The position numbers and the translations under genes were made by a program. A DNA stretch of 64,000 nt from Ignavibacteria bacterium (GTDB lineage Bacteria; Bacteroidota; Ignavibacteria; Ch128b): contig JABLYA010000001.1 in NCBI GenBank assembly GCA_013177855.1, positions 310,001 through 374,000 on the forward strand, given 5' to 3'. The stretch's first letter is position 1, and every line of letters starts with the position of its first letter. A model generated the notes under the pieces. That model was not told where the DNA came from and searched no databases. It saw only the letters and a program-made list of their open reading frames with translations. Below are positions 1 through 64,000 of this stretch, piece after piece.

Positions 1-2
1 CT

Positions 3-692
3 TTTATTTTTAATCCATTCCATTGTGGGAATGTTCGTCTTTATCGAGATATGAAGAAAGAGAAATCAGAAACGATAAGTCATTTTTACTCTCCACAAAT
101 AAAGAATGCAAAACTGAATGTTGAGTTTAATTACGGAATGATGAAGATTAATTCATCCACTAAAAATTTAATTGATGGTGAAGTTCAATACAAAACTGGT
201 GAATACAAATTTGATGGAGATCTCTCCGACACCTCAGCATTTTTTTTTCTTAATTCAGAAGTTTCAAAAAAAGGATTTGATATTATTCTACCTTCGAAGA
301 AAAATCAAAATCAGTTAGATTTAAGACTTCATCAAAACCCCGAATGGGATATTAAAATTCTTACAAACATATCTGATTTCAATCTTGACTTCACTGAAAT
401 CAAAGCAAAGGATATAAAAATTGAGAGTAACTTTTCGTCAGGCAAAATAAAATTAGGTCAACCAGCAGGTCAGTCAACCATTTACGTTGATGTTAATTTT
501 TCAAGTATTGATATAGATTTACCAGATAATGCTGCAATTGAAATTATTACGGACAAAAATTTCTCGAGTGTAGATATAAATGGTTTAGAAAAGATTGAAA
601 AAAATATTTATCGTTCAAGGAATTTTGATAAGTCAAAAGATCATTTTGTGATTGAGCTTTCAAGTAATTTTTCATCAGTAACTTTTCATTAA
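3..692 (+). CDS. LiaF-like/DUF2154-type envelope stress protein, C-terminal part
   Basis: The reading frame is open from the first bases of the window, so the gene probably starts upstream; the ATG at 51 is only the first Met in view. The visible part is about 230 residues and soluble. Its second half is a run of short beta strands of the type IDIDLPDNAAIEI with the word NFSSVDI or NFSSVTF recurring three to four times, which resembles the right-handed beta domain of LiaF/YvqF (cell wall-active antibiotic response) and DUF4097-like proteins. In that family an N-terminal set of membrane helices precedes this domain; here that part would lie outside the window. The likely role is envelope-stress sensing, but this is inferred from fold resemblance only. 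The protein ends with TTTTCATTAA and a gap of about 200 bases without features follows. Confidence 0.55.
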   Translation, partial: FIFNPFHCGNVRLYRDMKKEKSETISHFYSPQIKNAKLNVEFNYGMMKINSSTKNLIDGEVQYKTGEYKFDGDLSDTSAFFFLNSEVSKKGFDIILPSKKNQNQLDLRLHQNPEWDIKILTNISDFNLDFTEIKAKDIKIESNFSSGKIKLGQPAGQSTIYVDVNFSSIDIDLPDNAAIEIITDKNFSSVDINGLEKIEKNIYRSRNFDKSKDHFVIELSSNFSSVTFH

Positions 693-902
693 CTTATTTT
701 ATCTAAAATTCAAATCTTTTTTACCTACCTTCAAAATCATTTCTCAGATATTCAATCGCTGTTTATATTGCATTAAAAGATTATTTAATTAATTGTTAAT
801 GTCTGTGCTTATAGGTATCGAATTTCTAATTTTTATGTTATCCAGAATAAACTGAATTTTTAAAACCAAAAAAAATCAAATTCAAATCTTAGAGGCAGAA
901 AA

Positions 903-2402
903 ATGAGAAAAATTTTATTGGCAATGCTTTTAATCATAGTTCTTTTTAAGTCAACAATTGCTCAACATATTTATCCTAAAAGGGAATTTCGTGGTGCATG
1001 GGTTGCAACTGTTGCGAATATAGATTGGCCTGGAAATCGTAATGCAACATCAGGGCAGAAAATTTCCGAGCTTGTGCAAATCTTTGACAAATTAAAAGAA
1101 GCAAACATGAATGCTGTTTTCTTTCAAGTAAGGACTGAATGTGATGCATTGTATAAATCTAATTTTGAGCCGTGGTCATATTGGTTAACAAATGAACAAG
1201 GTAAAGAACCAGAGCCTTATTTTGATCCGCTTGAGTTTGCAATTTCAGAAGCGCACTCACGGGGGATGGAATTGCATGCCTGGTTCAATCCTTATCGAGC
1301 TGTGAAAGATACTGGTGATTATCAAATTTTTTATAAACATATTTCACAAACTAATCCTGATTGGATTTTATCGTTTGGTAATTACAAAATGCTTGATCCC
1401 GGAAATCCTGAAGTTCAAAACTATATTTTAAATGTCATAGCAGATGTCCTGACCAGATATGATGTCGATGGAATTCACTTTGACGATTATTTTTATCCTT
1501 ATTCTCCAAAAGTCTCAAAAGAAGATTCAATCACATTTTCGAAATTCAATCGTGGTTTCACAAATATTGATGACTGGCGACGAGATAACATTAATTCATT
1601 AATGAAAAGAATATATGAATTAATTAAATCTTACAAACCGTATGTAAAATTTGGTATCAGTCCTTTTGGAATAGTTGAAAATAAATATGCTGGAACAGAT
1701 GGGTTTAATTCATATTCAATTATTTACTGCGATCCGTTAAGCTGGATTAGAGGGAAATATATCGATTACATAATTCCTCAACTCTATTGGGAGATGGATC
1801 ATCCAAAGGCACCTTACCGTAAGCTTTTGCCCTGGTGGGCTTCTGTTGTTGAAGATAGGCATTTATATATTGGACATTTTTCAAGTCGATTTCAAGCTAA
1901 AAATTACCTTGAAAAAGGTTTTGAAATTGGTGAACAAATTAAAATGAATAGAGACAATAAGAATGTGCTTGGTTCGGTATTTTTTAGTGCGAAATCAATC
2001 TACCAAAATCAAGGCGGACTATTAGATAGTCTAAAAAACAAGATTTATAAGTATCCTGCCCTGCTTCCAACAATGAATTGGATTGATTCAATTCCACCGA
2101 ATAAAATTAGAAACTTAAGTTTTCAAAAAATGAGTGATAAAATAATTCTTGAATGGGACGAACCTGAAATAAATTCTCAGGGTGAAAAAGCCTATGGTTA
2201 TGTTGTTTATAGATTTGTAAATAAAAATAAAGTTGATTTAGAAAACCCAGAAAACATTTTAAGTATTTTAATTCCCAAAAAAGAAAAATTTGTAGATAAA
2301 ATTGATGATAAATTACAGGGTGAGATTACTTATATAATTACCGCACTGGATCGTCATCAAAATGAAAGCGAAGGTGAAAGTATAAGAATTGTAATCAAAT
2401 AA
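903..2402 (+). CDS. Secreted glycosyl hydrolase-like protein (GHL10/DUF187, YngK type)
   Basis: A 499-residue protein with an N-terminal signal peptide (Lys-Lys start, hydrophobic residues 5-19, cleavage near IAQ-H). The body begins with REFRGAWVATVANIDWPG, the hallmark opening of the GHL10/DUF187 family of putative glycoside hydrolases related to GH10 TIM barrels. It continues with FFQVRTECDALY, ELHAWFNPYRA and DVDGIHFDDYFYPY, the conserved barrel strands carrying acidic candidates for catalysis. Residues from about 400 to 499 look like a fibronectin-III-type C-terminal domain (SDKIILEWDEPE, YGYVVYR). The length is usual for the family. An AGAGG ribosome binding site sits eight bases before the ATG. 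It probably acts in the periplasm or outside the cell on a glycan such as peptidoglycan or a storage polymer; the substrate cannot be told from sequence. Confidence 0.85.
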   Translation: MRKILLAMLLIIVLFKSTIAQHIYPKREFRGAWVATVANIDWPGNRNATSGQKISELVQIFDKLKEANMNAVFFQVRTECDALYKSNFEPWSYWLTNEQGKEPEPYFDPLEFAISEAHSRGMELHAWFNPYRAVKDTGDYQIFYKHISQTNPDWILSFGNYKMLDPGNPEVQNYILNVIADVLTRYDVDGIHFDDYFYPYSPKVSKEDSITFSKFNRGFTNIDDWRRDNINSLMKRIYELIKSYKPYVKFGISPFGIVENKYAGTDGFNSYSIIYCDPLSWIRGKYIDYIIPQLYWEMDHPKAPYRKLLPWWASVVEDRHLYIGHFSSRFQAKNYLEKGFEIGEQIKMNRDNKNVLGSVFFSAKSIYQNQGGLLDSLKNKIYKYPALLPTMNWIDSIPPNKIRNLSFQKMSDKIILEWDEPEINSQGEKAYGYVVYRFVNKNKVDLENPENILSILIPKKEKFVDKIDDKLQGEITYIITALDRHQNESEGESIRIVIK

Positions 2403-2479
2403 AGATGAGAATAAGCAACTAATATCAAAGCCCTTTGTGGTTTTAATATTCTTGATTACCATTTTACACCCAATACAAA

Positions 2480-3935
2480 TGAAGGATAATCAAGTTAAAT
2501 CCTTTCAGGATTTGGTTTTTTATGCAGCACATAATTCGTTCTACAAATAGGTCGTCGTTATGCAACTTTAATTTGGCTGGATGTAAAAAAAATCTCTCTA
2601 CAAATAGGTCGTTGCTACGCAACTTTAATTTTGATGTTGTTCAATATTTTTTCTACAAGTAGGTCATCGCTCTGCGATTTCTATTAAAATGTCTGTAGGT
2701 AATTTTTGTTTTTATCGAACTTAAAAAAGCTTCGTAGAAGCGACCTATTTGTAGAAAAGACAAGAAACAAAAAATATCAAAGCTCCATAGGAGCGACCTA
2801 TTCGTAGAATTAACCACGAAGTGGTGAAATTATCATAGAATGAAATTCAAACAAACACAAAATTAAAACTCAGAAGGAGTGACATTATCAAATCAATCAC
2901 AAACTTCAGAGTTTTGAATTTTTGGCCTGAAAATTTTTTTATAATGTCATCCTTTCAGGATTTTTTTATTTCTTGTCCCTGTAATTTTATCTATAATAAT
3001 TTCATCCTTTCGGGATTTGATTTTTTATGCAGCACATAATTCGTTCTACAAATAGGTCGTCGTTATGCAACTTTAATTTGGCTGGATGTAAAAAAAATCT
3101 CTCTACAAATAGGTCGTTGCTACGCAACTTTAATTTTGATGTTGTTCAATATTTTTTCTACAAGTAGGTCATCGCTCTGCGATTTCTATTAAAATGTCTG
3201 TAGGTAATTTTTGTTTTTATCGAACTTAAAAAAGCTTCGTTAGAAGCGACCTATTTGTAGAAAAGACAAGAAACAAAAAATATTAAAGCTCCATAGGAGC
3301 GACCTATTTGTAGTAAAATTAACCACGAAGTGGTGAAATTATTAAAGAATGAAATTCACACAAACACAAAATTAAAACTCCGAAGTAGTGTCATTATTAA
3401 ATCAATCACAAACTTCAGCGTTTTGAATTTTTGGCCTGAAAATTTTTTTCATAATGTCATTCTTTTAGGATTTTTTGATCTTGTGCCTGCAATTTTATCT
3501 ATAATAATTTCATCCATTCGGGATTTTTTATGTGAAATTGATTTTTCTATAATAATTTCGTCCAATCTGGATTTAATTTTCAATTTGCTGAATTTAAATC
3601 AATCTCTTTTTTGGGAGAATTTTCTCAACTCCTAAGGAGTTGAATTTGATTAGCCCCGAATTGCATTCGGGGAATTTGTTCAAAAGAATAATCCAACCCT
3701 GAAAGGGTTGAATGTGATGTTCAAAATTTTTTTGTTTGATCTATAATTGATTTTTTAAGATCGTTTAGAACAATTTCTGTTATAATTGAACCCCTTCAGG
3801 GCTCTTTTTTTCTTCCCATTAACCCCCAATGCGATTGGGGGCTATTCACATTAAATCACTGCGGGGTTTTTATATTTTTTGTTTTTTTATGTGTAATTGT
3901 TTTTTCTATAAAAATTTCATCCATTCTGGATTTGA
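2480..3935. repeat. Composite hairpin-repeat block 1
   Basis: About 1.45 kb with no credible gene. It consists of small inverted repeats (stems of 5-8 bases, loops of 3-4) in a fixed order, with a roughly 505-base unit given twice in tandem (about 2500-3004 and 3005-3510; the word TATGCAGCAC recurs at 2521 and 3026). Recognisable units are TCATCC-TTTCGG-GATTT, CTACAAATAGGTCG followed by a small palindrome, its inverse CGACCTATTTGTAG, ACCACGAAGTGGTGAAATT, ACTCCGAAGGAGTGACATT, CAACTCCTAAGGAGTTG, CCCCGAATTGCATTCGGGG, CAACCCTGAAAGGGTTG and a GATTGGGGGC/GCGGGG pair near 3825-3870. The same units in the same order recur near 30.3-32.1 kb and 36.65-37.76 kb. A short reading frame inside (3330-3635) is an artefact of the repeats. 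Confidence 0.85.
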
Positions 3936-3944
3936 TTTTTTATG

Positions 3945-4512
3945 CGGTATATCCTGCGATTATGAAATTCTTTTAATCTATCGAATACTTTATTGGTTAT
4001 TCCACTAATAGTTGATAAACTCATCATGGGTTCATTAAAGAAATATTTAACTATTCTTTTTATATCTCTGTAACTTTCACCTTGTGTGAAGACTTTTGTT
4101 ATAAAGTCATTTACATCACTAAGGCGTCTTTCCCATTTATTAAAAATATTATTTTGATATACCATATATCTTAATCTCGGAACTCGAATATTTTCAATTA
4201 GTCCGAACTTTGTAATTAGATGTCTTGTGTAATAACCATTACGGTACCAATTCCTTTTTATCAAAGCTTTACTCCTCTCATATTCAACTTTTGCTTCAAG
4301 TAAAGTTTCAATTAAATATTTCAGAAATCTTAATACAATTGAATTAATAAAATAAACTAGATTTTTGTTTCCTTTGAAATATTCAATATTTTCGCTTAGG
4401 TCTTTATTGAATGTTATTTTCATGGGCATTTATCCTCCATTTTTTTTCAAATTTAGTGAGGGTAAATACCTCTTTCATTTTTATCCTTTTAAACAATTTT
4501 TAAACGCTATTC
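3945..4512 (-). mobile_element. IS256-family element, left-end fragment with truncated transposase
   Basis: The minus strand encodes the N-terminal 160 or so residues of an IS256-type (Mutator/MULE) transposase starting at 4429. Features are MPMKITFNKDLSENIEYF, RNWYRNGYYTRHLITKFG and the helix-rich segment ending near residue 160. A complete family member has about 400 residues, so the DDE core is missing. Upstream of the start is the element's terminal inverted repeat (AATAGCGTTTAAAAATTG at 4512 going down), the same end seen at 46266, 51812 and 56108. The 3' side breaks into hairpin block 1 near 3945, so the last ten codons read repeat DNA. The left end lies inside a REP-associated transposase gene, showing insertion into it. 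Not functional. Confidence 0.8.
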
Positions 4513-4840
4513 TTTATTTATTAAAATACTCTTATATCTGCCCTAATACAGATGTCCTGTCTTATCATACCTTCGTTTGTAATAGCTCGTATATGTGATA
4601 TTAAAATGCCTCATGAATTCCCCAAGATTACCCTGAGGTGTCTCAATAAGCAGATGGAAGTGGCTCTTCATCAATATACAGCTGAATACTTTGATATTAT
4701 AAATTTTCGCTGACTGGCTTAATATCTTACAAAATGTTTTTCTGTCTGTATCATAATCAAATATCCCTTTCCTTTCATTGCCACGACAGGTAAATGAGAT
4801 AAACTGCTCCAGTATAATGTATCCTTAATGGCCTCGCCAT
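4513..4840 (-). pseudogene. REP-associated tyrosine transposase (IS200-like, Y1/HUH), frameshifted and truncated
   Basis: From the ATG at 4840 the minus strand reads MARPLRIHYTGAVYLI, the classic start of Y1-type REP-associated transposases. One extra T near 4793-4800 then shifts the frame. In the next frame the protein goes on with CRGNERKGIFDYDTDRKTF, ILMKSHFHLLIETPQGNLG (the HUH motif is HFH) and EFMRHFNITYTSYYKRRYD. It reaches GHL, then an in-frame TAG, GRYKSILINK, and the IS256 end at about 4512. The C-terminal half with the catalytic tyrosine region is gone. It sits directly downstream of the kinase-phosphatase operon and marks the left boundary of that island. Identification is firm; the gene is dead. 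Confidence 0.85.
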
Positions 4841-4869
4841 AGGTTTTTATACCATTTTTACTCTCTTTT

Positions 4870-4889
4870 GTCAATTGTAAAGAATTGAC
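4870..4889. terminator. Small hairpin after the last operon gene
   Basis: GTCAATT and AATTGAC pair around a six-base loop, 12 bases beyond the stop of the last small ORF of the minus-strand operon. On the plus strand the stem is followed by CTCTTTTTCC, a T-rich tract; on the minus strand the following bases are A-rich. It could be a weak or bidirectional terminator, but the U-tract is on the wrong side for the operon, so this is tentative. Confidence 0.3.
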
Positions 4890-4901
4890 CTCTTTTTCCT
4901 A

Positions 4902-5141
4902 TCATATCATCCATTTTCGCAAGAACTGTAGCAATTTGCGAGTTACTGTCAACGGAGCGAACAGGAGCCTCACGATGAAACGAACCAGATCCGCTGCCAG
5001 GCTTCCAATCATCGCATCCGCCACTCTTGTTCCAATGAACAGCGCCGTAAAACCTTGCAGAAAAATCAAGGCTAAGAGAGCCATAAATAATAGTCGTCCC
5101 CATGAAGGAAGAAAAGGAGCGAGCAGAGTGAACAGGAACAT
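4902..5141 (-). CDS. Small hydrophobic protein, operon tail
   Basis: A 79-residue frame, very hydrophobic in its first 45 residues (MFLFTLLAPFLPSWGRLLF, then LLALIFLQGFTALFIG) and with a basic amphipathic tail (RFIVRLLFAPLTVTRKLLQF). It would form two membrane helices with a cytoplasmic cationic end. It lies 22 bases past the stop of the 30-residue ORF at 5164-5256 and in the same direction as the operon. I recognise no family. No clear ribosome binding site precedes the ATG, and a stop lies a few codons upstream in frame, so it could be the second half of a frameshifted membrane protein that begins at 5256. Base composition matches the island rather than the host. Confidence 0.4.
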   Translation of the reverse strand: MFLFTLLAPFLPSWGRLLFMALLALIFLQGFTALFIGTRVADAMIGSLAADLVRFIVRLLFAPLTVTRKLLQFLRKWMI

Positions 5142-5163
5142 TCCAAAACAGACAGCTGCGTCG

Positions 5164-5256
5164 TCAGACTCTGCTGCCTAACATATAAAGTAACACAACA
5201 AAAAGCCAACCAATCAGAACGGCAAACTCGTATGGTACGATATCCGGGAACTCCAT
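5164..5256 (-). CDS. 30-residue single-span membrane peptide
   Basis: An ORF below the usual size limit: MEFPDIVPYEFAVLIGWLFV and ten more residues, ending SRV. It starts two bases after the PP2C stop codon, with GGAGGGATAGCT immediately upstream giving a good ribosome binding site about seven bases before the ATG. Residues 10-27 form one hydrophobic helix with acidic residues on the N-terminal side. The spacing and the ribosome binding site argue for translation. It may be a membrane anchor or regulator in the phospho-signalling operon, or the first half of a frameshifted protein continued by the 79-residue frame downstream. No family recognised. Confidence 0.45.
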   Translation of the reverse strand: MEFPDIVPYEFAVLIGWLFVVLLYMLGSRV

Positions 5257-5258
5257 AG

Positions 5259-6026
5259 CTATCCCTCCATCTCAGATCCGCTATGCTTATTCATTGTTCT
5301 GCAAATGTGGATAACAATAGCCGATACATTATCTTGTCCACCTCGTTTCAAGGCTGACACTACCAGCTCTTTTGCAGGGTCCTGTGCAGTATTTAGAATT
5401 GCTTCAATTTCATCGTCTGTTATCATATCCGTTAATCCATCACTGCATAAGAGTAACACGTCGCTATCTAATAATTTGAGGTGTGCACAGTCCACGAAAA
5501 CTGTCTTCCCCCCACCAAAGGAATTTAAAAGCATATGCGATGGAACACCTGTGACTGCCTTTACCGAGTGATCCTGCGATATTTGAACGAGACATCCGTC
5601 TCGCAGCCGATATAGCCGGCTATCTCCTGCATTGAAATAGTAAGCAAGTCCGCCATAAAGCAACAGAGCCACCAACGTCGTTCCCATCCCTGCCAAGTCG
5701 GGATTACGCTGTGATTCTTCTAAAACCTGTGCATGAACCTTCTGTGCCCATGAGCGAATCTGCTCTAATAATGTGGATTCTGAAAGTCCTGAAGGAACAC
5801 TATGAACTTCCCGGGCCATCAATTTTAGAACCATCTCTGCTGCTACCTCTCCGGCATTATATCCTCCCATACCATCCGCCAGAGCAATGAGATAGCAGGC
5901 ATCCCCATCCAGTAGAATCGACAGATCCTTCCGTCCCTCTGCTAGGATTTCCTCCCCAAGCAGAATCCTATCCTCATTCCTTTCCCTCCGGCCGGTATTG
6001 GTTAAAGCCGTAATGCGCAGTTCCAT
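5259..6026 (-). CDS. PP2C-family (PPM) protein serine/threonine phosphatase
   Basis: A 255-residue, single-domain PPM phosphatase, the usual length for bacterial Stp/PrpC enzymes, that removes phosphate from Ser/Thr residues with two metal ions. Metal-site motifs are complete: RNEDR (Asp19), ALADGMGGY (Asp51 and Gly52), GMGTTL at 113-118, NAGDSRLYR at 132-140, CSDGLTD (Asp196) and GGQDNVSAIV (Asp232). There are no membrane segments, so it is cytoplasmic. It lies four bases after the FHA gene and two genes past the AAA+ ATPase in one minus-strand operon that starts with a Ser/Thr kinase; the expected job is to reverse that kinase's action. Codon use is G+C-rich compared with flanking host genes. 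Confidence 0.93.
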   Translation of the reverse strand: MELRITALTNTGRRERNEDRILLGEEILAEGRKDLSILLDGDACYLIALADGMGGYNAGEVAAEMVLKLMAREVHSVPSGLSESTLLEQIRSWAQKVHAQVLEESQRNPDLAGMGTTLVALLLYGGLAYYFNAGDSRLYRLRDGCLVQISQDHSVKAVTGVPSHMLLNSFGGGKTVFVDCAHLKLLDSDVLLLCSDGLTDMITDDEIEAILNTAQDPAKELVVSALKRGGQDNVSAIVIHICRTMNKHSGSEMEG

Positions 6027-6030
6027 GATT

Positions 6031-6618
6031 TCACACCCGCTCAGTCTTGTCTTGCTTGTGATCTTTTATTTCAATGTAGAACTCAATGTTGCCGATTACA
6101 AGAAAGGATTTATCCTTCAACACCTGGGGTTTGTGTGGCTCAAGCACCTGATTATTATATTTGGTTCCGTTTGTTGAACCGAGATCTGTTACCATCCAAC
6201 CCACCTGAGGGTCGAAGGTGAACTTGCAATGTTGACGGGATATTTTCTTAAAGGGTGAAAACACATCCGCAAAACGCCCTTCCGTTCTCCCGATCACATC
6301 GCCTTTTTGGATGACTATGTCAAGGTTAAGATTTCGATTAATGAGATGAAGCCCGACGGTTGGTGAATCCACCTGAAGGATTGGTCCTTTCGCCTGTGTT
6401 GTTCGAATGCTTGCCTGCTCAGGGGGAGGTACCGATGCAACAGGAGCGCCGTCCTTAAACAGGTTTGAAGCCTTAACAAGTTCTTTGCTATCAAAAGTAC
6501 AAAATCGGCCCCGGCCGGGTCTGCGACACTGAGGGCAGAACTGCAACTCCTGTCCGCACTGGTCACAGAACCAGGAGTCGTCATCAATTTTTGACTTACA
6601 GTTGGGGCAAATCAGCAT
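6031..6618 (-). CDS. Zinc-ribbon plus FHA domain protein (phosphothreonine reader)
   Basis: About 195 residues. The N-terminal 40 residues carry three CxxC pairs and a further Cys (CPNC, CDQC, CPQC and a C near residue 44 of the longer form), giving one and a half zinc ribbons. A Pro/Ser-rich linker follows. The C-terminal domain from about 95 to 190 is a forkhead-associated domain with its diagnostic residues in place: GR at 114-115, SRQH at 131-134 and GSTNGT at 151-156. FHA domains bind phosphothreonine peptides, so this protein should recognise targets of the operon's kinase. The ATG at 6618 is preceded by GGTGG; a GTG at 6630 is an alternative start, to which the residue numbers refer. 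It lies between the CFI-box gene (17 bases) and PP2C (4 bases). Confidence 0.9.
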   Translation of the reverse strand: MLICPNCKSKIDDDSWFCDQCGQELQFCPQCRRPGRGRFCTFDSKELVKASNLFKDGAPVASVPPPEQASIRTTQAKGPILQVDSPTVGLHLINRNLNLDIVIQKGDVIGRTEGRFADVFSPFKKISRQHCKFTFDPQVGWMVTDLGSTNGTKYNNQVLEPHKPQVLKDKSFLVIGNIEFYIEIKDHKQDKTERV

Positions 6619-6635
6619 GTGGTTTTCCACCCGTT

Positions 6636-7259
6636 TTACTCAAGGTATCTACGTTTCATGTTTGTAATAATCATAAAACAGTTGGCAAAAGCTTCTTCAT
6701 ATTTCCTTGCGCTGATAAGTTCAACCGTCTTTAATACCAGTTGCTTGTAGAGTTGTGCGTAAATCTCGTGCGCGTTTGCTTCTCCCTCAATGGCTTTCAC
6801 AATACGAGGCGCGATAGAGTAATATTCCAGGATGAGAGCGTCCCCATCAGAGAGGTTTCGCACATAAGTATCCCGGAAAGCCCGTAACACTTTCAGTTCA
6901 ATGCAATCATCAGGCAGGTGCATTGCTTTAGCGCATGCAGTTGCGATGAGACAGGGGCCATCTTTTACAACCCTTCCAGACTCTTTTTCAACACGGACGC
7001 CCGTGTCATGGTCGGTGAACCAGCCCATTTTCTTTATCTTCCCAGTTTCCTTGTCAATCCGGTATCCTGTATACGACTCGGTAAACCAGCCCACTTTCTT
7101 TATCTCCCCAGTATCCTTGTCAATCCGGTATCCTGTATACGATTCGGTGAACCATCCAACTTTCTTTATCTCCCCAGTCACTGGATCGATACGGTAGGAA
7201 CCATCCGTGTCCTCAATACCCATTTTTCTTAAGAGTTCTTTCAATTCTTTGTCATCCAT
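6636..7259 (-). CDS. CFI-box protein with 21-residue tandem repeats
   Basis: A 207-residue protein in three parts. Residues 1-20 are an acidic/basic helix. Residues 22-100 hold four tandem copies of a 21-residue unit, best copies GYRIDKDTGEIKKVGWFTES, three of them nearly identical and the last degenerate (GVRVEKESGRVVKDG). The C-terminal part starts CLIATACA at 103-110 followed by LPDDCIELKVLRAFRDTYV, the CFI-box type C-terminal domain known from predicted bacterial proteins; it is mostly helical and has no clear enzyme motif. There is no signal peptide or membrane helix. GGAAGGTGG lies just before the ATG. The repeat unit contains Ser, Thr and Tyr at fixed places (GWFTESYTG), which makes it a possible multi-site substrate for the kinase; that is my inference. 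Confidence 0.75.
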   Translation of the reverse strand: MDDKELKELLRKMGIEDTDGSYRIDPVTGEIKKVGWFTESYTGYRIDKDTGEIKKVGWFTESYTGYRIDKETGKIKKMGWFTDHDTGVRVEKESGRVVKDGPCLIATACAKAMHLPDDCIELKVLRAFRDTYVRNLSDGDALILEYYSIAPRIVKAIEGEANAHEIYAQLYKQLVLKTVELISARKYEEAFANCFMIITNMKRRYLE

Positions 7260-7493
7260 TTTACTGCCACCTTCCTAGATTATAACTTTCATAACCATTT
7301 TATCTTCTTAATTACCTATCTGCTGCCGGCATATACAAGCACGTAACTGGTTCTTGATCAAGATGCGCATAATCTCGTTCATCCGTGTATATTTATTTGG
7401 AGAAACCGCCGGCCAAAAAGCCGGGGAAGAAAAGGCAAACCCGCCGACTTCCAAGAAGTCTGCCGTCGCTCCTTCTAAGAACTCTGGTGCTAA

Positions 7494-9968
7494 TCATTTT
7501 GCCACCTCCTCTATATCGTCCACAGTGATTGTAATGAGGTCTTCTTGTTGGGTAGTACCTTCGGCCAGCAGACGCTGGATTCTTTCCGCTTGACACACAA
7601 GCACCTGCTCAAAGATGTTCCTGACTGTTCTACCGTTGGCGAAATTCTTGTCCCGACGGCGGTAAAGATCCTCCATAAGCGTAAGAACCTTCTCTTCTGC
7701 ATCAGGTCCCAAGCGCATGGCCTTTGCCGACACCATCGAAATAAATATCGCTTTCAATTCTTCGGGCATATAGTCCTCAAAGTCGACGTAGCGGGTAAAG
7801 CGTGAGGCCAGTCCCGGGTTAGTGTCCAAAAACCTCTGCATTTCATTGGGGTAGCCCGCCACAATAACCCCAAACTTGCCCCTATCGTCTTCCATACGCT
7901 TGAGAAGCGTATCAATTGCTTCACGGCCAAAAGAGTCGTATGCCAGGGTATAGGCTTCGTCAATAAACAGGATTCCTCCCATAGCCCTGTTGATAACAGC
8001 ATTTGTCTTGGGTGCCGTCTGCCCCACATACTCTGCTACGAGGTCTTTCCGGTCGACCTCCACGATGTGCCCTCGCCGCAGAAGTCCAAGAGCCTGGAAA
8101 ATCTCCCCCAGAATACGAGCTACCGTCGTCTTACCGGTGCCCGGATTCCCACGAAATACAAAATGTAAATTCAAAGGCGTCTGCCCAACTCCTGTCGCTG
8201 CCCGTACTCGCTCCACCTCCAGGTAAGCCGCCAGTTTCCTTAACTCTTCTTTGATCCGTTGTAAACCAACCAATCCATCGAGCTTTGCCAGAACCTCCTG
8301 CAAGGAAAGACGTCTCTCCTCGCCGTGATAAGCTTTTCGGACATCATCAGGCAAAATCAACGACCATTCCTCTGGATCCTCTGGAGGCTCTGCCGTAACT
8401 CGCCTGCTTTGGACTTTGATACATTCCTCAACAAAATTTCTGACCTCTCGAGCGTTGGCGAAATTCCTATCGCGTCTCTCCCACATCTCCCATAAAACTC
8501 TCTTGGCTTCCTCGTCCGCACATTGTCCCAGTTTGTATCCGTAACCCCTCACCATACCTTCAAAAATCAAGAAAAGCTCCTCTGGCTTATAATCAGGTAG
8601 GTGGAAAAACCGTGTGAACCGAGACCGAAGTCCAGGATTTGAGTCCAGAAATCTCTGCATTTCCTGCTGATAACCTGCTGCAATCACAACCAATCTCCCC
8701 CGGTCATCCTCCATTCGTTTAAGGAGTGTATCAATTGCTTCCTGCCCAAATGTATCATTATCCCCCTGCTTCATGGTATAGGCTTCATCAATGAAGAGGA
8801 CACCCCCTAAAGCCTCATCTATCTTCGCGTTTGTCAAGGGTGCCGTTTGTCCCACATACCCAGCTACAAGGTTCTTACGATCAACTTCCACCACATGTCC
8901 TCGGTCCAATAAACCTATGGCTGCCAGGACCTCACCTAACTTTCTTGCGATCGTAGTCTTGCCCGTGCCAGGATTCCCGGTAAGCACCATATGAAGATTA
9001 GGAAGGAACGGGCGACCTGACAGATCCGCACGCTTCTTCTGGACTTCGAGCATTTTGATCAAATCGCCAATTTCTTTCTTGACCTCATCCATCCCTACAA
9101 GCTCGTTCAGTTCACGCATAATCTCCTCAGCCGGCTTCACCTCTGTTACTGGCCCCTTTATATCCTCTGGAAAGATAAGTCCATCGTCCCCCTTGCGGAG
9201 TAGATATCTTTTTCTGATGCCGTCTGCCTCGCTCTGGGCCACATGTCCATTCCCATAGGACTCATCTGCGTGTCGGTAGAGCCACAGGAAACGCTTTCTT
9301 AGCATTTCACGAGCCTGGTCTGTAAGATACAATCCCCAGGCGTTCAACTTCTTCTCAGCAATGGTCAACAATTGATCATGATTCAGTCTCGTGAGCCTCA
9401 GGGTATAAGCGAAAAGCCCCTTAACATTCGGGTTGTTCTTCAAGTACTCCTCAAAGCCCTTGTACAAACCTGCCAGAATTACGATGGGGTCGTCTAACGA
9501 CTTCTTTATCTCCACAAGCAGTTTGTCGAGGGGATCTACAGTGCTGGAGTAACCTGCGGGTACGAGCTTTTGCACATCATTGATAAAGAGCAAATTACCT
9601 TTTGCCTTTTGAAAGTTCTGCGCTAAGTCCTTATTAAATTGCTGATAATCTGCAGCCTCAACGGTCACCGCATCCTTGATAAGACCGCAGCGTATGAAGG
9701 TTGCAGTCAAGAAGTCAACAATTGTGTTCTTACCTGTTCCCGCCTCCCCTATGATGATAGTATTGAAGTTAGGCCGCCCCACCGATTGCCCTTGTTGTCT
9801 TTCTGCAAGTTGCACAATCTCCAAGAGCTCCGCTTTTACCTGCTCCGAGACGACGAGATCGTCAATAGCTAGACTTGTTGTGAGGTTCGCAAGGCGTTCC
9901 CCACAGCGCTTGCAGTACTTTGCGCTATCCCGGTTGTTGGTAGCGCACTTCAAGCACGTGTTGGACAT
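7494..9968 (-). CDS. Zinc-ribbon, triple AAA+ ATPase (CbxX/CfqX-SpoVK type)
   Basis: An 824-residue protein. Residues 5-22 form one zinc ribbon (CLKC, CKRC). Three AAA+ modules follow. Module 1 has Walker A GEAGTGKN (74-81) but a weakened Walker B, LLFIND, where DE is expected, so it may bind rather than hydrolyse ATP. Modules 2 and 3 are close relatives of CbxX/CfqX and SpoVK ATPases: Walker [10 protein letters not shown] at 331 and 607, Walker B LFIDEAYT at 391 and 667, VGQTAPKTN pore-side segments, and SRFTR arginine-finger regions. The family includes Rubisco activase CbbX and EccA of ESX secretion, which remodel protein complexes. AAGGAGG precedes the ATG. A 234-base gap with no clear gene separates it from the CFI-box gene; a CCGGC/GCCGG hairpin lies there at 7409-7424. 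Confidence 0.9.
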
Positions 9969-10050
9969 GCCAACAATGCCTCCTTCTACAATATGCTAAA
10001 ACTCATCCCGGGATGACCTTTTAACTACCAGGCCACAAGGTCTCTCAAGC

Positions 10051-10320
10051 TTATGCGCTGGCTTGCCGACGAAAGACCAGCATGTTATAAGTATAGGCAC
10101 TTTCCCGTCGTCCTAGTAATGAACCAAGACAACCGGGTCGTTCCACAATCGTGCACTCGTCTGCACGATAAAATTCCCAACCCTGTTGAGCCATATCATT
10201 GATGATCTTCTCCACGTAGCCTGCGGTTATGTCCTCCGGTAACCTAGCTTCGAAAAGCTTTCGCATAATTGTAACATTGCGTGGGAGAGGAATAACCTTG
10301 TAAACCCACTGATTAGCCAT
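10051..10320 (-). CDS. Small DUF4177-like protein
   Basis: An 89-residue cytoplasmic protein. I chose the ATG at 10320 because AGGAGGAA stands eight bases upstream and the first gene of the pair ends only four bases earlier; a longer frame to 10374 would overlap that gene. The sequence begins MANQWVYKVIPLP and contains AGYVEKIINDMAQQGWEFYR, the pattern (Y-K-V, then LN..G.eGWe) of the DUF4177 family of small alpha-beta proteins. Its function is unknown. The second half, RPGCLGSLLGRRESAYTYNM, could bind a ligand or partner, but nothing catalytic is evident. It belongs to the kinase-AAA+ operon. Confidence 0.7.
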   Translation of the reverse strand: MANQWVYKVIPLPRNVTIMRKLFEARLPEDITAGYVEKIINDMAQQGWEFYRADECTIVERPGCLGSLLGRRESAYTYNMLVFRRQASA

Positions 10321-10324
10321 TTCT

Positions 10325-11581
10325 TCATTCCTCCTGTTTGGTTTTAGATGTTTTCGTGACAAGAATTGCCGCAACCACTATTTCACCAATTCTCATCCTC
10401 CGCATCGCTCGATAGTATTCCTCGATCCTATCGAGAGACAACTGTCTAGCACTTGCCTCTTCCGACGTTAACCCAGCAGCCTCGAGTAATTTATTTCTAT
10501 AAGTCCTCCAATAGTACACCGTTACACCGGCTCCAATCAAAGATAAAACCGGAGCAGAGTAAATAACTAAATATATAATCAAAACGCTTAATAAAAAACC
10601 AAAAATTGCACCTAACCACCCTGCTAATTCTACTGCTAATTCTATTACCTTTGGCATCATTATCAATATCCATGGCAACTCTATCAAAACAACAACAAAA
10701 AAAGCCTCCGGATGTTTGTCGAACCCAGACTGCTCAGGCCACCCGTAAATTTTAGCCATGATCGAAACAAAAATAAAATAAATAGTAAAAGCAAAGCTCA
10801 ACATCGATTTATTTCGCAATTCTTTATTCTGTTTCTTTACTTCTTTACGCTTTTCTTTAATCATCTGATCGTATGCCTTCTCGACCTCCGCTCTTTTCTG
10901 CTCCCGTTCTTGATCTATCTGTTGCTCCACTTCAAGAGCCTTAGACCTAATTGCTTTTTCTTCCTCTGCCACCTTCTCCATCCACGGACCACCATTCTCT
11001 ACCGACCGAACTATGGCGAGAACCCCTTGATAAAGTTCTCCAAATTCTGCAACCCCGTCATTACTTGCGACCAACCGGGCTAAGGGAACGAAGGTCGTCG
11101 AAGGGATGGTAGACATCACGCGCTGCCACATCTGACTGTGTTTATCGTAGGTAGCCCTAAGAACCCTCAGAAATTCCCGCAAATAGCCAATGACGGCATC
11201 GACGTTTCCGCTTCCTTCAATACGCTTAGCATATTCTGTAAGCATCAACGCCACCTGTTCTGCAAATCCTGCCATGAAGCTCTGATCCTCCCATAATTTC
11301 TTTGTGTCTACTATCGTCAGTATGCGCTCCAGAGATGCAAACGGGTCTAATCTAATGTCATCAAAGTTGTGGAGCACACCTGTTGCCAAAGCCAACACGG
11401 CTTCACTGTTCGTGCCCTGCCCCTCCGCTACTTCTAACAGCCGCTCATTCAAAGAGGTGTCCGCATAATAGCGGAGCCAGTAATTTAGCTCTTTTACGTC
11501 CTGCTGCAAAAGCCTATGGGCGTTTTCACGAAGCAGCTGCTCTAAATCGCCAGCATCCTTGAGGATTAGGTACTCCGCCAT
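10325..11581 (-). CDS. Coiled-coil membrane protein of the kinase operon
   Basis: A 418-residue protein of no family known to me. Residues 1-205 are helical and soluble, beginning MAEYLILKDAGDLEQLLREN. Residues about 205-260 form a strongly charged coiled coil (VEQQIDQEREQKRAEVEKAY, then KRKEVKKQNKELRNKS). Three or four membrane helices follow between about 262 and 365 (FAFTIYFIFVSIMA, AFFVVVLIELPWILIMM, IFGFLLSVLIIYLVIYSA, VLSLIGAGVTVYYW). A basic, cytoplasmic C-terminal tail closes it. It starts inside the end of the kinase gene (16-base overlap) with GGGAGG upstream, so the two are translationally coupled. It is probably the membrane component through which the kinase, AAA+ ATPase and FHA protein are gathered; that is inference from context. 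Confidence 0.8.
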   Translation of the reverse strand: MAEYLILKDAGDLEQLLRENAHRLLQQDVKELNYWLRYYADTSLNERLLEVAEGQGTNSEAVLALATGVLHNFDDIRLDPFASLERILTIVDTKKLWEDQSFMAGFAEQVALMLTEYAKRIEGSGNVDAVIGYLREFLRVLRATYDKHSQMWQRVMSTIPSTTFVPLARLVASNDGVAEFGELYQGVLAIVRSVENGGPWMEKVAEEEKAIRSKALEVEQQIDQEREQKRAEVEKAYDQMIKEKRKEVKKQNKELRNKSMLSFAFTIYFIFVSIMAKIYGWPEQSGFDKHPEAFFVVVLIELPWILIMMPKVIELAVELAGWLGAIFGFLLSVLIIYLVIYSAPVLSLIGAGVTVYYWRTYRNKLLEAAGLTSEEASARQLSLDRIEEYYRAMRRMRIGEIVVAAILVTKTSKTKQEE

Positions 11582-13215
11582 AGAAATCCTCCCTTTATAG
11601 CATAACGGAATGTGGTGATATCAAAGCGTTTAAGCGAACGCCATTTTTCGATGCTATCCTTTAACTCAGGGAACTGCTGAAGCCACAGTGAGAGCTTAGA
11701 ATAAGGATCACGAAGGTCGTCCACCAGATGTTGCTTTACTGCCTCATCGACTTCCAAAAGCTCTTCTGGCCTTTGAAAGCGATACGAGCCTATTCTGAGT
11801 ATATCACCCCCTTCCAGAGAGAGGATCAGAGTATTGAGAGCCAATTTTGTTGAGTCCGGTACAGCAAAGAGCTTCCGGAACTTGTCAGCTTCTTGCTTAT
11901 ACCCTCTCGCTTCTAGGTAAAGGTACAGGGCGGCCGTCGGCTGCTTGAGCTCTTTCTTATAGTGGAGAAAATGTTCCTCTAAGTGGGATGCAATCTCTTC
12001 CGGCGTCCCATACTGACCGCCATCTACCCCTCGGAATGGGCGATTCGGGTCCAGGATATAAATAGCTTTGACCAACCCTGCCTCCTGATCACGCGGATAC
12101 TCCTCCTCTACGATGGTCTCTATAGCGGAATAAAGGAACTGGTTGACGGGTTCGAGCCATTTTGAAATGGCCTTCCTGTAAAGGTGACGTTTCCCAAGCT
12201 CGGGATCTCGTTCCATCAAATCAGCCAGGCTTGCGGGATCTATCGCTACAATCTCTTGTCCCCCTTTCATCGAGAAGACGAACGGTGGATACTCTTTATG
12301 GACTTCGGAGTAGACCGGAACCTCTTCGCCGCGAAGCCAGCGTTGAACATCATCATATCCCCAGCGGTGCGCCGGATTGACGGTGATGAGTCCTTTGATG
12401 AGCGTCTGAAACTCCCGCGGGAGGTCCTCAGGTATCTCCACCCGACCCTCCATTTTCATGCGCATAGTCCCATACTCACCTAACCCCTCAAACGGCTCAC
12501 GACCCGTCCATAGGTGGATGAGAGTTATGCCAAGGGCATAGTAGTCTACAGATCTGTCAACAACCGTCTTTCCTCGAATACTTTGAAACACCTCTGGTGG
12601 CGCATATACAAGGGTACGGGCCTGACCAGTCAGCTTCTTCGAAAAACCCTCCTCCAACACTGAAGAGATCCCGAAATCGCCCACGACGATATCCCGACGT
12701 TCACGATCCCTAAAAAAGATGTTTGACGGTTTAATATCCCGATGAATGACACCTCTTTCATGACAGAAATGGAGGGCATTGACGACCTCGCGCACAATTT
12801 CCCTCAGCCTCTGAGGATCCCGGATGGGAAGCACCTCAGAAAGAGTTCCACCGGCAGCGTATTCCATGACCTCATAGAACCGGCCCTGATACCATCCACA
12901 GTCAATCAGGGCAACGATATCCGGATGCCGAATCCCTTGAATATACTCGGCAATTTCGTGCTTCGGCTGAAATGCTGGATAATAAATCTTCAGGACAAAG
13001 CGATCGCCAGCATGTTCTACCAGGAAGGTTTCGGCCTCACCGGATGCAGCGAGCCTATCTATCAGCCTATAGCGCTTTCCCTTGAGTACCACTTCACTTT
13101 CCGCTAGCGTAACTCCAGAGGAAATAACACCGCCCGCTTCACGCTCTGTAGCCTCTTGCATCCCCGAAGAAATAATCCCTTCCTCTTCCGAATGGATCGT
13201 CTTTTCTTCACTCAT
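11566..13215 (-). CDS. Serine/threonine protein kinase with novel C-terminal region
   Basis: A 549-residue Hanks-type kinase. The first 45 residues are disordered and hold two copies of a GxISSG motif with nearby Thr. The kinase domain runs from about 48 to 310: VAIK-type lysine in FVLKIYY (Lys76), HRDIKPSN (catalytic Asp160), GDFG (180-182), APPE (205-208) and DYYALGITLIHLWTGREPF. All catalytic residues are present, so it should be active. The C-terminal 240 residues carry no PASTA repeats and no membrane helix; they are helical with words such as RAISKWLEPVN and PDSTKLALNT, and I know no match. GAGGAGGT lies before the ATG, which overlaps the zinc-ribbon gene by four bases. It is the writer of the operon's phospho-signalling set. 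Confidence 0.93.
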   Translation of the reverse strand: MSEEKTIHSEEEGIISSGMQEATEREAGGVISSGVTLAESEVVLKGKRYRLIDRLAASGEAETFLVEHAGDRFVLKIYYPAFQPKHEIAEYIQGIRHPDIVALIDCGWYQGRFYEVMEYAAGGTLSEVLPIRDPQRLREIVREVVNALHFCHERGVIHRDIKPSNIFFRDRERRDIVVGDFGISSVLEEGFSKKLTGQARTLVYAPPEVFQSIRGKTVVDRSVDYYALGITLIHLWTGREPFEGLGEYGTMRMKMEGRVEIPEDLPREFQTLIKGLITVNPAHRWGYDDVQRWLRGEEVPVYSEVHKEYPPFVFSMKGGQEIVAIDPASLADLMERDPELGKRHLYRKAISKWLEPVNQFLYSAIETIVEEEYPRDQEAGLVKAIYILDPNRPFRGVDGGQYGTPEEIASHLEEHFLHYKKELKQPTAALYLYLEARGYKQEADKFRKLFAVPDSTKLALNTLILSLEGGDILRIGSYRFQRPEELLEVDEAVKQHLVDDLRDPYSKLSLWLQQFPELKDSIEKWRSLKRFDITTFRYAIKGGFLWRST

Positions 13216-14096
13216 ATCTGAACCTCCTCAAGAGTAGATATTGTTTCGGTTTCAAAAATCCACTCCCCGCCTGGAGCTGGGTCCGCACAACCTTGCGGAC
13301 CCTCCGGATGCAAACAATCGTAGGCCTTACAAAGCCACCCAATTGGTTTTCTGGTAATCTTAATCGTCGGCAAAATCACCTTTAAAGCTCCAAAAAAACG
13401 TCTGGCCTCCTGGTTGTTCTTAAAGTTGCGTTGCTGAAGCTTCTCCAAAGCATCGGATTGGATCGATGGAGTTTGCTGGCTTTGTATCTCTTTGGCTTGG
13501 TCAATGAGCTTATCCGCCCGCCCCTTATGAAAAAGGGGCTCAGCGGACTTCTTCTGCTGCCATTTCTCAACCTTGTTCTGGTATTCTTTCATCTTTATTA
13601 ACTCTATCCTTTCCTCGGAAGGTCGGGAGAGTGTAGCTGTTTGCTCGGTTGGTACTAAAAGACCTTGCGCTTCGATTGTTCGCTTGAGATCCTCAATGGA
13701 TTGACGGGCCTGAGGTGTTAGCGGAATTCCACAATGCTTACAGAAATCAAAATAGCTCATGTTACCACATTGGGGACACGGTATGCCATCAGCGGGATTG
13801 CCACATTCCGCGCAAAACTTCGCCCCTTCCTCCAGAGGTGCATAGCAGAACTTGCACTGGCCTTCCAGAAGCCATGCCCCGCACGCTTCACAAATATCGG
13901 CACCCGGCAGAATTAGAGCATCACACTGCGGACACTTTCGCGCCGGCGAAAGGGCTACACCACAATTAGCGCAAAAGGATGACTCCTCTTCATTCTCCGT
14001 CCCACATTCTGAGCAAACAACTCTTGGTTCCTCCATCCGCTCGGAGGAGGTTACCAAATTTCCTTTGGCCTGCTTAGAAGACTTGGACTTTTCCAT
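13212..14096 (-). CDS. Four-zinc-ribbon protein, first gene of the kinase operon
   Basis: A 294-residue protein from the ATG at 14096, which has GAGGAGG seven bases upstream. Residues about 27-127 contain eight CxxC knuckles (CSEC, CANC, CPQC, CEAC, CKFC, CAEC, CPQC, CKHC), enough for four treble-clef zinc ribbons of the double-zinc-ribbon type. Residues 130-240 are helical and charged (SIEDLKRTIEAQGLLVPTEQ, MKEYQNKVEKWQQKKSAEPL). The last 60 residues contain KITRKPIGWLCKAYDCLHPE and are not recognised. No membrane segment is present. Such ribbon arrays usually act as protein or nucleic-acid docking modules. Its stop overlaps the kinase start by four bases. Function unknown. Confidence 0.8.
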   Translation of the reverse strand: MEKSKSSKQAKGNLVTSSERMEEPRVVCSECGTENEEESSFCANCGVALSPARKCPQCDALILPGADICEACGAWLLEGQCKFCYAPLEEGAKFCAECGNPADGIPCPQCGNMSYFDFCKHCGIPLTPQARQSIEDLKRTIEAQGLLVPTEQTATLSRPSEERIELIKMKEYQNKVEKWQQKKSAEPLFHKGRADKLIDQAKEIQSQQTPSIQSDALEKLQQRNFKNNQEARRFFGALKVILPTIKITRKPIGWLCKAYDCLHPEGPQGCADPAPGGEWIFETETISTLEEVQI

Positions 14097-14123
14097 CAAT
14101 ACACCTCCTCGTATTCTATGTTG

Positions 14124-14152
14124 TATATGTTGTAATAGTTTAGTTTTTCCAA
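14124..14152 (-). promoter_or_regulatory. Possible promoter of the kinase operon at the IS1380 edge
   Basis: On the minus strand TTGGAA (14152-14147) and CATATA (14129-14124) are 17 bases apart and 28 bases before the first operon ATG. Only 69 bases separate that ATG from the transposase stop codon, so the promoter, if real, lies at the junction with the insertion sequence or inside its end. The match to a sigma-70 promoter is fair, not strong. Confidence 0.3.
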
Positions 14153-14165
14153 AAATTCTGGAATA

Positions 14166-15602
14166 TTAAACTGAATCATGCGTGAAAATCTCATATTTTA
14201 GCTTCTCTATTTGTTTAAGTGCATACCCTATTTTATCTTTATACCAAAAATTAGCTGGGAATTTTAATAGTGTCTCGTTATCAGTTCTTACCAATTCTCC
14301 AGGAACAAAAAGTAATCGTGTTCTTAGTGTCCTGAGCACCATGTTCTGGAACTCCTGTTGAATACAGAGATGCTTGAACCAATTTATAAAATTATAGGCA
14401 ACCAAAAGAAGATGAAAATATACCTCGTTAGTTGCAAAGTGTTTTGTCGGAATCTTCGCTAATGGATAATCTCCCCTTAGTTCTTTGATGATAAGCTCTA
14501 TTGCGACCCTTCCATCGTAAAACTTCCAAACATTCAGTGGCTTGAGATTTAGGTTTGTGACTATAACATGATAATTATATTTGCCCATTGTAAAATTAAT
14601 TAACTGGTCTAAATTCTCCTCTGCAATAGATCGCCTTATAACCACAAAATGATATTGCTTTTTCCATCCATTAAGTTGATACATGAACTCTGAAACCTTT
14701 AATCCAGATGTATATCTCCTAACAGACAGGGATGCAAGCCTTGTCTTTAAAGGTTTTATAATCTTTGCAACTATAGCAAATAGATACTTTTTTGATTCCA
14801 AATATTCTATAGTTTTGTGGTCGTAAAAACCTTTATCCGCTCTGATGATTTTTACTTTTACAGATGATGTAAGTTTTGCAAAACAGATCTCCAATAGCTC
14901 TAAAACTCCTGTAAAGCTATGAGCATCTCCTGGTCTTAATTCAACATACCAAAAATCTTTGGTTATACCATTGAAACAAAGCAGAGGATGATAAGAAGGT
15001 CTGCTTTTCTTTATATGATTGTATCCTTTTTTTGCAAACTCCAGTCTACCATAAAGGACAAGAACTGTAAAGTTTAAATCGAAATTAACCCTTATCAGTG
15101 AGTAGGGTTTTTGATTCATTATCATAAATATCTTGTCGTGGGGCTTTCTTAATTTGCTGAGTACTAGGGGAACTATACGCAAAAGGAAACGCCTTAATGT
15201 TGTAGGATTAGGATAAGCTGGCAATCCTGTGAGGTATTGGAATACCACATTTTGTTTAATGAGATGGAAAGTTTCTATTCTTCCAAGTCCGAGTATTATG
15301 GGATAAAGAAGGGCTAATAACTCCTCTGCTATGCTGTAGCGATTGTTCCTTTGAGGAAATCGAAAATAATGAGATAAAAAGAATAGAAGGTTAAGTTTCT
15401 GAATTAATTTTCGTAAAAGGTGTAGACCTCCAAAGTGTGATAAGTTCCTACCCGTAAACGATATTTGAAGATTTTTTGGACTGTATTTCATAAGCTCCAG
15501 AAACCTAATTAAAAAGTAGGTTTTTAGAATAACCCTTAAATAGTGTTCATTATACCAAAAAACTATATGTTTCGTGGCATTTTTTGGATTTTGGGTTATC
15601 AT
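14166..15602 (-). mobile_element. IS1380-type DDE transposase gene
   Basis: An intact 478-residue transposase. Features of the IS1380 group are the first acidic strand VNFDLNFTVLVLYG followed by KKGYNHIKKSRPSYHPLLCF, RADKGFYDHKTIEYLESKKY around the second Asp, and the YDGRVAIELIIKELRGD helix bearing the final Glu, followed by FHLLLVAYNFINWFKHL. The N-terminal part SFTGRNLSHFGGLHLLRKLI is also typical. It is read on the minus strand. Clear terminal inverted repeats could not be fixed by eye, so the element borders are not given. It is A+T-rich like the host and separates the G+C-rich kinase operon from a decayed restriction-modification locus, only 15 bases past the end of the methyltransferase pseudogene. 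It may still be active. Confidence 0.85.
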
Positions 15603-15617
15603 ATCCTAAGCAATAAC

Positions 15618-16551
15618 TCAAGTTTCAGGTTTAAAATTTGACAAAATCTCTAATAGTCCAAGATTTTGACAAAAATAAAATTTAAGAATGAATGTTTTAA
15701 TAACGACGTCAACATAATCTTTGTTTATGTTAATCATTACAAACTTAGGATTTAGTTGTTTAGCTATAAAACCAGTTGTTCCAGTTCCAGCCATAGAGTC
15801 GAAATAATATCTCCTTATTTCTTAAAACTTAAAATTACTAATTTTAATAATTCCTCGGCTTTTTGCGTTGAATGTATTTTTTCTCCCATTTCATATATTA
15901 ATCTTTCTTGTCCTAAACAAAGTGGTATTTGCCAAACATTTATTCCTAATTTACCACCATAAAAACTTCCCGCAATTTCTTTATTAATAGTATATTTTTA
16001 ACCTTATTTTCTTTTACTGCCCAAAGTAATGTTTTTATAACATTTGTGAACCTAACACCCAGTAATTTAGGCATTGGATTAGTTTTAAACCATATAACAT
16101 CATTCAAAATCCAAAATCTCAAATCTAATATTATTTTCCCAATTCTATAAATATTATGATAGGCCCATATTATTATCCAAATTGTAGTATTTGGTTTAAT
16201 TAATTTTTTAATTTCTGTCAAATAATTTTTCGTGAAATTATCTTGATCGTCTAAATACTTAAACATATACCATTGATCATTCATGCCATTCAAAACGCTT
16301 CCCGTCCATCTTAACAATTTCTTAGGTGGAAGCTGTAAAAAATACGGGGGGTCAATAAAAGCACGATCAACAAACTCAGACGACAATTTTTTCATTACCT
16401 TTAAATAATCACCAATAATTACTTTATCTAAAATTTTATCTAAAAAATAGTTGGTTTTTTGTTCCTCGACTTTTAAAGCAAAAGATGTCTGATTTTCTTT
16501 AATCACTGTTTCTTGAATATTTGAATTTAATTTTGTAATTCTATTAGTCAT
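15618..16551 (-). pseudogene. Beta-class DNA adenine/cytosine-N4 methyltransferase, multiply broken
   Basis: The first 195 codons are open from 16551 and include KVIIGDYLKVMKKL, FIDPPYFLQLPPKKLLRWTG (motif IV, DPPY) and FWILNDVIWFKTNPMPKLLG. Near 15965 the frame shifts and continues as EIAGSFYGGKLGINVWQIPL, then ERLIYEMGEKIHSTQKAEELL (motif X region). An in-frame TAA and a second shift follow near 15820. The last part reads FDSMAGTGTTGFIAKQLNPK (motif I) and DYVDVVIKTF. The order IV, target region, X, I is that of beta-class methyltransferases such as those of HinfI-type systems. All motifs can be recognised but the gene cannot make the protein. No restriction endonuclease partner remains in the window. 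Confidence 0.85.
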
Positions 16552-16555
16552 AACC

Positions 16556-16765
16556 TTATTTTATCAAATTATCAACGCTAATACCCAATGCTTTGGCGAT
16601 TTTTTTAACTGTCTCAATTCTTGGATTAGGTGTTGCCCCGAATTCAATCTTTGTAATTGTGTGTAAAGTAACGCCAGCAAGTTTTGATAACTTATCTTGT
16701 GAAATGCCTTTATTTTCTCTATACTTTTTAATGTTTTTAAAGATTATTGAAATTTTTTTTGACAT
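16556..16765 (-). CDS. Small XRE-type HTH regulator, probable restriction-modification controller
   Basis: A 69-residue protein made of one XRE/Cro-C1 helix-turn-helix domain: KISIIFKNIKKYRENKGISQ, DKLSKLAGVTLHTITKIEFG and NPRIETVKKIAKALGISVD. It ends four bases before the methyltransferase pseudogene starts, on the same strand. Size, fold and place match the C (controller) proteins of type II restriction-modification loci, which bind palindromes at their own promoter. A perfect 18-base palindrome begins two bases before its start codon, strengthening that view. It is intact while the methyltransferase is not, so it may now regulate only itself. Confidence 0.8.
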   Translation of the reverse strand: MSKKISIIFKNIKKYRENKGISQDKLSKLAGVTLHTITKIEFGATPNPRIETVKKIAKALGISVDNLIK

Positions 16766-16766
16766 T

Positions 16767-16784
16767 GTAGTAAAATTTTACTAC
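16767..16784. promoter_or_regulatory. Perfect 18-base palindrome, likely operator of the HTH regulator
   Basis: GTAGTAAAATTTTACTAC is its own reverse complement over all 18 bases. It ends one base before the ATG of the XRE-type gene on the minus strand. Operators this close to the start are typical of C-protein genes with short or absent leaders. Base pairing is seen; binding is inferred. Confidence 0.65.
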
Positions 16785-17386
<602 letters not shown>

Positions 17387-17451
17387 TAACATTTAAATCA
17401 ATTCAATTCAAACAACAAATGCGTTGCAAAAATAAAACATCGACTAAGGTT

Positions 17452-18759
17452 TTACAAGATTTTAAATAAATCTTTAAAAGCTTCTCTCTGAGCATCGAGA
17501 GTTTTATTTATATCATCTTCAGTATGAGCTGTTGATACAAAGAAAGCTTCAAACTGTGCCGGAGGTAAATAAACTCCTCGCCTCAACATTTGATGAAAAT
17601 ATTCAGCAAACAATTTCGTGTCAGAACTTACCGCATCATCATAATATTTAACTTCTCGTTCAGTAAAAAACAGTGTCATCATCGAACCAGCACGATTAAT
17701 AGTAAAATTCTTCCCTATCTCTTGAAGATTTTTTTTCATTCCCTCTTCAAGTTTTTTAGACTTTATTTCAAGATCATCATAAACTTCAGGATGATTTTTA
17801 ATGTAATTTAATGCAGCAAAACCTGCTGACATCGCAAGAGGATTTCCACTCAATGTTCCTGCTTGATATACTGGACCGGACGGTGCAACCAACGACATTA
17901 TTTCTTCTTTACCACCATAAGCACCAACTGGCAATCCACCACCAATTATTTTTCCAAATGTTGTCAAATCCGGATTAATATTATACAACTCCTGCGCACC
18001 ACCTTTCGCAACTCGAAAACCTGTCATCACTTCATCAAAAATCAAAACAATTTTTTCTTCATCACAGATTTGTCTGAGTTCTTCTAAAAAAGTTTTCTCC
18101 GCTGGAACTACTCCCATATTACCAACTATTGGTTCAATAATTATTGCAGCAATCTCATTTTTATTTTTTGAGATTAGATTTTTAACTGACTCAATTTTAT
18201 TAAAATCAGCGACAAGAGTATCTTTTGCATTTCCTTCGGTTACACCTGGACTTGTTGGTACTCCAAAAGTTAATGCACCAGACCCAGCCTTGATAAGAAA
18301 GAAATCAGCATGTCCGTGGTAACAGCCTTCGAATTTAATTATCTTAGCTCGCTTTGTGTATCCTCTTGCGACACGAACAGCACTCATTGTCGCTTCACTT
18401 CCACTATTTACAAATCGAATCATTTCAATCGAAGGAACAAGTTCTCTAACTAATTCAGCAATTTTTATTTCAAGCTCAGTTGGAATACCAAAGCTTGTTC
18501 CTTTTTCAAGAGCATCTTTAATAGCTTCTTTAATAAATGGCGGATTATGTCCAAAAAGATGTGGTCCCCAACTGCCTATGTAATCAATGTACTCATTACC
18601 ATCAACATCATAAATCTTTGAGCCTTCCCCTCTCTCAATAAAAACGGGTGTTCCACCAACTGATTTAAAAGCACGAACTGGTGAATTAACACCACCCGGC
18701 AAAATCTTTTTTGCTCTTTCGAATAACAATTTGCTTCTTTCAATATTCATATCATCCAC
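17452..18759 (-). CDS. hemL: Glutamate-1-semialdehyde 2,1-aminomutase
   Basis: A 435-residue PLP enzyme that turns glutamate-1-semialdehyde into 5-aminolevulinate, the step after glutamyl-tRNA reductase in the C5 heme pathway. Typical signatures are LPGGVNSPVRAFKSVGGTP, RFVNSGSEATMSAVRVARG, YHGHAD, the cofactor aspartate in LIFDEVMTGFR and the Schiff-base lysine in TTFGKIIGGGLPVGAYGG (Lys270). Full length and intact. It is the last gene of the heme cluster but stands 184 bases after the aldo/keto reductase gene, so it may have its own promoter. An in-frame Met three codons in is an alternative start. Confidence 0.97.
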   Translation of the reverse strand: MDDMNIERSKLLFERAKKILPGGVNSPVRAFKSVGGTPVFIERGEGSKIYDVDGNEYIDYIGSWGPHLFGHNPPFIKEAIKDALEKGTSFGIPTELEIKIAELVRELVPSIEMIRFVNSGSEATMSAVRVARGYTKRAKIIKFEGCYHGHADFFLIKAGSGALTFGVPTSPGVTEGNAKDTLVADFNKIESVKNLISKNKNEIAAIIIEPIVGNMGVVPAEKTFLEELRQICDEEKIVLIFDEVMTGFRVAKGGAQELYNINPDLTTFGKIIGGGLPVGAYGGKEEIMSLVAPSGPVYQAGTLSGNPLAMSAGFAALNYIKNHPEVYDDLEIKSKKLEEGMKKNLQEIGKNFTINRAGSMMTLFFTEREVKYYDDAVSSDTKLFAEYFHQMLRRGVYLPPAQFEAFFVSTAHTEDDINKTLDAQREAFKDLFKIL

Positions 18760-18943
18760 ATTATTGATTTGTTTATCATATTAGTTTGTCTGTTCAATAC
18801 GCAGTCTATAATTAAAGATTCAGCTGTTTTGTATTTATCCTATCTGCAAAACATTTGAGATCACCACTTTCTCAATTTTTCAATTCATCAAATCCATAAA
18901 ACAAAATTTATTAATGTCGAATGGTCTTGCTGCGCAAGTTTTC

Positions 18944-19930
18944 TCATTGATAAGATTGAAAATCTGCAAAGACATCTTGAATAAATTTAAATTCCTCGTC
19001 AGTCAAAGGTTTATCCATTGCAGAAAGATTAATCATTACCTGTTTTAAATTTCTGAAACCTGGAATAACAGCTGCCACTGTCGAATGATAAAGAACATAT
19101 TGAAGCGCAGCTCTTGCAAGAGATTCGAGATCTGAACCAAATTTAGACTTTAACATTTCAATTTTTGGCTCAACCTTTGCTAAATAATCTGGTTTAAATC
19201 TTGGAGAATTTGCTCTGTGATCACCAGGCTGAAACTGTGGAGGATTATCTTTACTATATTTTCCGAGTAAAATTCCCTGCCCTAATGGACCAAACGCAAT
19301 AAACGAAATCTGATTTTCTTTACATAACTTTTGTGTTGGTGTTCCTTCTCTGATAAATCTATCGTCAAGAGCACTTGCAAAACTTTGAATTACATCAGGC
19401 TTGACCTTGGGTATTAATTTAACAAAATCTTCATGCTTGTAAGCTGATTGTCCGATCAATCGAATTTTTCCTTCATCTCTTAAACGATACATCATATCAA
19501 TTGCATCATCTAAATATTCATCATTATCACCAAAATGTCCATGATGGAAATAATAGAGATCAATGTAATCTCTTTTCAAATTAATTAATGATTGTTCACA
19601 CTGATGTCGAATGTGCTGCGGTTCATAAGCGTGTTCTGCAGTTCCTTTGAACCAACCAACTTTTGTAGCGATAATTACATCTTTATTTCTTGGACCTAAA
19701 ATTCTTGCTAACATTCTTTCGGCTCTTCCATTACCATAAACATCAGCATTATCAAAATGATTAACACCATGATCGAGTGCATAATAAATTGCTTCTCTAA
19801 CTTCGTTTTCATCAACATCTGCCCATCCATTTGGTACACCATCAACCCAGTTTAATCCGCCCATTGTCCAGCAGCCTAAACTAATTTCAGAGACTTCAAC
19901 ATTTGTTTTACCTAATTTTCTGTATTTCAT
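18944..19930 (-). CDS. Aldo/keto reductase
   Basis: A 328-residue NAD(P)H-dependent oxidoreductase with the TIM-barrel aldo/keto reductase pattern: MKYRKLGKTNVEVSEISLGC, FDNADVYGNGRAERML (catalytic Asp and Tyr), IIATKVGW (Lys), LYYFHHGH (His) and the cofactor-binding end AALQYVLYHSTVAAVIPGFR. The substrate is unknown. It sits 15 bases after hemB inside the heme operon and is therefore co-transcribed with tetrapyrrole genes. A role in detoxifying or salvaging a heme-pathway aldehyde is possible but not shown by the sequence. Confidence 0.9.
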   Translation of the reverse strand: MKYRKLGKTNVEVSEISLGCWTMGGLNWVDGVPNGWADVDENEVREAIYYALDHGVNHFDNADVYGNGRAERMLARILGPRNKDVIIATKVGWFKGTAEHAYEPQHIRHQCEQSLINLKRDYIDLYYFHHGHFGDNDEYLDDAIDMMYRLRDEGKIRLIGQSAYKHEDFVKLIPKVKPDVIQSFASALDDRFIREGTPTQKLCKENQISFIAFGPLGQGILLGKYSKDNPPQFQPGDHRANSPRFKPDYLAKVEPKIEMLKSKFGSDLESLARAALQYVLYHSTVAAVIPGFRNLKQVMINLSAMDKPLTDEEFKFIQDVFADFQSYQ

Positions 19931-19945
19931 AAATCCTCCCTTGTT

Positions 19946-20923
19946 TTATTTCTTTAAGATTTTAGCTGCTTCTTTTGCAAAATAAGTTAAAATTAAATCA
20001 GCGCCTGCTCTTTTAATTGAAGTCAAAGACTCCATCATAACTCTTTCGCCATCAATCCAGTTATTTAATGCTGCTGCTTTAATCATTGAATACTCACCGC
20101 TTACCTGATATGCTGCGGTTGGCATTCCAAATTTTTCTTTCACGCGATAAATTACATCTAAATAAGGACCTGCAGGTTTTACCATAACAATATCTGCACC
20201 TTCTTGAATATCAAGTTCGACTTCCCATAAAGCTTCAAGGACATTAGCTGGATTCATCTGGTGTGATCGTCGATCACCAAATTTGGGAGTTGATTCTGCT
20301 GCTTCACGAAATGGTCCATAAAATCCTGAAGCGTATTTTGCGGCATAAGACATAATTGGAATATTTTGAAAACCATTCTCGTCTAAAATTTTTCGGATGG
20401 CTGTAACTCTGCCATCCATCATATCGGATGGAGCGACAATATCAGCTCCAGCTTTTGCATGAGTTAATGCTTCTTTTGCAAGCAATTCGTTTGTCTCATC
20501 ATTTAAAATTTCATCGCCCCTTAATACACCACAGTGTCCATGTGAAGTATATTCACACATACAAACATCAGTAATTACAACGAGATCTTTCACTTCCTTT
20601 TTAATTTGCCGCACTGCTCTTTGAATTATTCCTTCTTCATCATAAGCTTCGCTTCCTACTTCATCTTTGTGCGAAGGAATCCCAAACAAAATCACAGCTG
20701 GAATCCCAAGATCAACTACTTCTTTACATTCTTCTACCAAAACATCAATCGACATTTGATAAACTTCAGGCATTGAGCCAACAGGTTTTTTTATTTTTTC
20801 GCCAGGGCAAACAAACAACGGATAAATAAAATCCTTCACACTTAATTCAGTTTCTTGAACCATATCTCGAATTAAAGGATTATATCTCAATCTTCTTAAT
20901 CTTGTTTGAGGAAATTGTCTCAT
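19946..20923 (-). CDS. hemB: Delta-aminolevulinic acid dehydratase (porphobilinogen synthase)
   Basis: About 325 residues from the ATG at 20923, which has AAGAGG upstream and falls after the hemG stop; a start ten codons earlier would overlap hemG. It condenses two 5-aminolevulinates to porphobilinogen. Landmarks are [35 protein letters not shown] with the three zinc-site cysteines, [15 protein letters not shown] and [15 protein letters not shown] carrying the two active-site lysines, and [14 protein letters not shown]. The cysteine-rich metal loop marks it as a zinc-dependent form. Intact. It lies ten bases after hemG and fifteen before the aldo/keto reductase gene. Confidence 0.97.
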
Positions 20924-20933
20924 ATTAAACCTC

Positions 20934-22340
20934 TTAGTTAATTTCTCTTTCAAACTCAGTGAATAAATTATTTCTTACAAAGTTAGAAATTCTTTCAAAA
21001 TGAATTTTTGAATTTTTAATACAATCGCCGACTGAAATTCCACCACGATAATTTCCACCTAAAAATATGCCTTTATATTTTCTTTCGAATTCATTAATTG
21101 CATTCTCCTTTTCAATGTATCCGATTGAATATTGTGGAATTGCTCTTTCCCAGAATCGATAAACAAAGCTTTCTGGTTTGCTTTTAATTTTCATTATCTC
21201 TTCAAACTCAGAAAGAACTTTTTCTATCACATTTTCAATTCCAATTTCAAAAATTTTATACTGACGAGAACCTCCAATGAAAATAGTAAATGATGCAAAT
21301 TTTTCATCTCCTCTATTGGGGAAAATGACGCTGTTCCAGATTGCACCAAGAAATGATTTCTTTTCCTTTTCAGGAATTAAAAATCCAAATCCATCAAGCG
21401 GTTGCCCTATTTTTGATTTTTCATAAATCACATTTAACACAAGAACTGGCGGGTAATAAATGGTTGAGAGTTGATTGAAAAGATAACCATCAAAATTTTT
21501 CAAAAGCTCTGCAGTTGTGTAAGCAGGGATAGTAAATAAAATACTTTTAGTTTGAAATGTTTTTTTCTCACCTTCGTTCTCAACAAAAATTAAATAATCA
21601 TCTCCATCTTTCTGAATTTCTTTAACAGAATGTTTCAAAAAAATTTCATCCTTCAGGTATTCAGCTAATTTTTGGGGAAGGACTGACATTCCATTTCTGA
21701 AAGAAAACATTGCTGCACTTTGTTTAGACTTTTCAGCTCTTTTCTTTCTCTCTTTTGCTCCTTTGATCATACCTTTGAAAAGTCCGCCGTAAACTTCTTC
21801 CAATCTGAAAAGTTTTGGAAATGCAGATTTAACACTTAGATTTTCTGGGTCACCAGCAAAGACTCCAGATACAAATGGATTTATCGCATAATCCAGAAAT
21901 TCCTGACCCAATCTTCTTCTAACAAATTCAGCTAAACTTTGATAGTAACCATCTTTTGATTTCCCAATAAAAGGTTCAAGCATTACTCTCAACTTTGCTT
22001 TAGTTGAAAATAATTTTGTACTTAAGAAATCTTTTGGATTCATTGGGAGTGGATGAAGAATATTATTTCGCAAAATGTATCTTTTATTTGCTGATTTGTC
22101 TGCGTAAACAAACTGATCTTGTAGATTTAATTCTTGAACAAGCTGCGAAATTAATGGAGTAGTTTCTAATCCTGAATTTGGTCCAGTATCAAAGATAAAA
22201 TCTCTATGTCTGATTGTTTTGATATTTCCGCCGACTTCATCATTTGCTTCGAGTACTTTTACTTTGAAACCTTCTTTCTTTAACCAGTATGCTGTTGTAA
22301 GTCCAGTAATACCTGCACCAATAATTACAATCTCTTCCAT
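20934..22340 (-). CDS. hemG: Protoporphyrinogen oxidase, HemY-type flavoenzyme
   Basis: A 468-residue FAD protein that oxidises protoporphyrinogen IX (or coproporphyrinogen III in some lineages). The N-terminal dinucleotide-binding motif is [16 protein letters not shown], followed by [14 protein letters not shown] and FDTGPNSG. The C-terminal FAD contact is [16 protein letters not shown]. The fold and length are those of the oxygen-dependent HemY group, not the short flavodoxin-like HemG. It overlaps the end of hemH by 16 bases. The next step in the order of the operon, hemH, lies upstream, so the product is most likely protoporphyrin IX for ferrochelatase. The symbol follows common annotation; hemY is equally used. 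Confidence 0.93.
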
Positions 22341-23275
22341 ATTTCCTCCTTTAGTGCTTCAATAAATAAAGCTGAATCATTTAATCCATTTGAAACAATG
22401 TATTTTTCAACTCCATTTTCTTCCGCAACTTTTCTGTATTCAATATCGAGTTCGTAAAGGGTTTCAATATGATCAGAAACGAAGGCAATCGGAATGATTA
22501 GTAAATTTTTGTAACCCGATTTGATCAATCTTTCAATTTCTTTTTCTGTTGAAGGCTCAAGCCATTTCATCGGACCAACTTTGCTTTGATAGGCAAGCGA
22601 ATAAGGTAAATTAAACTCCCCCTGTTTAATTACGAGTTCAACCGTTTCTTCAATTTGCTTTTGATAAGGATCTCCTTTTTTAATATAACTTACTGGAACA
22701 CCGTGAGCACTGAATAAAAGATAAACTTTCGATTTGTCTTCAAAATTTTCAAGAGCTTGATTGATCCTTTCAATTACAGCATTTAAATAATTTTTATTTG
22801 TATGATAATTTTCTATGTAAATCACTTTTCGATCTTTATCATTAAAATGTCTCTTCCACTCGTTGAAAGAAGATCCTGTTGTTGATATTGAATACTGCGG
22901 ATAAAGGGGAAGAAGAAAAATTTTTTCATAGTTATTTTTTGAAATTCTTTCGGCAACTTCTTTTGTAAAAGGTTTCCAGTATCTCATTGCTACAAACACA
23001 TCGAAAAGATCTTCTTTCGAGTTTAATTTTTCTTCAAGCATTATTCTCTGAATTTCGGTCCAGTAACCGATAGGAGATTTTCCTCCAATTAATTTATATT
23101 CTTCAATAACTTTTGGTGCTCTCTTGCTGGCAATCAACTTTGCAAGTGGTTTCTGTATAAGAGGAATTTTAAAAATATCCGGATCACTGAATAAATTTTG
23201 AAGAAAAGGCTGAACTGCATCGAGCGAGTCTGGTCCGCCTAAATTCAATAGTACAACAGCGAATTTTTTGTTCAT
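22325..23275 (-). CDS. hemH: Ferrochelatase
   Basis: A 316-residue enzyme that inserts ferrous iron into protoporphyrin IX, the last step of protoheme synthesis. Signatures: VVLLNLGGPDSLDAVQPFLQ at the N terminus, YPQYSISTTGSSFNEW, LLFSAHGVPVSYIKKGDPY with the catalytic histidine, YQSKVGPMKWLEPSTE and IPIAFVSDHIETLYELDIE with the metal-side acidic residues. No C-terminal membrane or iron-sulfur extension, so probably a soluble or peripheral enzyme. It shares a single base with the end of hemN. Confidence 0.97.
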   Translation of the reverse strand: MNKKFAVVLLNLGGPDSLDAVQPFLQNLFSDPDIFKIPLIQKPLAKLIASKRAPKVIEEYKLIGGKSPIGYWTEIQRIMLEEKLNSKEDLFDVFVAMRYWKPFTKEVAERISKNNYEKIFLLPLYPQYSISTTGSSFNEWKRHFNDKDRKVIYIENYHTNKNYLNAVIERINQALENFEDKSKVYLLFSAHGVPVSYIKKGDPYQKQIEETVELVIKQGEFNLPYSLAYQSKVGPMKWLEPSTEKEIERLIKSGYKNLLIIPIAFVSDHIETLYELDIEYRKVAEENGVEKYIVSNGLNDSALFIEALKEEIWKRL

Positions 23276-24648
23276 TAAATAGTCCTCGAGTATTTCATTT
23301 TATCCTGCTGTCTTTCGATAAATCCATCGAACTTCATAGCGATGTTTCTGATTAATAGCCTTCCCATCTCGGTAATTTTAATTTCGTTGTTATTCATTAT
23401 TACAAGACCTTCATCCGACATTTCTTTTAATTGAGAAAGTGATTTTTCAAAATATTCTTTAAAGTTAATCTTAAATTCATTCTCAATCTCATCAAAGTTC
23501 AATTCAAAATTGCACATCAAATTCATAATTACTTTTCTTCTGATTTGATCATCTTCCGTCAAACGATAACCTTTGAATACTGGTAATCTTTCATTATCAA
23601 TAGAGGCAAAGTATTCTTTTTCAGTTTTATAATTCTGCGCATAAACATCTTTTAATTGGCTGATTGATGTAATTCCAAAGGCAAACAAATCACAACCAGC
23701 GTGAGTCGAATAACCCTGAAAATTTCTATAGAGTTGTTTACTCTTTAAAGCCTTTGCAAGCTCGTCTTCTGGCTTTGCGAAATGATCCATTCCAATGAAG
23801 ACATATCCATTGCAAGTTAGTTTTTCAATTGTCATTTTAAGAATGTTTAACTTTTCTTGAGGTGTTGGCAAATCTTCTTCATGAATAAGAGCTTGATGCT
23901 TTTTCATCCACGGAACATGAGCATAGTTAAAAACAGCGAGTCTATCCGGTGATAATTCCAGAACTTTGTCGATTGTCTTTTCAAAAGTTTCAATCGTTTG
24001 AAATGGCAGACCATACATCAAATCAATATTAATGCTCTGGAATCCAAGCTCTCTAACCCAATTTACAACCTGTCTTGTCATTTCCTCTGGTTGAATTCTA
24101 TTCACATACTTTTGGACCTTTTCATTAAAGTCCTGCACTCCCATGCTAATTCGATTAAATCCACCTTCTCTTAAAGCAATCAAATGTTCTTTGGTTAAAC
24201 CTCTCGGATCTATTTCACAGCCAAGCTCTGCATTTTCTGTGAAATCAAATGATTGTCGTATGTAACTTATAAGAGAATTAATTTCGTCAGGATTTAAAGA
24301 AGTTGGTGTTCCTCCACCCCAGTGAAGTTGAGCAACTTTTCGATCTGGATTAAGATATTGCCTGAGCAGATCAATTTCATTCTTCAAATATTTAATGTAT
24401 TCTTTCATTCTGTCATGATTACGAGTTACAATCATATTGCAGCCGCAGAAGTAACAAAGAGTATCGCAATATGGAATATGGAAATAAAGTGAAAGATCGG
24501 GGAGATTTTCTCCGTAGTTTGTTTTGATAATTTCTTTCACAAAATCATCGGCAGTAAAGCTTTCATTGAAATGTGGAGCTGGCGGATAACTTGTATATCG
24601 CGGTCCAGGAACATCATATTTTTTTAATAAATCAAGATTGACATTCAT
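23275..24648 (-). CDS. hemN: Oxygen-independent coproporphyrinogen III oxidase (radical SAM)
   Basis: A 457-residue radical SAM enzyme that decarboxylates coproporphyrinogen III to protoporphyrinogen IX without oxygen. It starts with KKYDVPGPRYTSYPPAPHF, the true HemN opening, and has the cluster motif CDTLCYFCGC (Cys61, Cys65, Cys68 and the extra Cys70) that separates HemN from HemW. Further words are LHWGGGTPTSLNPDEI, RISMGVQDFNEKVQ and NIDLMYGLPFQT. Full length. It overlaps hemE by four bases. Together with the flavin oxidase gene it suggests a host that makes heme under low oxygen. Confidence 0.97.
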   Translation of the reverse strand: MNVNLDLLKKYDVPGPRYTSYPPAPHFNESFTADDFVKEIIKTNYGENLPDLSLYFHIPYCDTLCYFCGCNMIVTRNHDRMKEYIKYLKNEIDLLRQYLNPDRKVAQLHWGGGTPTSLNPDEINSLISYIRQSFDFTENAELGCEIDPRGLTKEHLIALREGGFNRISMGVQDFNEKVQKYVNRIQPEEMTRQVVNWVRELGFQSINIDLMYGLPFQTIETFEKTIDKVLELSPDRLAVFNYAHVPWMKKHQALIHEEDLPTPQEKLNILKMTIEKLTCNGYVFIGMDHFAKPEDELAKALKSKQLYRNFQGYSTHAGCDLFAFGITSISQLKDVYAQNYKTEKEYFASIDNERLPVFKGYRLTEDDQIRRKVIMNLMCNFELNFDEIENEFKINFKEYFEKSLSQLKEMSDEGLVIMNNNEIKITEMGRLLIRNIAMKFDGFIERQQDKMKYSRTI

Positions 24649-25712
24649 TTTAAAACCTCTTTTTCACTTCGCTCAAAAGATTTTTCTTTTATGTAGCTGA
24701 CAAGAAATTTTAATTTCTCTGGATCAATATCCGGATAAATACCATGACCAAGATTAAAGATCAAACCGATATTATCAGAGAAGGCATTTAAAATTTTATC
24801 TGCTTCACTGGAAATTAACTGTTGATTGCCATACAGGACTGCGGGATCCATATTGCCCTGAATAGTAACCAGGCTGCCAATTCTTTCCTTTGCAAATTTT
24901 ATATCAATTGTCCAATCCAAACCGACAACATCACAACCAGAGTAAGCTAATTTCTCAATTGAGTGATTCGCACCTTTAGCAAAAAGAATTATTGGTACAT
25001 CATATTTCGGTTTAATTTCTTCAACAATCTTTGATAAATAGTAGAATGAAAATTCTTCAAAATGATGTGGAGCTAAAACTCCAGCCCACGAATCAAATAT
25101 CTGAATCAAATCTGCACCTGCCTTAATTTGAGCGAACAAGTAATCGACCACACAATCTGTTATAAGATTTAGAGCATGATGTGCAAGTTCACGATTGTTG
25201 AAAATAAAACTTTTTACCTTGCTGAAATTTTTACTCGTCTTGCCTTCAACCATATAAGTTAAAAGTGTCCAGGGTGCACCACTAAATCCAATCAATGGAA
25301 CACGATTTTTCAATTCTTTTTTTGTCAGTTTAATTGCATCCAGCACATACTTAAGTTCAACTTCGGGATCAAAGTGTCTTAGTTTATTTATTGAGTCTAA
25401 ATCTGAAATAGGATCGTGAATAATTGGACCTTTACCTTCATCAATTGAGAGTTTCATACCCATCGCTTCAGGTACAACAAGAATGTCTGAGAAAATTATT
25501 GCGGCATCAACGCCAATTATATCAACAGGTTGGATTGTAACTTCGGCAGCAAGTTCAGGTGTTTTACATAATTCAAGAAAAGAAACTTTTTCTCTTACTT
25601 TTCTATATTCTGGAAGATATCTTCCAGCCTGACGCATTATCCAGATTGGCACTCTTTCTACTTTCTGTCTCTTTGCTGCTCTCAAAATTAAATCGTTTTG
25701 TAAATGATTCAT
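24645..25712 (-). CDS. hemE: Uroporphyrinogen decarboxylase
   Basis: A 355-residue TIM-barrel enzyme, active as a dimer, that removes four acetate carboxyls from uroporphyrinogen III. Diagnostic words: WIMRQAGRYLPEYRKVREK with the substrate arginines, IIFSDILVVPEAMGM with the central aspartate, GFSGAPWTLLTYMVEG, IQIFDSWAGVLAPHHF and NLGHGIYPDIDPE. Intact and of normal length. Its start overlaps the tetR-hemD stop by four bases, so the two are probably translationally coupled. Confidence 0.97.
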   Translation of the reverse strand: MNHLQNDLILRAAKRQKVERVPIWIMRQAGRYLPEYRKVREKVSFLELCKTPELAAEVTIQPVDIIGVDAAIIFSDILVVPEAMGMKLSIDEGKGPIIHDPISDLDSINKLRHFDPEVELKYVLDAIKLTKKELKNRVPLIGFSGAPWTLLTYMVEGKTSKNFSKVKSFIFNNRELAHHALNLITDCVVDYLFAQIKAGADLIQIFDSWAGVLAPHHFEEFSFYYLSKIVEEIKPKYDVPIILFAKGANHSIEKLAYSGCDVVGLDWTIDIKFAKERIGSLVTIQGNMDPAVLYGNQQLISSEADKILNAFSDNIGLIFNLGHGIYPDIDPEKLKFLVSYIKEKSFERSEKEVLK

Positions 25713-27094
25713 TTTGTCTCAAAATATTTTATGATAGACTTCAATAATTCTTCAAAAGTGGATACTTCAGGTTCAATGTGAACGGTAAGTCCAAATTTTT
25801 CAATATGTTTCCTTGTAGTTGGACCAATAACAGCAATTATCTTATTTCTAAAAAATTGTAAAGGTGAATCGATTTTTAAAAGTTTTAATAGATTATCAAA
25901 TGTTGAGGGACTTGTAAATACAAAGAGATCAACTTCTCTTTTATTCAATAGCTCTATTTGTTCGGAGACATCTTCAAGCTCTGGAATATCAACATTATAA
26001 ACTGCAACTCTGTCGATAACTATACCGATTTTTTCCAGTTCACTTTTTATGAAATCATTCCCAATTTCTGATTGAGGAAGAAGAACTTTATCTCCAGATT
26101 TTAAAACATTCTTTAATTCTTCAACAAGTCCTTCGCTAGAAAATTTTTTTGGTTTAAAGAATACATTCAAGCCATTTTCTAAAAGTTTTTCCTCTGTTTT
26201 ACTTCCAATTACGATAATTTTTTTGTTATTCAAGCTATTAACTTCATCATGAATTTCCAGTCTTTTCAAAAACCAATCAACAGTATTTTTACTTGTGAAG
26301 ATAACATAATCGTATTCGTTAATTTTTTTAATTGCATTATCACAATCAATCCAGGAGGTCGGAGGGACAATTTTAAGTGTAGGCAAAAATATAACCTCAG
26401 CACCTAGTTCTTTCAATTTGCCTGCGTCTTCATCGGATTGTCCCAGCGACCTTGTAATGAGGATGGTTTTACCATCCAGAGGATTTGATGAGATATTTGC
26501 TATGACAGACTCTTTGATAAATTCATAAAGTTTTTCTCTCTCATTAATTACCTGTTCATCATGAATATCTCGATTAAGATTTCTCAGAACCGCCGAATAA
26601 ATTATTCCCAAAATTAAATCAGCAGTAAAACAAATATCCAGATCCTTAAACACTTTCTTTTCACAGCCTTCTTTTAAAATGTTAGAAAGCATTTCTTTCA
26701 GTCTAGCGATATTTGCTTCAAGTGTTCTGGATTTTATAGGTTGTTTTTTTAATCGAGTTCGCTGAAAGATTAAAAAGAAATCTTTGTATTTGAGCAAGAA
26801 CATAAATAGATGAATTGTAAACCCTTTAAGATCATCAAGAACCGAAATTTGTTCTTTAAATTTTCTCTCAAGCTCGGTAATTAATTTTGTCAGTCTTGAT
26901 TCATTTATCGCAAAGTAAAGTTCTTCCTTCGATTTGAAATAATTATAAATGGTGCCCTTCGCAATACCAGCTTTTCTTGCAACTAATTCCATATTAACTT
27001 CATGAAAACCATACTCACTGAAAAGCTGAGCTGCAGTATCAATTATCAAATCACGCTTCTCAATTTTTAAATTTGAATTGATCGAACTTTTCAT
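25709..27094 (-). CDS. hemD: TetR regulator fused to uroporphyrinogen-III synthase
   Basis: A single open frame of 461 residues. Residues 10-60 are a TetR-type DNA-binding domain (DLIIDTAAQLFSEYGFHEV, VARKAGIAKGTIYNYFKSKE) and residues 60-200 the helical TetR ligand/dimer domain. From about 205 (LDGKTILITRSLGQSDEDAG) to the end runs a full HemD domain, which closes the bilane to uroporphyrinogen III: KIVPPTSWIDCDNAI, YDYVIFTSKNTVDWFLKRL, DLFVFTSPSTFDNLLKLL and IGPTTRKHIEKFGL. HemD alone is about 250 residues. The fusion lies in its proper metabolic place between hemC and hemE, with four-base overlaps on both sides. It could sense a tetrapyrrole and repress the operon; a TetR-like palindrome lies at the operon head. 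No stop or shift at the joint is seen. Confidence 0.93.
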   Translation of the reverse strand: MKSSINSNLKIEKRDLIIDTAAQLFSEYGFHEVNMELVARKAGIAKGTIYNYFKSKEELYFAINESRLTKLITELERKFKEQISVLDDLKGFTIHLFMFLLKYKDFFLIFQRTRLKKQPIKSRTLEANIARLKEMLSNILKEGCEKKVFKDLDICFTADLILGIIYSAVLRNLNRDIHDEQVINEREKLYEFIKESVIANISSNPLDGKTILITRSLGQSDEDAGKLKELGAEVIFLPTLKIVPPTSWIDCDNAIKKINEYDYVIFTSKNTVDWFLKRLEIHDEVNSLNNKKIIVIGSKTEEKLLENGLNVFFKPKKFSSEGLVEELKNVLKSGDKVLLPQSEIGNDFIKSELEKIGIVIDRVAVYNVDIPELEDVSEQIELLNKREVDLFVFTSPSTFDNLLKLLKIDSPLQFFRNKIIAVIGPTTRKHIEKFGLTVHIEPEVSTFEELLKSIIKYFETK

Positions 27095-28020
27095 CTCTTA
27101 TAAATTTCACTTATTATTTCGTGGGCACCTGCTTTTAATAGTTTTTTTGCAAGTGTTTCACCGAGTTTCTCTGGATTTTTGATACTTCCAGAAATCTTGT
27201 GATGAAAACATAAAGAACCATCAAGACTTAAAATCTTTCCTTCTATCGTCAATAAATCCTTTTGAATTTTTGCAAAACAAGCAATTGGAACCTGACAACC
27301 TCCTTCCAAAGTTCTCAGGAATGATCTTTCAGCTCGAGTTTCAATTTCTGTCTTTTGATGATTAATTCTTGACAGCAATCTCAAAATTTCTAGATCATCT
27401 TTTCTGCATTCAACTGCAAGAGCTCCCTGGCCAACAGCAGGAAGAATTAAATTCTTTGGTATAATTGACGAGATATAATTCTGAAGTCCGAGTCTTTCAA
27501 CTCCAGCTCTGGCAAGAATTATAGCATCCCAATCAGAATCAAGAAATTTTTGAATCCTAGTTGGAACATTCCCTCTTAAATCAAAGATCTGAAAATTTGG
27601 ATTGAGATGAAGAAGCTGAGCTTTTCGTCTTAATGAGCCCGTCCCAATTTTTGCATCAGGTTTTAAATTTTTCAATGAAAGATTTTTATTCTTTGCAATT
27701 AGGACATCGTTAACATTATGCCGCTTTGTAACTGCTCCAATCGTCAGTCTTTTATCAATCTCTGTTTCCAAATCTTTAAGACTATGAACAGCAATATCGA
27801 TTTCACCTTCAATTAATTTAAGTTCAAGTTCCTTGGTGAAAAGGCCCTTATCACCAATTTTGGAAAGTGGTACATCTAAAATTTTGTCGCCTTTGGTTTT
27901 TACAATTTTTATCTCAATTTCAAGTTGGGGGAAAAACTTTTGCAACAAATCCCTTACAAAGTTGGTCTGCCAGAGAGCAAGTTCACTTCCCCGAGTTCCA
28001 ATAATTATTTTATTCATCAT
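27091..28020 (-). CDS. hemC: Porphobilinogen deaminase (hydroxymethylbilane synthase)
   Basis: A 309-residue enzyme that polymerises four porphobilinogens into hydroxymethylbilane. It starts IIGTRGSELALWQTNFV, contains FTKELELKLIEGEIDIAVHS LKD with the catalytic aspartate region, GTGSLRRKAQLLHLNPNF with substrate arginines, and the cofactor-bearing cysteine in EGGCQVPIACFA (Cys242). Full length. It begins inside the last codons of hemA (11-base overlap), and its stop overlaps the tetR-hemD start by four bases. Confidence 0.97.
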   Translation of the reverse strand: MMNKIIIGTRGSELALWQTNFVRDLLQKFFPQLEIEIKIVKTKGDKILDVPLSKIGDKGLFTKELELKLIEGEIDIAVHSLKDLETEIDKRLTIGAVTKRHNVNDVLIAKNKNLSLKNLKPDAKIGTGSLRRKAQLLHLNPNFQIFDLRGNVPTRIQKFLDSDWDAIILARAGVERLGLQNYISSIIPKNLILPAVGQGALAVECRKDDLEILRLLSRINHQKTEIETRAERSFLRTLEGGCQVPIACFAKIQKDLLTIEGKILSLDGSLCFHHKISGSIKNPEKLGETLAKKLLKAGAHEIISEIYKR

Positions 28021-29293
28021 TGTTTTTGATTTGATTTTGGATGTTGAACATCTCTTTAATTATTTCAAGCCGCAAGTTTAAGTCACCTTGAGTATCAAGA
28101 GTATCAGCAGATTTTCTCAAATAAACTGTGGGATTGTGAAGTAGTTTATTAATAATTCTTTTTGTTAAAAGCTCAAGATTTTGTTGCTGCTCAGGTAAAA
28201 ATTTGTTCTTGAAAAATTCAAATTCCTGTGATCTAATCTGTTCAAATTGTTCTCGTAAAGCTCGAATGATTGGTGAAATCTGAAGTGAATTGTACCAGGA
28301 GAAGAGCTCTATCAACTCTTCCATTATTATTTTTTTAATCTTTGGAATTTGAGATTGTCGTCTTTCAAGATTCTGATTAACAATTACTTGAAGCGCATCA
28401 ATATCATTGTAAAAAACATTTTCAATATCTTTAACAGCAGGATCAAAATCTCTTGGAATTGCAATATCTAAAATACATAAAGGTTGATTTTTCCTTTTAG
28501 ACATAACAGAAATTATTTCAGGTTTTGAAACAAGAGGTTCAGGTGAACTTGTTGCCGAAATTATGATGTCAAATTCATGAAGCACATCTTTAAACTCAAT
28601 AAAAGGAATGACCGCAACATTAAATTCATTAGCCAAACTTTCCGCTCTCGATAATGTTCTATTTGTAATTGTAATATTCTTTACATCTTTCTGCTTCAAA
28701 TTTTGAATTGTTAATCTGCTCGTTTCCCCTGCACCAATAATCAAAACTTTTTTCTTCTTTAAATCTGAAAAAATTTTCGCAGCAAGTTGAACTGCAGCGG
28801 CACTTATAGAAGAAGGACCTTCAAATAAATCAGTTTCAGTTTTGACTCTTTTCCCAACTTTCAAAGCTGATTGAAAAACCTTTTGAAGATAAGTCCCAAT
28901 TGAATTTTCTTCGGCAGCAATTGTGAAAGCATCTTTAACCTGTCCTAAAATTTGTTGGTCACCAATTACAAGCGAGTCTATTCCCGCTGCAATATGAAAA
29001 AGATGATTAACAGCACCGCAGCTAAAATAATTTCTGAAATTTGATGGCGAAATATTTTGAACTGATTTTTTCTGCAATAAGAAATTCTGAATTTCCTTGT
29101 AGGTCAGATCTAAAGAATTTGGAATGCAGTAAATTTCAGTTCGATTACAGGTTGAAAGTATACAAATCTCTCTCGTAAGATGAGATTGAAATTCTCTTAT
29201 GAAATCACGGATTTCATTATTCTGAAGATATAAAGCTTCTCTTAATTCAATTGGTGCAGTATGATGATTTATTGCAACCGCTATTATATTCAT
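28010..29293 (-). CDS. hemA: Glutamyl-tRNA reductase
   Basis: A 427-residue enzyme that reduces glutamyl-tRNA to glutamate-1-semialdehyde and commits glutamate to heme. The nucleophilic cysteine is in LSTCNRTEIY (Cys49), preceded by VAINHHTAPIELREALYL. HLFHIAAGIDSLVIGDQQIL GQ marks the substrate domain, VLIIGAGETSRLTIQNL the NADPH-binding domain, and the C-terminal helices from 320 give the V-shaped dimer. Lies nine bases after the hemX-like gene. With hemL it shows that the host uses the C5 route, not ALA synthase. Confidence 0.97.
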   Translation of the reverse strand: MNIIAVAINHHTAPIELREALYLQNNEIRDFIREFQSHLTREICILSTCNRTEIYCIPNSLDLTYKEIQNFLLQKKSVQNISPSNFRNYFSCGAVNHLFHIAAGIDSLVIGDQQILGQVKDAFTIAAEENSIGTYLQKVFQSALKVGKRVKTETDLFEGPSSISAAAVQLAAKIFSDLKKKKVLIIGAGETSRLTIQNLKQKDVKNITITNRTLSRAESLANEFNVAVIPFIEFKDVLHEFDIIISATSSPEPLVSKPEIISVMSKRKNQPLCILDIAIPRDFDPAVKDIENVFYNDIDALQVIVNQNLERRQSQIPKIKKIIMEELIELFSWYNSLQISPIIRALREQFEQIRSQEFEFFKNKFLPEQQQNLELLTKRIINKLLHNPTVYLRKSADTLDTQGDLNLRLEIIKEMFNIQNQIKNNDE

Positions 29294-29302
29294 TAATTCA
29301 TC

Positions 29303-30127
29303 CTAAAAGAATTTATGAAATCCTGTAAACACAAGATTTAAGATTGACATTGAAAATAACGAGATCACAAAACCTGTAATTGATAGATAGACTATTTTTC
29401 TTCCTGACCACTTAAAAAACCATTTTCCTGAAATTCCAAATGCATAAAACAACCAAACGATAATCGTCGCAACTAGCTTCGGATCAAAATATGAAGGTTC
29501 GGTAAAAGCCTGCGGTAACCAGATGAATCCAATAACAATTGCTATTGTCAACATAACAAAACCAACAAGTGCCGAAACCATACTAAGATATTCAAGCATT
29601 TCAAGACTTGGCATTCGATTAAAAATTAAACCAAACTTTTGAGTTTTTATTTGTTTATAGAGCAAAAGATAAAGTAAGCCGTAGATTGCTGAAAAAGTAA
29701 TTCCTGCATAACCACTCAAAGCTGTAAAAACATGAAAACCAAGATATGGACTTCTTAAGATATCTTTTACCTCAAGTAAATCTTTTATGTTAAATGAAGA
29801 GATAGTTTGAAAAATCAGAGGTAAGAAGAGAATAAATGTTCCAGTATTTCTAACATCAGTAACCAACTCGATTATATAGTATGATATCGTAATAGCAAAA
29901 GCTAGAAGAGTCATTATTTCAAAAACTGTTGTAATTGGCGTGTGTTTGAATTCGAGTGTTCTTATTAATAAATAAAAGAAATGGAAGAACAAGGTAATAA
30001 AAAGCGAAAGCCTTTTCCATAAGGAAAGTCCCCTTTTCTCATAAAAGAAATTTAAGAGATAAAGGAGGAAAGTAATTCCATAAAACAGAGGAAGTAAACT
30101 ATTTAATGAATGTATTAAGTTTATCAT
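29303..30127 (-). CDS. HemX/CcsA-like cytochrome c assembly membrane protein
   Basis: A 274-residue integral membrane protein with about eight hydrophobic helices and first in the heme operon. GYAGITFSAIYGLLYLLLY, HVFTALSGYAG and LSMVSALVGFVMLTIAIVIG follow the CcsA/CcmC/HemX superfamily. The Trp-rich heme-handling loop of true CcsA (WGxxWxWD) is not evident, which fits the HemX type found beside hemA in gram-positive hemAXCDBL operons, where it tunes HemA levels. A role in moving or sensing heme is thus likely but not certain. A promoter and a TetR-like palindrome lie just upstream of its start. Confidence 0.8.
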   Translation of the reverse strand: MINLIHSLNSLLPLFYGITFLLYLLNFFYEKRGLSLWKRLSLFITLFFHFFYLLIRTLEFKHTPITTVFEIMTLLAFAITISYYIIELVTDVRNTGTFILFLPLIFQTISSFNIKDLLEVKDILRSPYLGFHVFTALSGYAGITFSAIYGLLYLLLYKQIKTQKFGLIFNRMPSLEMLEYLSMVSALVGFVMLTIAIVIGFIWLPQAFTEPSYFDPKLVATIIVWLFYAFGISGKWFFKWSGRKIVYLSITGFVISLFSMSILNLVFTGFHKFF

Positions 30128-30134
30128 AATTCTG

Positions 30135-30148
30135 ACTGACTGGTCAGT
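30135..30148. promoter_or_regulatory. TetR-type palindromic operator at the head of the heme operon
   Basis: ACTGAC-TG-GTCAGT: six-base arms pair perfectly around two bases, in the setting TCTGACTGACTGGTCAGTTC, which is the look of many TetR/AcrR operators. It lies 8-21 bases before the start of the first heme-operon gene, between the likely -10 element and the ATG. A repressor bound here would block transcription; the obvious candidate is the TetR-HemD fusion. Confidence 0.6.
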
Positions 30149-30149
30149 T

Positions 30150-30180
30150 CAATATTATAAAAATTATCAATAATTAGCAA
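30150..30180 (-). promoter_or_regulatory. Likely promoter of the heme operon
   Basis: On the minus strand TTG (30180-30178), a 20-base gap and TAATATTG (30157-30150) approximate the TTTG/TAnnTTTG promoter form known from Bacteroidota; a plain TATAAT overlaps it at 30159-30154. The start of transcription would fall in or beside the palindrome at 30135-30148. Confidence 0.45.
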
Positions 30181-30339
30181 TGTATTTAATGAGTTGAAGT
30201 AATATCTAAAATTAATTGAAGCTTTATGAAAGATAAATGAGAATGCGGGTTAGAAGTATAAACACGATGGTCATTAATTTAGATGAAATATTAATTATTA
30301 TTTTGTTTCTGTAAATGCAGAGAAAGAGAAAAACAAGGG

Positions 30340-32095
30340 TAAAAATATCAAAGCCCTATCTGAGCGGCCTATTTATAGAAAAGAAATGAAATAAAAAATA
30401 TGAAAGCTCCATCGTAGCGACCTATTTTTAGAATTAACCACGAAGTGGTGAAATTATTATAGAATGAAATTCACACATACACCAATCATTAAACTCTAAA
30501 GGAGTGACATTATCAAATCAATCAAAAAATTCCAGCATGTGAAGTTTTGCCCTCTTCATTTGATATTTACAATGTAATCTCTTAGGGATTTTATTTTTTG
30601 GGTGTATTCTCGTTTCCTAAAATATTGTGCACATAAAATTGTAATGAAACCTTCCAGGTTTCTTTTTTAATTTTTGTAAGTTTAAAATTTAATGTTAGTT
30701 GTCATCCATTCTGCTCTTTTAATTAGTTTGATTAAAATTATCGATTAGTAAGAGACAACCACGAATTGGTGAAATTATTATAGAATTCAATTTGTGTATA
30801 CGAAAATCAAAACTCCGAAGGAGTGACATTTTAAGAACAGTAATAAAAAAAAATCAATCAAATATTTGAATCGTTTTTTGTTTTATTACAATGTCATCCC
30901 TTCAGGATTTTGTCTTTTGTTGTGCCTTCAATTTTATCTATAATAATTTCATCCCTTCTGGATTTAATTTTCATTTTGCTGAATTTAAATCAATCTCTTT
31001 TGGGGGATAATTTTCTTAACTCCGAAGGAGTTGAATTTGATTAGCACCGAGTTGCACTCGAGGAGATAATGTCATCACAAAAATTCAAACCTGAAGGGGT
31101 TGAATGTGAGGTTCATAATTTTTTTAATGTATTATCTGTAATTGAATTTTTAAGATCGTTTAGGACAATTTCTGTTATAATTGAACCCATTCAGGGTTCT
31201 TTGTTTTTTTGTTTCTCTACCCCCAATCCGATTGGGGGCTATTCACATTAAACCCCTGCGGGGTTTTTATATTTTTTGTGTTTTTATGTGTAATTGTTTT
31301 TTCTATAACAATCTCATCCATTCTTGATTTGATTTATTTGTGCGTTATCTAATTCGTTCTACAAATAGGTCGTCGCTACGCGACTTTTATTTTTGGCTCT
31401 TCAACGTTTTTTCTACAAATAGGTCGTTGCTATGCAACTTTATTTTTGATGTTGTTCAATATTTTTTCTACAAATAGCTCTTCGCTTTGCGATTTCTTTT
31501 GAAATGTCTTTTTTTATTGAACTTTATAAAGCTTCCTTAGAGGCGACCTATTTGTAGAAAAGACAAGAAACAAAAAAACCAAAGCTCCATCGGAGCGACC
31601 TATTTTTAGAATTAACCACTAAGCGGTAAAATTATTATAGAATGAAATTCACACAAGCAAAAAAATTAAAACTACGAAGGATTGACATTATCAAATCAAT
31701 CTCTTTTTGGGAATAATTTTCTCAACTCCGAAGGAGTTAAATTTGATTAGTACCGAGTTGCACTCGGGGACTATCGTCAAAAGAAAATTCCAACCCTGAA
31801 GGGGTTGAATGTGGATTTCAAAATTTTTTTAATGTTTGATCTGTAATCGAATTTTTAAAATCGTCTAGAACAATTTATGTTATAATTGAACCCCTTCAGG
31901 GTTCTTTGTTTTTTTGTTCTCATTTACCCCCAATGCGATTGGGGGCTATTCACATTAAACCCCTGCGGGGTTTTTATATTTTTTGTGTTTTTATGTGTAA
32001 TTGTTTTTTCTATAACAATCTCATCCATTCTTGATTTGATTTATTTGTGCGTTATCTAATTCGTTCTACAAATAGGTCGTCGCTACGCGACTTTA
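30340..32095. repeat. Composite hairpin-repeat block 2
   Basis: About 1.75 kb without a credible gene. It carries the same hairpin units in the same order as block 1: GGAGCGACCTATTTTTAG, ACCACGAAGTGGTGAAATT, ACTCCGAAGGAGTGACATT, ATCCCTTCAGGAT, AACTCCGAAGGAGTTGAATT, CCGAGTTGCACTCG, CCTGAAGGGGTTGAATG, TTGAACCC-TTCA-GGGTTC, CCCCCAATCCGATTGGGGG, ACCCCTGCGGGGT and CTACAAATAGGTCGTCGC. A unit of about 704 bases occurs almost twice (for example 31223-31392 against 31926-32094). The right edge runs into the last codons and the stop of the M43 protease gene. The stretch 30150-30340 before it shows nothing but the operon promoter. Confidence 0.85.
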
Positions 32096-34855
32096 TTCTT
32101 GGGGGTTGTCAAAAATTCTCTCTCCATCTTTGCTTACAATCCCTTCTCGACTATCATCTGTTACTACTAATTCCTCAGGGATTATATCTCCATACATCGC
32201 TCTATAATTAATCGGATATGGCAACTGTGATGTATTTATCACAAATGCATACATATCCTCTGGAACTATACCATTTGTAATATGAACATCCACGCCTCTT
32301 AAATTACCAAGCCGGTATGTTACCCTTATATCTCTCGAATCCACATATTGTACTGGAAGATTATTCCCCCTCGTCCAGGCAAATGTCCATCTCGTATTAC
32401 AACGATTTATACTTACACTTTGTACATCATCTCCAAAAGAATAAAATACACCATTAAAAGGTATCATTGTCAATACTGCTTTCGTTTCTTCTGGTGTTAA
32501 ATTCTCTTCTTCAAATCTTTTTAACCCAACAAATCCAATTAATGCATTATTCTCGCCCATCTCTACTATCGTAGGTTTTGTCGTTAATTCATACCCCATT
32601 CCATCGGTAACTACTCTATAATTTTCAAATTCATTCCAATTAACATAATCTCTTATCATCGCTATCCTTATGTAATGTATCTTTGAACTCCTCAAACTAT
32701 TTCTCTCTTCCCAAACTAAGTGTGTATATACTTTTGAACAATTATCACTCTTAACCAAACTTAATGATGGATTTATCGATCTACCTGTTGTATTCGGTAT
32801 CTCAATTATATTCGAACGCTCCCAATTACTTCCTGTCCATCTGAACCTGATCAACTTCAATGGTGTATTATTATCACTCTTCCAAACAAATAATATATTT
32901 CCATAGTTAGCACCCACTAATGGCATCGCATCTACTGATTGATCATCTAAATTTATTGTACATCTATAACTATCAGGGAAATTACTTACATTCCCATTCT
33001 CATCTATCTCATATAGCCTTAAAATTGATGAGTTATCCTCACCACGCAGCTGTGAAATTATGTACAACCTATTACCTACATAATCTACTGAAAAACTGCT
33101 TACTCTTACCTCATCACCTAAATCATCTATCTTCCGAGGTGCATAAAATGTTGTCCCATTGTTTACACTCTTTTCATACCACAACCGACCCATACTTATA
33201 TAAAACAAATGCAAATGTCCATTGGATGTTCTTATTACTTTCCTCTGTGATGTATTTGAAAGAGCATTTGCCTGATTACTCAATAAACTGCCTTTATAAT
33301 TTGCACTAACCACTACCCCTTCTTGCCTGAATACAACTCCTGTCTCAAGAGCGTTTGCATTTTGAAATTCTGCACTGCCTTGCGGACTTGCACTCCAGTT
33401 CTGAAAATAAAATTTATGTGTCCTGCCGTTGTGTTGTAGTTGTATATTCTGAACTGCATCTGCTTTTAAGGAGTAATAGGGTGGTGTCCAAGTATTATTT
33501 ATAGGATTGTAACCTTGATTTAAGAAGACACCTTTTTCCTGTGCCCCTTCTTTTCCATTAGGTTCATATTCAGATATAAAATTTATCCAGTAATTACCCG
33601 GCTGTGAACCATTCGAAAAAACATACCAGGGATCCTTAAATTGACCCACACCTTTATTTGTTATTATATCACCCTCCAGCAAAACTTTTATTTTGCTATA
33701 CGCTAACTCCTCAAACCATGCCCACTGATTCTGTGTTGTATCTATTGGAACTTGTCGACTCATTAAATAATCACTATTTATCCTATTCCAATTGTTATGC
33801 TTATATGTTTTCCCGCTATTCCTATAATTAGAAAATCTCTCATTATTTGTCCTTATTGTATAAGTATCTGGCCTTAATGCTACCCTTGTCCCTGAAGGAT
33901 ATGTGTTCTCATTTACACTCAATGTCCCCCCTGCATTCTCTCCTTTTATTACATTCATTAAATAAACCAAAGGATAGGTTAACTCTTTCCGAAACATCAT
34001 TAATGTCTCATTCATCCTGTTCTTCTGTCCCTCTGTAAATGTCGTCCTGCATTGCTTTACTTCAGTTATCATCATATTATTCGTCAATGGATTATAATTT
34101 GTCTGACCACAACCATCTGCCGGCAATGGCCTAACTGGTGACCAATTACAAAAATTATCAATCGTAGAAAATCTTACTCTTCCTGATGGATCGGCCGGCG
34201 TATCACAAAGTAAATCCCCTGCATCCTCACAATTACGACAACTGCCATCACGGGCAATGTTCTCATAAATTAATGAACCCCCAGGTTGTTCTTCCCAGAT
34301 TTGATAAGTATGAAATAAATCAAAATAATGTCCCATCTCATGTGGCAAAGTTGTCTCAGGTGCTGTGTTCTTTACTATTATCCCCTGCGGCCCCCTGTCA
34401 AATCTTGGACTAAAGCTGGATAATCCATAGTAATCCATTAATCTATAAACAAAATATATATTTATACAACCAGGTATATTATTAATCATCCTTAATTGAT
34501 CTGCTTCCTGTCTATTGTCTATTGTATAATAAATATCACTATCTATTGTATCAATTGAATAAATATAAAATCTGAACAATGCCTGAGAAAAATAATAATT
34601 TAATTTCGAAATCTTATAATTTAGCTCATCGCCTGATATCCCATACTGTCCCTGAGAATTTCTTACTATATGAATAGCTAATCTTAAAGGAGGTGTCATT
34701 TCATTTCTCTTATATAAGGAAAGATTACCTGACTTTGCCTGTTCTATGGTAACACCCTGAGGAATTTCTGTAAGACATTCAACCTCTTCTTGTGAATAAA
34801 GTAAAGAGGTCAATATCAAAGAAAAAATCACTATAATTTTTGCTCTTAATCTCAT
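32093..34855 (-). CDS. Secreted M43-like (pappalysin-type) zinc metalloprotease
   Basis: A 920-residue protein with a signal peptide (MRLRAKIIVIFSLILTSLLY, cleavage near S-Q). Residues about 55-290 form the protease domain: HEMGHYFDLFH at 172-182 is the HExxHxxxxxH zinc motif of M43 and other metzincins, preceded by GIIVKNTAPETTLP and followed by CDTPADPSGR. The remaining 600 residues are beta-rich: a region with NAGGTLSVNENTYPSGTRV, a beta-propeller-like part (WSASPQGSAE, HLHLFYISMGRLWYEKS, VDAMPLVGANYGNILFVWK), and a last beta domain. I see no Por-type C-terminal sorting domain. AGGAGG precedes the ATG. The last ten or so codons and the stop are built from hairpin-repeat DNA. Likely exported; the target protein is unknown. 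Confidence 0.8.
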   Translation of the reverse strand: MRLRAKIIVIFSLILTSLLYSQEEVECLTEIPQGVTIEQAKSGNLSLYKRNEMTPPLRLAIHIVRNSQGQYGISGDELNYKISKLNYYFSQALFRFYIYSIDTIDSDIYYTIDNRQEADQLRMINNIPGCINIYFVYRLMDYYGLSSFSPRFDRGPQGIIVKNTAPETTLPHEMGHYFDLFHTYQIWEEQPGGSLIYENIARDGSCRNCEDAGDLLCDTPADPSGRVRFSTIDNFCNWSPVRPLPADGCGQTNYNPLTNNMMITEVKQCRTTFTEGQKNRMNETLMMFRKELTYPLVYLMNVIKGENAGGTLSVNENTYPSGTRVALRPDTYTIRTNNERFSNYRNSGKTYKHNNWNRINSDYLMSRQVPIDTTQNQWAWFEELAYSKIKVLLEGDIITNKGVGQFKDPWYVFSNGSQPGNYWINFISEYEPNGKEGAQEKGVFLNQGYNPINNTWTPPYYSLKADAVQNIQLQHNGRTHKFYFQNWSASPQGSAEFQNANALETGVVFRQEGVVVSANYKGSLLSNQANALSNTSQRKVIRTSNGHLHLFYISMGRLWYEKSVNNGTTFYAPRKIDDLGDEVRVSSFSVDYVGNRLYIISQLRGEDNSSILRLYEIDENGNVSNFPDSYRCTINLDDQSVDAMPLVGANYGNILFVWKSDNNTPLKLIRFRWTGSNWERSNIIEIPNTTGRSINPSLSLVKSDNCSKVYTHLVWEERNSLRSSKIHYIRIAMIRDYVNWNEFENYRVVTDGMGYELTTKPTIVEMGENNALIGFVGLKRFEEENLTPEETKAVLTMIPFNGVFYSFGDDVQSVSINRCNTRWTFAWTRGNNLPVQYVDSRDIRVTYRLGNLRGVDVHITNGIVPEDMYAFVINTSQLPYPINYRAMYGDIIPEELVVTDDSREGIVSKDGERIFDNPQE

Positions 34856-34980
34856 ATTTATCTTCCTCCTTATTTAATAAAATTTTATTTTAAGAGCAGA
34901 CATAGTATTTTTGTATGTAAGTAAAATTAAATCCTGAGCTGGTCAGGCTGGATTTTTTTATGTTTTACTTACAATACACA

Positions 34981-35011
34981 CTCCAATCTGTGCTGCCCTC
35001 ACAGATTGGAG
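34981..35011 (+). terminator. Strong hairpin with T-run
   Basis: CTCCAATCTGTG pairs over all 12 bases with CACAGATTGGAG across a seven-base loop and is followed on the plus strand by TTCTTTATTTTTTTT. It lies between two minus-strand genes, so the T-run is on the side opposite to their transcription; it may act on antisense transcripts or as a two-way terminator. A weaker hairpin (CCTGA, loop GCTGG, TCAGG, then TTTTTTT after GGA) stands at about 34933-34957. Confidence 0.6.
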
Positions 35012-35040
35012 TTCTTTATTTTTTTTAACCATCTGTCCCC

Positions 35041-36372
35041 TCATCTTCTTTTTCCTACAACAAGTAATGCTTTTGAATGTGTAGGATCTACATATATTAA
35101 TCCCACTCCAACTACTATATCGCCCTTCACATTACCACCATAAAAAGCATGTAGTATTAAATGATTCCCATATATCTTTCTTAAATTATATCCATTATAA
35201 TGATATATCTCATTTTGATCTGAAAATGTAAAAACATCATTTACATCATTACCCCTCATCGCATATACCCAATCTGGTGCATAGTCCAGTACCTTCTTCG
35301 GATATGTCCCCAATCTTACATTCTCTCTAAAAAATCCTTTTGAGCCTACTGTAAACAAATAATCACCAGAGGTAAAAATATTGTGTATCGTTCCCCCATA
35401 TGGTGGATCGTATGTCATTACATTTGTCTTATACCACTTTACTCTAACGTTCTTATCCTTTATCTCAAGTAATGTGGCTTTATATTCATTGACTGTGTTA
35501 TAACCACATATAAATATCTTACCATCACTTGTCTGTCCATGTATGTCAATGAAATTTACATCCACTCCGCTCTCTATCTTCGTCCATCTATTACCATCCC
35601 AGTGCGCTATGTTGTCATTGTAACCTACTGCATATAAATCAGAACTGCTGCTGCCCCACATTTTATTAACTTGCCAACCATCTCCATTTGGCATTAATGG
35701 CCAGCCATTCATATGCACTTTATATTTTGAACCATCCCAATGAATATTTCCTTCAAACCAAATATCATTTGCTGAAAATGCAAAAACTGTATGGCAAGCC
35801 CAACCACCTACTCTACCTATTTTCTTCAACTCCCAATTACTTCCATCCCAATGGACCGCGTTGTAAGTTGTGTAACCATTTATACTTGTATCTGCAATTC
35901 TTATTTCACCCACAGCCCATATATCATTTTCATCTATTATTGCTACATCATGTAATGCACTAAGTCCTATATCGCCAAATTCAAATACCTGCCAGGTAAA
36001 ATTTCGGCTTGTTGTGTCAAGTGTTATAAATCTTGATAAATTGCTCCTGTAATAATTTATTCCATCCCCTGTACCTTTTACATATATATCATAACTCCTC
36101 TTCGGTTGTAAATTTTCTACTATCAAAATTGTATCTATTGACCTCAACTCACCTATCGAACTAACTAAACTATCATTACAATATACCTCCAACCTTATAG
36201 GCAATGCAAGATCTCTCACATTTAACCTTAAATATACTTCAGTGCATAATATACTCTCAAGACTTAAGTTTAACCTTTGTACCTCCTCAGGTTCCACTGG
36301 CGTCTTCTTACAAACATTATTTGTAAATATCAAAAACAATATTATACCTAAAAATATAAATTTATACCTCAT
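35041..36372 (-). CDS. Probable lipoprotein with beta-propeller-like repeats
   Basis: A 443-residue exported protein: basic start, hydrophobic segment FIFLGIILFLIFTNN, then VC at residues 19-21, a poor but possible lipobox, followed by KKTPVEPEE. Residues 35-120 look like a fibronectin-III-type domain. From about 130 on, repeated words such as IWAVGEIRIADTS, AVHWDGSNWELKKIG, NIHWDGSKYKVHMN, NIAHWDGNRWTKIESG and DVFTFSDQNEIYHYNG form a W-D-G-x-x-W pattern typical of seven-bladed propellers in Bacteroidota surface proteins. No catalytic motif. It is upstream of, and in line with, the M43-like protease (185-base gap), so both may serve on the cell surface. Function unknown. Confidence 0.7.
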   Translation of the reverse strand: MRYKFIFLGIILFLIFTNNVCKKTPVEPEEVQRLNLSLESILCTEVYLRLNVRDLALPIRLEVYCNDSLVSSIGELRSIDTILIVENLQPKRSYDIYVKGTGDGINYYRSNLSRFITLDTTSRNFTWQVFEFGDIGLSALHDVAIIDENDIWAVGEIRIADTSINGYTTYNAVHWDGSNWELKKIGRVGGWACHTVFAFSANDIWFEGNIHWDGSKYKVHMNGWPLMPNGDGWQVNKMWGSSSSDLYAVGYNDNIAHWDGNRWTKIESGVDVNFIDIHGQTSDGKIFICGYNTVNEYKATLLEIKDKNVRVKWYKTNVMTYDPPYGGTIHNIFTSGDYLFTVGSKGFFRENVRLGTYPKKVLDYAPDWVYAMRGNDVNDVFTFSDQNEIYHYNGYNLRKIYGNHLILHAFYGGNVKGDIVVGVGLIYVDPTHSKALLVVGKRR

Positions 36373-36649
36373 TGGATATTTACTCCTCCCATATTTACAT
36401 TTATTTCTACAATATTATTATTAATGAGGGTGATAAAGAAATGATATATTTTTTGTATCTGATTCATTGTTACAGCCAATATTTCTGTGTCAAATTAAAT
36501 AATTTTTTTTTGTCAACAATTTTTATAAACGTTTGTTTGAATATTTGACAAGCTCTGCCTTAATTGAGCTTTTAGAAATTAATCGTTGTCATACTTCGAT
36601 GATTTCAGTATAACAAGGAAGGGGATGTCATACTGAACACCGACGAAGA

Positions 36650-37757
36650 TAATGTCAGCCCTTCAGGATTTTGATTTTTCTTGTGTCTTCAATTTTTTCT
36701 ATAATAATTTCATCCATTTTGTATTAGATTTTTTTTGCGCGGCACATAATTCTTTCTACAAATAGGTCGTCGCTACGCGACTTTTATTTTTGGCTCTTCA
36801 ACATTTTTTCTACAAATAGGTCGTTGCTATGCAACTTAATTTTTAATGTTGTTCAATATTTTTTTTACAAATAGGTCATCGCTTTGCGATTTCTCTTGAA
36901 ATGTCTTTTTTTATTGAACTTTATAAAGCTTCGTAGGAGCGACCTATTTGTAGAAAAGACAAAAAACAAAAAAAAACAAAGCTCCATAGATGTGACCTAT
37001 TTTTAGAATTAACCACGAAGTGGTGAAATTATTATAGAATGAAATTCACACAAGCAAAAAAATTAAAACTCCGAAGGAGTGACATTTTATGATCAATGAT
37101 AGAAATCAATCATATATTTCAATCGAATTTTAGTTTTGATATAATGTCATCCCTTCGGGATTTTGTCTTTTGTTGTGCCTTCAATTTTATCTATAATAAT
37201 TTCATCCCTTTGGGATTTTTTCTCTTTGAAATTGATTTTTCTTATAACAATTTCATCCCTTTGGGATTTAATTTTCATTTGCGGAATTAAAATCAATCTC
37301 TTTTTTGAAATAATTTTCTCAACTCCGAAGGAGTTGAATTTGATTAGCCCCGAGTTACACTCGGAGAATATTATCAAAAGAAAATTCCAACCCTGAAGGG
37401 GTTGAATGTGGATTTCAAAATTTTTTTAATGTTTGATCTGTAATCGAATTTTTAAAATCGTCTAGAACAATTTATGTTATAATTGAACCCATTTAGGGTT
37501 CTTTGTTTTTTTGTTTCTCTACCCCCAATCCGATTGGGGGCTATTCACATTAAACCCCTGCGGGGTTTTTATATTTTTTGTTTTTTTATGTGTAATTGTC
37601 ATTTTCAATAATAATTTCATCCATTTTGTATTAGATTTTTTTTGTGCGGCACATAATTCTTTCTACAAATAGGTCGTCGCTACGCGACTATAATTTTGGG
37701 GTTTTTAAAAATTCTCTCTACAAATAGGACGTTGCTACGCAACTTTAATTTTTCTGT
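36650..37757. repeat. Composite hairpin-repeat block 3
   Basis: Third copy of the composite repeat, about 1.1 kb, ending against the 3' end of hypE. Order seen: two TCATCC-type hairpins, three CTACAAATAGGTCG units, two GGAGCGACCTATTTGTAG units, ACCACGAAGTGGTG, ACTCCGAAGGAGTGACATT, three ATCCCTTTGGGAT units, AACTCCGAAGGAGTTG, CCGAGTTACACTCGG, CAACCCTGAAGGGGTTG, CCCCCAATCCGATTGGGGG with ACCCCTGCGGGGT, one TCATCC-type unit and two CTACAAATAGG units. The 277 bases before it (36373-36650) hold no gene that I can see. Short frames within the block are artefacts. Confidence 0.85.
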
Positions 37758-37759
37758 GT

Positions 37760-38803
37760 CTAACAAATCCTTGGTAACTGTTCCCCTGAAATCATATCAA
37801 CTATTCTGGTGCTGCCGATTAATGTTTTCATTGTGACAAGCGATAAACCTTCTTCAATAACTTTCCCTATTATTCGAGATTCTTTCCCATGAGGATTTTT
37901 CTTCATCGCATCAAGGACTTTTTCTGCATCACTCTCATCTACAAAAACTAAGATTTTACCTTCATTGGCAATGTATAGCGGGTCGAGACCCAAAATTTCA
38001 CAAGCACCCATCACTTCCTCTGATACTGGAATTTCTTTTTCATAAATCTCAATCTTTACATTTGCCGATGAAGCAATTTCATTTAATGCACTTGCCAGCC
38101 CGCCACGAGTTGGATCCCGCATTACACTTATCTTATTTGAAACTTTCAGAATATCTTCAACTAATCCATTTAATGGTGCAGTATCACTTTTAATTTTAGT
38201 CTCGAATTCAAGACCTTCTCTCTCTGACATAATTGCAATACCATGCTCTGCAATTCTCCCATTTATAATAATGACATCTCCTGATTTCACTTTTTTTGGT
38301 GAGATTTCCAATCCTTCGTAAACTAATCCAATTCCGGAAGTATTAATAAAAATTTTATCACCTTTACCTTTTTCTACTACTTTAGTATCACCAGTAACAA
38401 TCATTACACCTGCTTCGTCTGCTGCTTTCTTCATACTTAAAACTATCTGCCATAATTCTTCAATTTCTAATCCCTCCTCTATAATAAATCCAGCTGAAAT
38501 AAATAAAGGTTTTGCACCACAAACAGCTAAATCGTTTACAGTTCCATTTATTGCAAGTTCACCAATATTTCCGCCAGGAAAGAAAATCGGATTTACTACA
38601 TAAGAATCAGTTGTAAAAGCAAACTTGTTTCCACTGATCTCAAAAATTGCTCCATCGTGAAGTTCATTTAAATATTCATTTCCAAATTGATTAAGAAACA
38701 TCTTTGAAATTAATTGATGCGTTAATGTTCCTCCACCGCCGTGGGCGAGTAAAACTTTTTCATATTCTGATTTTGGAATCGGACAGCTTAATTGAAATTC
38801 CAT
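37760..38803 (-). CDS. hypE: Hydrogenase maturation protein HypE
   Basis: A 347-residue member of the PurM/ThiL-like fold that dehydrates the thiocarbamate on its own C-terminal cysteine to thiocyanate, the cyanide source for the iron of [NiFe] hydrogenases. It starts with the nucleotide-binding LLAHGGGGTLTHQLISKMF, contains GTVNDLAVCGAKP, VTGDTKVVEKGKGD and RDPTRGGLASALNEIA, and ends PRIC with the carbamoyl-acceptor cysteine as last residue. Intact. Eight bases after hypD; its stop is 3 bases from hairpin block 3. Confidence 0.97.
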   Translation of the reverse strand: MEFQLSCPIPKSEYEKVLLAHGGGGTLTHQLISKMFLNQFGNEYLNELHDGAIFEISGNKFAFTTDSYVVNPIFFPGGNIGELAINGTVNDLAVCGAKPLFISAGFIIEEGLEIEELWQIVLSMKKAADEAGVMIVTGDTKVVEKGKGDKIFINTSGIGLVYEGLEISPKKVKSGDVIIINGRIAEHGIAIMSEREGLEFETKIKSDTAPLNGLVEDILKVSNKISVMRDPTRGGLASALNEIASSANVKIEIYEKEIPVSEEVMGACEILGLDPLYIANEGKILVFVDESDAEKVLDAMKKNPHGKESRIIGKVIEEGLSLVTMKTLIGSTRIVDMISGEQLPRIC

Positions 38804-38811
38804 TTTTCAAC

Positions 38812-39906
38812 TCAGTTTATTTTGACTTTCTTATAATGAAAATAAGCAGCACAGGCTCCCTCTGATGAAACCATTGGTGCACCGAGTGGATTTTCTGGTG
38901 TACATTCTTTTCCAAAAGCTGGACATTCAATTGGCAGCTTTAATCCCTGCAAAACTTCTCCGGCAATACAAACTTCAGGTTCATCCACTTGTAAATTTTT
39001 AATATCAAAAATCTTTTCAGCATCAAAATCTGAAAACTCATCTTTTAATTTTAAACCGCTTTTTGGAATTAATCCTATTCCTCTCCATTTTCTATCAGTT
39101 ATTTCAAAAACTTTTTTTATAACTTCTTTTGCAGCAAGATTTCCTTCTTTTCTCACAACTCTCGAATATTGATTTTCAACAATATTCTTTCCCTCTTCAA
39201 GCAGAGTTACACATTTCAAAATTCCTTGAAGGATATCAATAGGTTCAAATCCAGTTACAACGATTGGTATTTTGTATTTTTCAGCTAATGGTAAATATTC
39301 TTCATAACCCATAACTGTGCAGACATGACCAGCTGCGAGAAATCCATTTATACTCGAATTAAATCCGCTCATCAAAGCTTCAATTGCTGGCGGAACCAAA
39401 ACATGTGAACAAAGAATTGAATAATTTTTTAATCCAAGTTCTTTTGCTCTTAATACAGACATTCCATTTGCCGGTGCAGTAGTTTCAAATCCAACAGCGA
39501 AGAAAACAACTTTCTTATCCGGATTCGATTGAGCGATTTTAACAGCATCCAGTGGTGAATAAACCATTCTGACATCACCACCATTTGCTTTAACTGAGAG
39601 TAAATCTAATTTAGAACCGGGAACTCTTAACATATCTCCAAATGAAGTAAAAATAACATCTGGTTGTGATGCAATCTCAATAGCTTTGTCAATCATCTCG
39701 AGAGATGTCACACAAACCGGGCAGCCAGGACCATGAATTAGTCTAATTTTATCTGGCAGTAATTCATCAATGTTGTATTTTAAAATTGAATGAGTTTGAC
39801 CTCCGCAAACTTCCATTATTGTCCAGTTTCGTTTCGTCACCTCTTTTATCTTTAAAGCTAAATTTTGAGCTGCTTCGGGATTTCTGAATTCACTTAAGTA
39901 TTTCAT
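38812..39906 (-). CDS. hypD: Hydrogenase maturation protein HypD
   Basis: A 364-residue iron-sulfur protein that, with HypC, assembles Fe(CN)2CO. Characteristic cysteine stretches are present: [52 protein letters not shown] and the C-terminal cluster region [20 protein letters not shown] with [20 protein letters not shown]. The GFETTAPAN word of the central domain is also there. Full length. It shares four bases with the end of hypC and is followed by hypE. Confidence 0.97.
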
Positions 39907-40166
39907 TGCTCGCTCTCATTGGATTGATCCAGTTCATTCAATTCACCCATTTCTTTCAAGATGCGAAGTGTTTCCATTGCCTCTTTTTCATCAATTTTAT
40001 TAAGAGCAAATCCAACATGCACTAAAACATAATCACCAACCTGTAAATCCGGAATCCAGGCGACGCATACATCTTTTTTGACGCCGCCGAAATTTACTTT
40101 TGCCATTTTAATTAAATCTGTCCCTTCATAAATTTCCTCAACTTTCCCAGGAACTGCCAGACACAT
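39903..40166 (-). CDS. hypC: Hydrogenase maturation chaperone HypC
   Basis: An 87-residue beta-barrel chaperone that carries the iron centre with HypD. It begins [12 protein letters not shown] with the essential N-terminal cysteine, has [18 protein letters not shown] and [27 protein letters not shown] stands seven bases before the ATG. The C-terminal tail is Glu/Asn-rich and dispensable in homologues. A 120-base gap with no gene separates it from hypF, which precedes it on the same strand. Confidence 0.97.
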
Positions 40167-40286
40167 AATTAACCTCCTTCTTTAATTTTGAAATCTTTTA
40201 CTAAAAATATTGTTTTTAAGAATTATTTTCTCTGTATTAAAACAACTCTTTTCTTTTTCTCTGCAAAACATTAATCATCATTCTCA

Positions 40287-42557
40287 TCAATCTTTTTTAT
40301 TTTTAAGATGGTAAGCTGCAATTTGACCAAAAGAAATTCCACCATCATTGGTTGGAATTCTTTGATGCCAGTAAACCTGAAAATTTTCATCTTTCAATCT
40401 TTTGATCGTTCTTTCAAGCAAATAAACATTTTGAAAGCAGCCACCGCTTAGAAGAACTTTCTGCATATTGAAATGTTTTGCCACTTGAACAATTATTTCG
40501 CATAGTGTATTGTGAAATTTCGCTGAGATCATTCCTTTGCTGATTTCTTTTTCAACATCATTAATTATTCCTTCAATGATTTTTTTCCAATCAATAATTA
40601 AAATTTCATTAGATTGAAATTCAAATTCATAGAAATCATCGATTCCATTTTCTATTGCAAATTCAAGTTTCATTGCAGCCTGACCTTCAAAATTTGAATA
40701 ATCAGTTATTCCAATTAATGAAGATACAGCATCAAAAAGCCTTCCCGCACTTACACACTCGGGGGAATTAATCTTCTTTCCAATTTGATTGACTAATAAT
40801 TTTAATTCAACTTCACCAAACTTTGATTTTAAAATTGGCATATTGATAATATCACTACCATAAATTTCATAAAGAACTCCTGCAAGAGTTCTTTTCGGTT
40901 CACGAATTGCTTTTTCACCTGATGGTAAATGAAATTTTCGAAATTGACCTAAGTGTTGAAAAGTTTCATTATCAATGAAAAAGAATTCGCTGCCCCAGAT
41001 TTTTCCATCAAAGCCGTAACCTGTTCCATCCCAGGAAACTCCAAGTGCTTCACCTTTGACCTGATTTTCGAGCTTGCATGCAGCAATATGTGCAAGATGA
41101 TGTTGAATTAACTTGTAATCTTTTTTTTGTTCTCTTAAGAACTTTGTCGATAAATATTCAGGATGCAGATCACCTGCAAATTTTAATCTATCAACTTCAT
41201 AAAGAGTTTGAAAATCAGTTATCGTCCGCTGAAAAGCATTGAATGATTCAAAAGTCGAAAGATCTCCGATGTGTTGACTTATAAAAACCTGCTCTCTTTT
41301 TTTAAGCGAAATCGTATTTTTAAGATGACCTCCAACAGCGATTAAATTTTCTTCAATCATATTTTCAATTAAATAAGGTAAAGGTGCATAACCTCTGGCT
41401 CTCCTGATTATAAATTCACGATTATTAATTATCCTTGCAATAGAATCATCACAATGTCGGAGTATAGGTCTATTATGGACAAGGAAATAATCTGCTATTC
41501 CATTAAGTCTCTTTAATGCTTCATATTCATCAATACAAATTGGTTCTTCTGACAGGTTCCCACTGGTTGCGACTATTGGTTTTTGTAAAAATTTCATCAT
41601 AATATGATGCAAAGGAGTATAAGGGAGCATTATACCAAGATAAGGATTTTCAGGAGCAATTAATTCAGATATTTTTATTTCATTAGCAGCCTTTTTCTTT
41701 TTAAGTAATACAATGGGAGATTCTGGAGAGAGTAATAATCTTTCCTCAAGCTCATTAACTTCACAAACTTTTTTTACCGAACTAATATCTGGGAACATCA
41801 AAGCAAATGGTTTTTCTTCTCTATGTTTTTTGCTTCTTAAATTTCTGACTGCATTATTATCGGCTGCATTTACTATTAAATGAAATCCACCAAGTCCTTT
41901 AATAGCAAGAATTTTACCTTGATTAATTAGATCAATACTTTGGTAAATTGCATCTGTTTTTTCTGCGATTTTCTCACCCCTTGAATTCCACAATTCAACT
42001 TGAGGACCGCAAACTGGACACGCAATCGGCTGAGCATGAAATCTTCTATCTTCTGGATTACGATATTCTCTTTCACAGTCACTGCACATTTTAAAACTTT
42101 TCATCGTGGTTTTCTGTCTGTCATACGGGAGCATCTCTATTATTGTGAATCGGGGACCACAATTTGTGCAATTAATAAATGGATAAAGATATCTTCGATC
42201 TGAAGGATCAAAAAGTTCTCTCAAACAGTCTTTGCATACTGCAATATCTGGCAATATTAAAGCTGATATTTCCTCCTCTTTCTCGCTCTTTCTGATTTCG
42301 AAATGAGTATAACCGATTGGATCTAAAAAAGAATATTCAAACGACTGTATAATTGAAATAGAAGGTTTTTCTTTTTCAATTCTAATTATAAATTCTTTTA
42401 ATCTATTAAGTTCACCTTCGGCTTCAATAAAGACTCCTTTTGAAGAGTTATTCACATAACCATTGAGATTTAATTCCTTGGCTAGTCTAAAAATAAATGG
42501 TCGAAAACCAACTCCCTGCACAGCACCTCGAATTATGATTTTAACTCTTTCAATCAT
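40287..42557 (-). CDS. hypF: Carbamoyltransferase HypF
   Basis: A 756-residue enzyme that activates carbamoyl phosphate and passes the carbamoyl group to HypE. Domains in order: acylphosphatase (residues 1-90, GAVQGVGFRPFIFRLAKEL), two zinc knuckles (CKDCLRELFDPSDRRYLYPF, NCTNCGP, CSDCEREYRNPEDRRFHAQP, CPVCGP, about 105-185), YrdC-like domain (190-370, KGLGGFHLIVNAADN, RSKKHREEKPFALMF) and the Kae1-like domain (380-756, LHPEYLSTKF, QHHLAHIAACKLEN, VSWDGTGYGFDGKIWGSEFF, LSGGCFQNVYLLE). Complete and of family length. It heads the hypF-C-D-E run. Confidence 0.97.
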   Translation of the reverse strand: MIERVKIIIRGAVQGVGFRPFIFRLAKELNLNGYVNNSSKGVFIEAEGELNRLKEFIIRIEKEKPSISIIQSFEYSFLDPIGYTHFEIRKSEKEEEISALILPDIAVCKDCLRELFDPSDRRYLYPFINCTNCGPRFTIIEMLPYDRQKTTMKSFKMCSDCEREYRNPEDRRFHAQPIACPVCGPQVELWNSRGEKIAEKTDAIYQSIDLINQGKILAIKGLGGFHLIVNAADNNAVRNLRSKKHREEKPFALMFPDISSVKKVCEVNELEERLLLSPESPIVLLKKKKAANEIKISELIAPENPYLGIMLPYTPLHHIMMKFLQKPIVATSGNLSEEPICIDEYEALKRLNGIADYFLVHNRPILRHCDDSIARIINNREFIIRRARGYAPLPYLIENMIEENLIAVGGHLKNTISLKKREQVFISQHIGDLSTFESFNAFQRTITDFQTLYEVDRLKFAGDLHPEYLSTKFLREQKKDYKLIQHHLAHIAACKLENQVKGEALGVSWDGTGYGFDGKIWGSEFFFIDNETFQHLGQFRKFHLPSGEKAIREPKRTLAGVLYEIYGSDIINMPILKSKFGEVELKLLVNQIGKKINSPECVSAGRLFDAVSSLIGITDYSNFEGQAAMKLEFAIENGIDDFYEFEFQSNEILIIDWKKIIEGIINDVEKEISKGMISAKFHNTLCEIIVQVAKHFNMQKVLLSGGCFQNVYLLERTIKRLKDENFQVYWHQRIPTNDGGISFGQIAAYHLKNKKD

Positions 42558-42605
42558 ATGAAGTAAAGTATTTTAAGTTCTTTGAAAAAATATTTTCTCA
42601 CCACT

Positions 42606-43110
42606 AATGTCGCTCTGAACTCGTTTCAGGGCTGAACTTGTTTCAACGTCACCCTGAGCTTGTTTCAAAGTCACTCTGAACTTGTTTCAAAGTCACCCTG
42701 AACTTGTTTCAGGGTCTTTCTCTGTTAAAAAATACAATTCATTGATTTCATTGTCACCCTGAACTCGTTTCAGGGTCTTTTTCTGTTAAAAAAATACAAT
42801 TCATCAATTTCAACGTCACCCTGAACTTGTTTCAGGGTCTCTCACTGTCAAAACTTTAGATGCTGAAACAAGTTCAGCATGACAAATAATGGTTTTCAAA
42901 AAAATACAATTAGTGAATTTCATTGTCACTCTGAACTTGTTTCAGAGTCTCCTCTGTTAAAAATTAGATGCCGAAACAAGTTCGGCATGAAAAGTAAGGG
43001 TTTTCAAAAAAATACAATTCATCAATTTCAATGTCACCCTGAACTTGTTTCAGGGTCTTTCTATAATAAAAAAATAGAGCCGAAACAAATTCGGTTTGAC
43101 AGTTTTCAGA
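42606..43110. repeat. REP array of CCCTGAA-TTCAGGG type, first half
   Basis: At least eight copies of a short inverted repeat, GTCACCCTGAACTTGTTTC followed by AGGGTCT, some in variant form (CTCTGAAC...TTTCAGAG). Between them stand near-constant spacers with AAAAAATACAATTCATCAAT. Two opposite-strand variants (ATGCTGAAACAAGTTCAGCA and ATGCCGAAACAAGTTCGGCA) are also here. Arms change together, keeping the pairing. The reading frame at 42879-43181 is an artefact of the repeat. From 43110 to the GIY-YIG gene nothing is seen. Confidence 0.85.
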
Positions 43111-43267
43111 CAGAAGTTGAGATTTTAAAATCAATACTCTGTCATATCAGAAACTATTGCTTTAGATACTGTAAACACTGATCAGTAATGTAAAAATAAA
43201 TTTTACATAATACTCAAACAACATTACAATTAGCCTCAGCTCAACATTTTTAAATTATTCTGATATT

Positions 43268-43555
43268 TTAATCTAAAAATTTTGAAGACAAATCTTCCCA
43301 ATCTTTATTGACTGATTCTATTAAATTTATTTTCCATTCCCTATGCCAGTTCTTCAATTGTTTTTCTCTTCTGATTGCATCATTAATATTATTGAATACC
43401 TCAAAATAGACGAGTTTGGTTAGATTATATCTTTTAGTGAAACCATTAATTAGTTTATTCTTATGTTCATAAACTCTTCTTGCTAAATTATTAGTAACAC
43501 CAATGTATAATACTTTTGAATTGTTTGTCATTATATAGACATAATAATTTTTCAA
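43268..43555 (-). CDS. Single-domain GIY-YIG nuclease (UPF0213/YhbQ-like)
   Basis: A 95-residue protein equal to one GIY-YIG endonuclease domain: YYVYIMTNNSKVLYIGVTNN (the GIY and YIG strands), LARRVYEHKN with the catalytic arginine, and KLVYFEVFNNINDAIRREKQ with the metal-binding glutamate, ending LKNWHREWKINLIES. This solo type is common in Bacteroidota, often in many copies, and its role is not settled; DNA repair or mobile-element functions are proposed. It stands alone between two REP arrays inside the hyp region, which suggests that it arrived with or acts on such repeats. Catalytic residues are intact. Confidence 0.88.
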   Translation of the reverse strand: MKNYYVYIMTNNSKVLYIGVTNNLARRVYEHKNKLINGFTKRYNLTKLVYFEVFNNINDAIRREKQLKNWHREWKINLIESVNKDWEDLSSKFLD

Positions 43556-43624
43556 GATTTAATACCTTAATTTTTTTAACATCATTAAAGATTTTTAATC
43601 AACATAATTAAGAAAGTCTTATTA

Positions 43625-44226
43625 TTGTCACTCTGAACTTGTTTCAGAGTTTCTCTCTGTAAAAAAATACAATTCATCAATTCCAATGTCACCCTGAACT
43701 TGTTTCAAAGTCACCCCGAACTTGTTTCAGGGTCTCTCTCTGTTAAAAAAATACAATTCATCATTACAATGTCACCCTGAACTTGGTTCAGGGTCTATTT
43801 CTATTAAAAAACAAGATGCCAAAAACAAGTTCAGCATGACAGTTAAGGTTTTCAAAGAATACAATTCATCATTTCAACGTCACCCTGAACTTGTTTCAGG
43901 GTCTTTCTCTGTTAAAAAAATTAGATGCCGAAACAAGTTCAGCATGACAGTTAAGGTTTTCAAAAAATACAATTCATCATTTCAACGTCACCCTGAACTT
44001 GTTTCAGGGTCTCTCTCTGTTAAAAAAATACAATTCATCATTACAATGTCACCCTGAACTTGTTTCAGGGTCTTCTCTGTCAAAAATTTAGATGCCGAAA
44101 CAAGTTCGGCATGACAAGTAAGGGTTTTCAAAAAAATACAATTCATCAATTTCAAAGTCACCCTGAACTTGATTCAGGGTCTTTTTCTGTTAAAAAAATT
44201 AGATGCTGAAACAAGTTCAGCATGAC
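43625..44226. repeat. REP array of CCCTGAA-TTCAGGG type, second half
   Basis: Seven or more further copies of GTCACCCTGAACTTGTTTC-AGGGTCT, alternating with reverse-type copies (GATGCCGAAACAAGTTC...GCATGAC) and the same AAAAAATACAATTCATCA spacer. The last copy ends three bases before the stop of hypB. The array looks periodic at about 60-120 bases. The frame at 43722-44057 gives the familiar false translation HPELVSGS and is not a gene. Confidence 0.85.
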
Positions 44227-44228
44227 AG

Positions 44229-44882
44229 CTAAGACTTATCAACATTCTTTTTTATCCAATTTATCCAATCACTTAATCCTTCCCCTGTTTTGCAAGATAT
44301 TTCAAAGATTTTAAGGTTTGGATTTATAGAAAGTGCATTCTTTTTCATTTCTTCAAGATTACAATTCACATAAGGGACTAAATCAATTTTATTTATAATT
44401 AAAACAGATGAATTACGAAACATTGCAGGATACTTGAGAGGTTTATCATCACCTTCTGTAGTGCTTAGAATTACTACTTTAATGTCTTCTCCAAGATCAT
44501 AATTTGATGGACAGACTAAATTTCCCACATTTTCAATAATTAAAACTTCTATATCTGCATTCTCAATATTTTGATAAGCATCTCGAACAAGGTTAGCCTC
44601 AAGATGACATCCGCCATTTGTAACTATTTGAACTACTGGAACATTAAATTTACTTACTCTTTCTGCATCAAGGCTGGTTTGGACATCTCCTTCAATTACA
44701 CCGATTTTAATTTTCCCTGATGAATGTTCAATTGTCTTTTCGATTATTGAAGTTTTGCCTGAACCAGGTGAACTGACAAAGTTCATTACAAATAAATTTT
44801 TTGATTTAAATTTCTCTCTGTTTTTTTGTGCAATTTGATCGTTCTTTTCAAGAACTTTTCGTTCGACTGTAATAATGCTCAT
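44229..44882 (-). CDS. hypB: Hydrogenase nickel-incorporation GTPase HypB
   Basis: A 217-residue SIMIBI-class GTPase that drives nickel delivery to [NiFe] hydrogenase with HypA. Motifs: FVSSPGSGKTSIIEKTIEH (P-loop), GVIEGDVQTSLDAERVSKF, QIVTNGGCHLEANLVRDAYQ with the metal-site cysteine and histidine, IIENVGNLVCPSNYDLGED, and NKIDLVPYV for guanine. It lacks the N-terminal histidine-rich tail found in some homologues, so it stores no extra nickel. Four-base overlap with hypA. Confidence 0.96.
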   Translation of the reverse strand: MSIITVERKVLEKNDQIAQKNREKFKSKNLFVMNFVSSPGSGKTSIIEKTIEHSSGKIKIGVIEGDVQTSLDAERVSKFNVPVVQIVTNGGCHLEANLVRDAYQNIENADIEVLIIENVGNLVCPSNYDLGEDIKVVILSTTEGDDKPLKYPAMFRNSSVLIINKIDLVPYVNCNLEEMKKNALSINPNLKIFEISCKTGEGLSDWINWIKKNVDKS

Positions 44883-45235
44883 ATTTCCTCCTTGTGATCT
44901 TCAATTTCAATTTCTAAAATTTCTAATTCTCTGCCTTCGAGCAGTTGAACATTAAAAGAATTACACTCAGGACATAAAAATATTGGTTCTGGCAATATGC
45001 TCTCTTTAAAACATTCATTGCATCTGATTTTTATCGGGACTTCAATCACTTCCAAATTTACATTTTCAAATTCTGTCTGAGCTGTAATAGCTTCAAAGCT
45101 GAACTTTAGTGAGTCAACTAAAACTCCAGAGAGATGTCCAATTTTCACTTTTATTGAAATAACTTTTGCGTCCGGTGATGGAAGACTTGCTTTTGTAATT
45201 GATAAAATTTCCTGAGCAATTGAAAGTTCGTGCAT
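44879..45235 (-). CDS. hypA: Hydrogenase/urease nickel metallochaperone HypA
   Basis: A 118-residue protein that binds nickel with its N-terminal MHE (His2) and zinc with two CxxC pairs: CNECFKESI and LCPECNSF. Other conserved words are ELSIAQEILSITKASL and KIGHLSGVLVDSLKFSFEAI. Full length. It is the first gene of the hypA-hypB pair, which is parted from hypF by 1.7 kb of REP arrays; no hydrogenase structural gene lies in the window. Confidence 0.95.
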   Translation of the reverse strand: MHELSIAQEILSITKASLPSPDAKVISIKVKIGHLSGVLVDSLKFSFEAITAQTEFENVNLEVIEVPIKIRCNECFKESILPEPIFLCPECNSFNVQLLEGRELEILEIEIEDHKEEI

Positions 45236-45345
45236 ATAATTCTGAAATTTTTTACAAAATATTAAATGAAATGTGAATAAAGAAAATTAGAATTTAATTG
45301 ATGTCTATGGAATTCTTGTCGAATTTGTGATTAAAGAAAACGCAA

Positions 45346-45590
45346 AAAACATAGACACACAGATCTTAAAACAAATTTATTCTAAAAAAGACAATACTAA
45401 TTTTTTCAATTTTTCTTTGCGAATACTTTGTGTTTTTTGCGCCTCTGCGATTTAAAGACCGAAAGCAAAAATGCTTAGATATACAGAGCTCAAAACAATT
45501 TTATGCTTATAAAGGCAATAATATTTTTTCAATTTTTCTTTGCAATGCCTTTGCGTTATTTGCGCCTCTGCGTTTAAGAAACCAAACTTA
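45346..45590. repeat. Tandem pair of TTTGCGCCTCTGCG-type repeats
   Basis: Two diverged copies of a unit of about 120 bases, each containing a T-rich TTTTTTCAATTTTTCTTTGC and ending TTTGCGCCTCTGCG (45437-45449 and 45559-45572). The rest of the 490 bases between hypA and the methyltransferase gene shows no coding signal. Similar words are common between genes in Bacteroidota. Confidence 0.6.
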
Positions 45591-45726
45591 AAATCTCAAA
45601 GTCAAGAGTTTCCAGGAGGTAAATCTCGAATAAACAATTACTTTTTTACTAAACGATTAATTTTGTAAGAATGATTTTTTTCAATTAATATTTATGACAA
45701 GTCTAATTAAATATAGAATTAAAAAA

Positions 45727-46260
45727 ATGCGAAAACTTACACACTCAGAAATTCAATCAAAACGATTAAGTATCGAGACGCTTAATCAAGCAAAAAAATT
45801 TCCTCTTTATGTTTTGCTTGATAACATCCGAAGTATGTATAATGTCGGATCCATATTTCGTACTTCCGATTCAATAATGATACAAAAATTATTTCTGACC
45901 GGCTACACTCCAACTCCAGAAAAGAAAGAAGTAAAAAAGACCGCTTTAGGTTCAACAGAAAGTGTTGAATGGGAATATCACAAAGATCCAATTGAATTGA
46001 TCAAAAAATTAAAATCCGATGGGATCAAAATCGTTGCATTGGAAATCACAGACAAAAGTGTTCCTTATACCTCAATTACAAAACAGGACTTTCCTATGTG
46101 TCTAATTGTAGGAAATGAAATCACAGGCATTCAAAATCAAATACTAGAATTGTGCGATCTTGCAATAGAATTACCAATGTATGGAATTAAACATTCATTA
46201 AATGTCGCCGTCGCCTACGGTGTAGCTGTTTATGAATTAAGAAGAAAATGGGAAGAGTAA
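45727..46260 (+). CDS. TrmH/SpoU-family RNA ribose methyltransferase
   Basis: About 177 residues from the ATG at 45727 (MRKLTHSEIQSKRLS, the usual start in homologues); an upstream in-frame ATG at 45694 would add 11 residues. Motifs of the SPOUT knot are complete: LDNIRSMYNVGSIFRTSD (motif 1), LIVGNEITGIQNQIL (motif 2) and ELPMYGIKHSLNVAVAYGVA (motif 3). These bind S-adenosylmethionine and methylate a 2'-hydroxyl of tRNA or rRNA. The exact target is not clear since it lacks an extra RNA-binding domain. It is one of very few plus-strand genes here and ends just before an IS256 remnant. Confidence 0.93.
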   Translation: MRKLTHSEIQSKRLSIETLNQAKKFPLYVLLDNIRSMYNVGSIFRTSDSIMIQKLFLTGYTPTPEKKEVKKTALGSTESVEWEYHKDPIELIKKLKSDGIKIVALEITDKSVPYTSITKQDFPMCLIVGNEITGIQNQILELCDLAIELPMYGIKHSLNVAVAYGVAVYELRRKWEE

Positions 46261-46265
46261 TTTTT

Positions 46266-46510
46266 AATAGCGTTTAAAAAATTTTGTAAAACGATCGAAA
46301 TAAAAGAGGCATTTACCCTCACTAAATTTGAAAAAATGGAGGCTAAATGCCCATCAAAATAACATTCAATAAAGACCTAAGCGAAATTATTGAGTATTTC
46401 AAAGAAAACAAAAATCTAGTTTCTTTTATTAACTCAATTGTATCAAGATTTCTGAAATATTTAATTGAGACTTTACTTGAAGCAAAAGTTGAATATGAGA
46501 GAATAAAGTT
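46266..46510 (+). mobile_element. IS256-family left-end fragment
   Basis: Starts with the terminal repeat (AATAGCGTTTAAAAAATTTT), then the leader with AAGAGGCATTTACCCTCACT and GGAGG, and the first 50 codons of the transposase (MPIKITFNKDLSEIIEYFKE...) from 46347. Homology to the other copies stops near 46510, soon followed by a stop codon. No right end is found. Nonfunctional. Confidence 0.8.
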
Positions 46511-46828
46511 TAAATAAATTGTAACTTAATAAGTCCCAATGGGGATTTGAAATTTATTGAATAAAATATTTAACTACAACCACTATTGTTAAAAAATTAA
46601 GCTCAGAAAAAATTCATCTGGTTACTTTGATTGAATATTGAATAACAATGTTTCGTTGATTATGTTTTTTTATTTTGTTTTAATTGTTCATCTGAAAATT
46701 CTACATTTCGTTGATCCGTTGGTGCTAATAGTTCTGCATAAAAGAAGTTAGGTCGCAGATGGAATTTGGTTGAGTGTCATAAGAAACAAATCTTTTATGC
46801 TTGGTTAATTTCAGTCACCATCTCATTT
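46511..46828. other. Intergenic stretch after the IS256 fragment
   Basis: About 320 bases, strongly A+T-rich, with no gene that I can support. It contains AATAAGTCCCAATGGGGATT at 46528-46547, a single inverted-repeat word that resembles some CRISPR repeats but occurs once only. CATTTCGTTGAT occurs near 46640-46715 in two similar forms. Nothing else is seen. Confidence 0.5.
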
Positions 46829-47203
46829 TTATCTTAAAAGTGCGATTAGTCCAACAATGACGGCTGTTATTGAACTTGCAAGTGTTATTATAATTATTAT
46901 CTTCAGCTTATTAATTGCATTCAATTGATTATTAAATTCTTCATTCATCTTACTTTCTAATTTTCCAATACTACCCAGAATATTAGGCCCACTTATTTCC
47001 TTCAAAATCTTGATAACCTCACAGATATCATTTGCAACCTTCTGTATTGACTCAATTAGATTTAAAAATCGCTGACTAATATTAACAAGTTCTTGCGTTG
47101 CATTATTATATGAAGTTGCCGCAGTGTGAAGCTCTTTTAAGGTTTCAACAAGCTTCTCAGCGATTTCTTCAGCCTTCAGAAATTTTTCTGCTTCTTTTTC
47201 CAT
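46829..47203 (-). CDS. Small coiled-coil protein with C-terminal membrane anchor
   Basis: About 124 residues from the ATG at 47203, which has GGAGG five bases upstream; a Met four codons earlier lies inside the helicase gene. Residues 1-95 are one long amphipathic, charged helix region (EAEKFLKAEEIAEKLVETLK, ELVNISQRFLNLIESIQKVA). Residues about 97-124 form a single membrane helix (KIIIIITLASSITAVIVGLI) with a short tail. No family recognised. It follows the RecQ-like helicase gene directly (two-base spacing), so it is probably part of the same three-gene unit, perhaps the membrane-linked component. Confidence 0.7.
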   Translation of the reverse strand: MEKEAEKFLKAEEIAEKLVETLKELHTAATSYNNATQELVNISQRFLNLIESIQKVANDICEVIKILKEISGPNILGSIGKLESKMNEEFNNQLNAINKLKIIIIITLASSITAVIVGLIALLR

Positions 47204-47204
47204 T

Positions 47205-49976
47205 TTAACCTCCATTTTTTAAAATTAAAGTTCTGCATTCTTTTTCTAACCTTGCCAGAAGGAACCATGCTGGTATATCTGTTAATTCGATAGGCAATTT
47301 TTCAATAAGTGTTCTGGCAAGTGAACGATTTGGATACTTTGTAATATGTTCGGAAATCAACTCCTTAGCTATTTTTTTATCCCGTTCTGCAATCTTTGAA
47401 ACTGCCCAAGCAGCAAAATCAAAAACAATATCATTATTTAGTTTATATTTCTCTAGAGCATTCGATATTGAGGCAGTAAAGTTTTGCTTTACCACTTCAG
47501 TGTTTTTATCTTTTGAAAAAATCTCAGATAGAGAACGCAACATAAGTAGAGAAGGTTGGTCGGGATAGCTTTCAAGATAGCGTGACACTTGCCCTCGAAG
47601 CTCAGCAGCGTCATTGGGCGAACACACTTTGCTAAAGACATCCCTGCATTTTATTATGCCAGCATTCTCATCATTAATAATTTCTTCTAATACCTCTGAA
47701 TATTCAGTTGCTTCCAGGTATCGCAAGATTCGTTGCCGTATAGTTTCATCATTAGGAGAGCCGCTGCAGGCAAGCAACATTTCATAAAAAGCACGTCTTC
47801 TACCACCTTCAATTACATCATAGATGAAGTGAAGCAAAAGATTAATAATTCCCAAAATGAACTCAGAATAAGAAAGATAAAGTAACTGTGAGGCTTTTTC
47901 CATTTCATGTTGTCTTCTACTATAAAGATAACTTGCAACATATTTCCCATAGGCTTCGATAATTTCTTCTTTACTACTGCCTGATAATTTGACAGTAAAT
48001 TCGTTACGAGAATAATCTATTGTATAATCGGAGACTATCCCAATGAGTAAAAGCCGATAAAGTGCCTTTTCGACAATTTCCCTAGCTTGTCTTGAAATAT
48101 CTTCTTTCCTCTCTTTATTTAGCCTTTCCTTAATCTTATCTGGTATTGTCAGAATTTTTGTTCCTTTTTTAGATGTGTCACCCAAGTGTTTAAGAACTTC
48201 CTCAATATTTTGTTTTTCATGGGTAATTCCACGAAATGCATTAGTATGAAAATAAAGAACCCTTGTTATGTCGTCATTTTCTTCCCAAGGGATATTTTTA
48301 ATAATTTTATCTATTTCTTCAACTTTTGTGTTGGGATCTAGCAATTTCTTCGACCTTGCAGGGTCATCATTTGAAACGATTATACAGCAATAAGCGGTTT
48401 TTTTATCTCTTCCAGCACGGCCAGCTTCTTGATAAAAGGACTCTATAGAAGGTGGAATACCAAAATGAATAGTATATCGAATGTTCGGCTTGTCTATACC
48501 CATCCCAAAAGCCTTGGTGCACACCAGAAGTGGTATTTTATTCCGTTTAAATTCTTTTGTTACAAATTGTTTGTAAGACCGGTATTGGTCAGGATGCCAA
48601 TACTCGGGTTCCTTTCCGCTATAAATTTCAGCAGAAATACCTAAATCATTTCTGATTTCTTCCGCTACTCTTTTTACACCAAATTCACCACCAACGTGAG
48701 GACAAAAAATTAAGCCAGAATAAGTATTCTTCCCCTTTGGTTGATAGAATGTAGAGGTTGAAGTATTAAAAAGATTAGGTAACTTCTGTCCAAGATAACC
48801 CTTCAATCTAGCAGCTTTTTCCTGGGAATTAGAATAAATAATATCGAACTTTAATTCTTTTCTGTCAAAAGATTTTGGAGTTATAATAGCGTCGAAATCT
48901 TCTATTTGTAACTCCCGTTGAATATCTTTTAAAACCGCTCTTGACGCAGTTCCTGTTAAAGCAACCAATGGTGGAACATAGTTATCTGATTTACAATACT
49001 CCCGTGATGTTCTCCCAATGTTAAGATATGCAGTCCGAAAATCATGTCCCCATTCGGAAACACAATGAGCCTCATCTACTACAATTAACGAAATTGGCGT
49101 ATGAACGGTAAGTGTTCGTAGTGATTCTCGAAATTCAATAGTTTGGAGTCGTTCAGGAGCAATAAAAGCAAAAAGATACTCTCCTAGTCCAAATAATTGA
49201 ATTGCTCGCATTCTATCTTGAGTATCTGCAATTTGGCTTGTAATGGCAACACATCGGTCAATTCCTATCATCGCGAGATTATCAATTTGGTCCTCCATTA
49301 ACGAGATAATTGGATCAATAACCACTGTTCTACCAGGTAGAAGCAAAGAAGCAAGTTGATATACTAAAGATTTCCCTGCTCCTGTCGGAAGTAGTAGCAG
49401 TACGTCTTTACCTTGCAGTGCCCGAGTTATTCCATCGTATTGACCTTCCCAGAAAAACGACTTACGGAACAGATATTGTAGAAAGTATTCTAAATCTTTT
49501 TCGTCTGGTTTTTCTAAACCTTCAATTACTGGTGTTGCTGAAAAAGATGAATTTGCTATATGGAATGGAATATAGATGTTTTGAACATAGAATGTTGGTA
49601 GATCAGTTGTAATTTTATCTGAAAAAGAGATACAAATTGCATTTGTAGATTCACTTGTGGTGTAATCAGATATAAGATTACAAACAGGTTCTTCAATGTT
49701 TAGTTCAAAAGAATAAAGTTTGCTAACTTTCTCTAATAATTCTACAAAGTCCAATACAGATTTCTTTAATATTGAAAGGGCTTCCTTTTTATTAAATATA
49801 CCAATCTCGTCTAAATCGGCAACAATATGCCATAAAACCTTATCTTCTAAATTAAGAAAACCTGCTTGAATCGCTTGTAGTAGAGCAATCTGGATTTGGT
49901 GAACAATCTTAATTGAGTGGATAAACTTAATATTTTCTTCGGCAGGTAAGAATGAACTCTTTTTTAGACCATTCAT
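47205..49976 (-). CDS. RecQ-family DNA helicase with extra N- and C-terminal regions
   Basis: A 923-residue protein. Residues 1-165 are not helicase and not recognised. The superfamily 2 motor runs from about 170 to 560: Q-like KSFFWEGQYDGI, Walker A LPTGAGKS (197-204), VVDEAHCVSEWGHDFRTAYL (DEAH at 301-304 plus the RecQ aromatic-rich loop), ALTGTASRAVLKDI, and the second-domain GMGIDKPNIRYTIHFGIPPS with SFYQEAGRAGRDKKTA (arginine finger). Residues 560-923 are helical and lack the usual RQC/HRDC signature. Its start overlaps the nuclease gene by 50 bases. Such RecQ-like proteins coupled to nucleases occur in DNA-defence and repair loci; it is not the housekeeping RecQ. Confidence 0.88.
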   Translation of the reverse strand: MNGLKKSSFLPAEENIKFIHSIKIVHQIQIALLQAIQAGFLNLEDKVLWHIVADLDEIGIFNKKEALSILKKSVLDFVELLEKVSKLYSFELNIEEPVCNLISDYTTSESTNAICISFSDKITTDLPTFYVQNIYIPFHIANSSFSATPVIEGLEKPDEKDLEYFLQYLFRKSFFWEGQYDGITRALQGKDVLLLLPTGAGKSLVYQLASLLLPGRTVVIDPIISLMEDQIDNLAMIGIDRCVAITSQIADTQDRMRAIQLFGLGEYLFAFIAPERLQTIEFRESLRTLTVHTPISLIVVDEAHCVSEWGHDFRTAYLNIGRTSREYCKSDNYVPPLVALTGTASRAVLKDIQRELQIEDFDAIITPKSFDRKELKFDIIYSNSQEKAARLKGYLGQKLPNLFNTSTSTFYQPKGKNTYSGLIFCPHVGGEFGVKRVAEEIRNDLGISAEIYSGKEPEYWHPDQYRSYKQFVTKEFKRNKIPLLVCTKAFGMGIDKPNIRYTIHFGIPPSIESFYQEAGRAGRDKKTAYCCIIVSNDDPARSKKLLDPNTKVEEIDKIIKNIPWEENDDITRVLYFHTNAFRGITHEKQNIEEVLKHLGDTSKKGTKILTIPDKIKERLNKERKEDISRQAREIVEKALYRLLLIGIVSDYTIDYSRNEFTVKLSGSSKEEIIEAYGKYVASYLYSRRQHEMEKASQLLYLSYSEFILGIINLLLHFIYDVIEGGRRRAFYEMLLACSGSPNDETIRQRILRYLEATEYSEVLEEIINDENAGIIKCRDVFSKVCSPNDAAELRGQVSRYLESYPDQPSLLMLRSLSEIFSKDKNTEVVKQNFTASISNALEKYKLNNDIVFDFAAWAVSKIAERDKKIAKELISEHITKYPNRSLARTLIEKLPIELTDIPAWFLLARLEKECRTLILKNGG

Positions 49977-50898
49977 TTATTGCAGAAAGCACTGACTTCA
50001 AAACTAATAATCGTTGACCATTTTCTTTTTGTATTTCGTTAGCTGGAATGCGTATAACCGTGTATCCATGCTTTTGTAAGATTTCATCTCGTTCTTTATC
50101 TGAATCAATATGTCGATTGTGTTGTTCGCCATCAATTTCAACTATGATTTTTTCTTTAGATTTAGGATGAAATATAGCAAAATCAACCCGTTGATGTCCT
50201 GTATTATCCATATTTAGATTCGGTGGAAGAAGACTTGAAATTTCAACTTGAGGCAGAACAAATTGTTTATAATTTTCCCCCAAAAATTTTGGGAGAAAAT
50301 CTTCATAGAAAATATTTTCCTCTTTACTATCTAACCATATACTCTTTTGAGTTTTTTTATACCCTCTAATTACTAAAGATTCTATAAGCGTTAAAGAAGA
50401 TTCGATTTTTGGTGATTTAAACATCTCCTTAAATTCTTTTTCAATTTTAGGAGATGAAAGAGTAATTCGTCCTCTGGTTAAAATCTTTTCCAAGACCGAA
50501 ATTATCTGGCGTTGCTTTTGAGTTAGTGTAGGTTTAGATTCTCCAGCGGGAAAGTCAATTCTCCACTGAGAAAAAGCCTTTGAAATTTCTTCCTCTATAT
50601 CCTCAGAATTAATACTTTCCAGCAAATCTTCAGGAACTGCTACAGATTCAAAAAACCGAACTTGGTAATCTTGAAATCTTGTTCTGGCTTTAAGAGTCCG
50701 GGGAAAGAAAGTTTCTGTTAAAGACTGTTTTTCTTTCTCAGGTTCTAATAGCTTAGTATCTTCAGGTTCAAATGGAACAGTTTCTTTACAATTGGGATAA
50801 CGAGAGCACCCATAGAATTTCCCACCAGCATTTGGCCCTCTTTTTGCTGTGCGTAAAACCATTAAAGAACCACATTTTGGACATCTAACTTCTGTCAT
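49927..50898 (-). CDS. Topoisomerase-type zinc finger plus PD-(D/E)XK-like nuclease
   Basis: A 323-residue protein. The N-terminal 45 residues are a topoisomerase C4 zinc finger (CPKCGSLMVLRTAKRGPNAG, then CSRYPNC). Residues 50-200 are helical. Residues about 200-315 form a DUF2726/DUF559-type nuclease domain: QVEISSLLPPNLNMDNTGHQ, RVDFAIFHPKSKEKIIVEID with GEQH (the D...E-x-D pattern of PD-(D/E)XK folds), and YTVIRIPANEIQKENGQRL. It thus probably binds and cuts DNA. It leads the three-gene unit with the RecQ-like helicase, with which it overlaps. Context suggests defence against foreign DNA or processing of damaged DNA. Confidence 0.82.
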   Translation of the reverse strand: MTEVRCPKCGSLMVLRTAKRGPNAGGKFYGCSRYPNCKETVPFEPEDTKLLEPEKEKQSLTETFFPRTLKARTRFQDYQVRFFESVAVPEDLLESINSEDIEEEISKAFSQWRIDFPAGESKPTLTQKQRQIISVLEKILTRGRITLSSPKIEKEFKEMFKSPKIESSLTLIESLVIRGYKKTQKSIWLDSKEENIFYEDFLPKFLGENYKQFVLPQVEISSLLPPNLNMDNTGHQRVDFAIFHPKSKEKIIVEIDGEQHNRHIDSDKERDEILQKHGYTVIRIPANEIQKENGQRLLVLKSVLSAINEWSKKEFILTCRRKY

Positions 50899-51064
50899 TA
50901 TTTAACTCCGTTCTTTTTAGTTGGCAATTGCAATTAAGGTTTCGCGGCTTGTAGCAGTAGGGAGATTTATGACATTGCTGTTCAACTTGGCATAATAGTC
51001 TAATATAGAAATACTAAGGCTTAAAACATCTACTTCTGGTCTCTATTGCTACAAACCATTGTAA

Positions 51065-51499
51065 TCAGCTGCCACTAAATGTTTTTAATGTCCAGTAAGC
51101 TTTTAAGTATTTATTTAATCGTTTTAAATCTCTATCGTTTAACTCTTTTAGTCTAGTGATGTCCAGATTGTCAAGCAAATCATTTATTTTTACTTTTACT
51201 GCAATTGGATTTTGTTTAACTCTCTCTATAAATTTATCATAATCTTCATTTTCTGATTCCTTAGTAAGTAATTTCAGAACTGAAATTACCTCTTCGGAGA
51301 ATCCTTCATTTCTTAGGTCTTCAAATGTCAAATTACTATCTTCTATAACGTCATGTAATATTCCACAAATTTTTTCTATTTCTGTTTCACCTCTTAACAT
51401 TACACGAATTGGATGTAAAATGTATTCCATGCCTGCCTTATCTTTCTGTCCTTTATGTGCATTTATGGCTATTTCTAGAGCTTTTTCTAAAGTTGCCAT
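51065..51499 (-). CDS. Small HD-domain (p)ppGpp hydrolase-like protein
   Basis: A 144-residue protein equal to the hydrolase half of SpoT/MESH1: IAINAHKGQKDKAGMEYILH PIRVM with the first histidine, ICGILHDVIEDSNLTFEDLR with the HD metal pair and ED catalytic pair, EVISVLKLLTKESENEDY, and VKVKINDLLDNLD with the final metal aspartate. No synthetase or TGS domain is present, so it should be a small alarmone hydrolase, or act on a related nucleotide. It lies 166 bases upstream of the nuclease gene, same strand, with TTTAAAGGAG before the ATG. Solo hydrolases of this type are known as antidotes of toxic alarmone synthetases; no synthetase is in the window. Confidence 0.85.
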   Translation of the reverse strand: MATLEKALEIAINAHKGQKDKAGMEYILHPIRVMLRGETEIEKICGILHDVIEDSNLTFEDLRNEGFSEEVISVLKLLTKESENEDYDKFIERVKQNPIAVKVKINDLLDNLDITRLKELNDRDLKRLNKYLKAYWTLKTFSGS

Positions 51500-51570
51500 A
51501 TTTTTTTATCTCCTTTAAAAAGTTTTTAAATATTTCTTTTTGTCTATTCTCTTCCATTAAAAGATACAAT

Positions 51571-51738
51571 TCACATTATATATGGGCCGTCATCAAACAT
51601 GAAATACATATAAAAATATTCTGGAGGTGATTTTCTAACTTCGTATTGGATTGACGCTTCGATAATTTCTTTACAAAGACTGATTGCTTCTTGAGGCGTA
51701 TAAAAATCCCCAACTTGATATCTTTCTTTTTCATCCAT
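51571..51738 (-). CDS. 55-residue acidic/aromatic small protein
   Basis: An ORF too short for usual listings: MDEKERYQVGDFYTPQEAIS and so on to YMYFMFDDGPYIM. Composition is protein-like (balanced charges, helix EAISLCKEIIEASIQYEV, aromatic C terminus) and it lies 70 bases upstream of the HD-domain gene in the same direction. No ribosome binding site is apparent. No family recognised. It may be the small partner of the HD protein. Confidence 0.4.
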   Translation of the reverse strand: MDEKERYQVGDFYTPQEAISLCKEIIEASIQYEVRKSPPEYFYMYFMFDDGPYIM

Positions 51739-51811
51739 TTAATGAAAGTTATCATCGACCATTACAAATATATTTTTTTCCCCATAACATTGCTTATAGA
51801 TAAAATTTAAT

Positions 51812-52779
51812 AATAGCGTTTAAAAAATTGTGTAAAAGGATAAAAATAAAAGAGGCATTTACCCTCACTAAATTTGAAAAAAAATGGAGGATAAATGCCC
51901 ATGGAAATATCATACAAACAACACCTAAGCGAAATTATTGAATATTTCAAAGAAAACAAAAATCTAGTTTCTTTTATTAACTCAATTGTATCAAGATTTC
52001 TGAAATATTTAATTGAGACTTTACTTGAAGCAAAAGTTGAATATGAGAGGACTAAAGCTTTGATAAGAAGGAATTGGTATAATATAAGGATCAGAAAGAA
52101 GAACTTGAGATATATAACTTTTGTGTTTTGATTGCTTTGGGACTTAACGGAGAGACCAATAAAAAGGAAATAATTGATTTTCTTTTGGTTGGTAAAGAGA
52201 CCAAGAGAAATTACAAGAGATTTATAAACTCACTAATTGATCGTGGGCTTAATGTTAATGAATTAGAATTATTTGTTCACGATGGTGATTTTGCCATTGT
52301 TAGTGCAATAAATGAGATATTTGGTGATATAGTTAAACAACAGAATTGTATCTTTCATAAACTGAAAAATCTTAGTAATGCAATCAAAAACAAAGATTTG
52401 AAAGAAGAAATCTTAGGTGAAGCATCACAAGTCTATAAATCAAAAAGTTATTTTGAATAAATCGAAAAAAAGAAAGAGTTTATTAAGAGATATTCCAAAA
52501 TTGAACCTGAAGCCGTTGCAATTTTTTCAAGTGACGAGTTGATTAAGACAAAGTATTCAATGGATTTAAGACTTCACCATTTAATTCATACAACCAATCC
52601 AATTGAAAGGACAATAAGAGAGATAAGAAGAAGAACAAATGCGATTGGGTGTTTTGAAAATCTATCTAGTGCAGATAAAATTTTGTATTTGTACTTAATC
52701 GTTGGTTTTATAAATCGTTAATTGTTTGGTAATGCCTCTTTCAACTATTTTAACCTTTACACAAATTTTGGAACTTAAT
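51812..52779 (+). mobile_element. IS256-family element, both ends present, internally deleted and frameshifted
   Basis: Left end AATAGCGTTTAAAAAATTG and right end (ACACAAATTTTGGAACTTAA, reverse complement of a matching terminal repeat) are both here, with inverted homology extending over about 40 bases to GAGGCATT(T)ACC. The transposase starts at 51895 and runs to about residue 62, where roughly 120 codons are lost. It resumes as DQKEELEIYNFCVLIALGLN, contains the DDE segment ELELFVHDGDFAIVSAINEI, hits a stop at 52458-52460 and ends with HLIHTTNPIERTIREIRRRT NAIGCF, the conserved IS256 C terminus. It lies between the small ORF and the WD40-like gene. The protein is dead, but the ends could be moved by another copy. 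Confidence 0.85.
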
Positions 52780-52880
52780 AAATAGATATTTCAATAAATT
52801 ATACCTTTCCTAGCCGTGGTAAGCCATAAATACAAAAGTTGATGAAAAGTAGAATGTTCAATTAACAACATCACGCACCA

Positions 52881-55800
52881 TTACGCTGGACGCTTACTGG
52901 CAGCTAGCATTTTGTTTTCTTGTTCATTATCACTTAGATTAATGTCTCTAATAATTACAACTCCGTCAGAGCTTAGTGTCATAATTCTACTCTCGTCTTC
53001 GGAAAATGCTACGAAGGTCACTTTCTTAGTTTTGTCATATTTGATATTATCACCGTGCCCTGTGAATGAATTAATTATCTTCCCATTAACTGTCTTTGCA
53101 ATATGAACAACATTAGATTCTTGATGTCCATAACCTCCTAAAGTCAAAGGTTCATAACCTTGTTCAGATAATGCTAAATACTCACCTGTCGGACTGAAAC
53201 AAAGAAAATTTTTCCCCTTTATTTCATTCCACTTATTATAAGTGTGGTAAATATTTGTTTTTGATTTATAAATATTTTGTCTCAACTTAACTTCTGTCGG
53301 TTTGCTGTCAAAAAGTTTATCATCAACAAAAAGGATGTATGTATCTGGTGTGCTATCATAAGTTGCGAAATAACCCGTTTTGGAAAATCCACAAACCCAA
53401 GATGCATATGTTGGATATCTACTTAAATATTCATCAAGTATTTCTAATGTACTTTTCTTTTCATCAAAATGAAGTTTTATTAAATGTATACCACCACCAG
53501 TTTCCAATCGATAAACTATACCCAAATACCTATTGTCATAACTGAATGATGCATAATTATAAAATTGGGTATCTTTAGGAAAAATAATCTCTTTGACTAC
53601 ACTGGTTCCAGTAATCCCAATTTCGGTATACTTTTTGACACCAACTACAGAATGAGAATTGATTTTAGTATAATCTTCAATTCCTAATGCTTGAAATTGC
53701 TCTTTGTAGGAATTAAAGATTTGTAGACGATTTTTATCAACCTTTATTTTTGCTTGTTCTTTCTCTTTTTCTTGTAGATAAAAACTAGGGTCATCTAAAT
53801 CCTGTCTAAACTTTGAAACTTCTTCTACTTTTAATTCTTTACCATTTAGTTTATGGAAATACCTTACTTTGGATGACACTTGTGCATAAAGTTTTCCATC
53901 TGGACTCATAAACCTATAATGGTGGTAGTTAGGGGGAGTAATATCTTGAAATGTTATGGGGTCAATTATTTTCGCTGCTCTTCTGATATTTTGCTCAACA
54001 ATTAAACTACCGTCATTTCTAAACGCTAAAAAGCTGCTGGAGATGAAGTTTATAGTTTCACCCTTTTCGATGTCATAAAGGAAATATTTATTGCTTTCAT
54101 CTTGAAGAACTAAAAATTGACCGTTTGGGGAAAGATATGATTCCTTGTATTTGTTGTAATCGATTAATATTTCACGTAACTCATACTTTGCAGTTTGAGG
54201 ATTAAATTTGGAAAGGTAGATTTCGTTTTTTCGATGTGATACAATTTTGTTTAGTTGCTTAGAGCAAAATTCAATGTTGCCAATAACTGCATCTTTTATC
54301 TCAAGAGTTTGGGGGTTAAAAACTATTTGATTAGACGATAAAGCGTATTTCTCAAAAAACTTAAAGTCCAAAGCGTCTTTAAAAAGTGAGTGATGCACTT
54401 TTCGCTCATCAAAATGTATTCTTGTGCAATTTTTCAAATCGAAGGCATTCAAAGATTTTGTGTTTGAAATATTTTTTTCTTTATCACGAAACCAGATAAT
54501 TTGATGTTTTTTGAACAGGTCAGGATTTAGAATTTCTATTTGCTCTAAAATGGCATTATTTGGATTAGTTGAAAGGTAAAGTGAATACCTTTCTTTTGAT
54601 TTTATTAAAAAATAGGGTATTTCGTTTATGGTGAATAGTTCTACCGAATCTTCATCGTTGAGCGTAACTTTATTCCTTCCTGCTAATAATATTTTTGTGC
54701 TTTGAAGACTTACGACAAGAGTATCATTATGATATTTGTTAACTTCCAGGTTAGGAGTTGCATCGATTAAAATATCTGCCTTCCCCGAATTAAAAAATAA
54801 AAGAGATTTTTCAGTATTTTCTATTGTGTATGGTTTGTCAGTACAGTTGTTTTGGTACTTTCTGATTATTTTCTTTTGAATAATAAAAACACCATTTTTA
54901 GTAGGGTAAATTTCGTGGGTTGTATATGTTTCTATTATTTTTTGAGATTGAGAAAGTTCATGAAAATGATCTGTTTTATCATCTGGAAGTGAAGAAATAA
55001 CTTCTTCTTTAATTTCTTCAGTTTTTCTATTTAGGTCGGTTAGTTCATTTACACACTTTAGATACTTCCCGATATGAATTAAATTTTCGTTTTTGTTTTC
55101 CAAATTAACTTTAAAATTAAGATTGATCGTTTCAGAGTAGGTTGTATGTATATTTGTACAGTTAAGCGTATTGTTTTCAAGTGTGAATACATTACCTAAT
55201 TTGTCTATTGCGTTATTTTCCTTTTTTGGTATTTCGAAGTACTCATCAAGATTGTACAAACTTGAAACTTTCAATACTTCATTATAAATGATATAAATAT
55301 TTAAGTTGGCTTCATCTATTAAGTAATAATTAAAATTTTCAAATGATTTTAATTCTGTTAAGTATTTATTAGTATGGTGTACTAATTCGTAACAATGAAT
55401 TGTTTTGGATTTTATATTATAAAGCCAAGCTTTATTGTTGTCAACAAGTATCTTAATTTCACGGTAATCGTTTAATAATTCTCCTACCAATGAGAAAGTT
55501 TCTGTGTTATAAACTCCAAGGTTAGTTATTCCGCTTGCAGTATTTCCTACTTTAGTTACAAATAAAAAATTAGTTTCATTAATCTTGTGAATCTCTGTTG
55601 GGCTATAATGGTTTTCAGTTAGCAATATTTGCTTTTTCTCATCATAAAGCAATAGTCTGTCCTTCATCAGAAAGAAGGAATATTCTGTGTCGTCAAAAAC
55701 AAAAGCCTTTTTAAACTCACTTGACCCAAGTCTAAAGGCTTCTTTTATCTCTAATTCTTGCTGAAAAACGGTATTATTAAAATTGCATTTTGCAATCAAT

Positions 55801-55985
55801 TTGCCTGTTGCATTCAGAGTTGTCAGTATAGTAGGATTTTTTGAATTAGCATTAATAGACGTAATTATTTTATCTTGGGCGTAAATATCAATTTTCAAAT
55901 TGTCAACCAATGAAACAATTTGAAATTGGCTATTTTTATATCCAATACTCGGAAATATTTTAAATGGTCTTTTAATCTGTGTCAT
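52881..55985 (-). CDS. Large WD40/beta-propeller-like protein of unknown function
   Basis: A 1034-residue cytoplasmic protein without signal peptide or membrane segment. It begins MTQIKRPFKIFPSIGYKNSQ and is beta-rich throughout, with many blade-like words: EKKQILLTENHYSPTEIHKI, GESINFISSSFLAFRNDG, YASFSYDNRYLGIVYRLE, SPTGEYLALSEQGYEPLTLG, and a clear C-terminal WD40 unit, SFTGHGDNIKYDKTKKVTFV plus FSEDESRIMTLSSDGVVIIR. A helical stretch near 280-330 and one near 735-760 interrupt the pattern. Two or more propellers may be present. No enzymatic motif found. It stands alone, bracketed by IS256 remnants (100 bases downstream, about 120 upstream). A scaffold or sensor, perhaps in conflict systems; unproven. 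Confidence 0.7.
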   Translation of the reverse strand: MTQIKRPFKIFPSIGYKNSQFQIVSLVDNLKIDIYAQDKIITSINANSKNPTILTTLNATGKLIAKCNFNNTVFQQELEIKEAFRLGSSEFKKAFVFDDTEYSFFLMKDRLLLYDEKKQILLTENHYSPTEIHKINETNFLFVTKVGNTASGITNLGVYNTETFSLVGELLNDYREIKILVDNNKAWLYNIKSKTIHCYELVHHTNKYLTELKSFENFNYYLIDEANLNIYIIYNEVLKVSSLYNLDEYFEIPKKENNAIDKLGNVFTLENNTLNCTNIHTTYSETINLNFKVNLENKNENLIHIGKYLKCVNELTDLNRKTEEIKEEVISSLPDDKTDHFHELSQSQKIIETYTTHEIYPTKNGVFIIQKKIIRKYQNNCTDKPYTIENTEKSLLFFNSGKADILIDATPNLEVNKYHNDTLVVSLQSTKILLAGRNKVTLNDEDSVELFTINEIPYFLIKSKERYSLYLSTNPNNAILEQIEILNPDLFKKHQIIWFRDKEKNISNTKSLNAFDLKNCTRIHFDERKVHHSLFKDALDFKFFEKYALSSNQIVFNPQTLEIKDAVIGNIEFCSKQLNKIVSHRKNEIYLSKFNPQTAKYELREILIDYNKYKESYLSPNGQFLVLQDESNKYFLYDIEKGETINFISSSFLAFRNDGSLIVEQNIRRAAKIIDPITFQDITPPNYHHYRFMSPDGKLYAQVSSKVRYFHKLNGKELKVEEVSKFRQDLDDPSFYLQEKEKEQAKIKVDKNRLQIFNSYKEQFQALGIEDYTKINSHSVVGVKKYTEIGITGTSVVKEIIFPKDTQFYNYASFSYDNRYLGIVYRLETGGGIHLIKLHFDEKKSTLEILDEYLSRYPTYASWVCGFSKTGYFATYDSTPDTYILFVDDKLFDSKPTEVKLRQNIYKSKTNIYHTYNKWNEIKGKNFLCFSPTGEYLALSEQGYEPLTLGGYGHQESNVVHIAKTVNGKIINSFTGHGDNIKYDKTKKVTFVAFSEDESRIMTLSSDGVVIIRDINLSDNEQENKMLAASKRPA

Positions 55986-56107
55986 TTGTCTTTATGCTTG
56001 CTGCAAAAATTTTTGAGCTTTACGTTCGGGCGGAAGACCTGACGGAGTCATTGTCGTCCGAGAAGAAAACTCTATCTAAAGTAATAAAAAAGTAAATATT
56101 AGTCAAA

Positions 56108-56508
56108 AATAGCATTTAAAAAATTGTGTAAAATGATAAAAATATAAGAGGCATTTACCCTCACTAAATTTGAAAAAAATGGAGGATAAATGCCCATGGA
56201 AATAACATTCAAACAACACCTAAGCTAAATTATTAAATATTTCAAAGAAAACAAAAATCTAGTTTCTTTTATTAACTCAATTGTATTAAGATTTCTTAAA
56301 TATTTAATTGAGACTTTACTTGAAGCAAAAGTTGAATATGAGCGGAATAAAGCTTTGTTAAAAAGGAATTGGTATCGGAATGGTTATTACACAAGACATT
56401 TAATTACTAAGATCGGACTAATTGAGAATATTCGAGTTCCGAGCTTAAGATATATAGTATATCAAAATAATATTTTTGATAAATGGGAAATACGCCTTAG
56501 TGATGTAG
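56108..56508 (+). mobile_element. IS256-family left-end fragment
   Basis: Terminal repeat near 56108 (AATAGCATTTAAAAAATTG), then GGAGG and the transposase start MPMEITFKQHLS at 56192 broken by a stop at about 56226. Coding resemblance continues through RNWYRNGYYTRHLITKIGLI and NIFDKWEIRLSDV. It ends near 56508, where it abuts, tail to tail, the coding end of the radical SAM gene. No right end. Nonfunctional. Confidence 0.8.
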
Positions 56509-58005
56509 ATTACTCAAATTCTCAAAAACTCTTTGGAAATGATATCCGTAAATCGAAAAAGTGATCATAAGTGGAAGCAACTTTGGTTTTCTAAACAACG
56601 ACCAGAAAAATAATCTCCAGAAATGAATTCGTGCTTTACTCTTAATTCCTATAATTACAATTGATTTCATTAGAGCTGCAAGGTACTCACTGTTTTTCAA
56701 ATAATTAGAAATACTGAAATTAATTTTGTATTGTGGTTTAAATTCCTTCAAGAATTTTTTAACTCTCTCATAATAATATTTCGGTGAATATATTTCCGAC
56801 ACAACTCTTTTGTAACCATCAATTAATTTATCAAGTCCAAGTTTTGGAATAAGATTTGTCGAGACATCTGTATTATTACCGGAAAAGTTTTTTACGATAC
56901 GATTTTCATTCACAAGCCGTTCGTATAATTTTGTTCCTTTTGGTGCATTCAAAAGACCAACCATTGCTGTTACAATTCCACTTTGCTGAATAAAATCTAC
57001 CATTCGATCAAAAATATTTGGTGGATCGTTATCAAATCCAAGTATGAACCCTGCCTGAACTTCCATTCCAGCCTTCTGAATTTTCTTAACATTATGTAAA
57101 ATTTCTCTTCTTTGATTTTGAGTTTTTTTACATTCTTTTAGACTTTCCTCATTTGTGGTTTCAATCCCCACAAACACAGCATTAAATCCTGCATCAACCA
57201 TTAGTTGTAATAATTCATCATCGTCAGAAAGATTTATTGAAGCCTGAGTATTGAATGTGAAAGGATATTTCATTGCTTTCTGCCACTCAATTATTTCGGG
57301 AAGAACTTCCAGTTTTAATTTTTTCTTGTTGCCGATAAAATTATCATCGACAAAAAATACATTTCCTCTCCAGCCGCGTTTATACAGTGCATTTAATTCC
57401 TCAATGATTTTAGATGTACTTTTTGTTCTGAATTTTCTTCCGAAAAGATTGGTCACATCGCAGAAGTCGCAATTATAAGGACAACCTCTTGAAAATTGAA
57501 CACTCATTGAAGAATAATCTTTTAATCTTATCAAGTTCCATGATGGAATTGGCGTTGAATTGAGATCAGCAAATTCTGCTGTTGAGTAAATATGTTTTGG
57601 ATTGCCCGTTTCCAGATCGTTTAGAAATTGGGGCAATGTAATTTCAGCTTCATTCAATACCAGATAATCAATTTCATTATGATCAATATAACCAGCTGTG
57701 AAAAATGGACCGCCTGCAACAATTCTAATTTTATGTTCTTTACATCTTTTAATTACACTTATCACCGATTTACTTTGAACTGACATCGCACTCAAAAACA
57801 CAAAATCGATTCCGGCAAAATCAGTATCTCTAAGAGGACGGACATTCAGGTCGATCAATTTTTTATTCCATTCTTCTGGAAGCATTGATGCAATTGTTAA
57901 TAATCCAAGAGGAGGATGAGTTGCTTTTTTTGATATAAATTTCAAAGCATGCTTGAAACTCCAGAAAGTATCTGGAAATTCAGGATAGACTAATAAAATT
58001 TTCAT
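56497..58005 (-). CDS. B12-binding radical SAM protein (DUF4070 type)
   Basis: A 502-residue enzyme. Residues 1-140 are a cobalamin-binding domain (MKILLVYPEFPDTFWSFKHA, HPPLGLLTIASMLPE, VFLSAMSVQSKSVISVIKRC, VAGGPFFTAGY). Residues 165-390 are the radical SAM core with FSRGCPYNCDFCDV (Cys175, Cys179, Cys182), FVDDNFIGNKKKLK and VFVGIETTNEESLKECKK. The last 110 residues match the DUF4070 tail found in HpnP-like methylases and relatives. It may methylate or rearrange a lipid-like substrate; this is not determinable here. The last three codons and stop (LHH) come from IS256 DNA, so the native C terminus was replaced at 56508; a short loss is likely tolerable. Confidence 0.88.
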   Translation of the reverse strand: MKILLVYPEFPDTFWSFKHALKFISKKATHPPLGLLTIASMLPEEWNKKLIDLNVRPLRDTDFAGIDFVFLSAMSVQSKSVISVIKRCKEHKIRIVAGGPFFTAGYIDHNEIDYLVLNEAEITLPQFLNDLETGNPKHIYSTAEFADLNSTPIPSWNLIRLKDYSSMSVQFSRGCPYNCDFCDVTNLFGRKFRTKSTSKIIEELNALYKRGWRGNVFFVDDNFIGNKKKLKLEVLPEIIEWQKAMKYPFTFNTQASINLSDDDELLQLMVDAGFNAVFVGIETTNEESLKECKKTQNQRREILHNVKKIQKAGMEVQAGFILGFDNDPPNIFDRMVDFIQQSGIVTAMVGLLNAPKGTKLYERLVNENRIVKNFSGNNTDVSTNLIPKLGLDKLIDGYKRVVSEIYSPKYYYERVKKFLKEFKPQYKINFSISNYLKNSEYLAALMKSIVIIGIKSKARIHFWRLFFWSLFRKPKLLPLMITFSIYGYHFQRVFENLSNLHH

Positions 58006-58254
58006 TTTAAATTCCTTTGTTTAGATAATTAAATTCTAAATGAAGTTAAGTAAAGTTTTGATTGGAAAAAACTGGCGGATTAGAATAAAATTTTATCTTT
58101 TGTATTCAACTCTCGTTACTGAAAAAAATATACTTAATGAATGGTGAAATGATTAAAATAAAGAAATTCTTTTCTGTAATATTCGATTTTATGGGAAGCA
58201 AAATATTTTATTGACTAAATTAATTCGCAAGAGAATTTGCCAATATTTGAAAAT

Positions 58255-58680
58255 CTATGCTTTTTTAAACTCAGGATATTCATTCCATACTTTACCATGG
58301 AAAATTCTTCCATTTGCTTTTTTATTTCGTTTGACTTCATCAGCTCCCCAGGTGCCCCATTGCTTGAAGAAGAATGCGACATTCTGCTTTTTGCATTGAT
58401 AGAATATTTCTTCTACCCATTCTTTTTTCATTGGTCTTGCATTTTTACCTGATTCACCACCAACAATTGCCCAATGAATTTCTGTTAAATCCAAATTACC
58501 GACTGCACCAATCAATGGCTCAAATGAAATAAACCTGATTCGAGCATTTATTTTTCTTAGTGTATCAATTCTTTTTTTAAACGCAGCACTTTCAACACTA
58601 ACACCAAGCCAGACATTTGGTGGGACATCTTTATTTGAAAAATATTTTTCTATTTGATTGCGGTTAAAACCGATTTTTTT
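58255..58680 (-). pseudogene. DUF5131 (phage Gp37/Gp68-like) protein, C-terminal remnant
   Basis: From 58680 down the frame is open: GFNRNQIEKYFSNKDVPPNV WLGVSVESAAFKKRIDTLR, ARIRFISFEPLIGAVGNLDL, WAIVGGESGKNARPMKKEW and FFFKQWGTWGADEVKRNKKA. This is the second half of the DUF5131 family (radical-SAM-like phage and genomic-island proteins). The N-terminal half, which should hold the cysteine cluster, is missing: an in-frame TAG stands at 58681-58683, exactly where a hairpin-repeat module begins. A start at 58515 would give only 86 residues. I treat it as a truncated gene. Confidence 0.75.
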
Positions 58681-59215
58681 CTATTATTTTTTTTCTTTAG
58701 CCACGAGTTGAAACTCGTGGCTTTTTTTAACTATCTCTCTCTACTGCTCTTCTAGCTTGCGAATCAGCTCGATTTCTTCTAGAATTAGATTAATATATTT
58801 TTGAAAATTTATTATTGCTCCGAGCTCTGGTTTTTTAAATTATTTATTTGCATTGCCACGAGCTTTAGCTCGTGGCATAATTGAATATCAAATAATTTGA
58901 GCTCTAGCCAAAATATTTTCCCTCTGAGATCGATTAAAGCCGATTTTTTCTATTATATTTTTTCTCTCTCGCCAAGAGTTGAAACTCGTGGCTGGCTATT
59001 TTTTTTTAATTATTTCTCACGGCTGCTCTTCCAGATTCTGAACAATTTCTAGTTATTCAAGAATTAGATTAATATTTTTTGGGAAATTTATTATTAACCC
59101 GAGCTTTGATTTTTTATTATTTAACTTATTCGCCTCGAGCTCTAGCCAAAATATTTTTTTCCTCTTTGAATTCGGTTAAAACCGATTTTTTCTGTCAAAA
59201 AATTTTTTTTGTTAA
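58661..59215. repeat. Repeat module with GCCACGAG hairpins, downstream copy
   Basis: Hairpins AGCCACGAGTTGAAACTCGT-GGCT at 58699-58722 (followed by a T-run), GCCACGAGCTTTAGCTCGTGGC at 58855-58876 and GCCAAGAGTTGAAACTCGTG-GC at 58971-58993. The word GTTAAAACCGATTTTTT and its variants recur at about 58663, 58932 and 59174, so a module of about 270 bases is repeated twice. No gene seen. The same module is found at 60780-61060, so the two copies bracket the two genes between. Confidence 0.8.
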
Positions 59216-59278
59216 AAAAAAATATATATATTTGAGTAATCCAGTTTATCTGGAGGTGGAAGGTCCTAAGAGCCTTTG

Positions 59279-59299
59279 CCCCGAGCAATCGGGGTTTTT
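59279..59299 (+). terminator. Terminator-like hairpin CCCCGA-TCGGGG with T-run
   Basis: CCCCGA, four-base loop, TCGGGG, then TTTTTCTTTTT on the plus strand, five bases past the DUF3800 stop. Its T-run is right for plus-strand transcripts, not for the minus-strand gene; it may act in both directions or belong to the repeat module. Confidence 0.45.
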
Positions 59300-59303
59300 C
59301 TTT

Positions 59304-60086
59304 TTATGGCAATCGTTTTATACCATATCCTTCAATTCCTGTTTTACCTTTATAATATTTATTCTCAATCACTTCAATAATTTTGTCACCGAAAGTATAT
59401 TCTTTACCCTCATTTATCCCATATTTCTTAAACATAAATCTTCTTGATGGATGAGCAATTAAATCTGCTAATTGTAAGCAGGCAATGTTAAGCATTTTTT
59501 GTTTTACTTTTAATTCTTTACTTGTTAATCTTTTTTGCAGTCTATGAGCCTCTATGAATTGAGTCCCATTTGCATAAATTTTTTTATATGATTCTTTTAA
59601 ACGTATATCTTCGTTACCACCTCGTGATTCAATCATGATATCTCCACAGGAATTTACGCTTTCTAAAAAGAAATAATATCTTTCAACTATGATTTCTAAA
59701 CAGTAATGGTAAGGATCATATTTCCATGTTTGATATTTTATATTATGTTCCAATTTGTCGATTAAAACTGACACTACTACATAATCAAGTTCATTTAGAA
59801 GATTTAGAAAATCTGAATTAAATTGTTCTTCAATCTCTGGATTTTTTAAAGCATTGAATGGATATTTTTTATTTACAAGTTCTTTTCGATGAAGTATTAT
59901 TGGCTCGTCTGGATGATAAGGAAAATATTTCTGTTTTAATTTTTCTAATGAAGGGGTTACTACTTCCTTTACATAATTTAATTCAAAAATTAAACCCGTT
60001 AAGCTCAGATAACGATGATTTGGATTTTCAGAACTTTTAAGATCATTGTTACCCACTTCATCAATGTATACTCTATATTTATTCAT
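59304..60086 (-). CDS. DUF3800 protein (RNase H-fold, putative nuclease)
   Basis: A 260-residue protein with the DUF3800 hallmarks: YRVYIDEVGNNDLKSSENPN at the start (YIDExG strand with two acidic residues), YLSLTGLIFEL, HPDEPIILHRKELVNKKYPF, VVSVLIDKLEHNI, IMIESRGGNEDIRLKESYKK and QLADLIAHPSRRF near the end. The family is thought to have an RNase H-like fold with acidic metal ligands and is common in mobile islands and near toxin or defence genes. Intact. It starts three bases after the stop of the upstream membrane-protein gene; both are enclosed by GCCACGAG hairpin modules. Confidence 0.85.
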   Translation of the reverse strand: MNKYRVYIDEVGNNDLKSSENPNHRYLSLTGLIFELNYVKEVVTPSLEKLKQKYFPYHPDEPIILHRKELVNKKYPFNALKNPEIEEQFNSDFLNLLNELDYVVVSVLIDKLEHNIKYQTWKYDPYHYCLEIIVERYYFFLESVNSCGDIMIESRGGNEDIRLKESYKKIYANGTQFIEAHRLQKRLTSKELKVKQKMLNIACLQLADLIAHPSRRFMFKKYGINEGKEYTFGDKIIEVIENKYYKGKTGIEGYGIKRLP

Positions 60087-60089
60087 TTA

Positions 60090-60764
60090 TCAAGAATATT
60101 TATTCCTCGTTAAATTTTTTAAGGCTTCAGCAATTTTCTTAAGGGTTTCGTTAATACTTTTTAGTTGCTTTTCAATATATGTTTCACCATCAGGATTAAT
60201 ACGATAAAAAAATTGATCAATTGTAAGGTTAAATGTTTTTGAAAATTGTTTTACTCCTTCAATATCTGTGTAGCCTAAATCAACTTTATAATTTGAAGGT
60301 ATTTTATGTTCTTTGTAAAGTGGAGAGGCTATTGTTGTATAACCAACTGTTATAACATATTTAGATCTTGGAGGGATATTAATTCCATTTTTATTTACAG
60401 CATTTTTCGAAAAATATTTATTAAATACTGGGTCTCCCAAATCAAGCTCAGGATTTATATTAATTCGAACACTTTTTGCCAAACCACCACCTTCGTTACT
60501 TAGAACTAATACGATAGAATAAAAATTAGATCCATTATCAAAATATGCTATTACATTTGGTTCATTCTTTTGTTTTTCTAATTCAAAACTCTTTTTTAAT
60601 ATTTCTAAAGTCTTATCGTTTGATTGTCGCAATTTTCTTGTTTCATAAGAATACCAAATTATAACAGTCAAAGTAATTAGTAATACTAATGCATTGATTG
60701 TTTCATAGTTTTGAGTGAAAAATTCCCAGAGAGAATATAAAATATTCGCGTTAACAAAATTCAT
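60090..60764 (-). CDS. Single-span membrane protein with beta-rich sensor-like domain
   Basis: A 224-residue protein with one N-terminal membrane helix (residues about 22-42, ETINALVLLITLTVIIWYSY), a charged coiled-coil stretch (RKLRQSNDKTLEILKKSFEL), a beta-sandwich-like domain from 70 to 180 (PNVIAYFDNGSNFYSIVLVL, SNEGGGLAKSVRININPELD, PPRSKYVITVGYTTI) and a C-terminal helix pair. Similar architectures occur in uncharacterised proteins of islands; I know no function. It is the first gene of the two-gene unit with DUF3800 and may place it at the membrane. Confidence 0.7.
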   Translation of the reverse strand: MNFVNANILYSLWEFFTQNYETINALVLLITLTVIIWYSYETRKLRQSNDKTLEILKKSFELEKQKNEPNVIAYFDNGSNFYSIVLVLSNEGGGLAKSVRININPELDLGDPVFNKYFSKNAVNKNGINIPPRSKYVITVGYTTIASPLYKEHKIPSNYKVDLGYTDIEGVKQFSKTFNLTIDQFFYRINPDGETYIEKQLKSINETLKKIAEALKNLTRNKYS

Positions 60765-60779
60765 ATCTTAAAACCCTCA

Positions 60780-61060
60780 TAATATTCTAAAATTTTTTCC
60801 AACATTTAATCTGTCTCACTCTATTATTTCAATTTCTTCAGGAGTAAAATTAATATTTAGTTGAAAATTTTCTATTTGCCACGAGCTTTAGCTCGAGGCA
60901 TAATTGAATATCAAATATTTCGAGCTCTAGCCAAAATATTTTCCCTCTGAGATCGATTAAAACCGATTTTTTCAATTTTATTTTTTATCTCTAGCCACGA
61001 GTTGAAACTCGTGGCTGGCTATTTTTTTAATTATTTCTCTCGGCTATTAGTTATTTCAAA
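60780..61060. repeat. Repeat module with GCCACGAG hairpins, upstream copy
   Basis: GCCACGAGCTTTAGCTCGAG-GC at about 60879-60899 and AGCCACGAGTTGAAACTCGT-GGCT at 60993-61016, with CGATTAAAACCGATTTTTT between (60953-60971). The order and spacing equal those of the module at 58661-59215. No gene in the 336 bases between the flanking coding regions. Confidence 0.8.
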
Positions 61061-61101
61061 ACTCTCGAAAAATTTTTTGAATTTGTTTCTCTCGCCCGCT
61101 T

Positions 61102-64000
61102 TCAATCCCCTCCTTCTATTATTTCTATTTCTTCCGGAGTTAATTCGTAGAGCTGGTAAACTAAATGGTCTATTTCTTTTTCCCATGCACTTGTATCTGA
61201 TTGCGGATTTTCTTTTTTCGCAGAAATTATTTTATCTACCAGTGTTTCTATTTTCTCTACAATGGACTGGTTGTTTGAAGTGATGGTTGGAAATGGAAGA
61301 TCTTCAATAAATGCTTTTTTATACCTATAACCCTCTTCACCTAATCCTCCTCCAGCATACCATTTCTTAAAAAAGAATGTAATTGGATTAGAATTTAGCA
61401 ATCCACATATGTATTTTAAGTTTTTACCTGTCATTAAAAATGATGTTGCTTCAACATAAAAATTGTCAATGTCAAAATAAAATTGAGGGTTTCTAACAAT
61501 TTCAGAATAAATCACCTTCTCCTTCTCAAACTCGGGGTAGTAGGCGATTTGGTCTTGTGTTTCAAACCATTTGTTGCCAGTTTTTTTGCGTGCATTAAAG
61601 CCTAAATGTGGATATTTCTTACCAGATTGTTCGAGCTGTCGGATATCGAAATTATCCAGAAAGTATTTCTTAAGAGCTGGAAACTTCTCGATATTTAAAT
61701 GTAATGCTGGAAAAGTTCCAATCACCCATAAACCTGCCCATTCATAATAATATCTTTTAATATCTCGCCCACGAAGGATTGGTTTTATTATAGCTTCGGT
61801 TCGTTTCCTCTCTTCTTCGTCCTTACAATTTTTAAGTATTTCATTTCGCTTTTCTGTTGTGATTATAAAAGCTTCATTTAAACCTGTTAATATTCCACGA
61901 TAAATTTTCACATTCCAATATTTCAGCGGCTTACCAATATTTTCAATCTTTTCTTTAAGTTTTTGTTCAGCACTGTTACCAATAAACCAAGCATTGTAAT
62001 TTAATCTAGAAATATATACACCTTTTTCGTTCAACGCACTTGAAATATTATTGCGGTCGTTTTTATCTAAGGTTAATGCTTTAAGATTATTACGATTTTT
62101 TGCTTTCTGAATAAGTAGAATGCTTGTATCTACAGTTGCATTTTCAAATACGCCAGGTCCAAGATCAATTAGTATGAGAGGATTAAATTTTGAAAAATAA
62201 TCTCTTAACTTTTTACCATAACCTGCCCTCATCCATTTATTTGATGTAATATAACAGAGATACCCATTTATTTTAAGCAGGTTCATTCCTTTTTCATAAA
62301 ATAGACAATAAATATCGCCAGTCCGGTCAAATGTTTTATAATCCTGATCTTTATAAAGGTCGGCATATTTTAAATTGCTTTTTTCACTTAAAGATTTTTG
62401 CAATTGAATATATGGTGGATTTCCAATCACAATATCAAAACCATCCCTCACACCAAACATCCATTCCGGGTCAAACCATTCTGCGTGAGTATTCTGATCA
62501 AATGGATCCCAGTTTGTAATTTTTTCTGCAACATCACTCGAAAACCCATTCTTCTTTAATTCATATTTTAATTTTTCTCTTAATTCTTTTTCTTTTCTTT
62601 GTAAATCTAATTTCTCTTTTCTGCTGTTTGTGTAAAATATTTCTTCTCTAATATTAAATAACTGCTTTTCAAGTACTTCAACTTCGGGAGAAATTAACTT
62701 TAATTGTTCAGATTGTTCAAATTGTTCAATCTTGGTTAAAGTATTTTCTGCATTAAATTGTTTAGGTCGTTTTAATTCAATTAAAGTATTTGCTGCGACA
62801 AATTTAGTTTCGAGATTTGGCAGAGCTCGAATATCACGATTTGGTTTTGTATCATCGATTTCCTGTTCAACAAGAAGCGAAATAAAAAATCTCAATTTGC
62901 TTATTTGAATTGCTATTTCCTGTATATCAACACCGTAAATACAATTCTCAATCAATCCTAATTTTCTTATGTAATCAATGGACTTATTTTGTAAAGATTG
63001 TTCAGTTTCACTGCGAATTTCAGCCGGCACTCTGTTTAATACTCTTTGTTTCCAAATTTTATTTTCCGGATCAAGTTTATGCAGAGCAAGCACAAGTTTA
63101 TGCAGAACTCCCATTGGGAAAGCACCGCTACCACAAGCAGGATCCAGAATTTTTATCTTTTCAATTGCATCAATGAGTTTCAAAGTAGTTTCTTCATCGA
63201 AAGGATTTTCGTCGGTCGAATAGTCAAAAAGTTTTCTCAAAAGTGTATCTATATCCTCTCGACTTCTTACTCCATCCTCTCGTAGCTCTTCGTTTACTAT
63301 TTTCCACGAGCAGCATATATCCGGCAATTTTACATTTGCCTTAATCGGATTTGACCTGATATAATTTTTGATAGCCAAAAATGAATTTTCATTTCTAACA
63401 ATATGGTCATAAGATTCGTGCATCCACACGCTTTCTTTTCTATTGAGTACTTTATTTATTCTATGCGCCGAATAAGATTTAATTGAATGCAAAATATCTG
63501 AAAGAGTATAATCATTTCTGGGTCTTATGAGTAAATGAACATGATTTGGCATAATCACCCAATCGTCTAAATCATATCTCTCACCATTAAAATGAAGTAA
63601 AGTATCAGCAACAATTCTTGCAATTTTTTCATCTTTCAAAATACAAGAACCGTAACCATTATTTAACCATTCTTCAACTCGTTCTGAAAATAGTTTGTAA
63701 TATTCCTGTTTCTCCTCTTCTGTTAATTCAGTTTTATCCTTTTTATGAACTTTTAACCATTGTTCACGCTCTTTTTCTAATTGTTCAATTTTTTCTTTCG
63801 GTAATGCATCAGCTAATCTGAATGTAACAAAATACCAGACACTTCCCTGATGCATATGTGGTAATTTGCCTCGCTTACCATAGAATAGATGAACTTCTTT
63901 ATCAGGATTATAAAATGTAGTTGAACCCTCCTGGGTTCTACTAATGTTATTAATATCCAATGTAGTTGAACCCTCCTGGGTTCTGCTAAAGTTATTAATA
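61102..64000 (-). CDS. REP-associated transposase fused in frame to type IIG (Eco57I-like) methyltransferase, 5'-partial
   Basis: The frame is open to the window edge; a TTG at 63960 is only a possible start. Numbering from it, residues 20-215 are a REP-associated tyrosine transposase: LFYGKRGKLPHMHQGSVWYF, MPNHVHLLIRP (HUH at 140-142), HSIKSYSAHRIN with the candidate nucleophile Tyr163, and AIKNYIRSNPIKANVKLPD. From about 225 to 952 runs the methylase and target-recognition half of an Eco57I-type enzyme: ILDPACGSGAFPMGVLHKL (motif I, 273-281), GVDIQEIAIQISKLRFFISL, DIVIGNPPYIQLQ (motif IV, 514-517) and a recognition domain ending QLYELTPEEIEIIEGGD. The nuclease domain that such enzymes carry at the N terminus is not in view. 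REP palindromes in frame precede the transposase. Either a true fusion or a clean in-frame insertion. Confidence 0.8.
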   Translation of the reverse strand, partial: INNFSRTQEGSTTLDINNISRTQEGSTTFYNPDKEVHLFYGKRGKLPHMHQGSVWYFVTFRLADALPKEKIEQLEKEREQWLKVHKKDKTELTEEEKQEYYKLFSERVEEWLNNGYGSCILKDEKIARIVADTLLHFNGERYDLDDWVIMPNHVHLLIRPRNDYTLSDILHSIKSYSAHRINKVLNRKESVWMHESYDHIVRNENSFLAIKNYIRSNPIKANVKLPDICCSWKIVNEELREDGVRSREDIDTLLRKLFDYSTDENPFDEETTLKLIDAIEKIKILDPACGSGAFPMGVLHKLVLALHKLDPENKIWKQRVLNRVPAEIRSETEQSLQNKSIDYIRKLGLIENCIYGVDIQEIAIQISKLRFFISLLVEQEIDDTKPNRDIRALPNLETKFVAANTLIELKRPKQFNAENTLTKIEQFEQSEQLKLISPEVEVLEKQLFNIREEIFYTNSRKEKLDLQRKEKELREKLKYELKKNGFSSDVAEKITNWDPFDQNTHAEWFDPEWMFGVRDGFDIVIGNPPYIQLQKSLSEKSNLKYADLYKDQDYKTFDRTGDIYCLFYEKGMNLLKINGYLCYITSNKWMRAGYGKKLRDYFSKFNPLILIDLGPGVFENATVDTSILLIQKAKNRNNLKALTLDKNDRNNISSALNEKGVYISRLNYNAWFIGNSAEQKLKEKIENIGKPLKYWNVKIYRGILTGLNEAFIITTEKRNEILKNCKDEEERKRTEAIIKPILRGRDIKRYYYEWAGLWVIGTFPALHLNIEKFPALKKYFLDNFDIRQLEQSGKKYPHLGFNARKKTGNKWFETQDQIAYYPEFEKEKVIYSEIVRNPQFYFDIDNFYVEATSFLMTGKNLKYICGLLNSNPITFFFKKWYAGGGLGEEGYRYKKAFIEDLPFPTITSNNQSIVEKIETLVDKIISAKKENPQSDTSAWEKEIDHLVYQLYELTPEEIEIIEGGD
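63923..63983. repeat. Two in-frame REP palindromes, 45-base tandem unit
   Basis: GAACCCTCCTGGGTTC at 63923-63938 and again at 63968-63983, exactly 45 bases apart, with almost the same flanks (AATGTAGTT before, ATTAATA after). Read on the minus strand in the transposase frame they give SRTQEGSTT twice with LDINNI between. They are probably the REP targets of the adjacent transposase. Confidence 0.75.

Follow-up and report, generated by a model that had tools for sequence, protein, structure and literature searches.

At the level of sequence, a module of five genes, encoding a zinc-ribbon protein (ZNR), a Hanks-type kinase, a multi-module AAA+ ATPase, an FHA protein and a PP2C phosphatase, is conserved in Prevotella/Bacteroidales, Ignavibacteria, Spirochaetota and one unplaced lineage, and a copy of it occupies the minus strand of the 64,000-nucleotide stretch of Ignavibacteria DNA analysed here (the window). 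All five genes were found on the same strand in 80/89 loci, spanning 7.9-12.1 kb, with six gene orders among the complete loci. The genes do, then, co-occur in other genomes, a point on which the original prediction had been staked. Two independent queries, one with the AAA+ protein and one with the middle domain of the kinase, which holds no AAA information, reached the identical five families. Among the 89 loci these were also the only families to recur across taxa, other recurrent ones being Prevotella-specific flanks. Prevotella bearers carry the module with an M13 peptidase gene on one side and metA on the other. Since these two genes were directly adjacent in module-free Prevotella loci (5/7 examined, L174-L178; in L174 adjacency was read from the position of metA), the module has been gained or lost en bloc. 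It was present in 58/150 Prevotella-genus genomes sampled. Recurrence from two queries and en bloc presence or absence at this one site bear out the earlier claim of a self-contained unit, of which the conserved core is five families rather than the eight genes proposed. The five-gene combination was not found in the literature, where the nearest finds were related but distinct systems; an earlier drawing is possible in figure 3A of PMC10659427, which covers operons of the AAA clade, a zinc-binding one included.

In the window, the eight minus-strand genes that had been predicted are all present as intact ORFs, with neighbours overlapping or separated by short gaps. The island has 45-50% G+C; per kb, G+C was 42-52% at 5-14 kb vs. 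27-36% in the surroundings, and GC3 was 0.42-0.54 for the operon ORFs vs. 0.230 ± 0.031 for 25 other ORFs of the window. Since both values lie above those of the rest of the window, the composition of the operon is foreign, in agreement with the G+C-rich island of foreign origin originally described; no terminal repeats were recognised at the island ends. An IS1380-family transposase gene (14166..15602, minus strand; NF033539, 2.1e-63; the only copy in the genome) lies directly upstream of the operon, as a flank outside the module. Judged by their sequences, several ORFs of the operon are local accessories that do not recur in relatives. These are a DUF4177-like protein (10051..10374, minus strand; PF13783, 20.8 bits, below the cutoff of 25; phrog_12383, 2.9e-16), a CFI-box protein with N-terminal repeats GYRIDKDTGEIKKVGWFTESYT (6636..7259, minus strand; CFI_box_CTERM, NF041770, 2.5e-13), and small ORFs. 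One of the small ORFs, at the 3' end of the operon (4902..5141, minus strand), encodes 79 aa with two predicted TM helices; profile search found no family for it. Loci L023-L114 contained no relative of the DUF4177-like or CFI-box proteins.

Core gene 1, ZNR (13212..14096, minus strand; DZR, 4.6e-17), encodes four zinc ribbons and a coiled coil, with a Shine-Dalgarno sequence (GAGGAGG) upstream of its ATG at 14096. Its family was found in 84/89 loci and ends in a conserved W-C-H-C-GG-W domain. The AF2 model (pLDDT 79) returned only generic zinc fingers in a fold search. Zinc ribbons occur on three of the five core proteins (ZNR, AAA and FHA). Core gene 5 encodes the PP2C phosphatase (5259..6026, minus strand; PP2C_2, 2.3e-13); its metal-site motifs are intact, and it matched the Stp1 model at 1.4e-47, yet under the equivalog cutoff.

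Core gene 2, the kinase, is divided in the window. KIN (11566..13215, minus strand; Pkinase, 2.8e-37), a Hanks-type Ser/Thr kinase and the N-terminal half, has intact catalytic motifs and consists of an N-terminal tail with Thr motifs, the kinase domain and a kinase-specific middle domain. MEM (10325..11581, minus strand), with a coiled coil and, from hydropathy, three predicted TM helices, had been described as a separate coiled-coil membrane protein; alignment to the kinases of relatives, which are single chains of ~1000 aa, instead places it as their split-off C-terminal half. Because MEM has its own Shine-Dalgarno sequence, AAGGGAGG, and ATG, both inside the 3' end of KIN, we favour translational coupling over programmed frameshifting at the junction. 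The split itself may be a one-base indel, natural or from assembly. With its kinase split and an IS abutting the promoter region, the window copy may not be expressed. The middle domain matched no Pfam family, and its AF2 model (pLDDT 92.9) found nothing better than E 1.1 in a fold search of the PDB; VIA-align gave a best Z of 4.5 over only 69 residues, which is uninformative. A resemblance of this domain to RxLR effectors (sequence, E 0.08) was taken as chance. Profiles detected no zinc ribbon in the kinase, its C-terminal part being middle domain, coiled coil and TM helices. Unlike the kinase of the Stk1/PknB-Stp1 pair, which bears extracellular PASTA repeats, the module kinase had no PASTA profile match (NF033483, 106 bits vs. 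a cutoff of 450).

The kinase tails are rich in TxR. In 72 kinases of the Prevotella set, 71 of which have the motif, tails contained 226 occurrences vs. a shuffle mean of 38.6, and in 17 other kinases 35 vs. 3.8. Per 100 aa, the tails held 3.4 vs. 0.11 in the remainder of the kinase (Prevotella set) and 2.4 vs. 0.21 (others). The FHA protein of the window, core gene 4 (6031..6630, minus strand; FHA, 1.4e-14; DZR, 1.4e-6), combines a double zinc ribbon with an FHA domain whose ligand motifs are intact, and it too carries a Thr motif, DKTERV, at its C-terminus. FHA proteins of some other loci have a Thr motif like that of the kinase tail, at the C-terminus or in the linker, and T-x-[RK]-[VIL] forms the C-terminus in 8/90 FHA protein entries (one a duplicate), DKTERV among them. 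Prevotella FHA proteins are without a C-terminal Thr motif. The residues classically favoured by FHA domains at +3 are I/L/V/D; in Prevotella kinase tails, Pro is the most frequent residue at this position. In an exploratory permutation test on related sequences from 16 loci, the Thr windows of cognate kinase-tail/FHA pairs were closer than those of non-cognate pairs (p = 0.003). Conserved Thr-motif tails on both the kinase and the FHA protein lend some substance to the "phospho-controlled remodelling machine" that had been conjectured. The FHA protein also bears on another explanation, a cassette for general stress or nutrient signalling like ArnA/ArnB or OdhI/GarA, in which kinase, FHA and PP2C would be the working parts and the AAA+ protein would just dissociate the phospho-complex. 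The N-terminal zinc ribbon followed by FHA is shared, with weak similarity, with Sulfolobus ArnA (5a8i, E 1.5e-4), which acts in a phosphorylation-dependent complex (PMC6509490); the C-terminal Thr motif fits intramolecular binding, and the PP2C is Stp1-like. However, the ArnA network has the vWA partner ArnB and no AAA+ or PP2C, whereas no vWA protein occurs in the module and its recurrent neighbours include neither a vWA partner nor a metabolic enzyme or regulator. That every lineage has kept a multi-ring AAA+ protein points to remodelling as the output, and we consider a signalling cassette of this kind quite improbable.

The AAA+ protein of the window, AAA3 (core gene 3; 7494..9968, minus strand; AAA, 2.7e-39; two AAA_lid_6), has an N-terminal zinc ribbon followed by three modules. 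The triple-AAA+ ATPase originally proposed thus holds as to the number of modules, with modules 2 and 3 intact and of the SpoVK/CbbX/EccA type, but module 1 is degenerate in its catalytic motifs (Walker A GEAGTGKN, Walker B FINDVQ). Asn replaces the catalytic Glu of the module 1 Walker B (DN) in 81 AAA proteins; the Glu is retained in some Spirochaetota copies (L157, L158, L160), and inactivity is therefore not universal. Across the module's loci, two to four intact modules of the CbbX/SpoVK/EccA type come after the first one. The intact modules were closest to solved CbbX (3zuh, 3.4e-58) and EccA1 (8e-54), and AAA3 passed the curated cutoffs of TIGR02881 (592 bits/423), TIGR02880 (499/459) and TIGR03922 (483/467), these bit scores being sums over several modules. 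The sensor-1 GY signature of the clade (PMC10659427) is present as AGYQQEM at 431 (module 2) and AGYPNEM at 704 (module 3), while module 1 has AGLYKG; for the clade's Asn four residues before the first arginine finger, the candidate stretches are NPGLRSRF (module 2) and NPGLASRF (module 3). The SpoVK-CbbX-EccA clade is made up of dedicated chaperones (PMC10659427). Its known members contain a single AAA module and lack a kinase partner, whereas the AAA protein described here has several modules in one chain, with a zinc ribbon in front. Plasmid matches to AAA3 (L115-L118) were lone SpoVK/CbbX paralogues with the module absent, and multi-AAA proteins in those relatives that were sampled from the class of this genome were likewise lone.

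We infer the following mechanism. The membrane kinase would phosphorylate Thr residues both of its own tail and of the FHA protein, and the FHA domain would bind these phosphothreonines, so that a multivalent platform for docking forms at the membrane; alternatively, the FHA domain could close on its own tail as an off state. FHA docking would gate the CbbX/SpoVK-type chaperone, and zinc ribbons on ZNR, FHA and AAA would hold the assembly together. Module 1 would bind nucleotide or a partner without hydrolysis; the intact AAA rings, like the clade's known members, would thread a single dedicated client and remodel it; and PP2C would reset the switch. There is roughly an even chance that the locus is a horizontally gained copy of the conserved module, working as a phospho-switched, membrane-anchored AAA+ remodelling system. 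That such modules constitute an undescribed class of bacterial machine we put forward tentatively: five proteins would form a mobile complex, its membrane kinase, with a Thr-repeat tail and an unknown fold, recruiting a zinc-ribbon FHA adaptor and through it a multi-ring CbbX-type chaperone, whose first module does not hydrolyse, to remodel a dedicated client in Prevotella, Ignavibacteria and spirochaetes. We rate this as somewhat short of an even bet.

No identity with a known annotated module (T6SS, TerY-P), the other ground on which the original prediction could have fallen, was found. The TerY-P triad likewise unites zinc ribbons with a Ser/Thr kinase and a PP2C phosphatase in a single cassette, and SpoVK-type AAA ATPases may adjoin it (PMC11090510). 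However, TerY-P includes a VWA protein, for which the window proteins had no match and of which none recurred at the 89 loci, and its zinc ribbon is at the kinase C-terminus rather than on separate ZNR, AAA and FHA proteins. The module, by contrast, has an FHA protein and a multi-module AAA as constant parts, and its kinase is anchored in the membrane, with a middle domain unique to it. The module is not a TerY-P cassette.

Some T6SS are under the control of a kinase, PP2C and FHA, and EccA, a member of the AAA clade, belongs to T7SS. The module could accordingly regulate a secretion or envelope apparatus whose genes lie elsewhere, either T6SS-like (PpkA/PppA/Fha) or served by an EccA-like secretion chaperone, and a divergent VirD4/TraG-like coupling ATPase lies near three Spirochaetota copies. 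Although the threonine-phosphorylation pathway of T6SS has kinase, PP2C and FHA in common with the module, the FHA protein here is of the zinc-ribbon-FHA type (TagH model TIGR03354, 20.8 bits vs. a cutoff of 120) and T6SS genes are absent from the module. The VipB sheath was missing in 21/21 module genomes (PF05943, 0/21; E. coli control positive), and Bacteroidota-type TssC (PF17541) was found in 2/21, on contigs other than that of the module kinase, the window's own genome being negative. As had been claimed, neither secretion nor VWA genes recurred among the neighbours of the 89 loci, and the hosts span several phyla. A T6SS linkage is not supported, and a secretion arm of either kind appears very doubtful.

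The module might also be an anti-phage or conflict system in which the kinase-phosphatase pair sets a threshold and, upon infection, the AAA+ protein frees or assembles an effector. Patchy distribution, horizontal transfer and an adjoining IS would agree with this, as would matches of the kinase to PADLOC kinases (mad6, 1.3e-44; PD-T4-6 models), a type IIG restriction gene downstream in one locus (L023) and the existence of NTP-dependent conflict systems that include a kinase, PP2C and vWA (PMC7159879). However, PADLOC matches involved nothing beyond the kinase domain and generic AAA, and the components matched no described anti-phage system with an effector (PADLOC; neighbours of 89 loci). 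No nuclease, protease or pore effector recurred among the neighbours; in the flanks (ten proteins scanned, from six loci), nothing scored except the L023 restriction gene and a generic ABC-type ATPase. IMG/VR held isolated AAA relatives only, without the module, and in Prevotella the module has a single housekeeping site (M13 peptidase/metA) and occurs in 58/150 genomes. We regard a defence role as unlikely.

At present, the five proteins are annotated generically and without connection. If the remodelling system outlined above is real, a large share of Prevotella-genus genomes (58/150 sampled) would hold a regulated AAA+ machine, and Hanks-kinase signalling would be tied to the CbbX/SpoVK/EccA chaperone clade. 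It would also add a kinase-associated domain without a match in the PDB search, and similar Prevotella, with either the module or an empty M13 peptidase-metA site, would constitute a natural presence/absence experiment.

Searching for the AAA protein across 84,980 species genomes yielded 80 loci, in which ORFs matching the window's zinc-ribbon protein (ZNR), kinase, FHA protein and PP2C phosphatase were found side by side. To avoid circularity, a second query (A1) was restricted to the kinase stretch behind the catalytic domain, which matched no Pfam family. A1 matches were obtained in 6/296 genomes from the phylum to which the window's genome belongs, 1/147 genomes (plus two contig-edge fragments) of the phylum of the L023 locus, 7/247 genomes of the phylum of a Treponema genome (some weakly) and 58/150 genomes of one Prevotella genus. 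All nine non-Prevotella A1 loci inspected (L131-L134, L157-L161) carried further module genes; eight contained all five, and the ninth ends at a contig edge. Overall, the complete five-gene set occurred in 80 of 89 loci, always on the same strand, spanning 7.9-12.1 kb and arranged in six gene orders, the commonest being ZNR-KIN-AAA-FHA-PP2C (73). The tabulated neighborhoods confirm that the genes co-occur in other genomes, but the eight-gene operon of the original prediction is narrowed, since clustering of neighbors across the 89 loci identified no family recurring across taxa beyond these five; any others that recurred were Prevotella flanks. That the module exists and behaves as a unit is well supported.

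In Prevotella, the module is bounded by an M13 peptidase gene on one side and metA on the other. We compared this site with its counterpart in seven genomes from that genus that lack the module. Since the two flanking genes adjoin in five of them (L174-L178; gap about 60-150 bp, with the L174 metA position taken from a separate search result), the five genes are gained or lost together; of the remaining two genomes, one carries other genes between the pair, and the second shows a rearrangement. Also in Prevotella, metA and, with it, a U32 peptidase gene are followed by a gene for an SH3-like membrane protein (L067, 17399-18373; L095, 17830-18876), which has a zinc ribbon at its end in L095; in L159 an SH3/zinc-ribbon membrane protein lies within the module. 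This protein is possibly a sixth, unlinked partner.

Membership of a known annotated module, which would have undercut the original prediction, was not borne out. TerY-P systems require a VWA protein, and their kinase must be fused to a zinc ribbon (PMC11090510); the module has neither feature. Regarding type VI secretion, the VipB sheath was found in 0/21 module genomes and TssC in 2/21. PADLOC matched the kinase and AAA protein at the domain level only, and no description of the five-gene set was found in the literature compared, which excluded the operon drawing in figure 3A of PMC10659427.

In relatives, the kinase is a single ~900-1100-aa protein with a tail, then the catalytic domain, a middle domain that is repeated, a coiled coil and, in most cases, 3-5 predicted TM helices. 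The window has it as two separate ORFs, KIN (11566..13215, 549 aa) and MEM (10325..11581, 418 aa), both on the minus strand. MEM had been considered a coiled-coil membrane protein in its own right; the ORF is present, but it matches the C-terminal part of relatives' kinase. They lie in different frames and share 16 bases (11566-11581); AAGGGAGGATTTCTATG is found at the start of MEM, which has a good Shine-Dalgarno sequence, and the split could reflect either natural fission or a single indel. The K, HRDxKPxN and DFG motifs are intact, and the glycine loop is replaced family-wide by a [S/T/A][G/S]E[A/G] motif (89/89). The middle domain was modeled with a pLDDT of 92.9, and Foldseek found no solved structure below E 1.1, which is weak evidence, not proof, of a new fold. 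A kinase tree paired the window with L023 (support 89/82), although this pairing is not decisive. Two kinases of this family occur in each of the Spirochaetota modules L159 and L161.

The AAA protein begins with a zinc ribbon, followed by a degenerate first module (GEAGTGKN and FINDVQ in the window; Walker B DN replaces DE in 81 proteins) and then intact modules. The predicted triple-AAA+ ATPase thus has its zinc ribbon and three modules, but only two are intact, versus three or four in most relatives. Profile and solved-structure comparisons place these modules in the SpoVK/CbbX/EccA clade. Other genomes in the window genome's class (L004, L005, L007) also encode stand-alone ~1050-aa proteins in which at least three CbxX-type AAA modules are combined with an N-terminal domain of another kind, one adjoining an ABC transporter gene. 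The FHA protein combines a double zinc ribbon with an FHA domain (GR, S and N motifs intact) and has archaeal ArnA among its nearest solved proteins. ZNR carries four zinc ribbons; its C-terminal domain is conserved, W and GGxW being invariant, but differs in the Spirochaetota versions. The PP2C is Stp1-like with intact motifs.

The eight genes originally described were correctly positioned, and their domains were matched in profile searches. The G+C-rich island is likewise real (42-52% per kb at 5-14 kb vs. 27-36% around), as is the codon bias: GC3 is 0.42-0.54 in operon genes vs. 0.230 +/- 0.031 in 25 other window ORFs, and the AAG fraction of Lys codons is 0.58 vs. 0.23. To the left, we read by eye an IS256/Mutator-like fragment and, at the island edge (4440-4860, minus strand), a frame-broken RAYT/Y1-type transposase-like remnant, HFHLLIETPQGNLGEFMRHFNITYTSYYKRR. 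To the right is an IS1380 transposase, single-copy in the genome, and between it and a tRNA-Ser gene lies a truncated DNA methyltransferase-like ORF (15946-16765) adjoining a small HTH regulator. The AAA gene is also single-copy in this genome. The frames are intact as claimed, except for the split kinase; expression of this copy is putative.

Accessory genes differ between lineages: CFI-box and DUF4177 proteins in the window, a WG-repeat protein in L023, an ankyrin protein in L161, the SH3 membrane protein in L159 and, in three genomes of the window genome's class, proteins resembling SUKH/SMI1-KNR4 that are encoded within the module or next to it (L132, 10445-10963; L133, 4668-5198; L134, 7289-8080). 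They could serve as clients or adaptors, or be passengers. A VirD4/TraG-type coupling ATPase is encoded near the Spirochaetota modules L157 (PF02534 tested), L158 and L160, on the opposite strand in L157 and L158.

T-x-R motifs are abundant in kinase tails (226 vs. 38.6 expected; 35 vs. 3.8), and in several lineages a C-terminal or linker Thr motif of the FHA protein resembles that of its own kinase (paired motifs: DKTVRI/DKTVRI in L024, DATVRV/DATVRV in L131, TAGFD/TAAFD in L157, GTVIIE/STVIVE in L161), a likeness between cognate pairs exceeding permutation over 16 loci (p = 0.003). Together, these features suggest that the kinase would autophosphorylate its own tail, on which the FHA protein would dock, and that PP2C would reset the switch; the FHA protein may also close intramolecularly. 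Since characterized SpoVK/CbbX/EccA members are chaperones with dedicated targets (PMC10659427), the output would be the remodeling of one client by the AAA protein, with assembly mediated, at a guess, by the zinc ribbons. Phospho-gated remodeling is our best reading of the module, with about an even chance of being correct.
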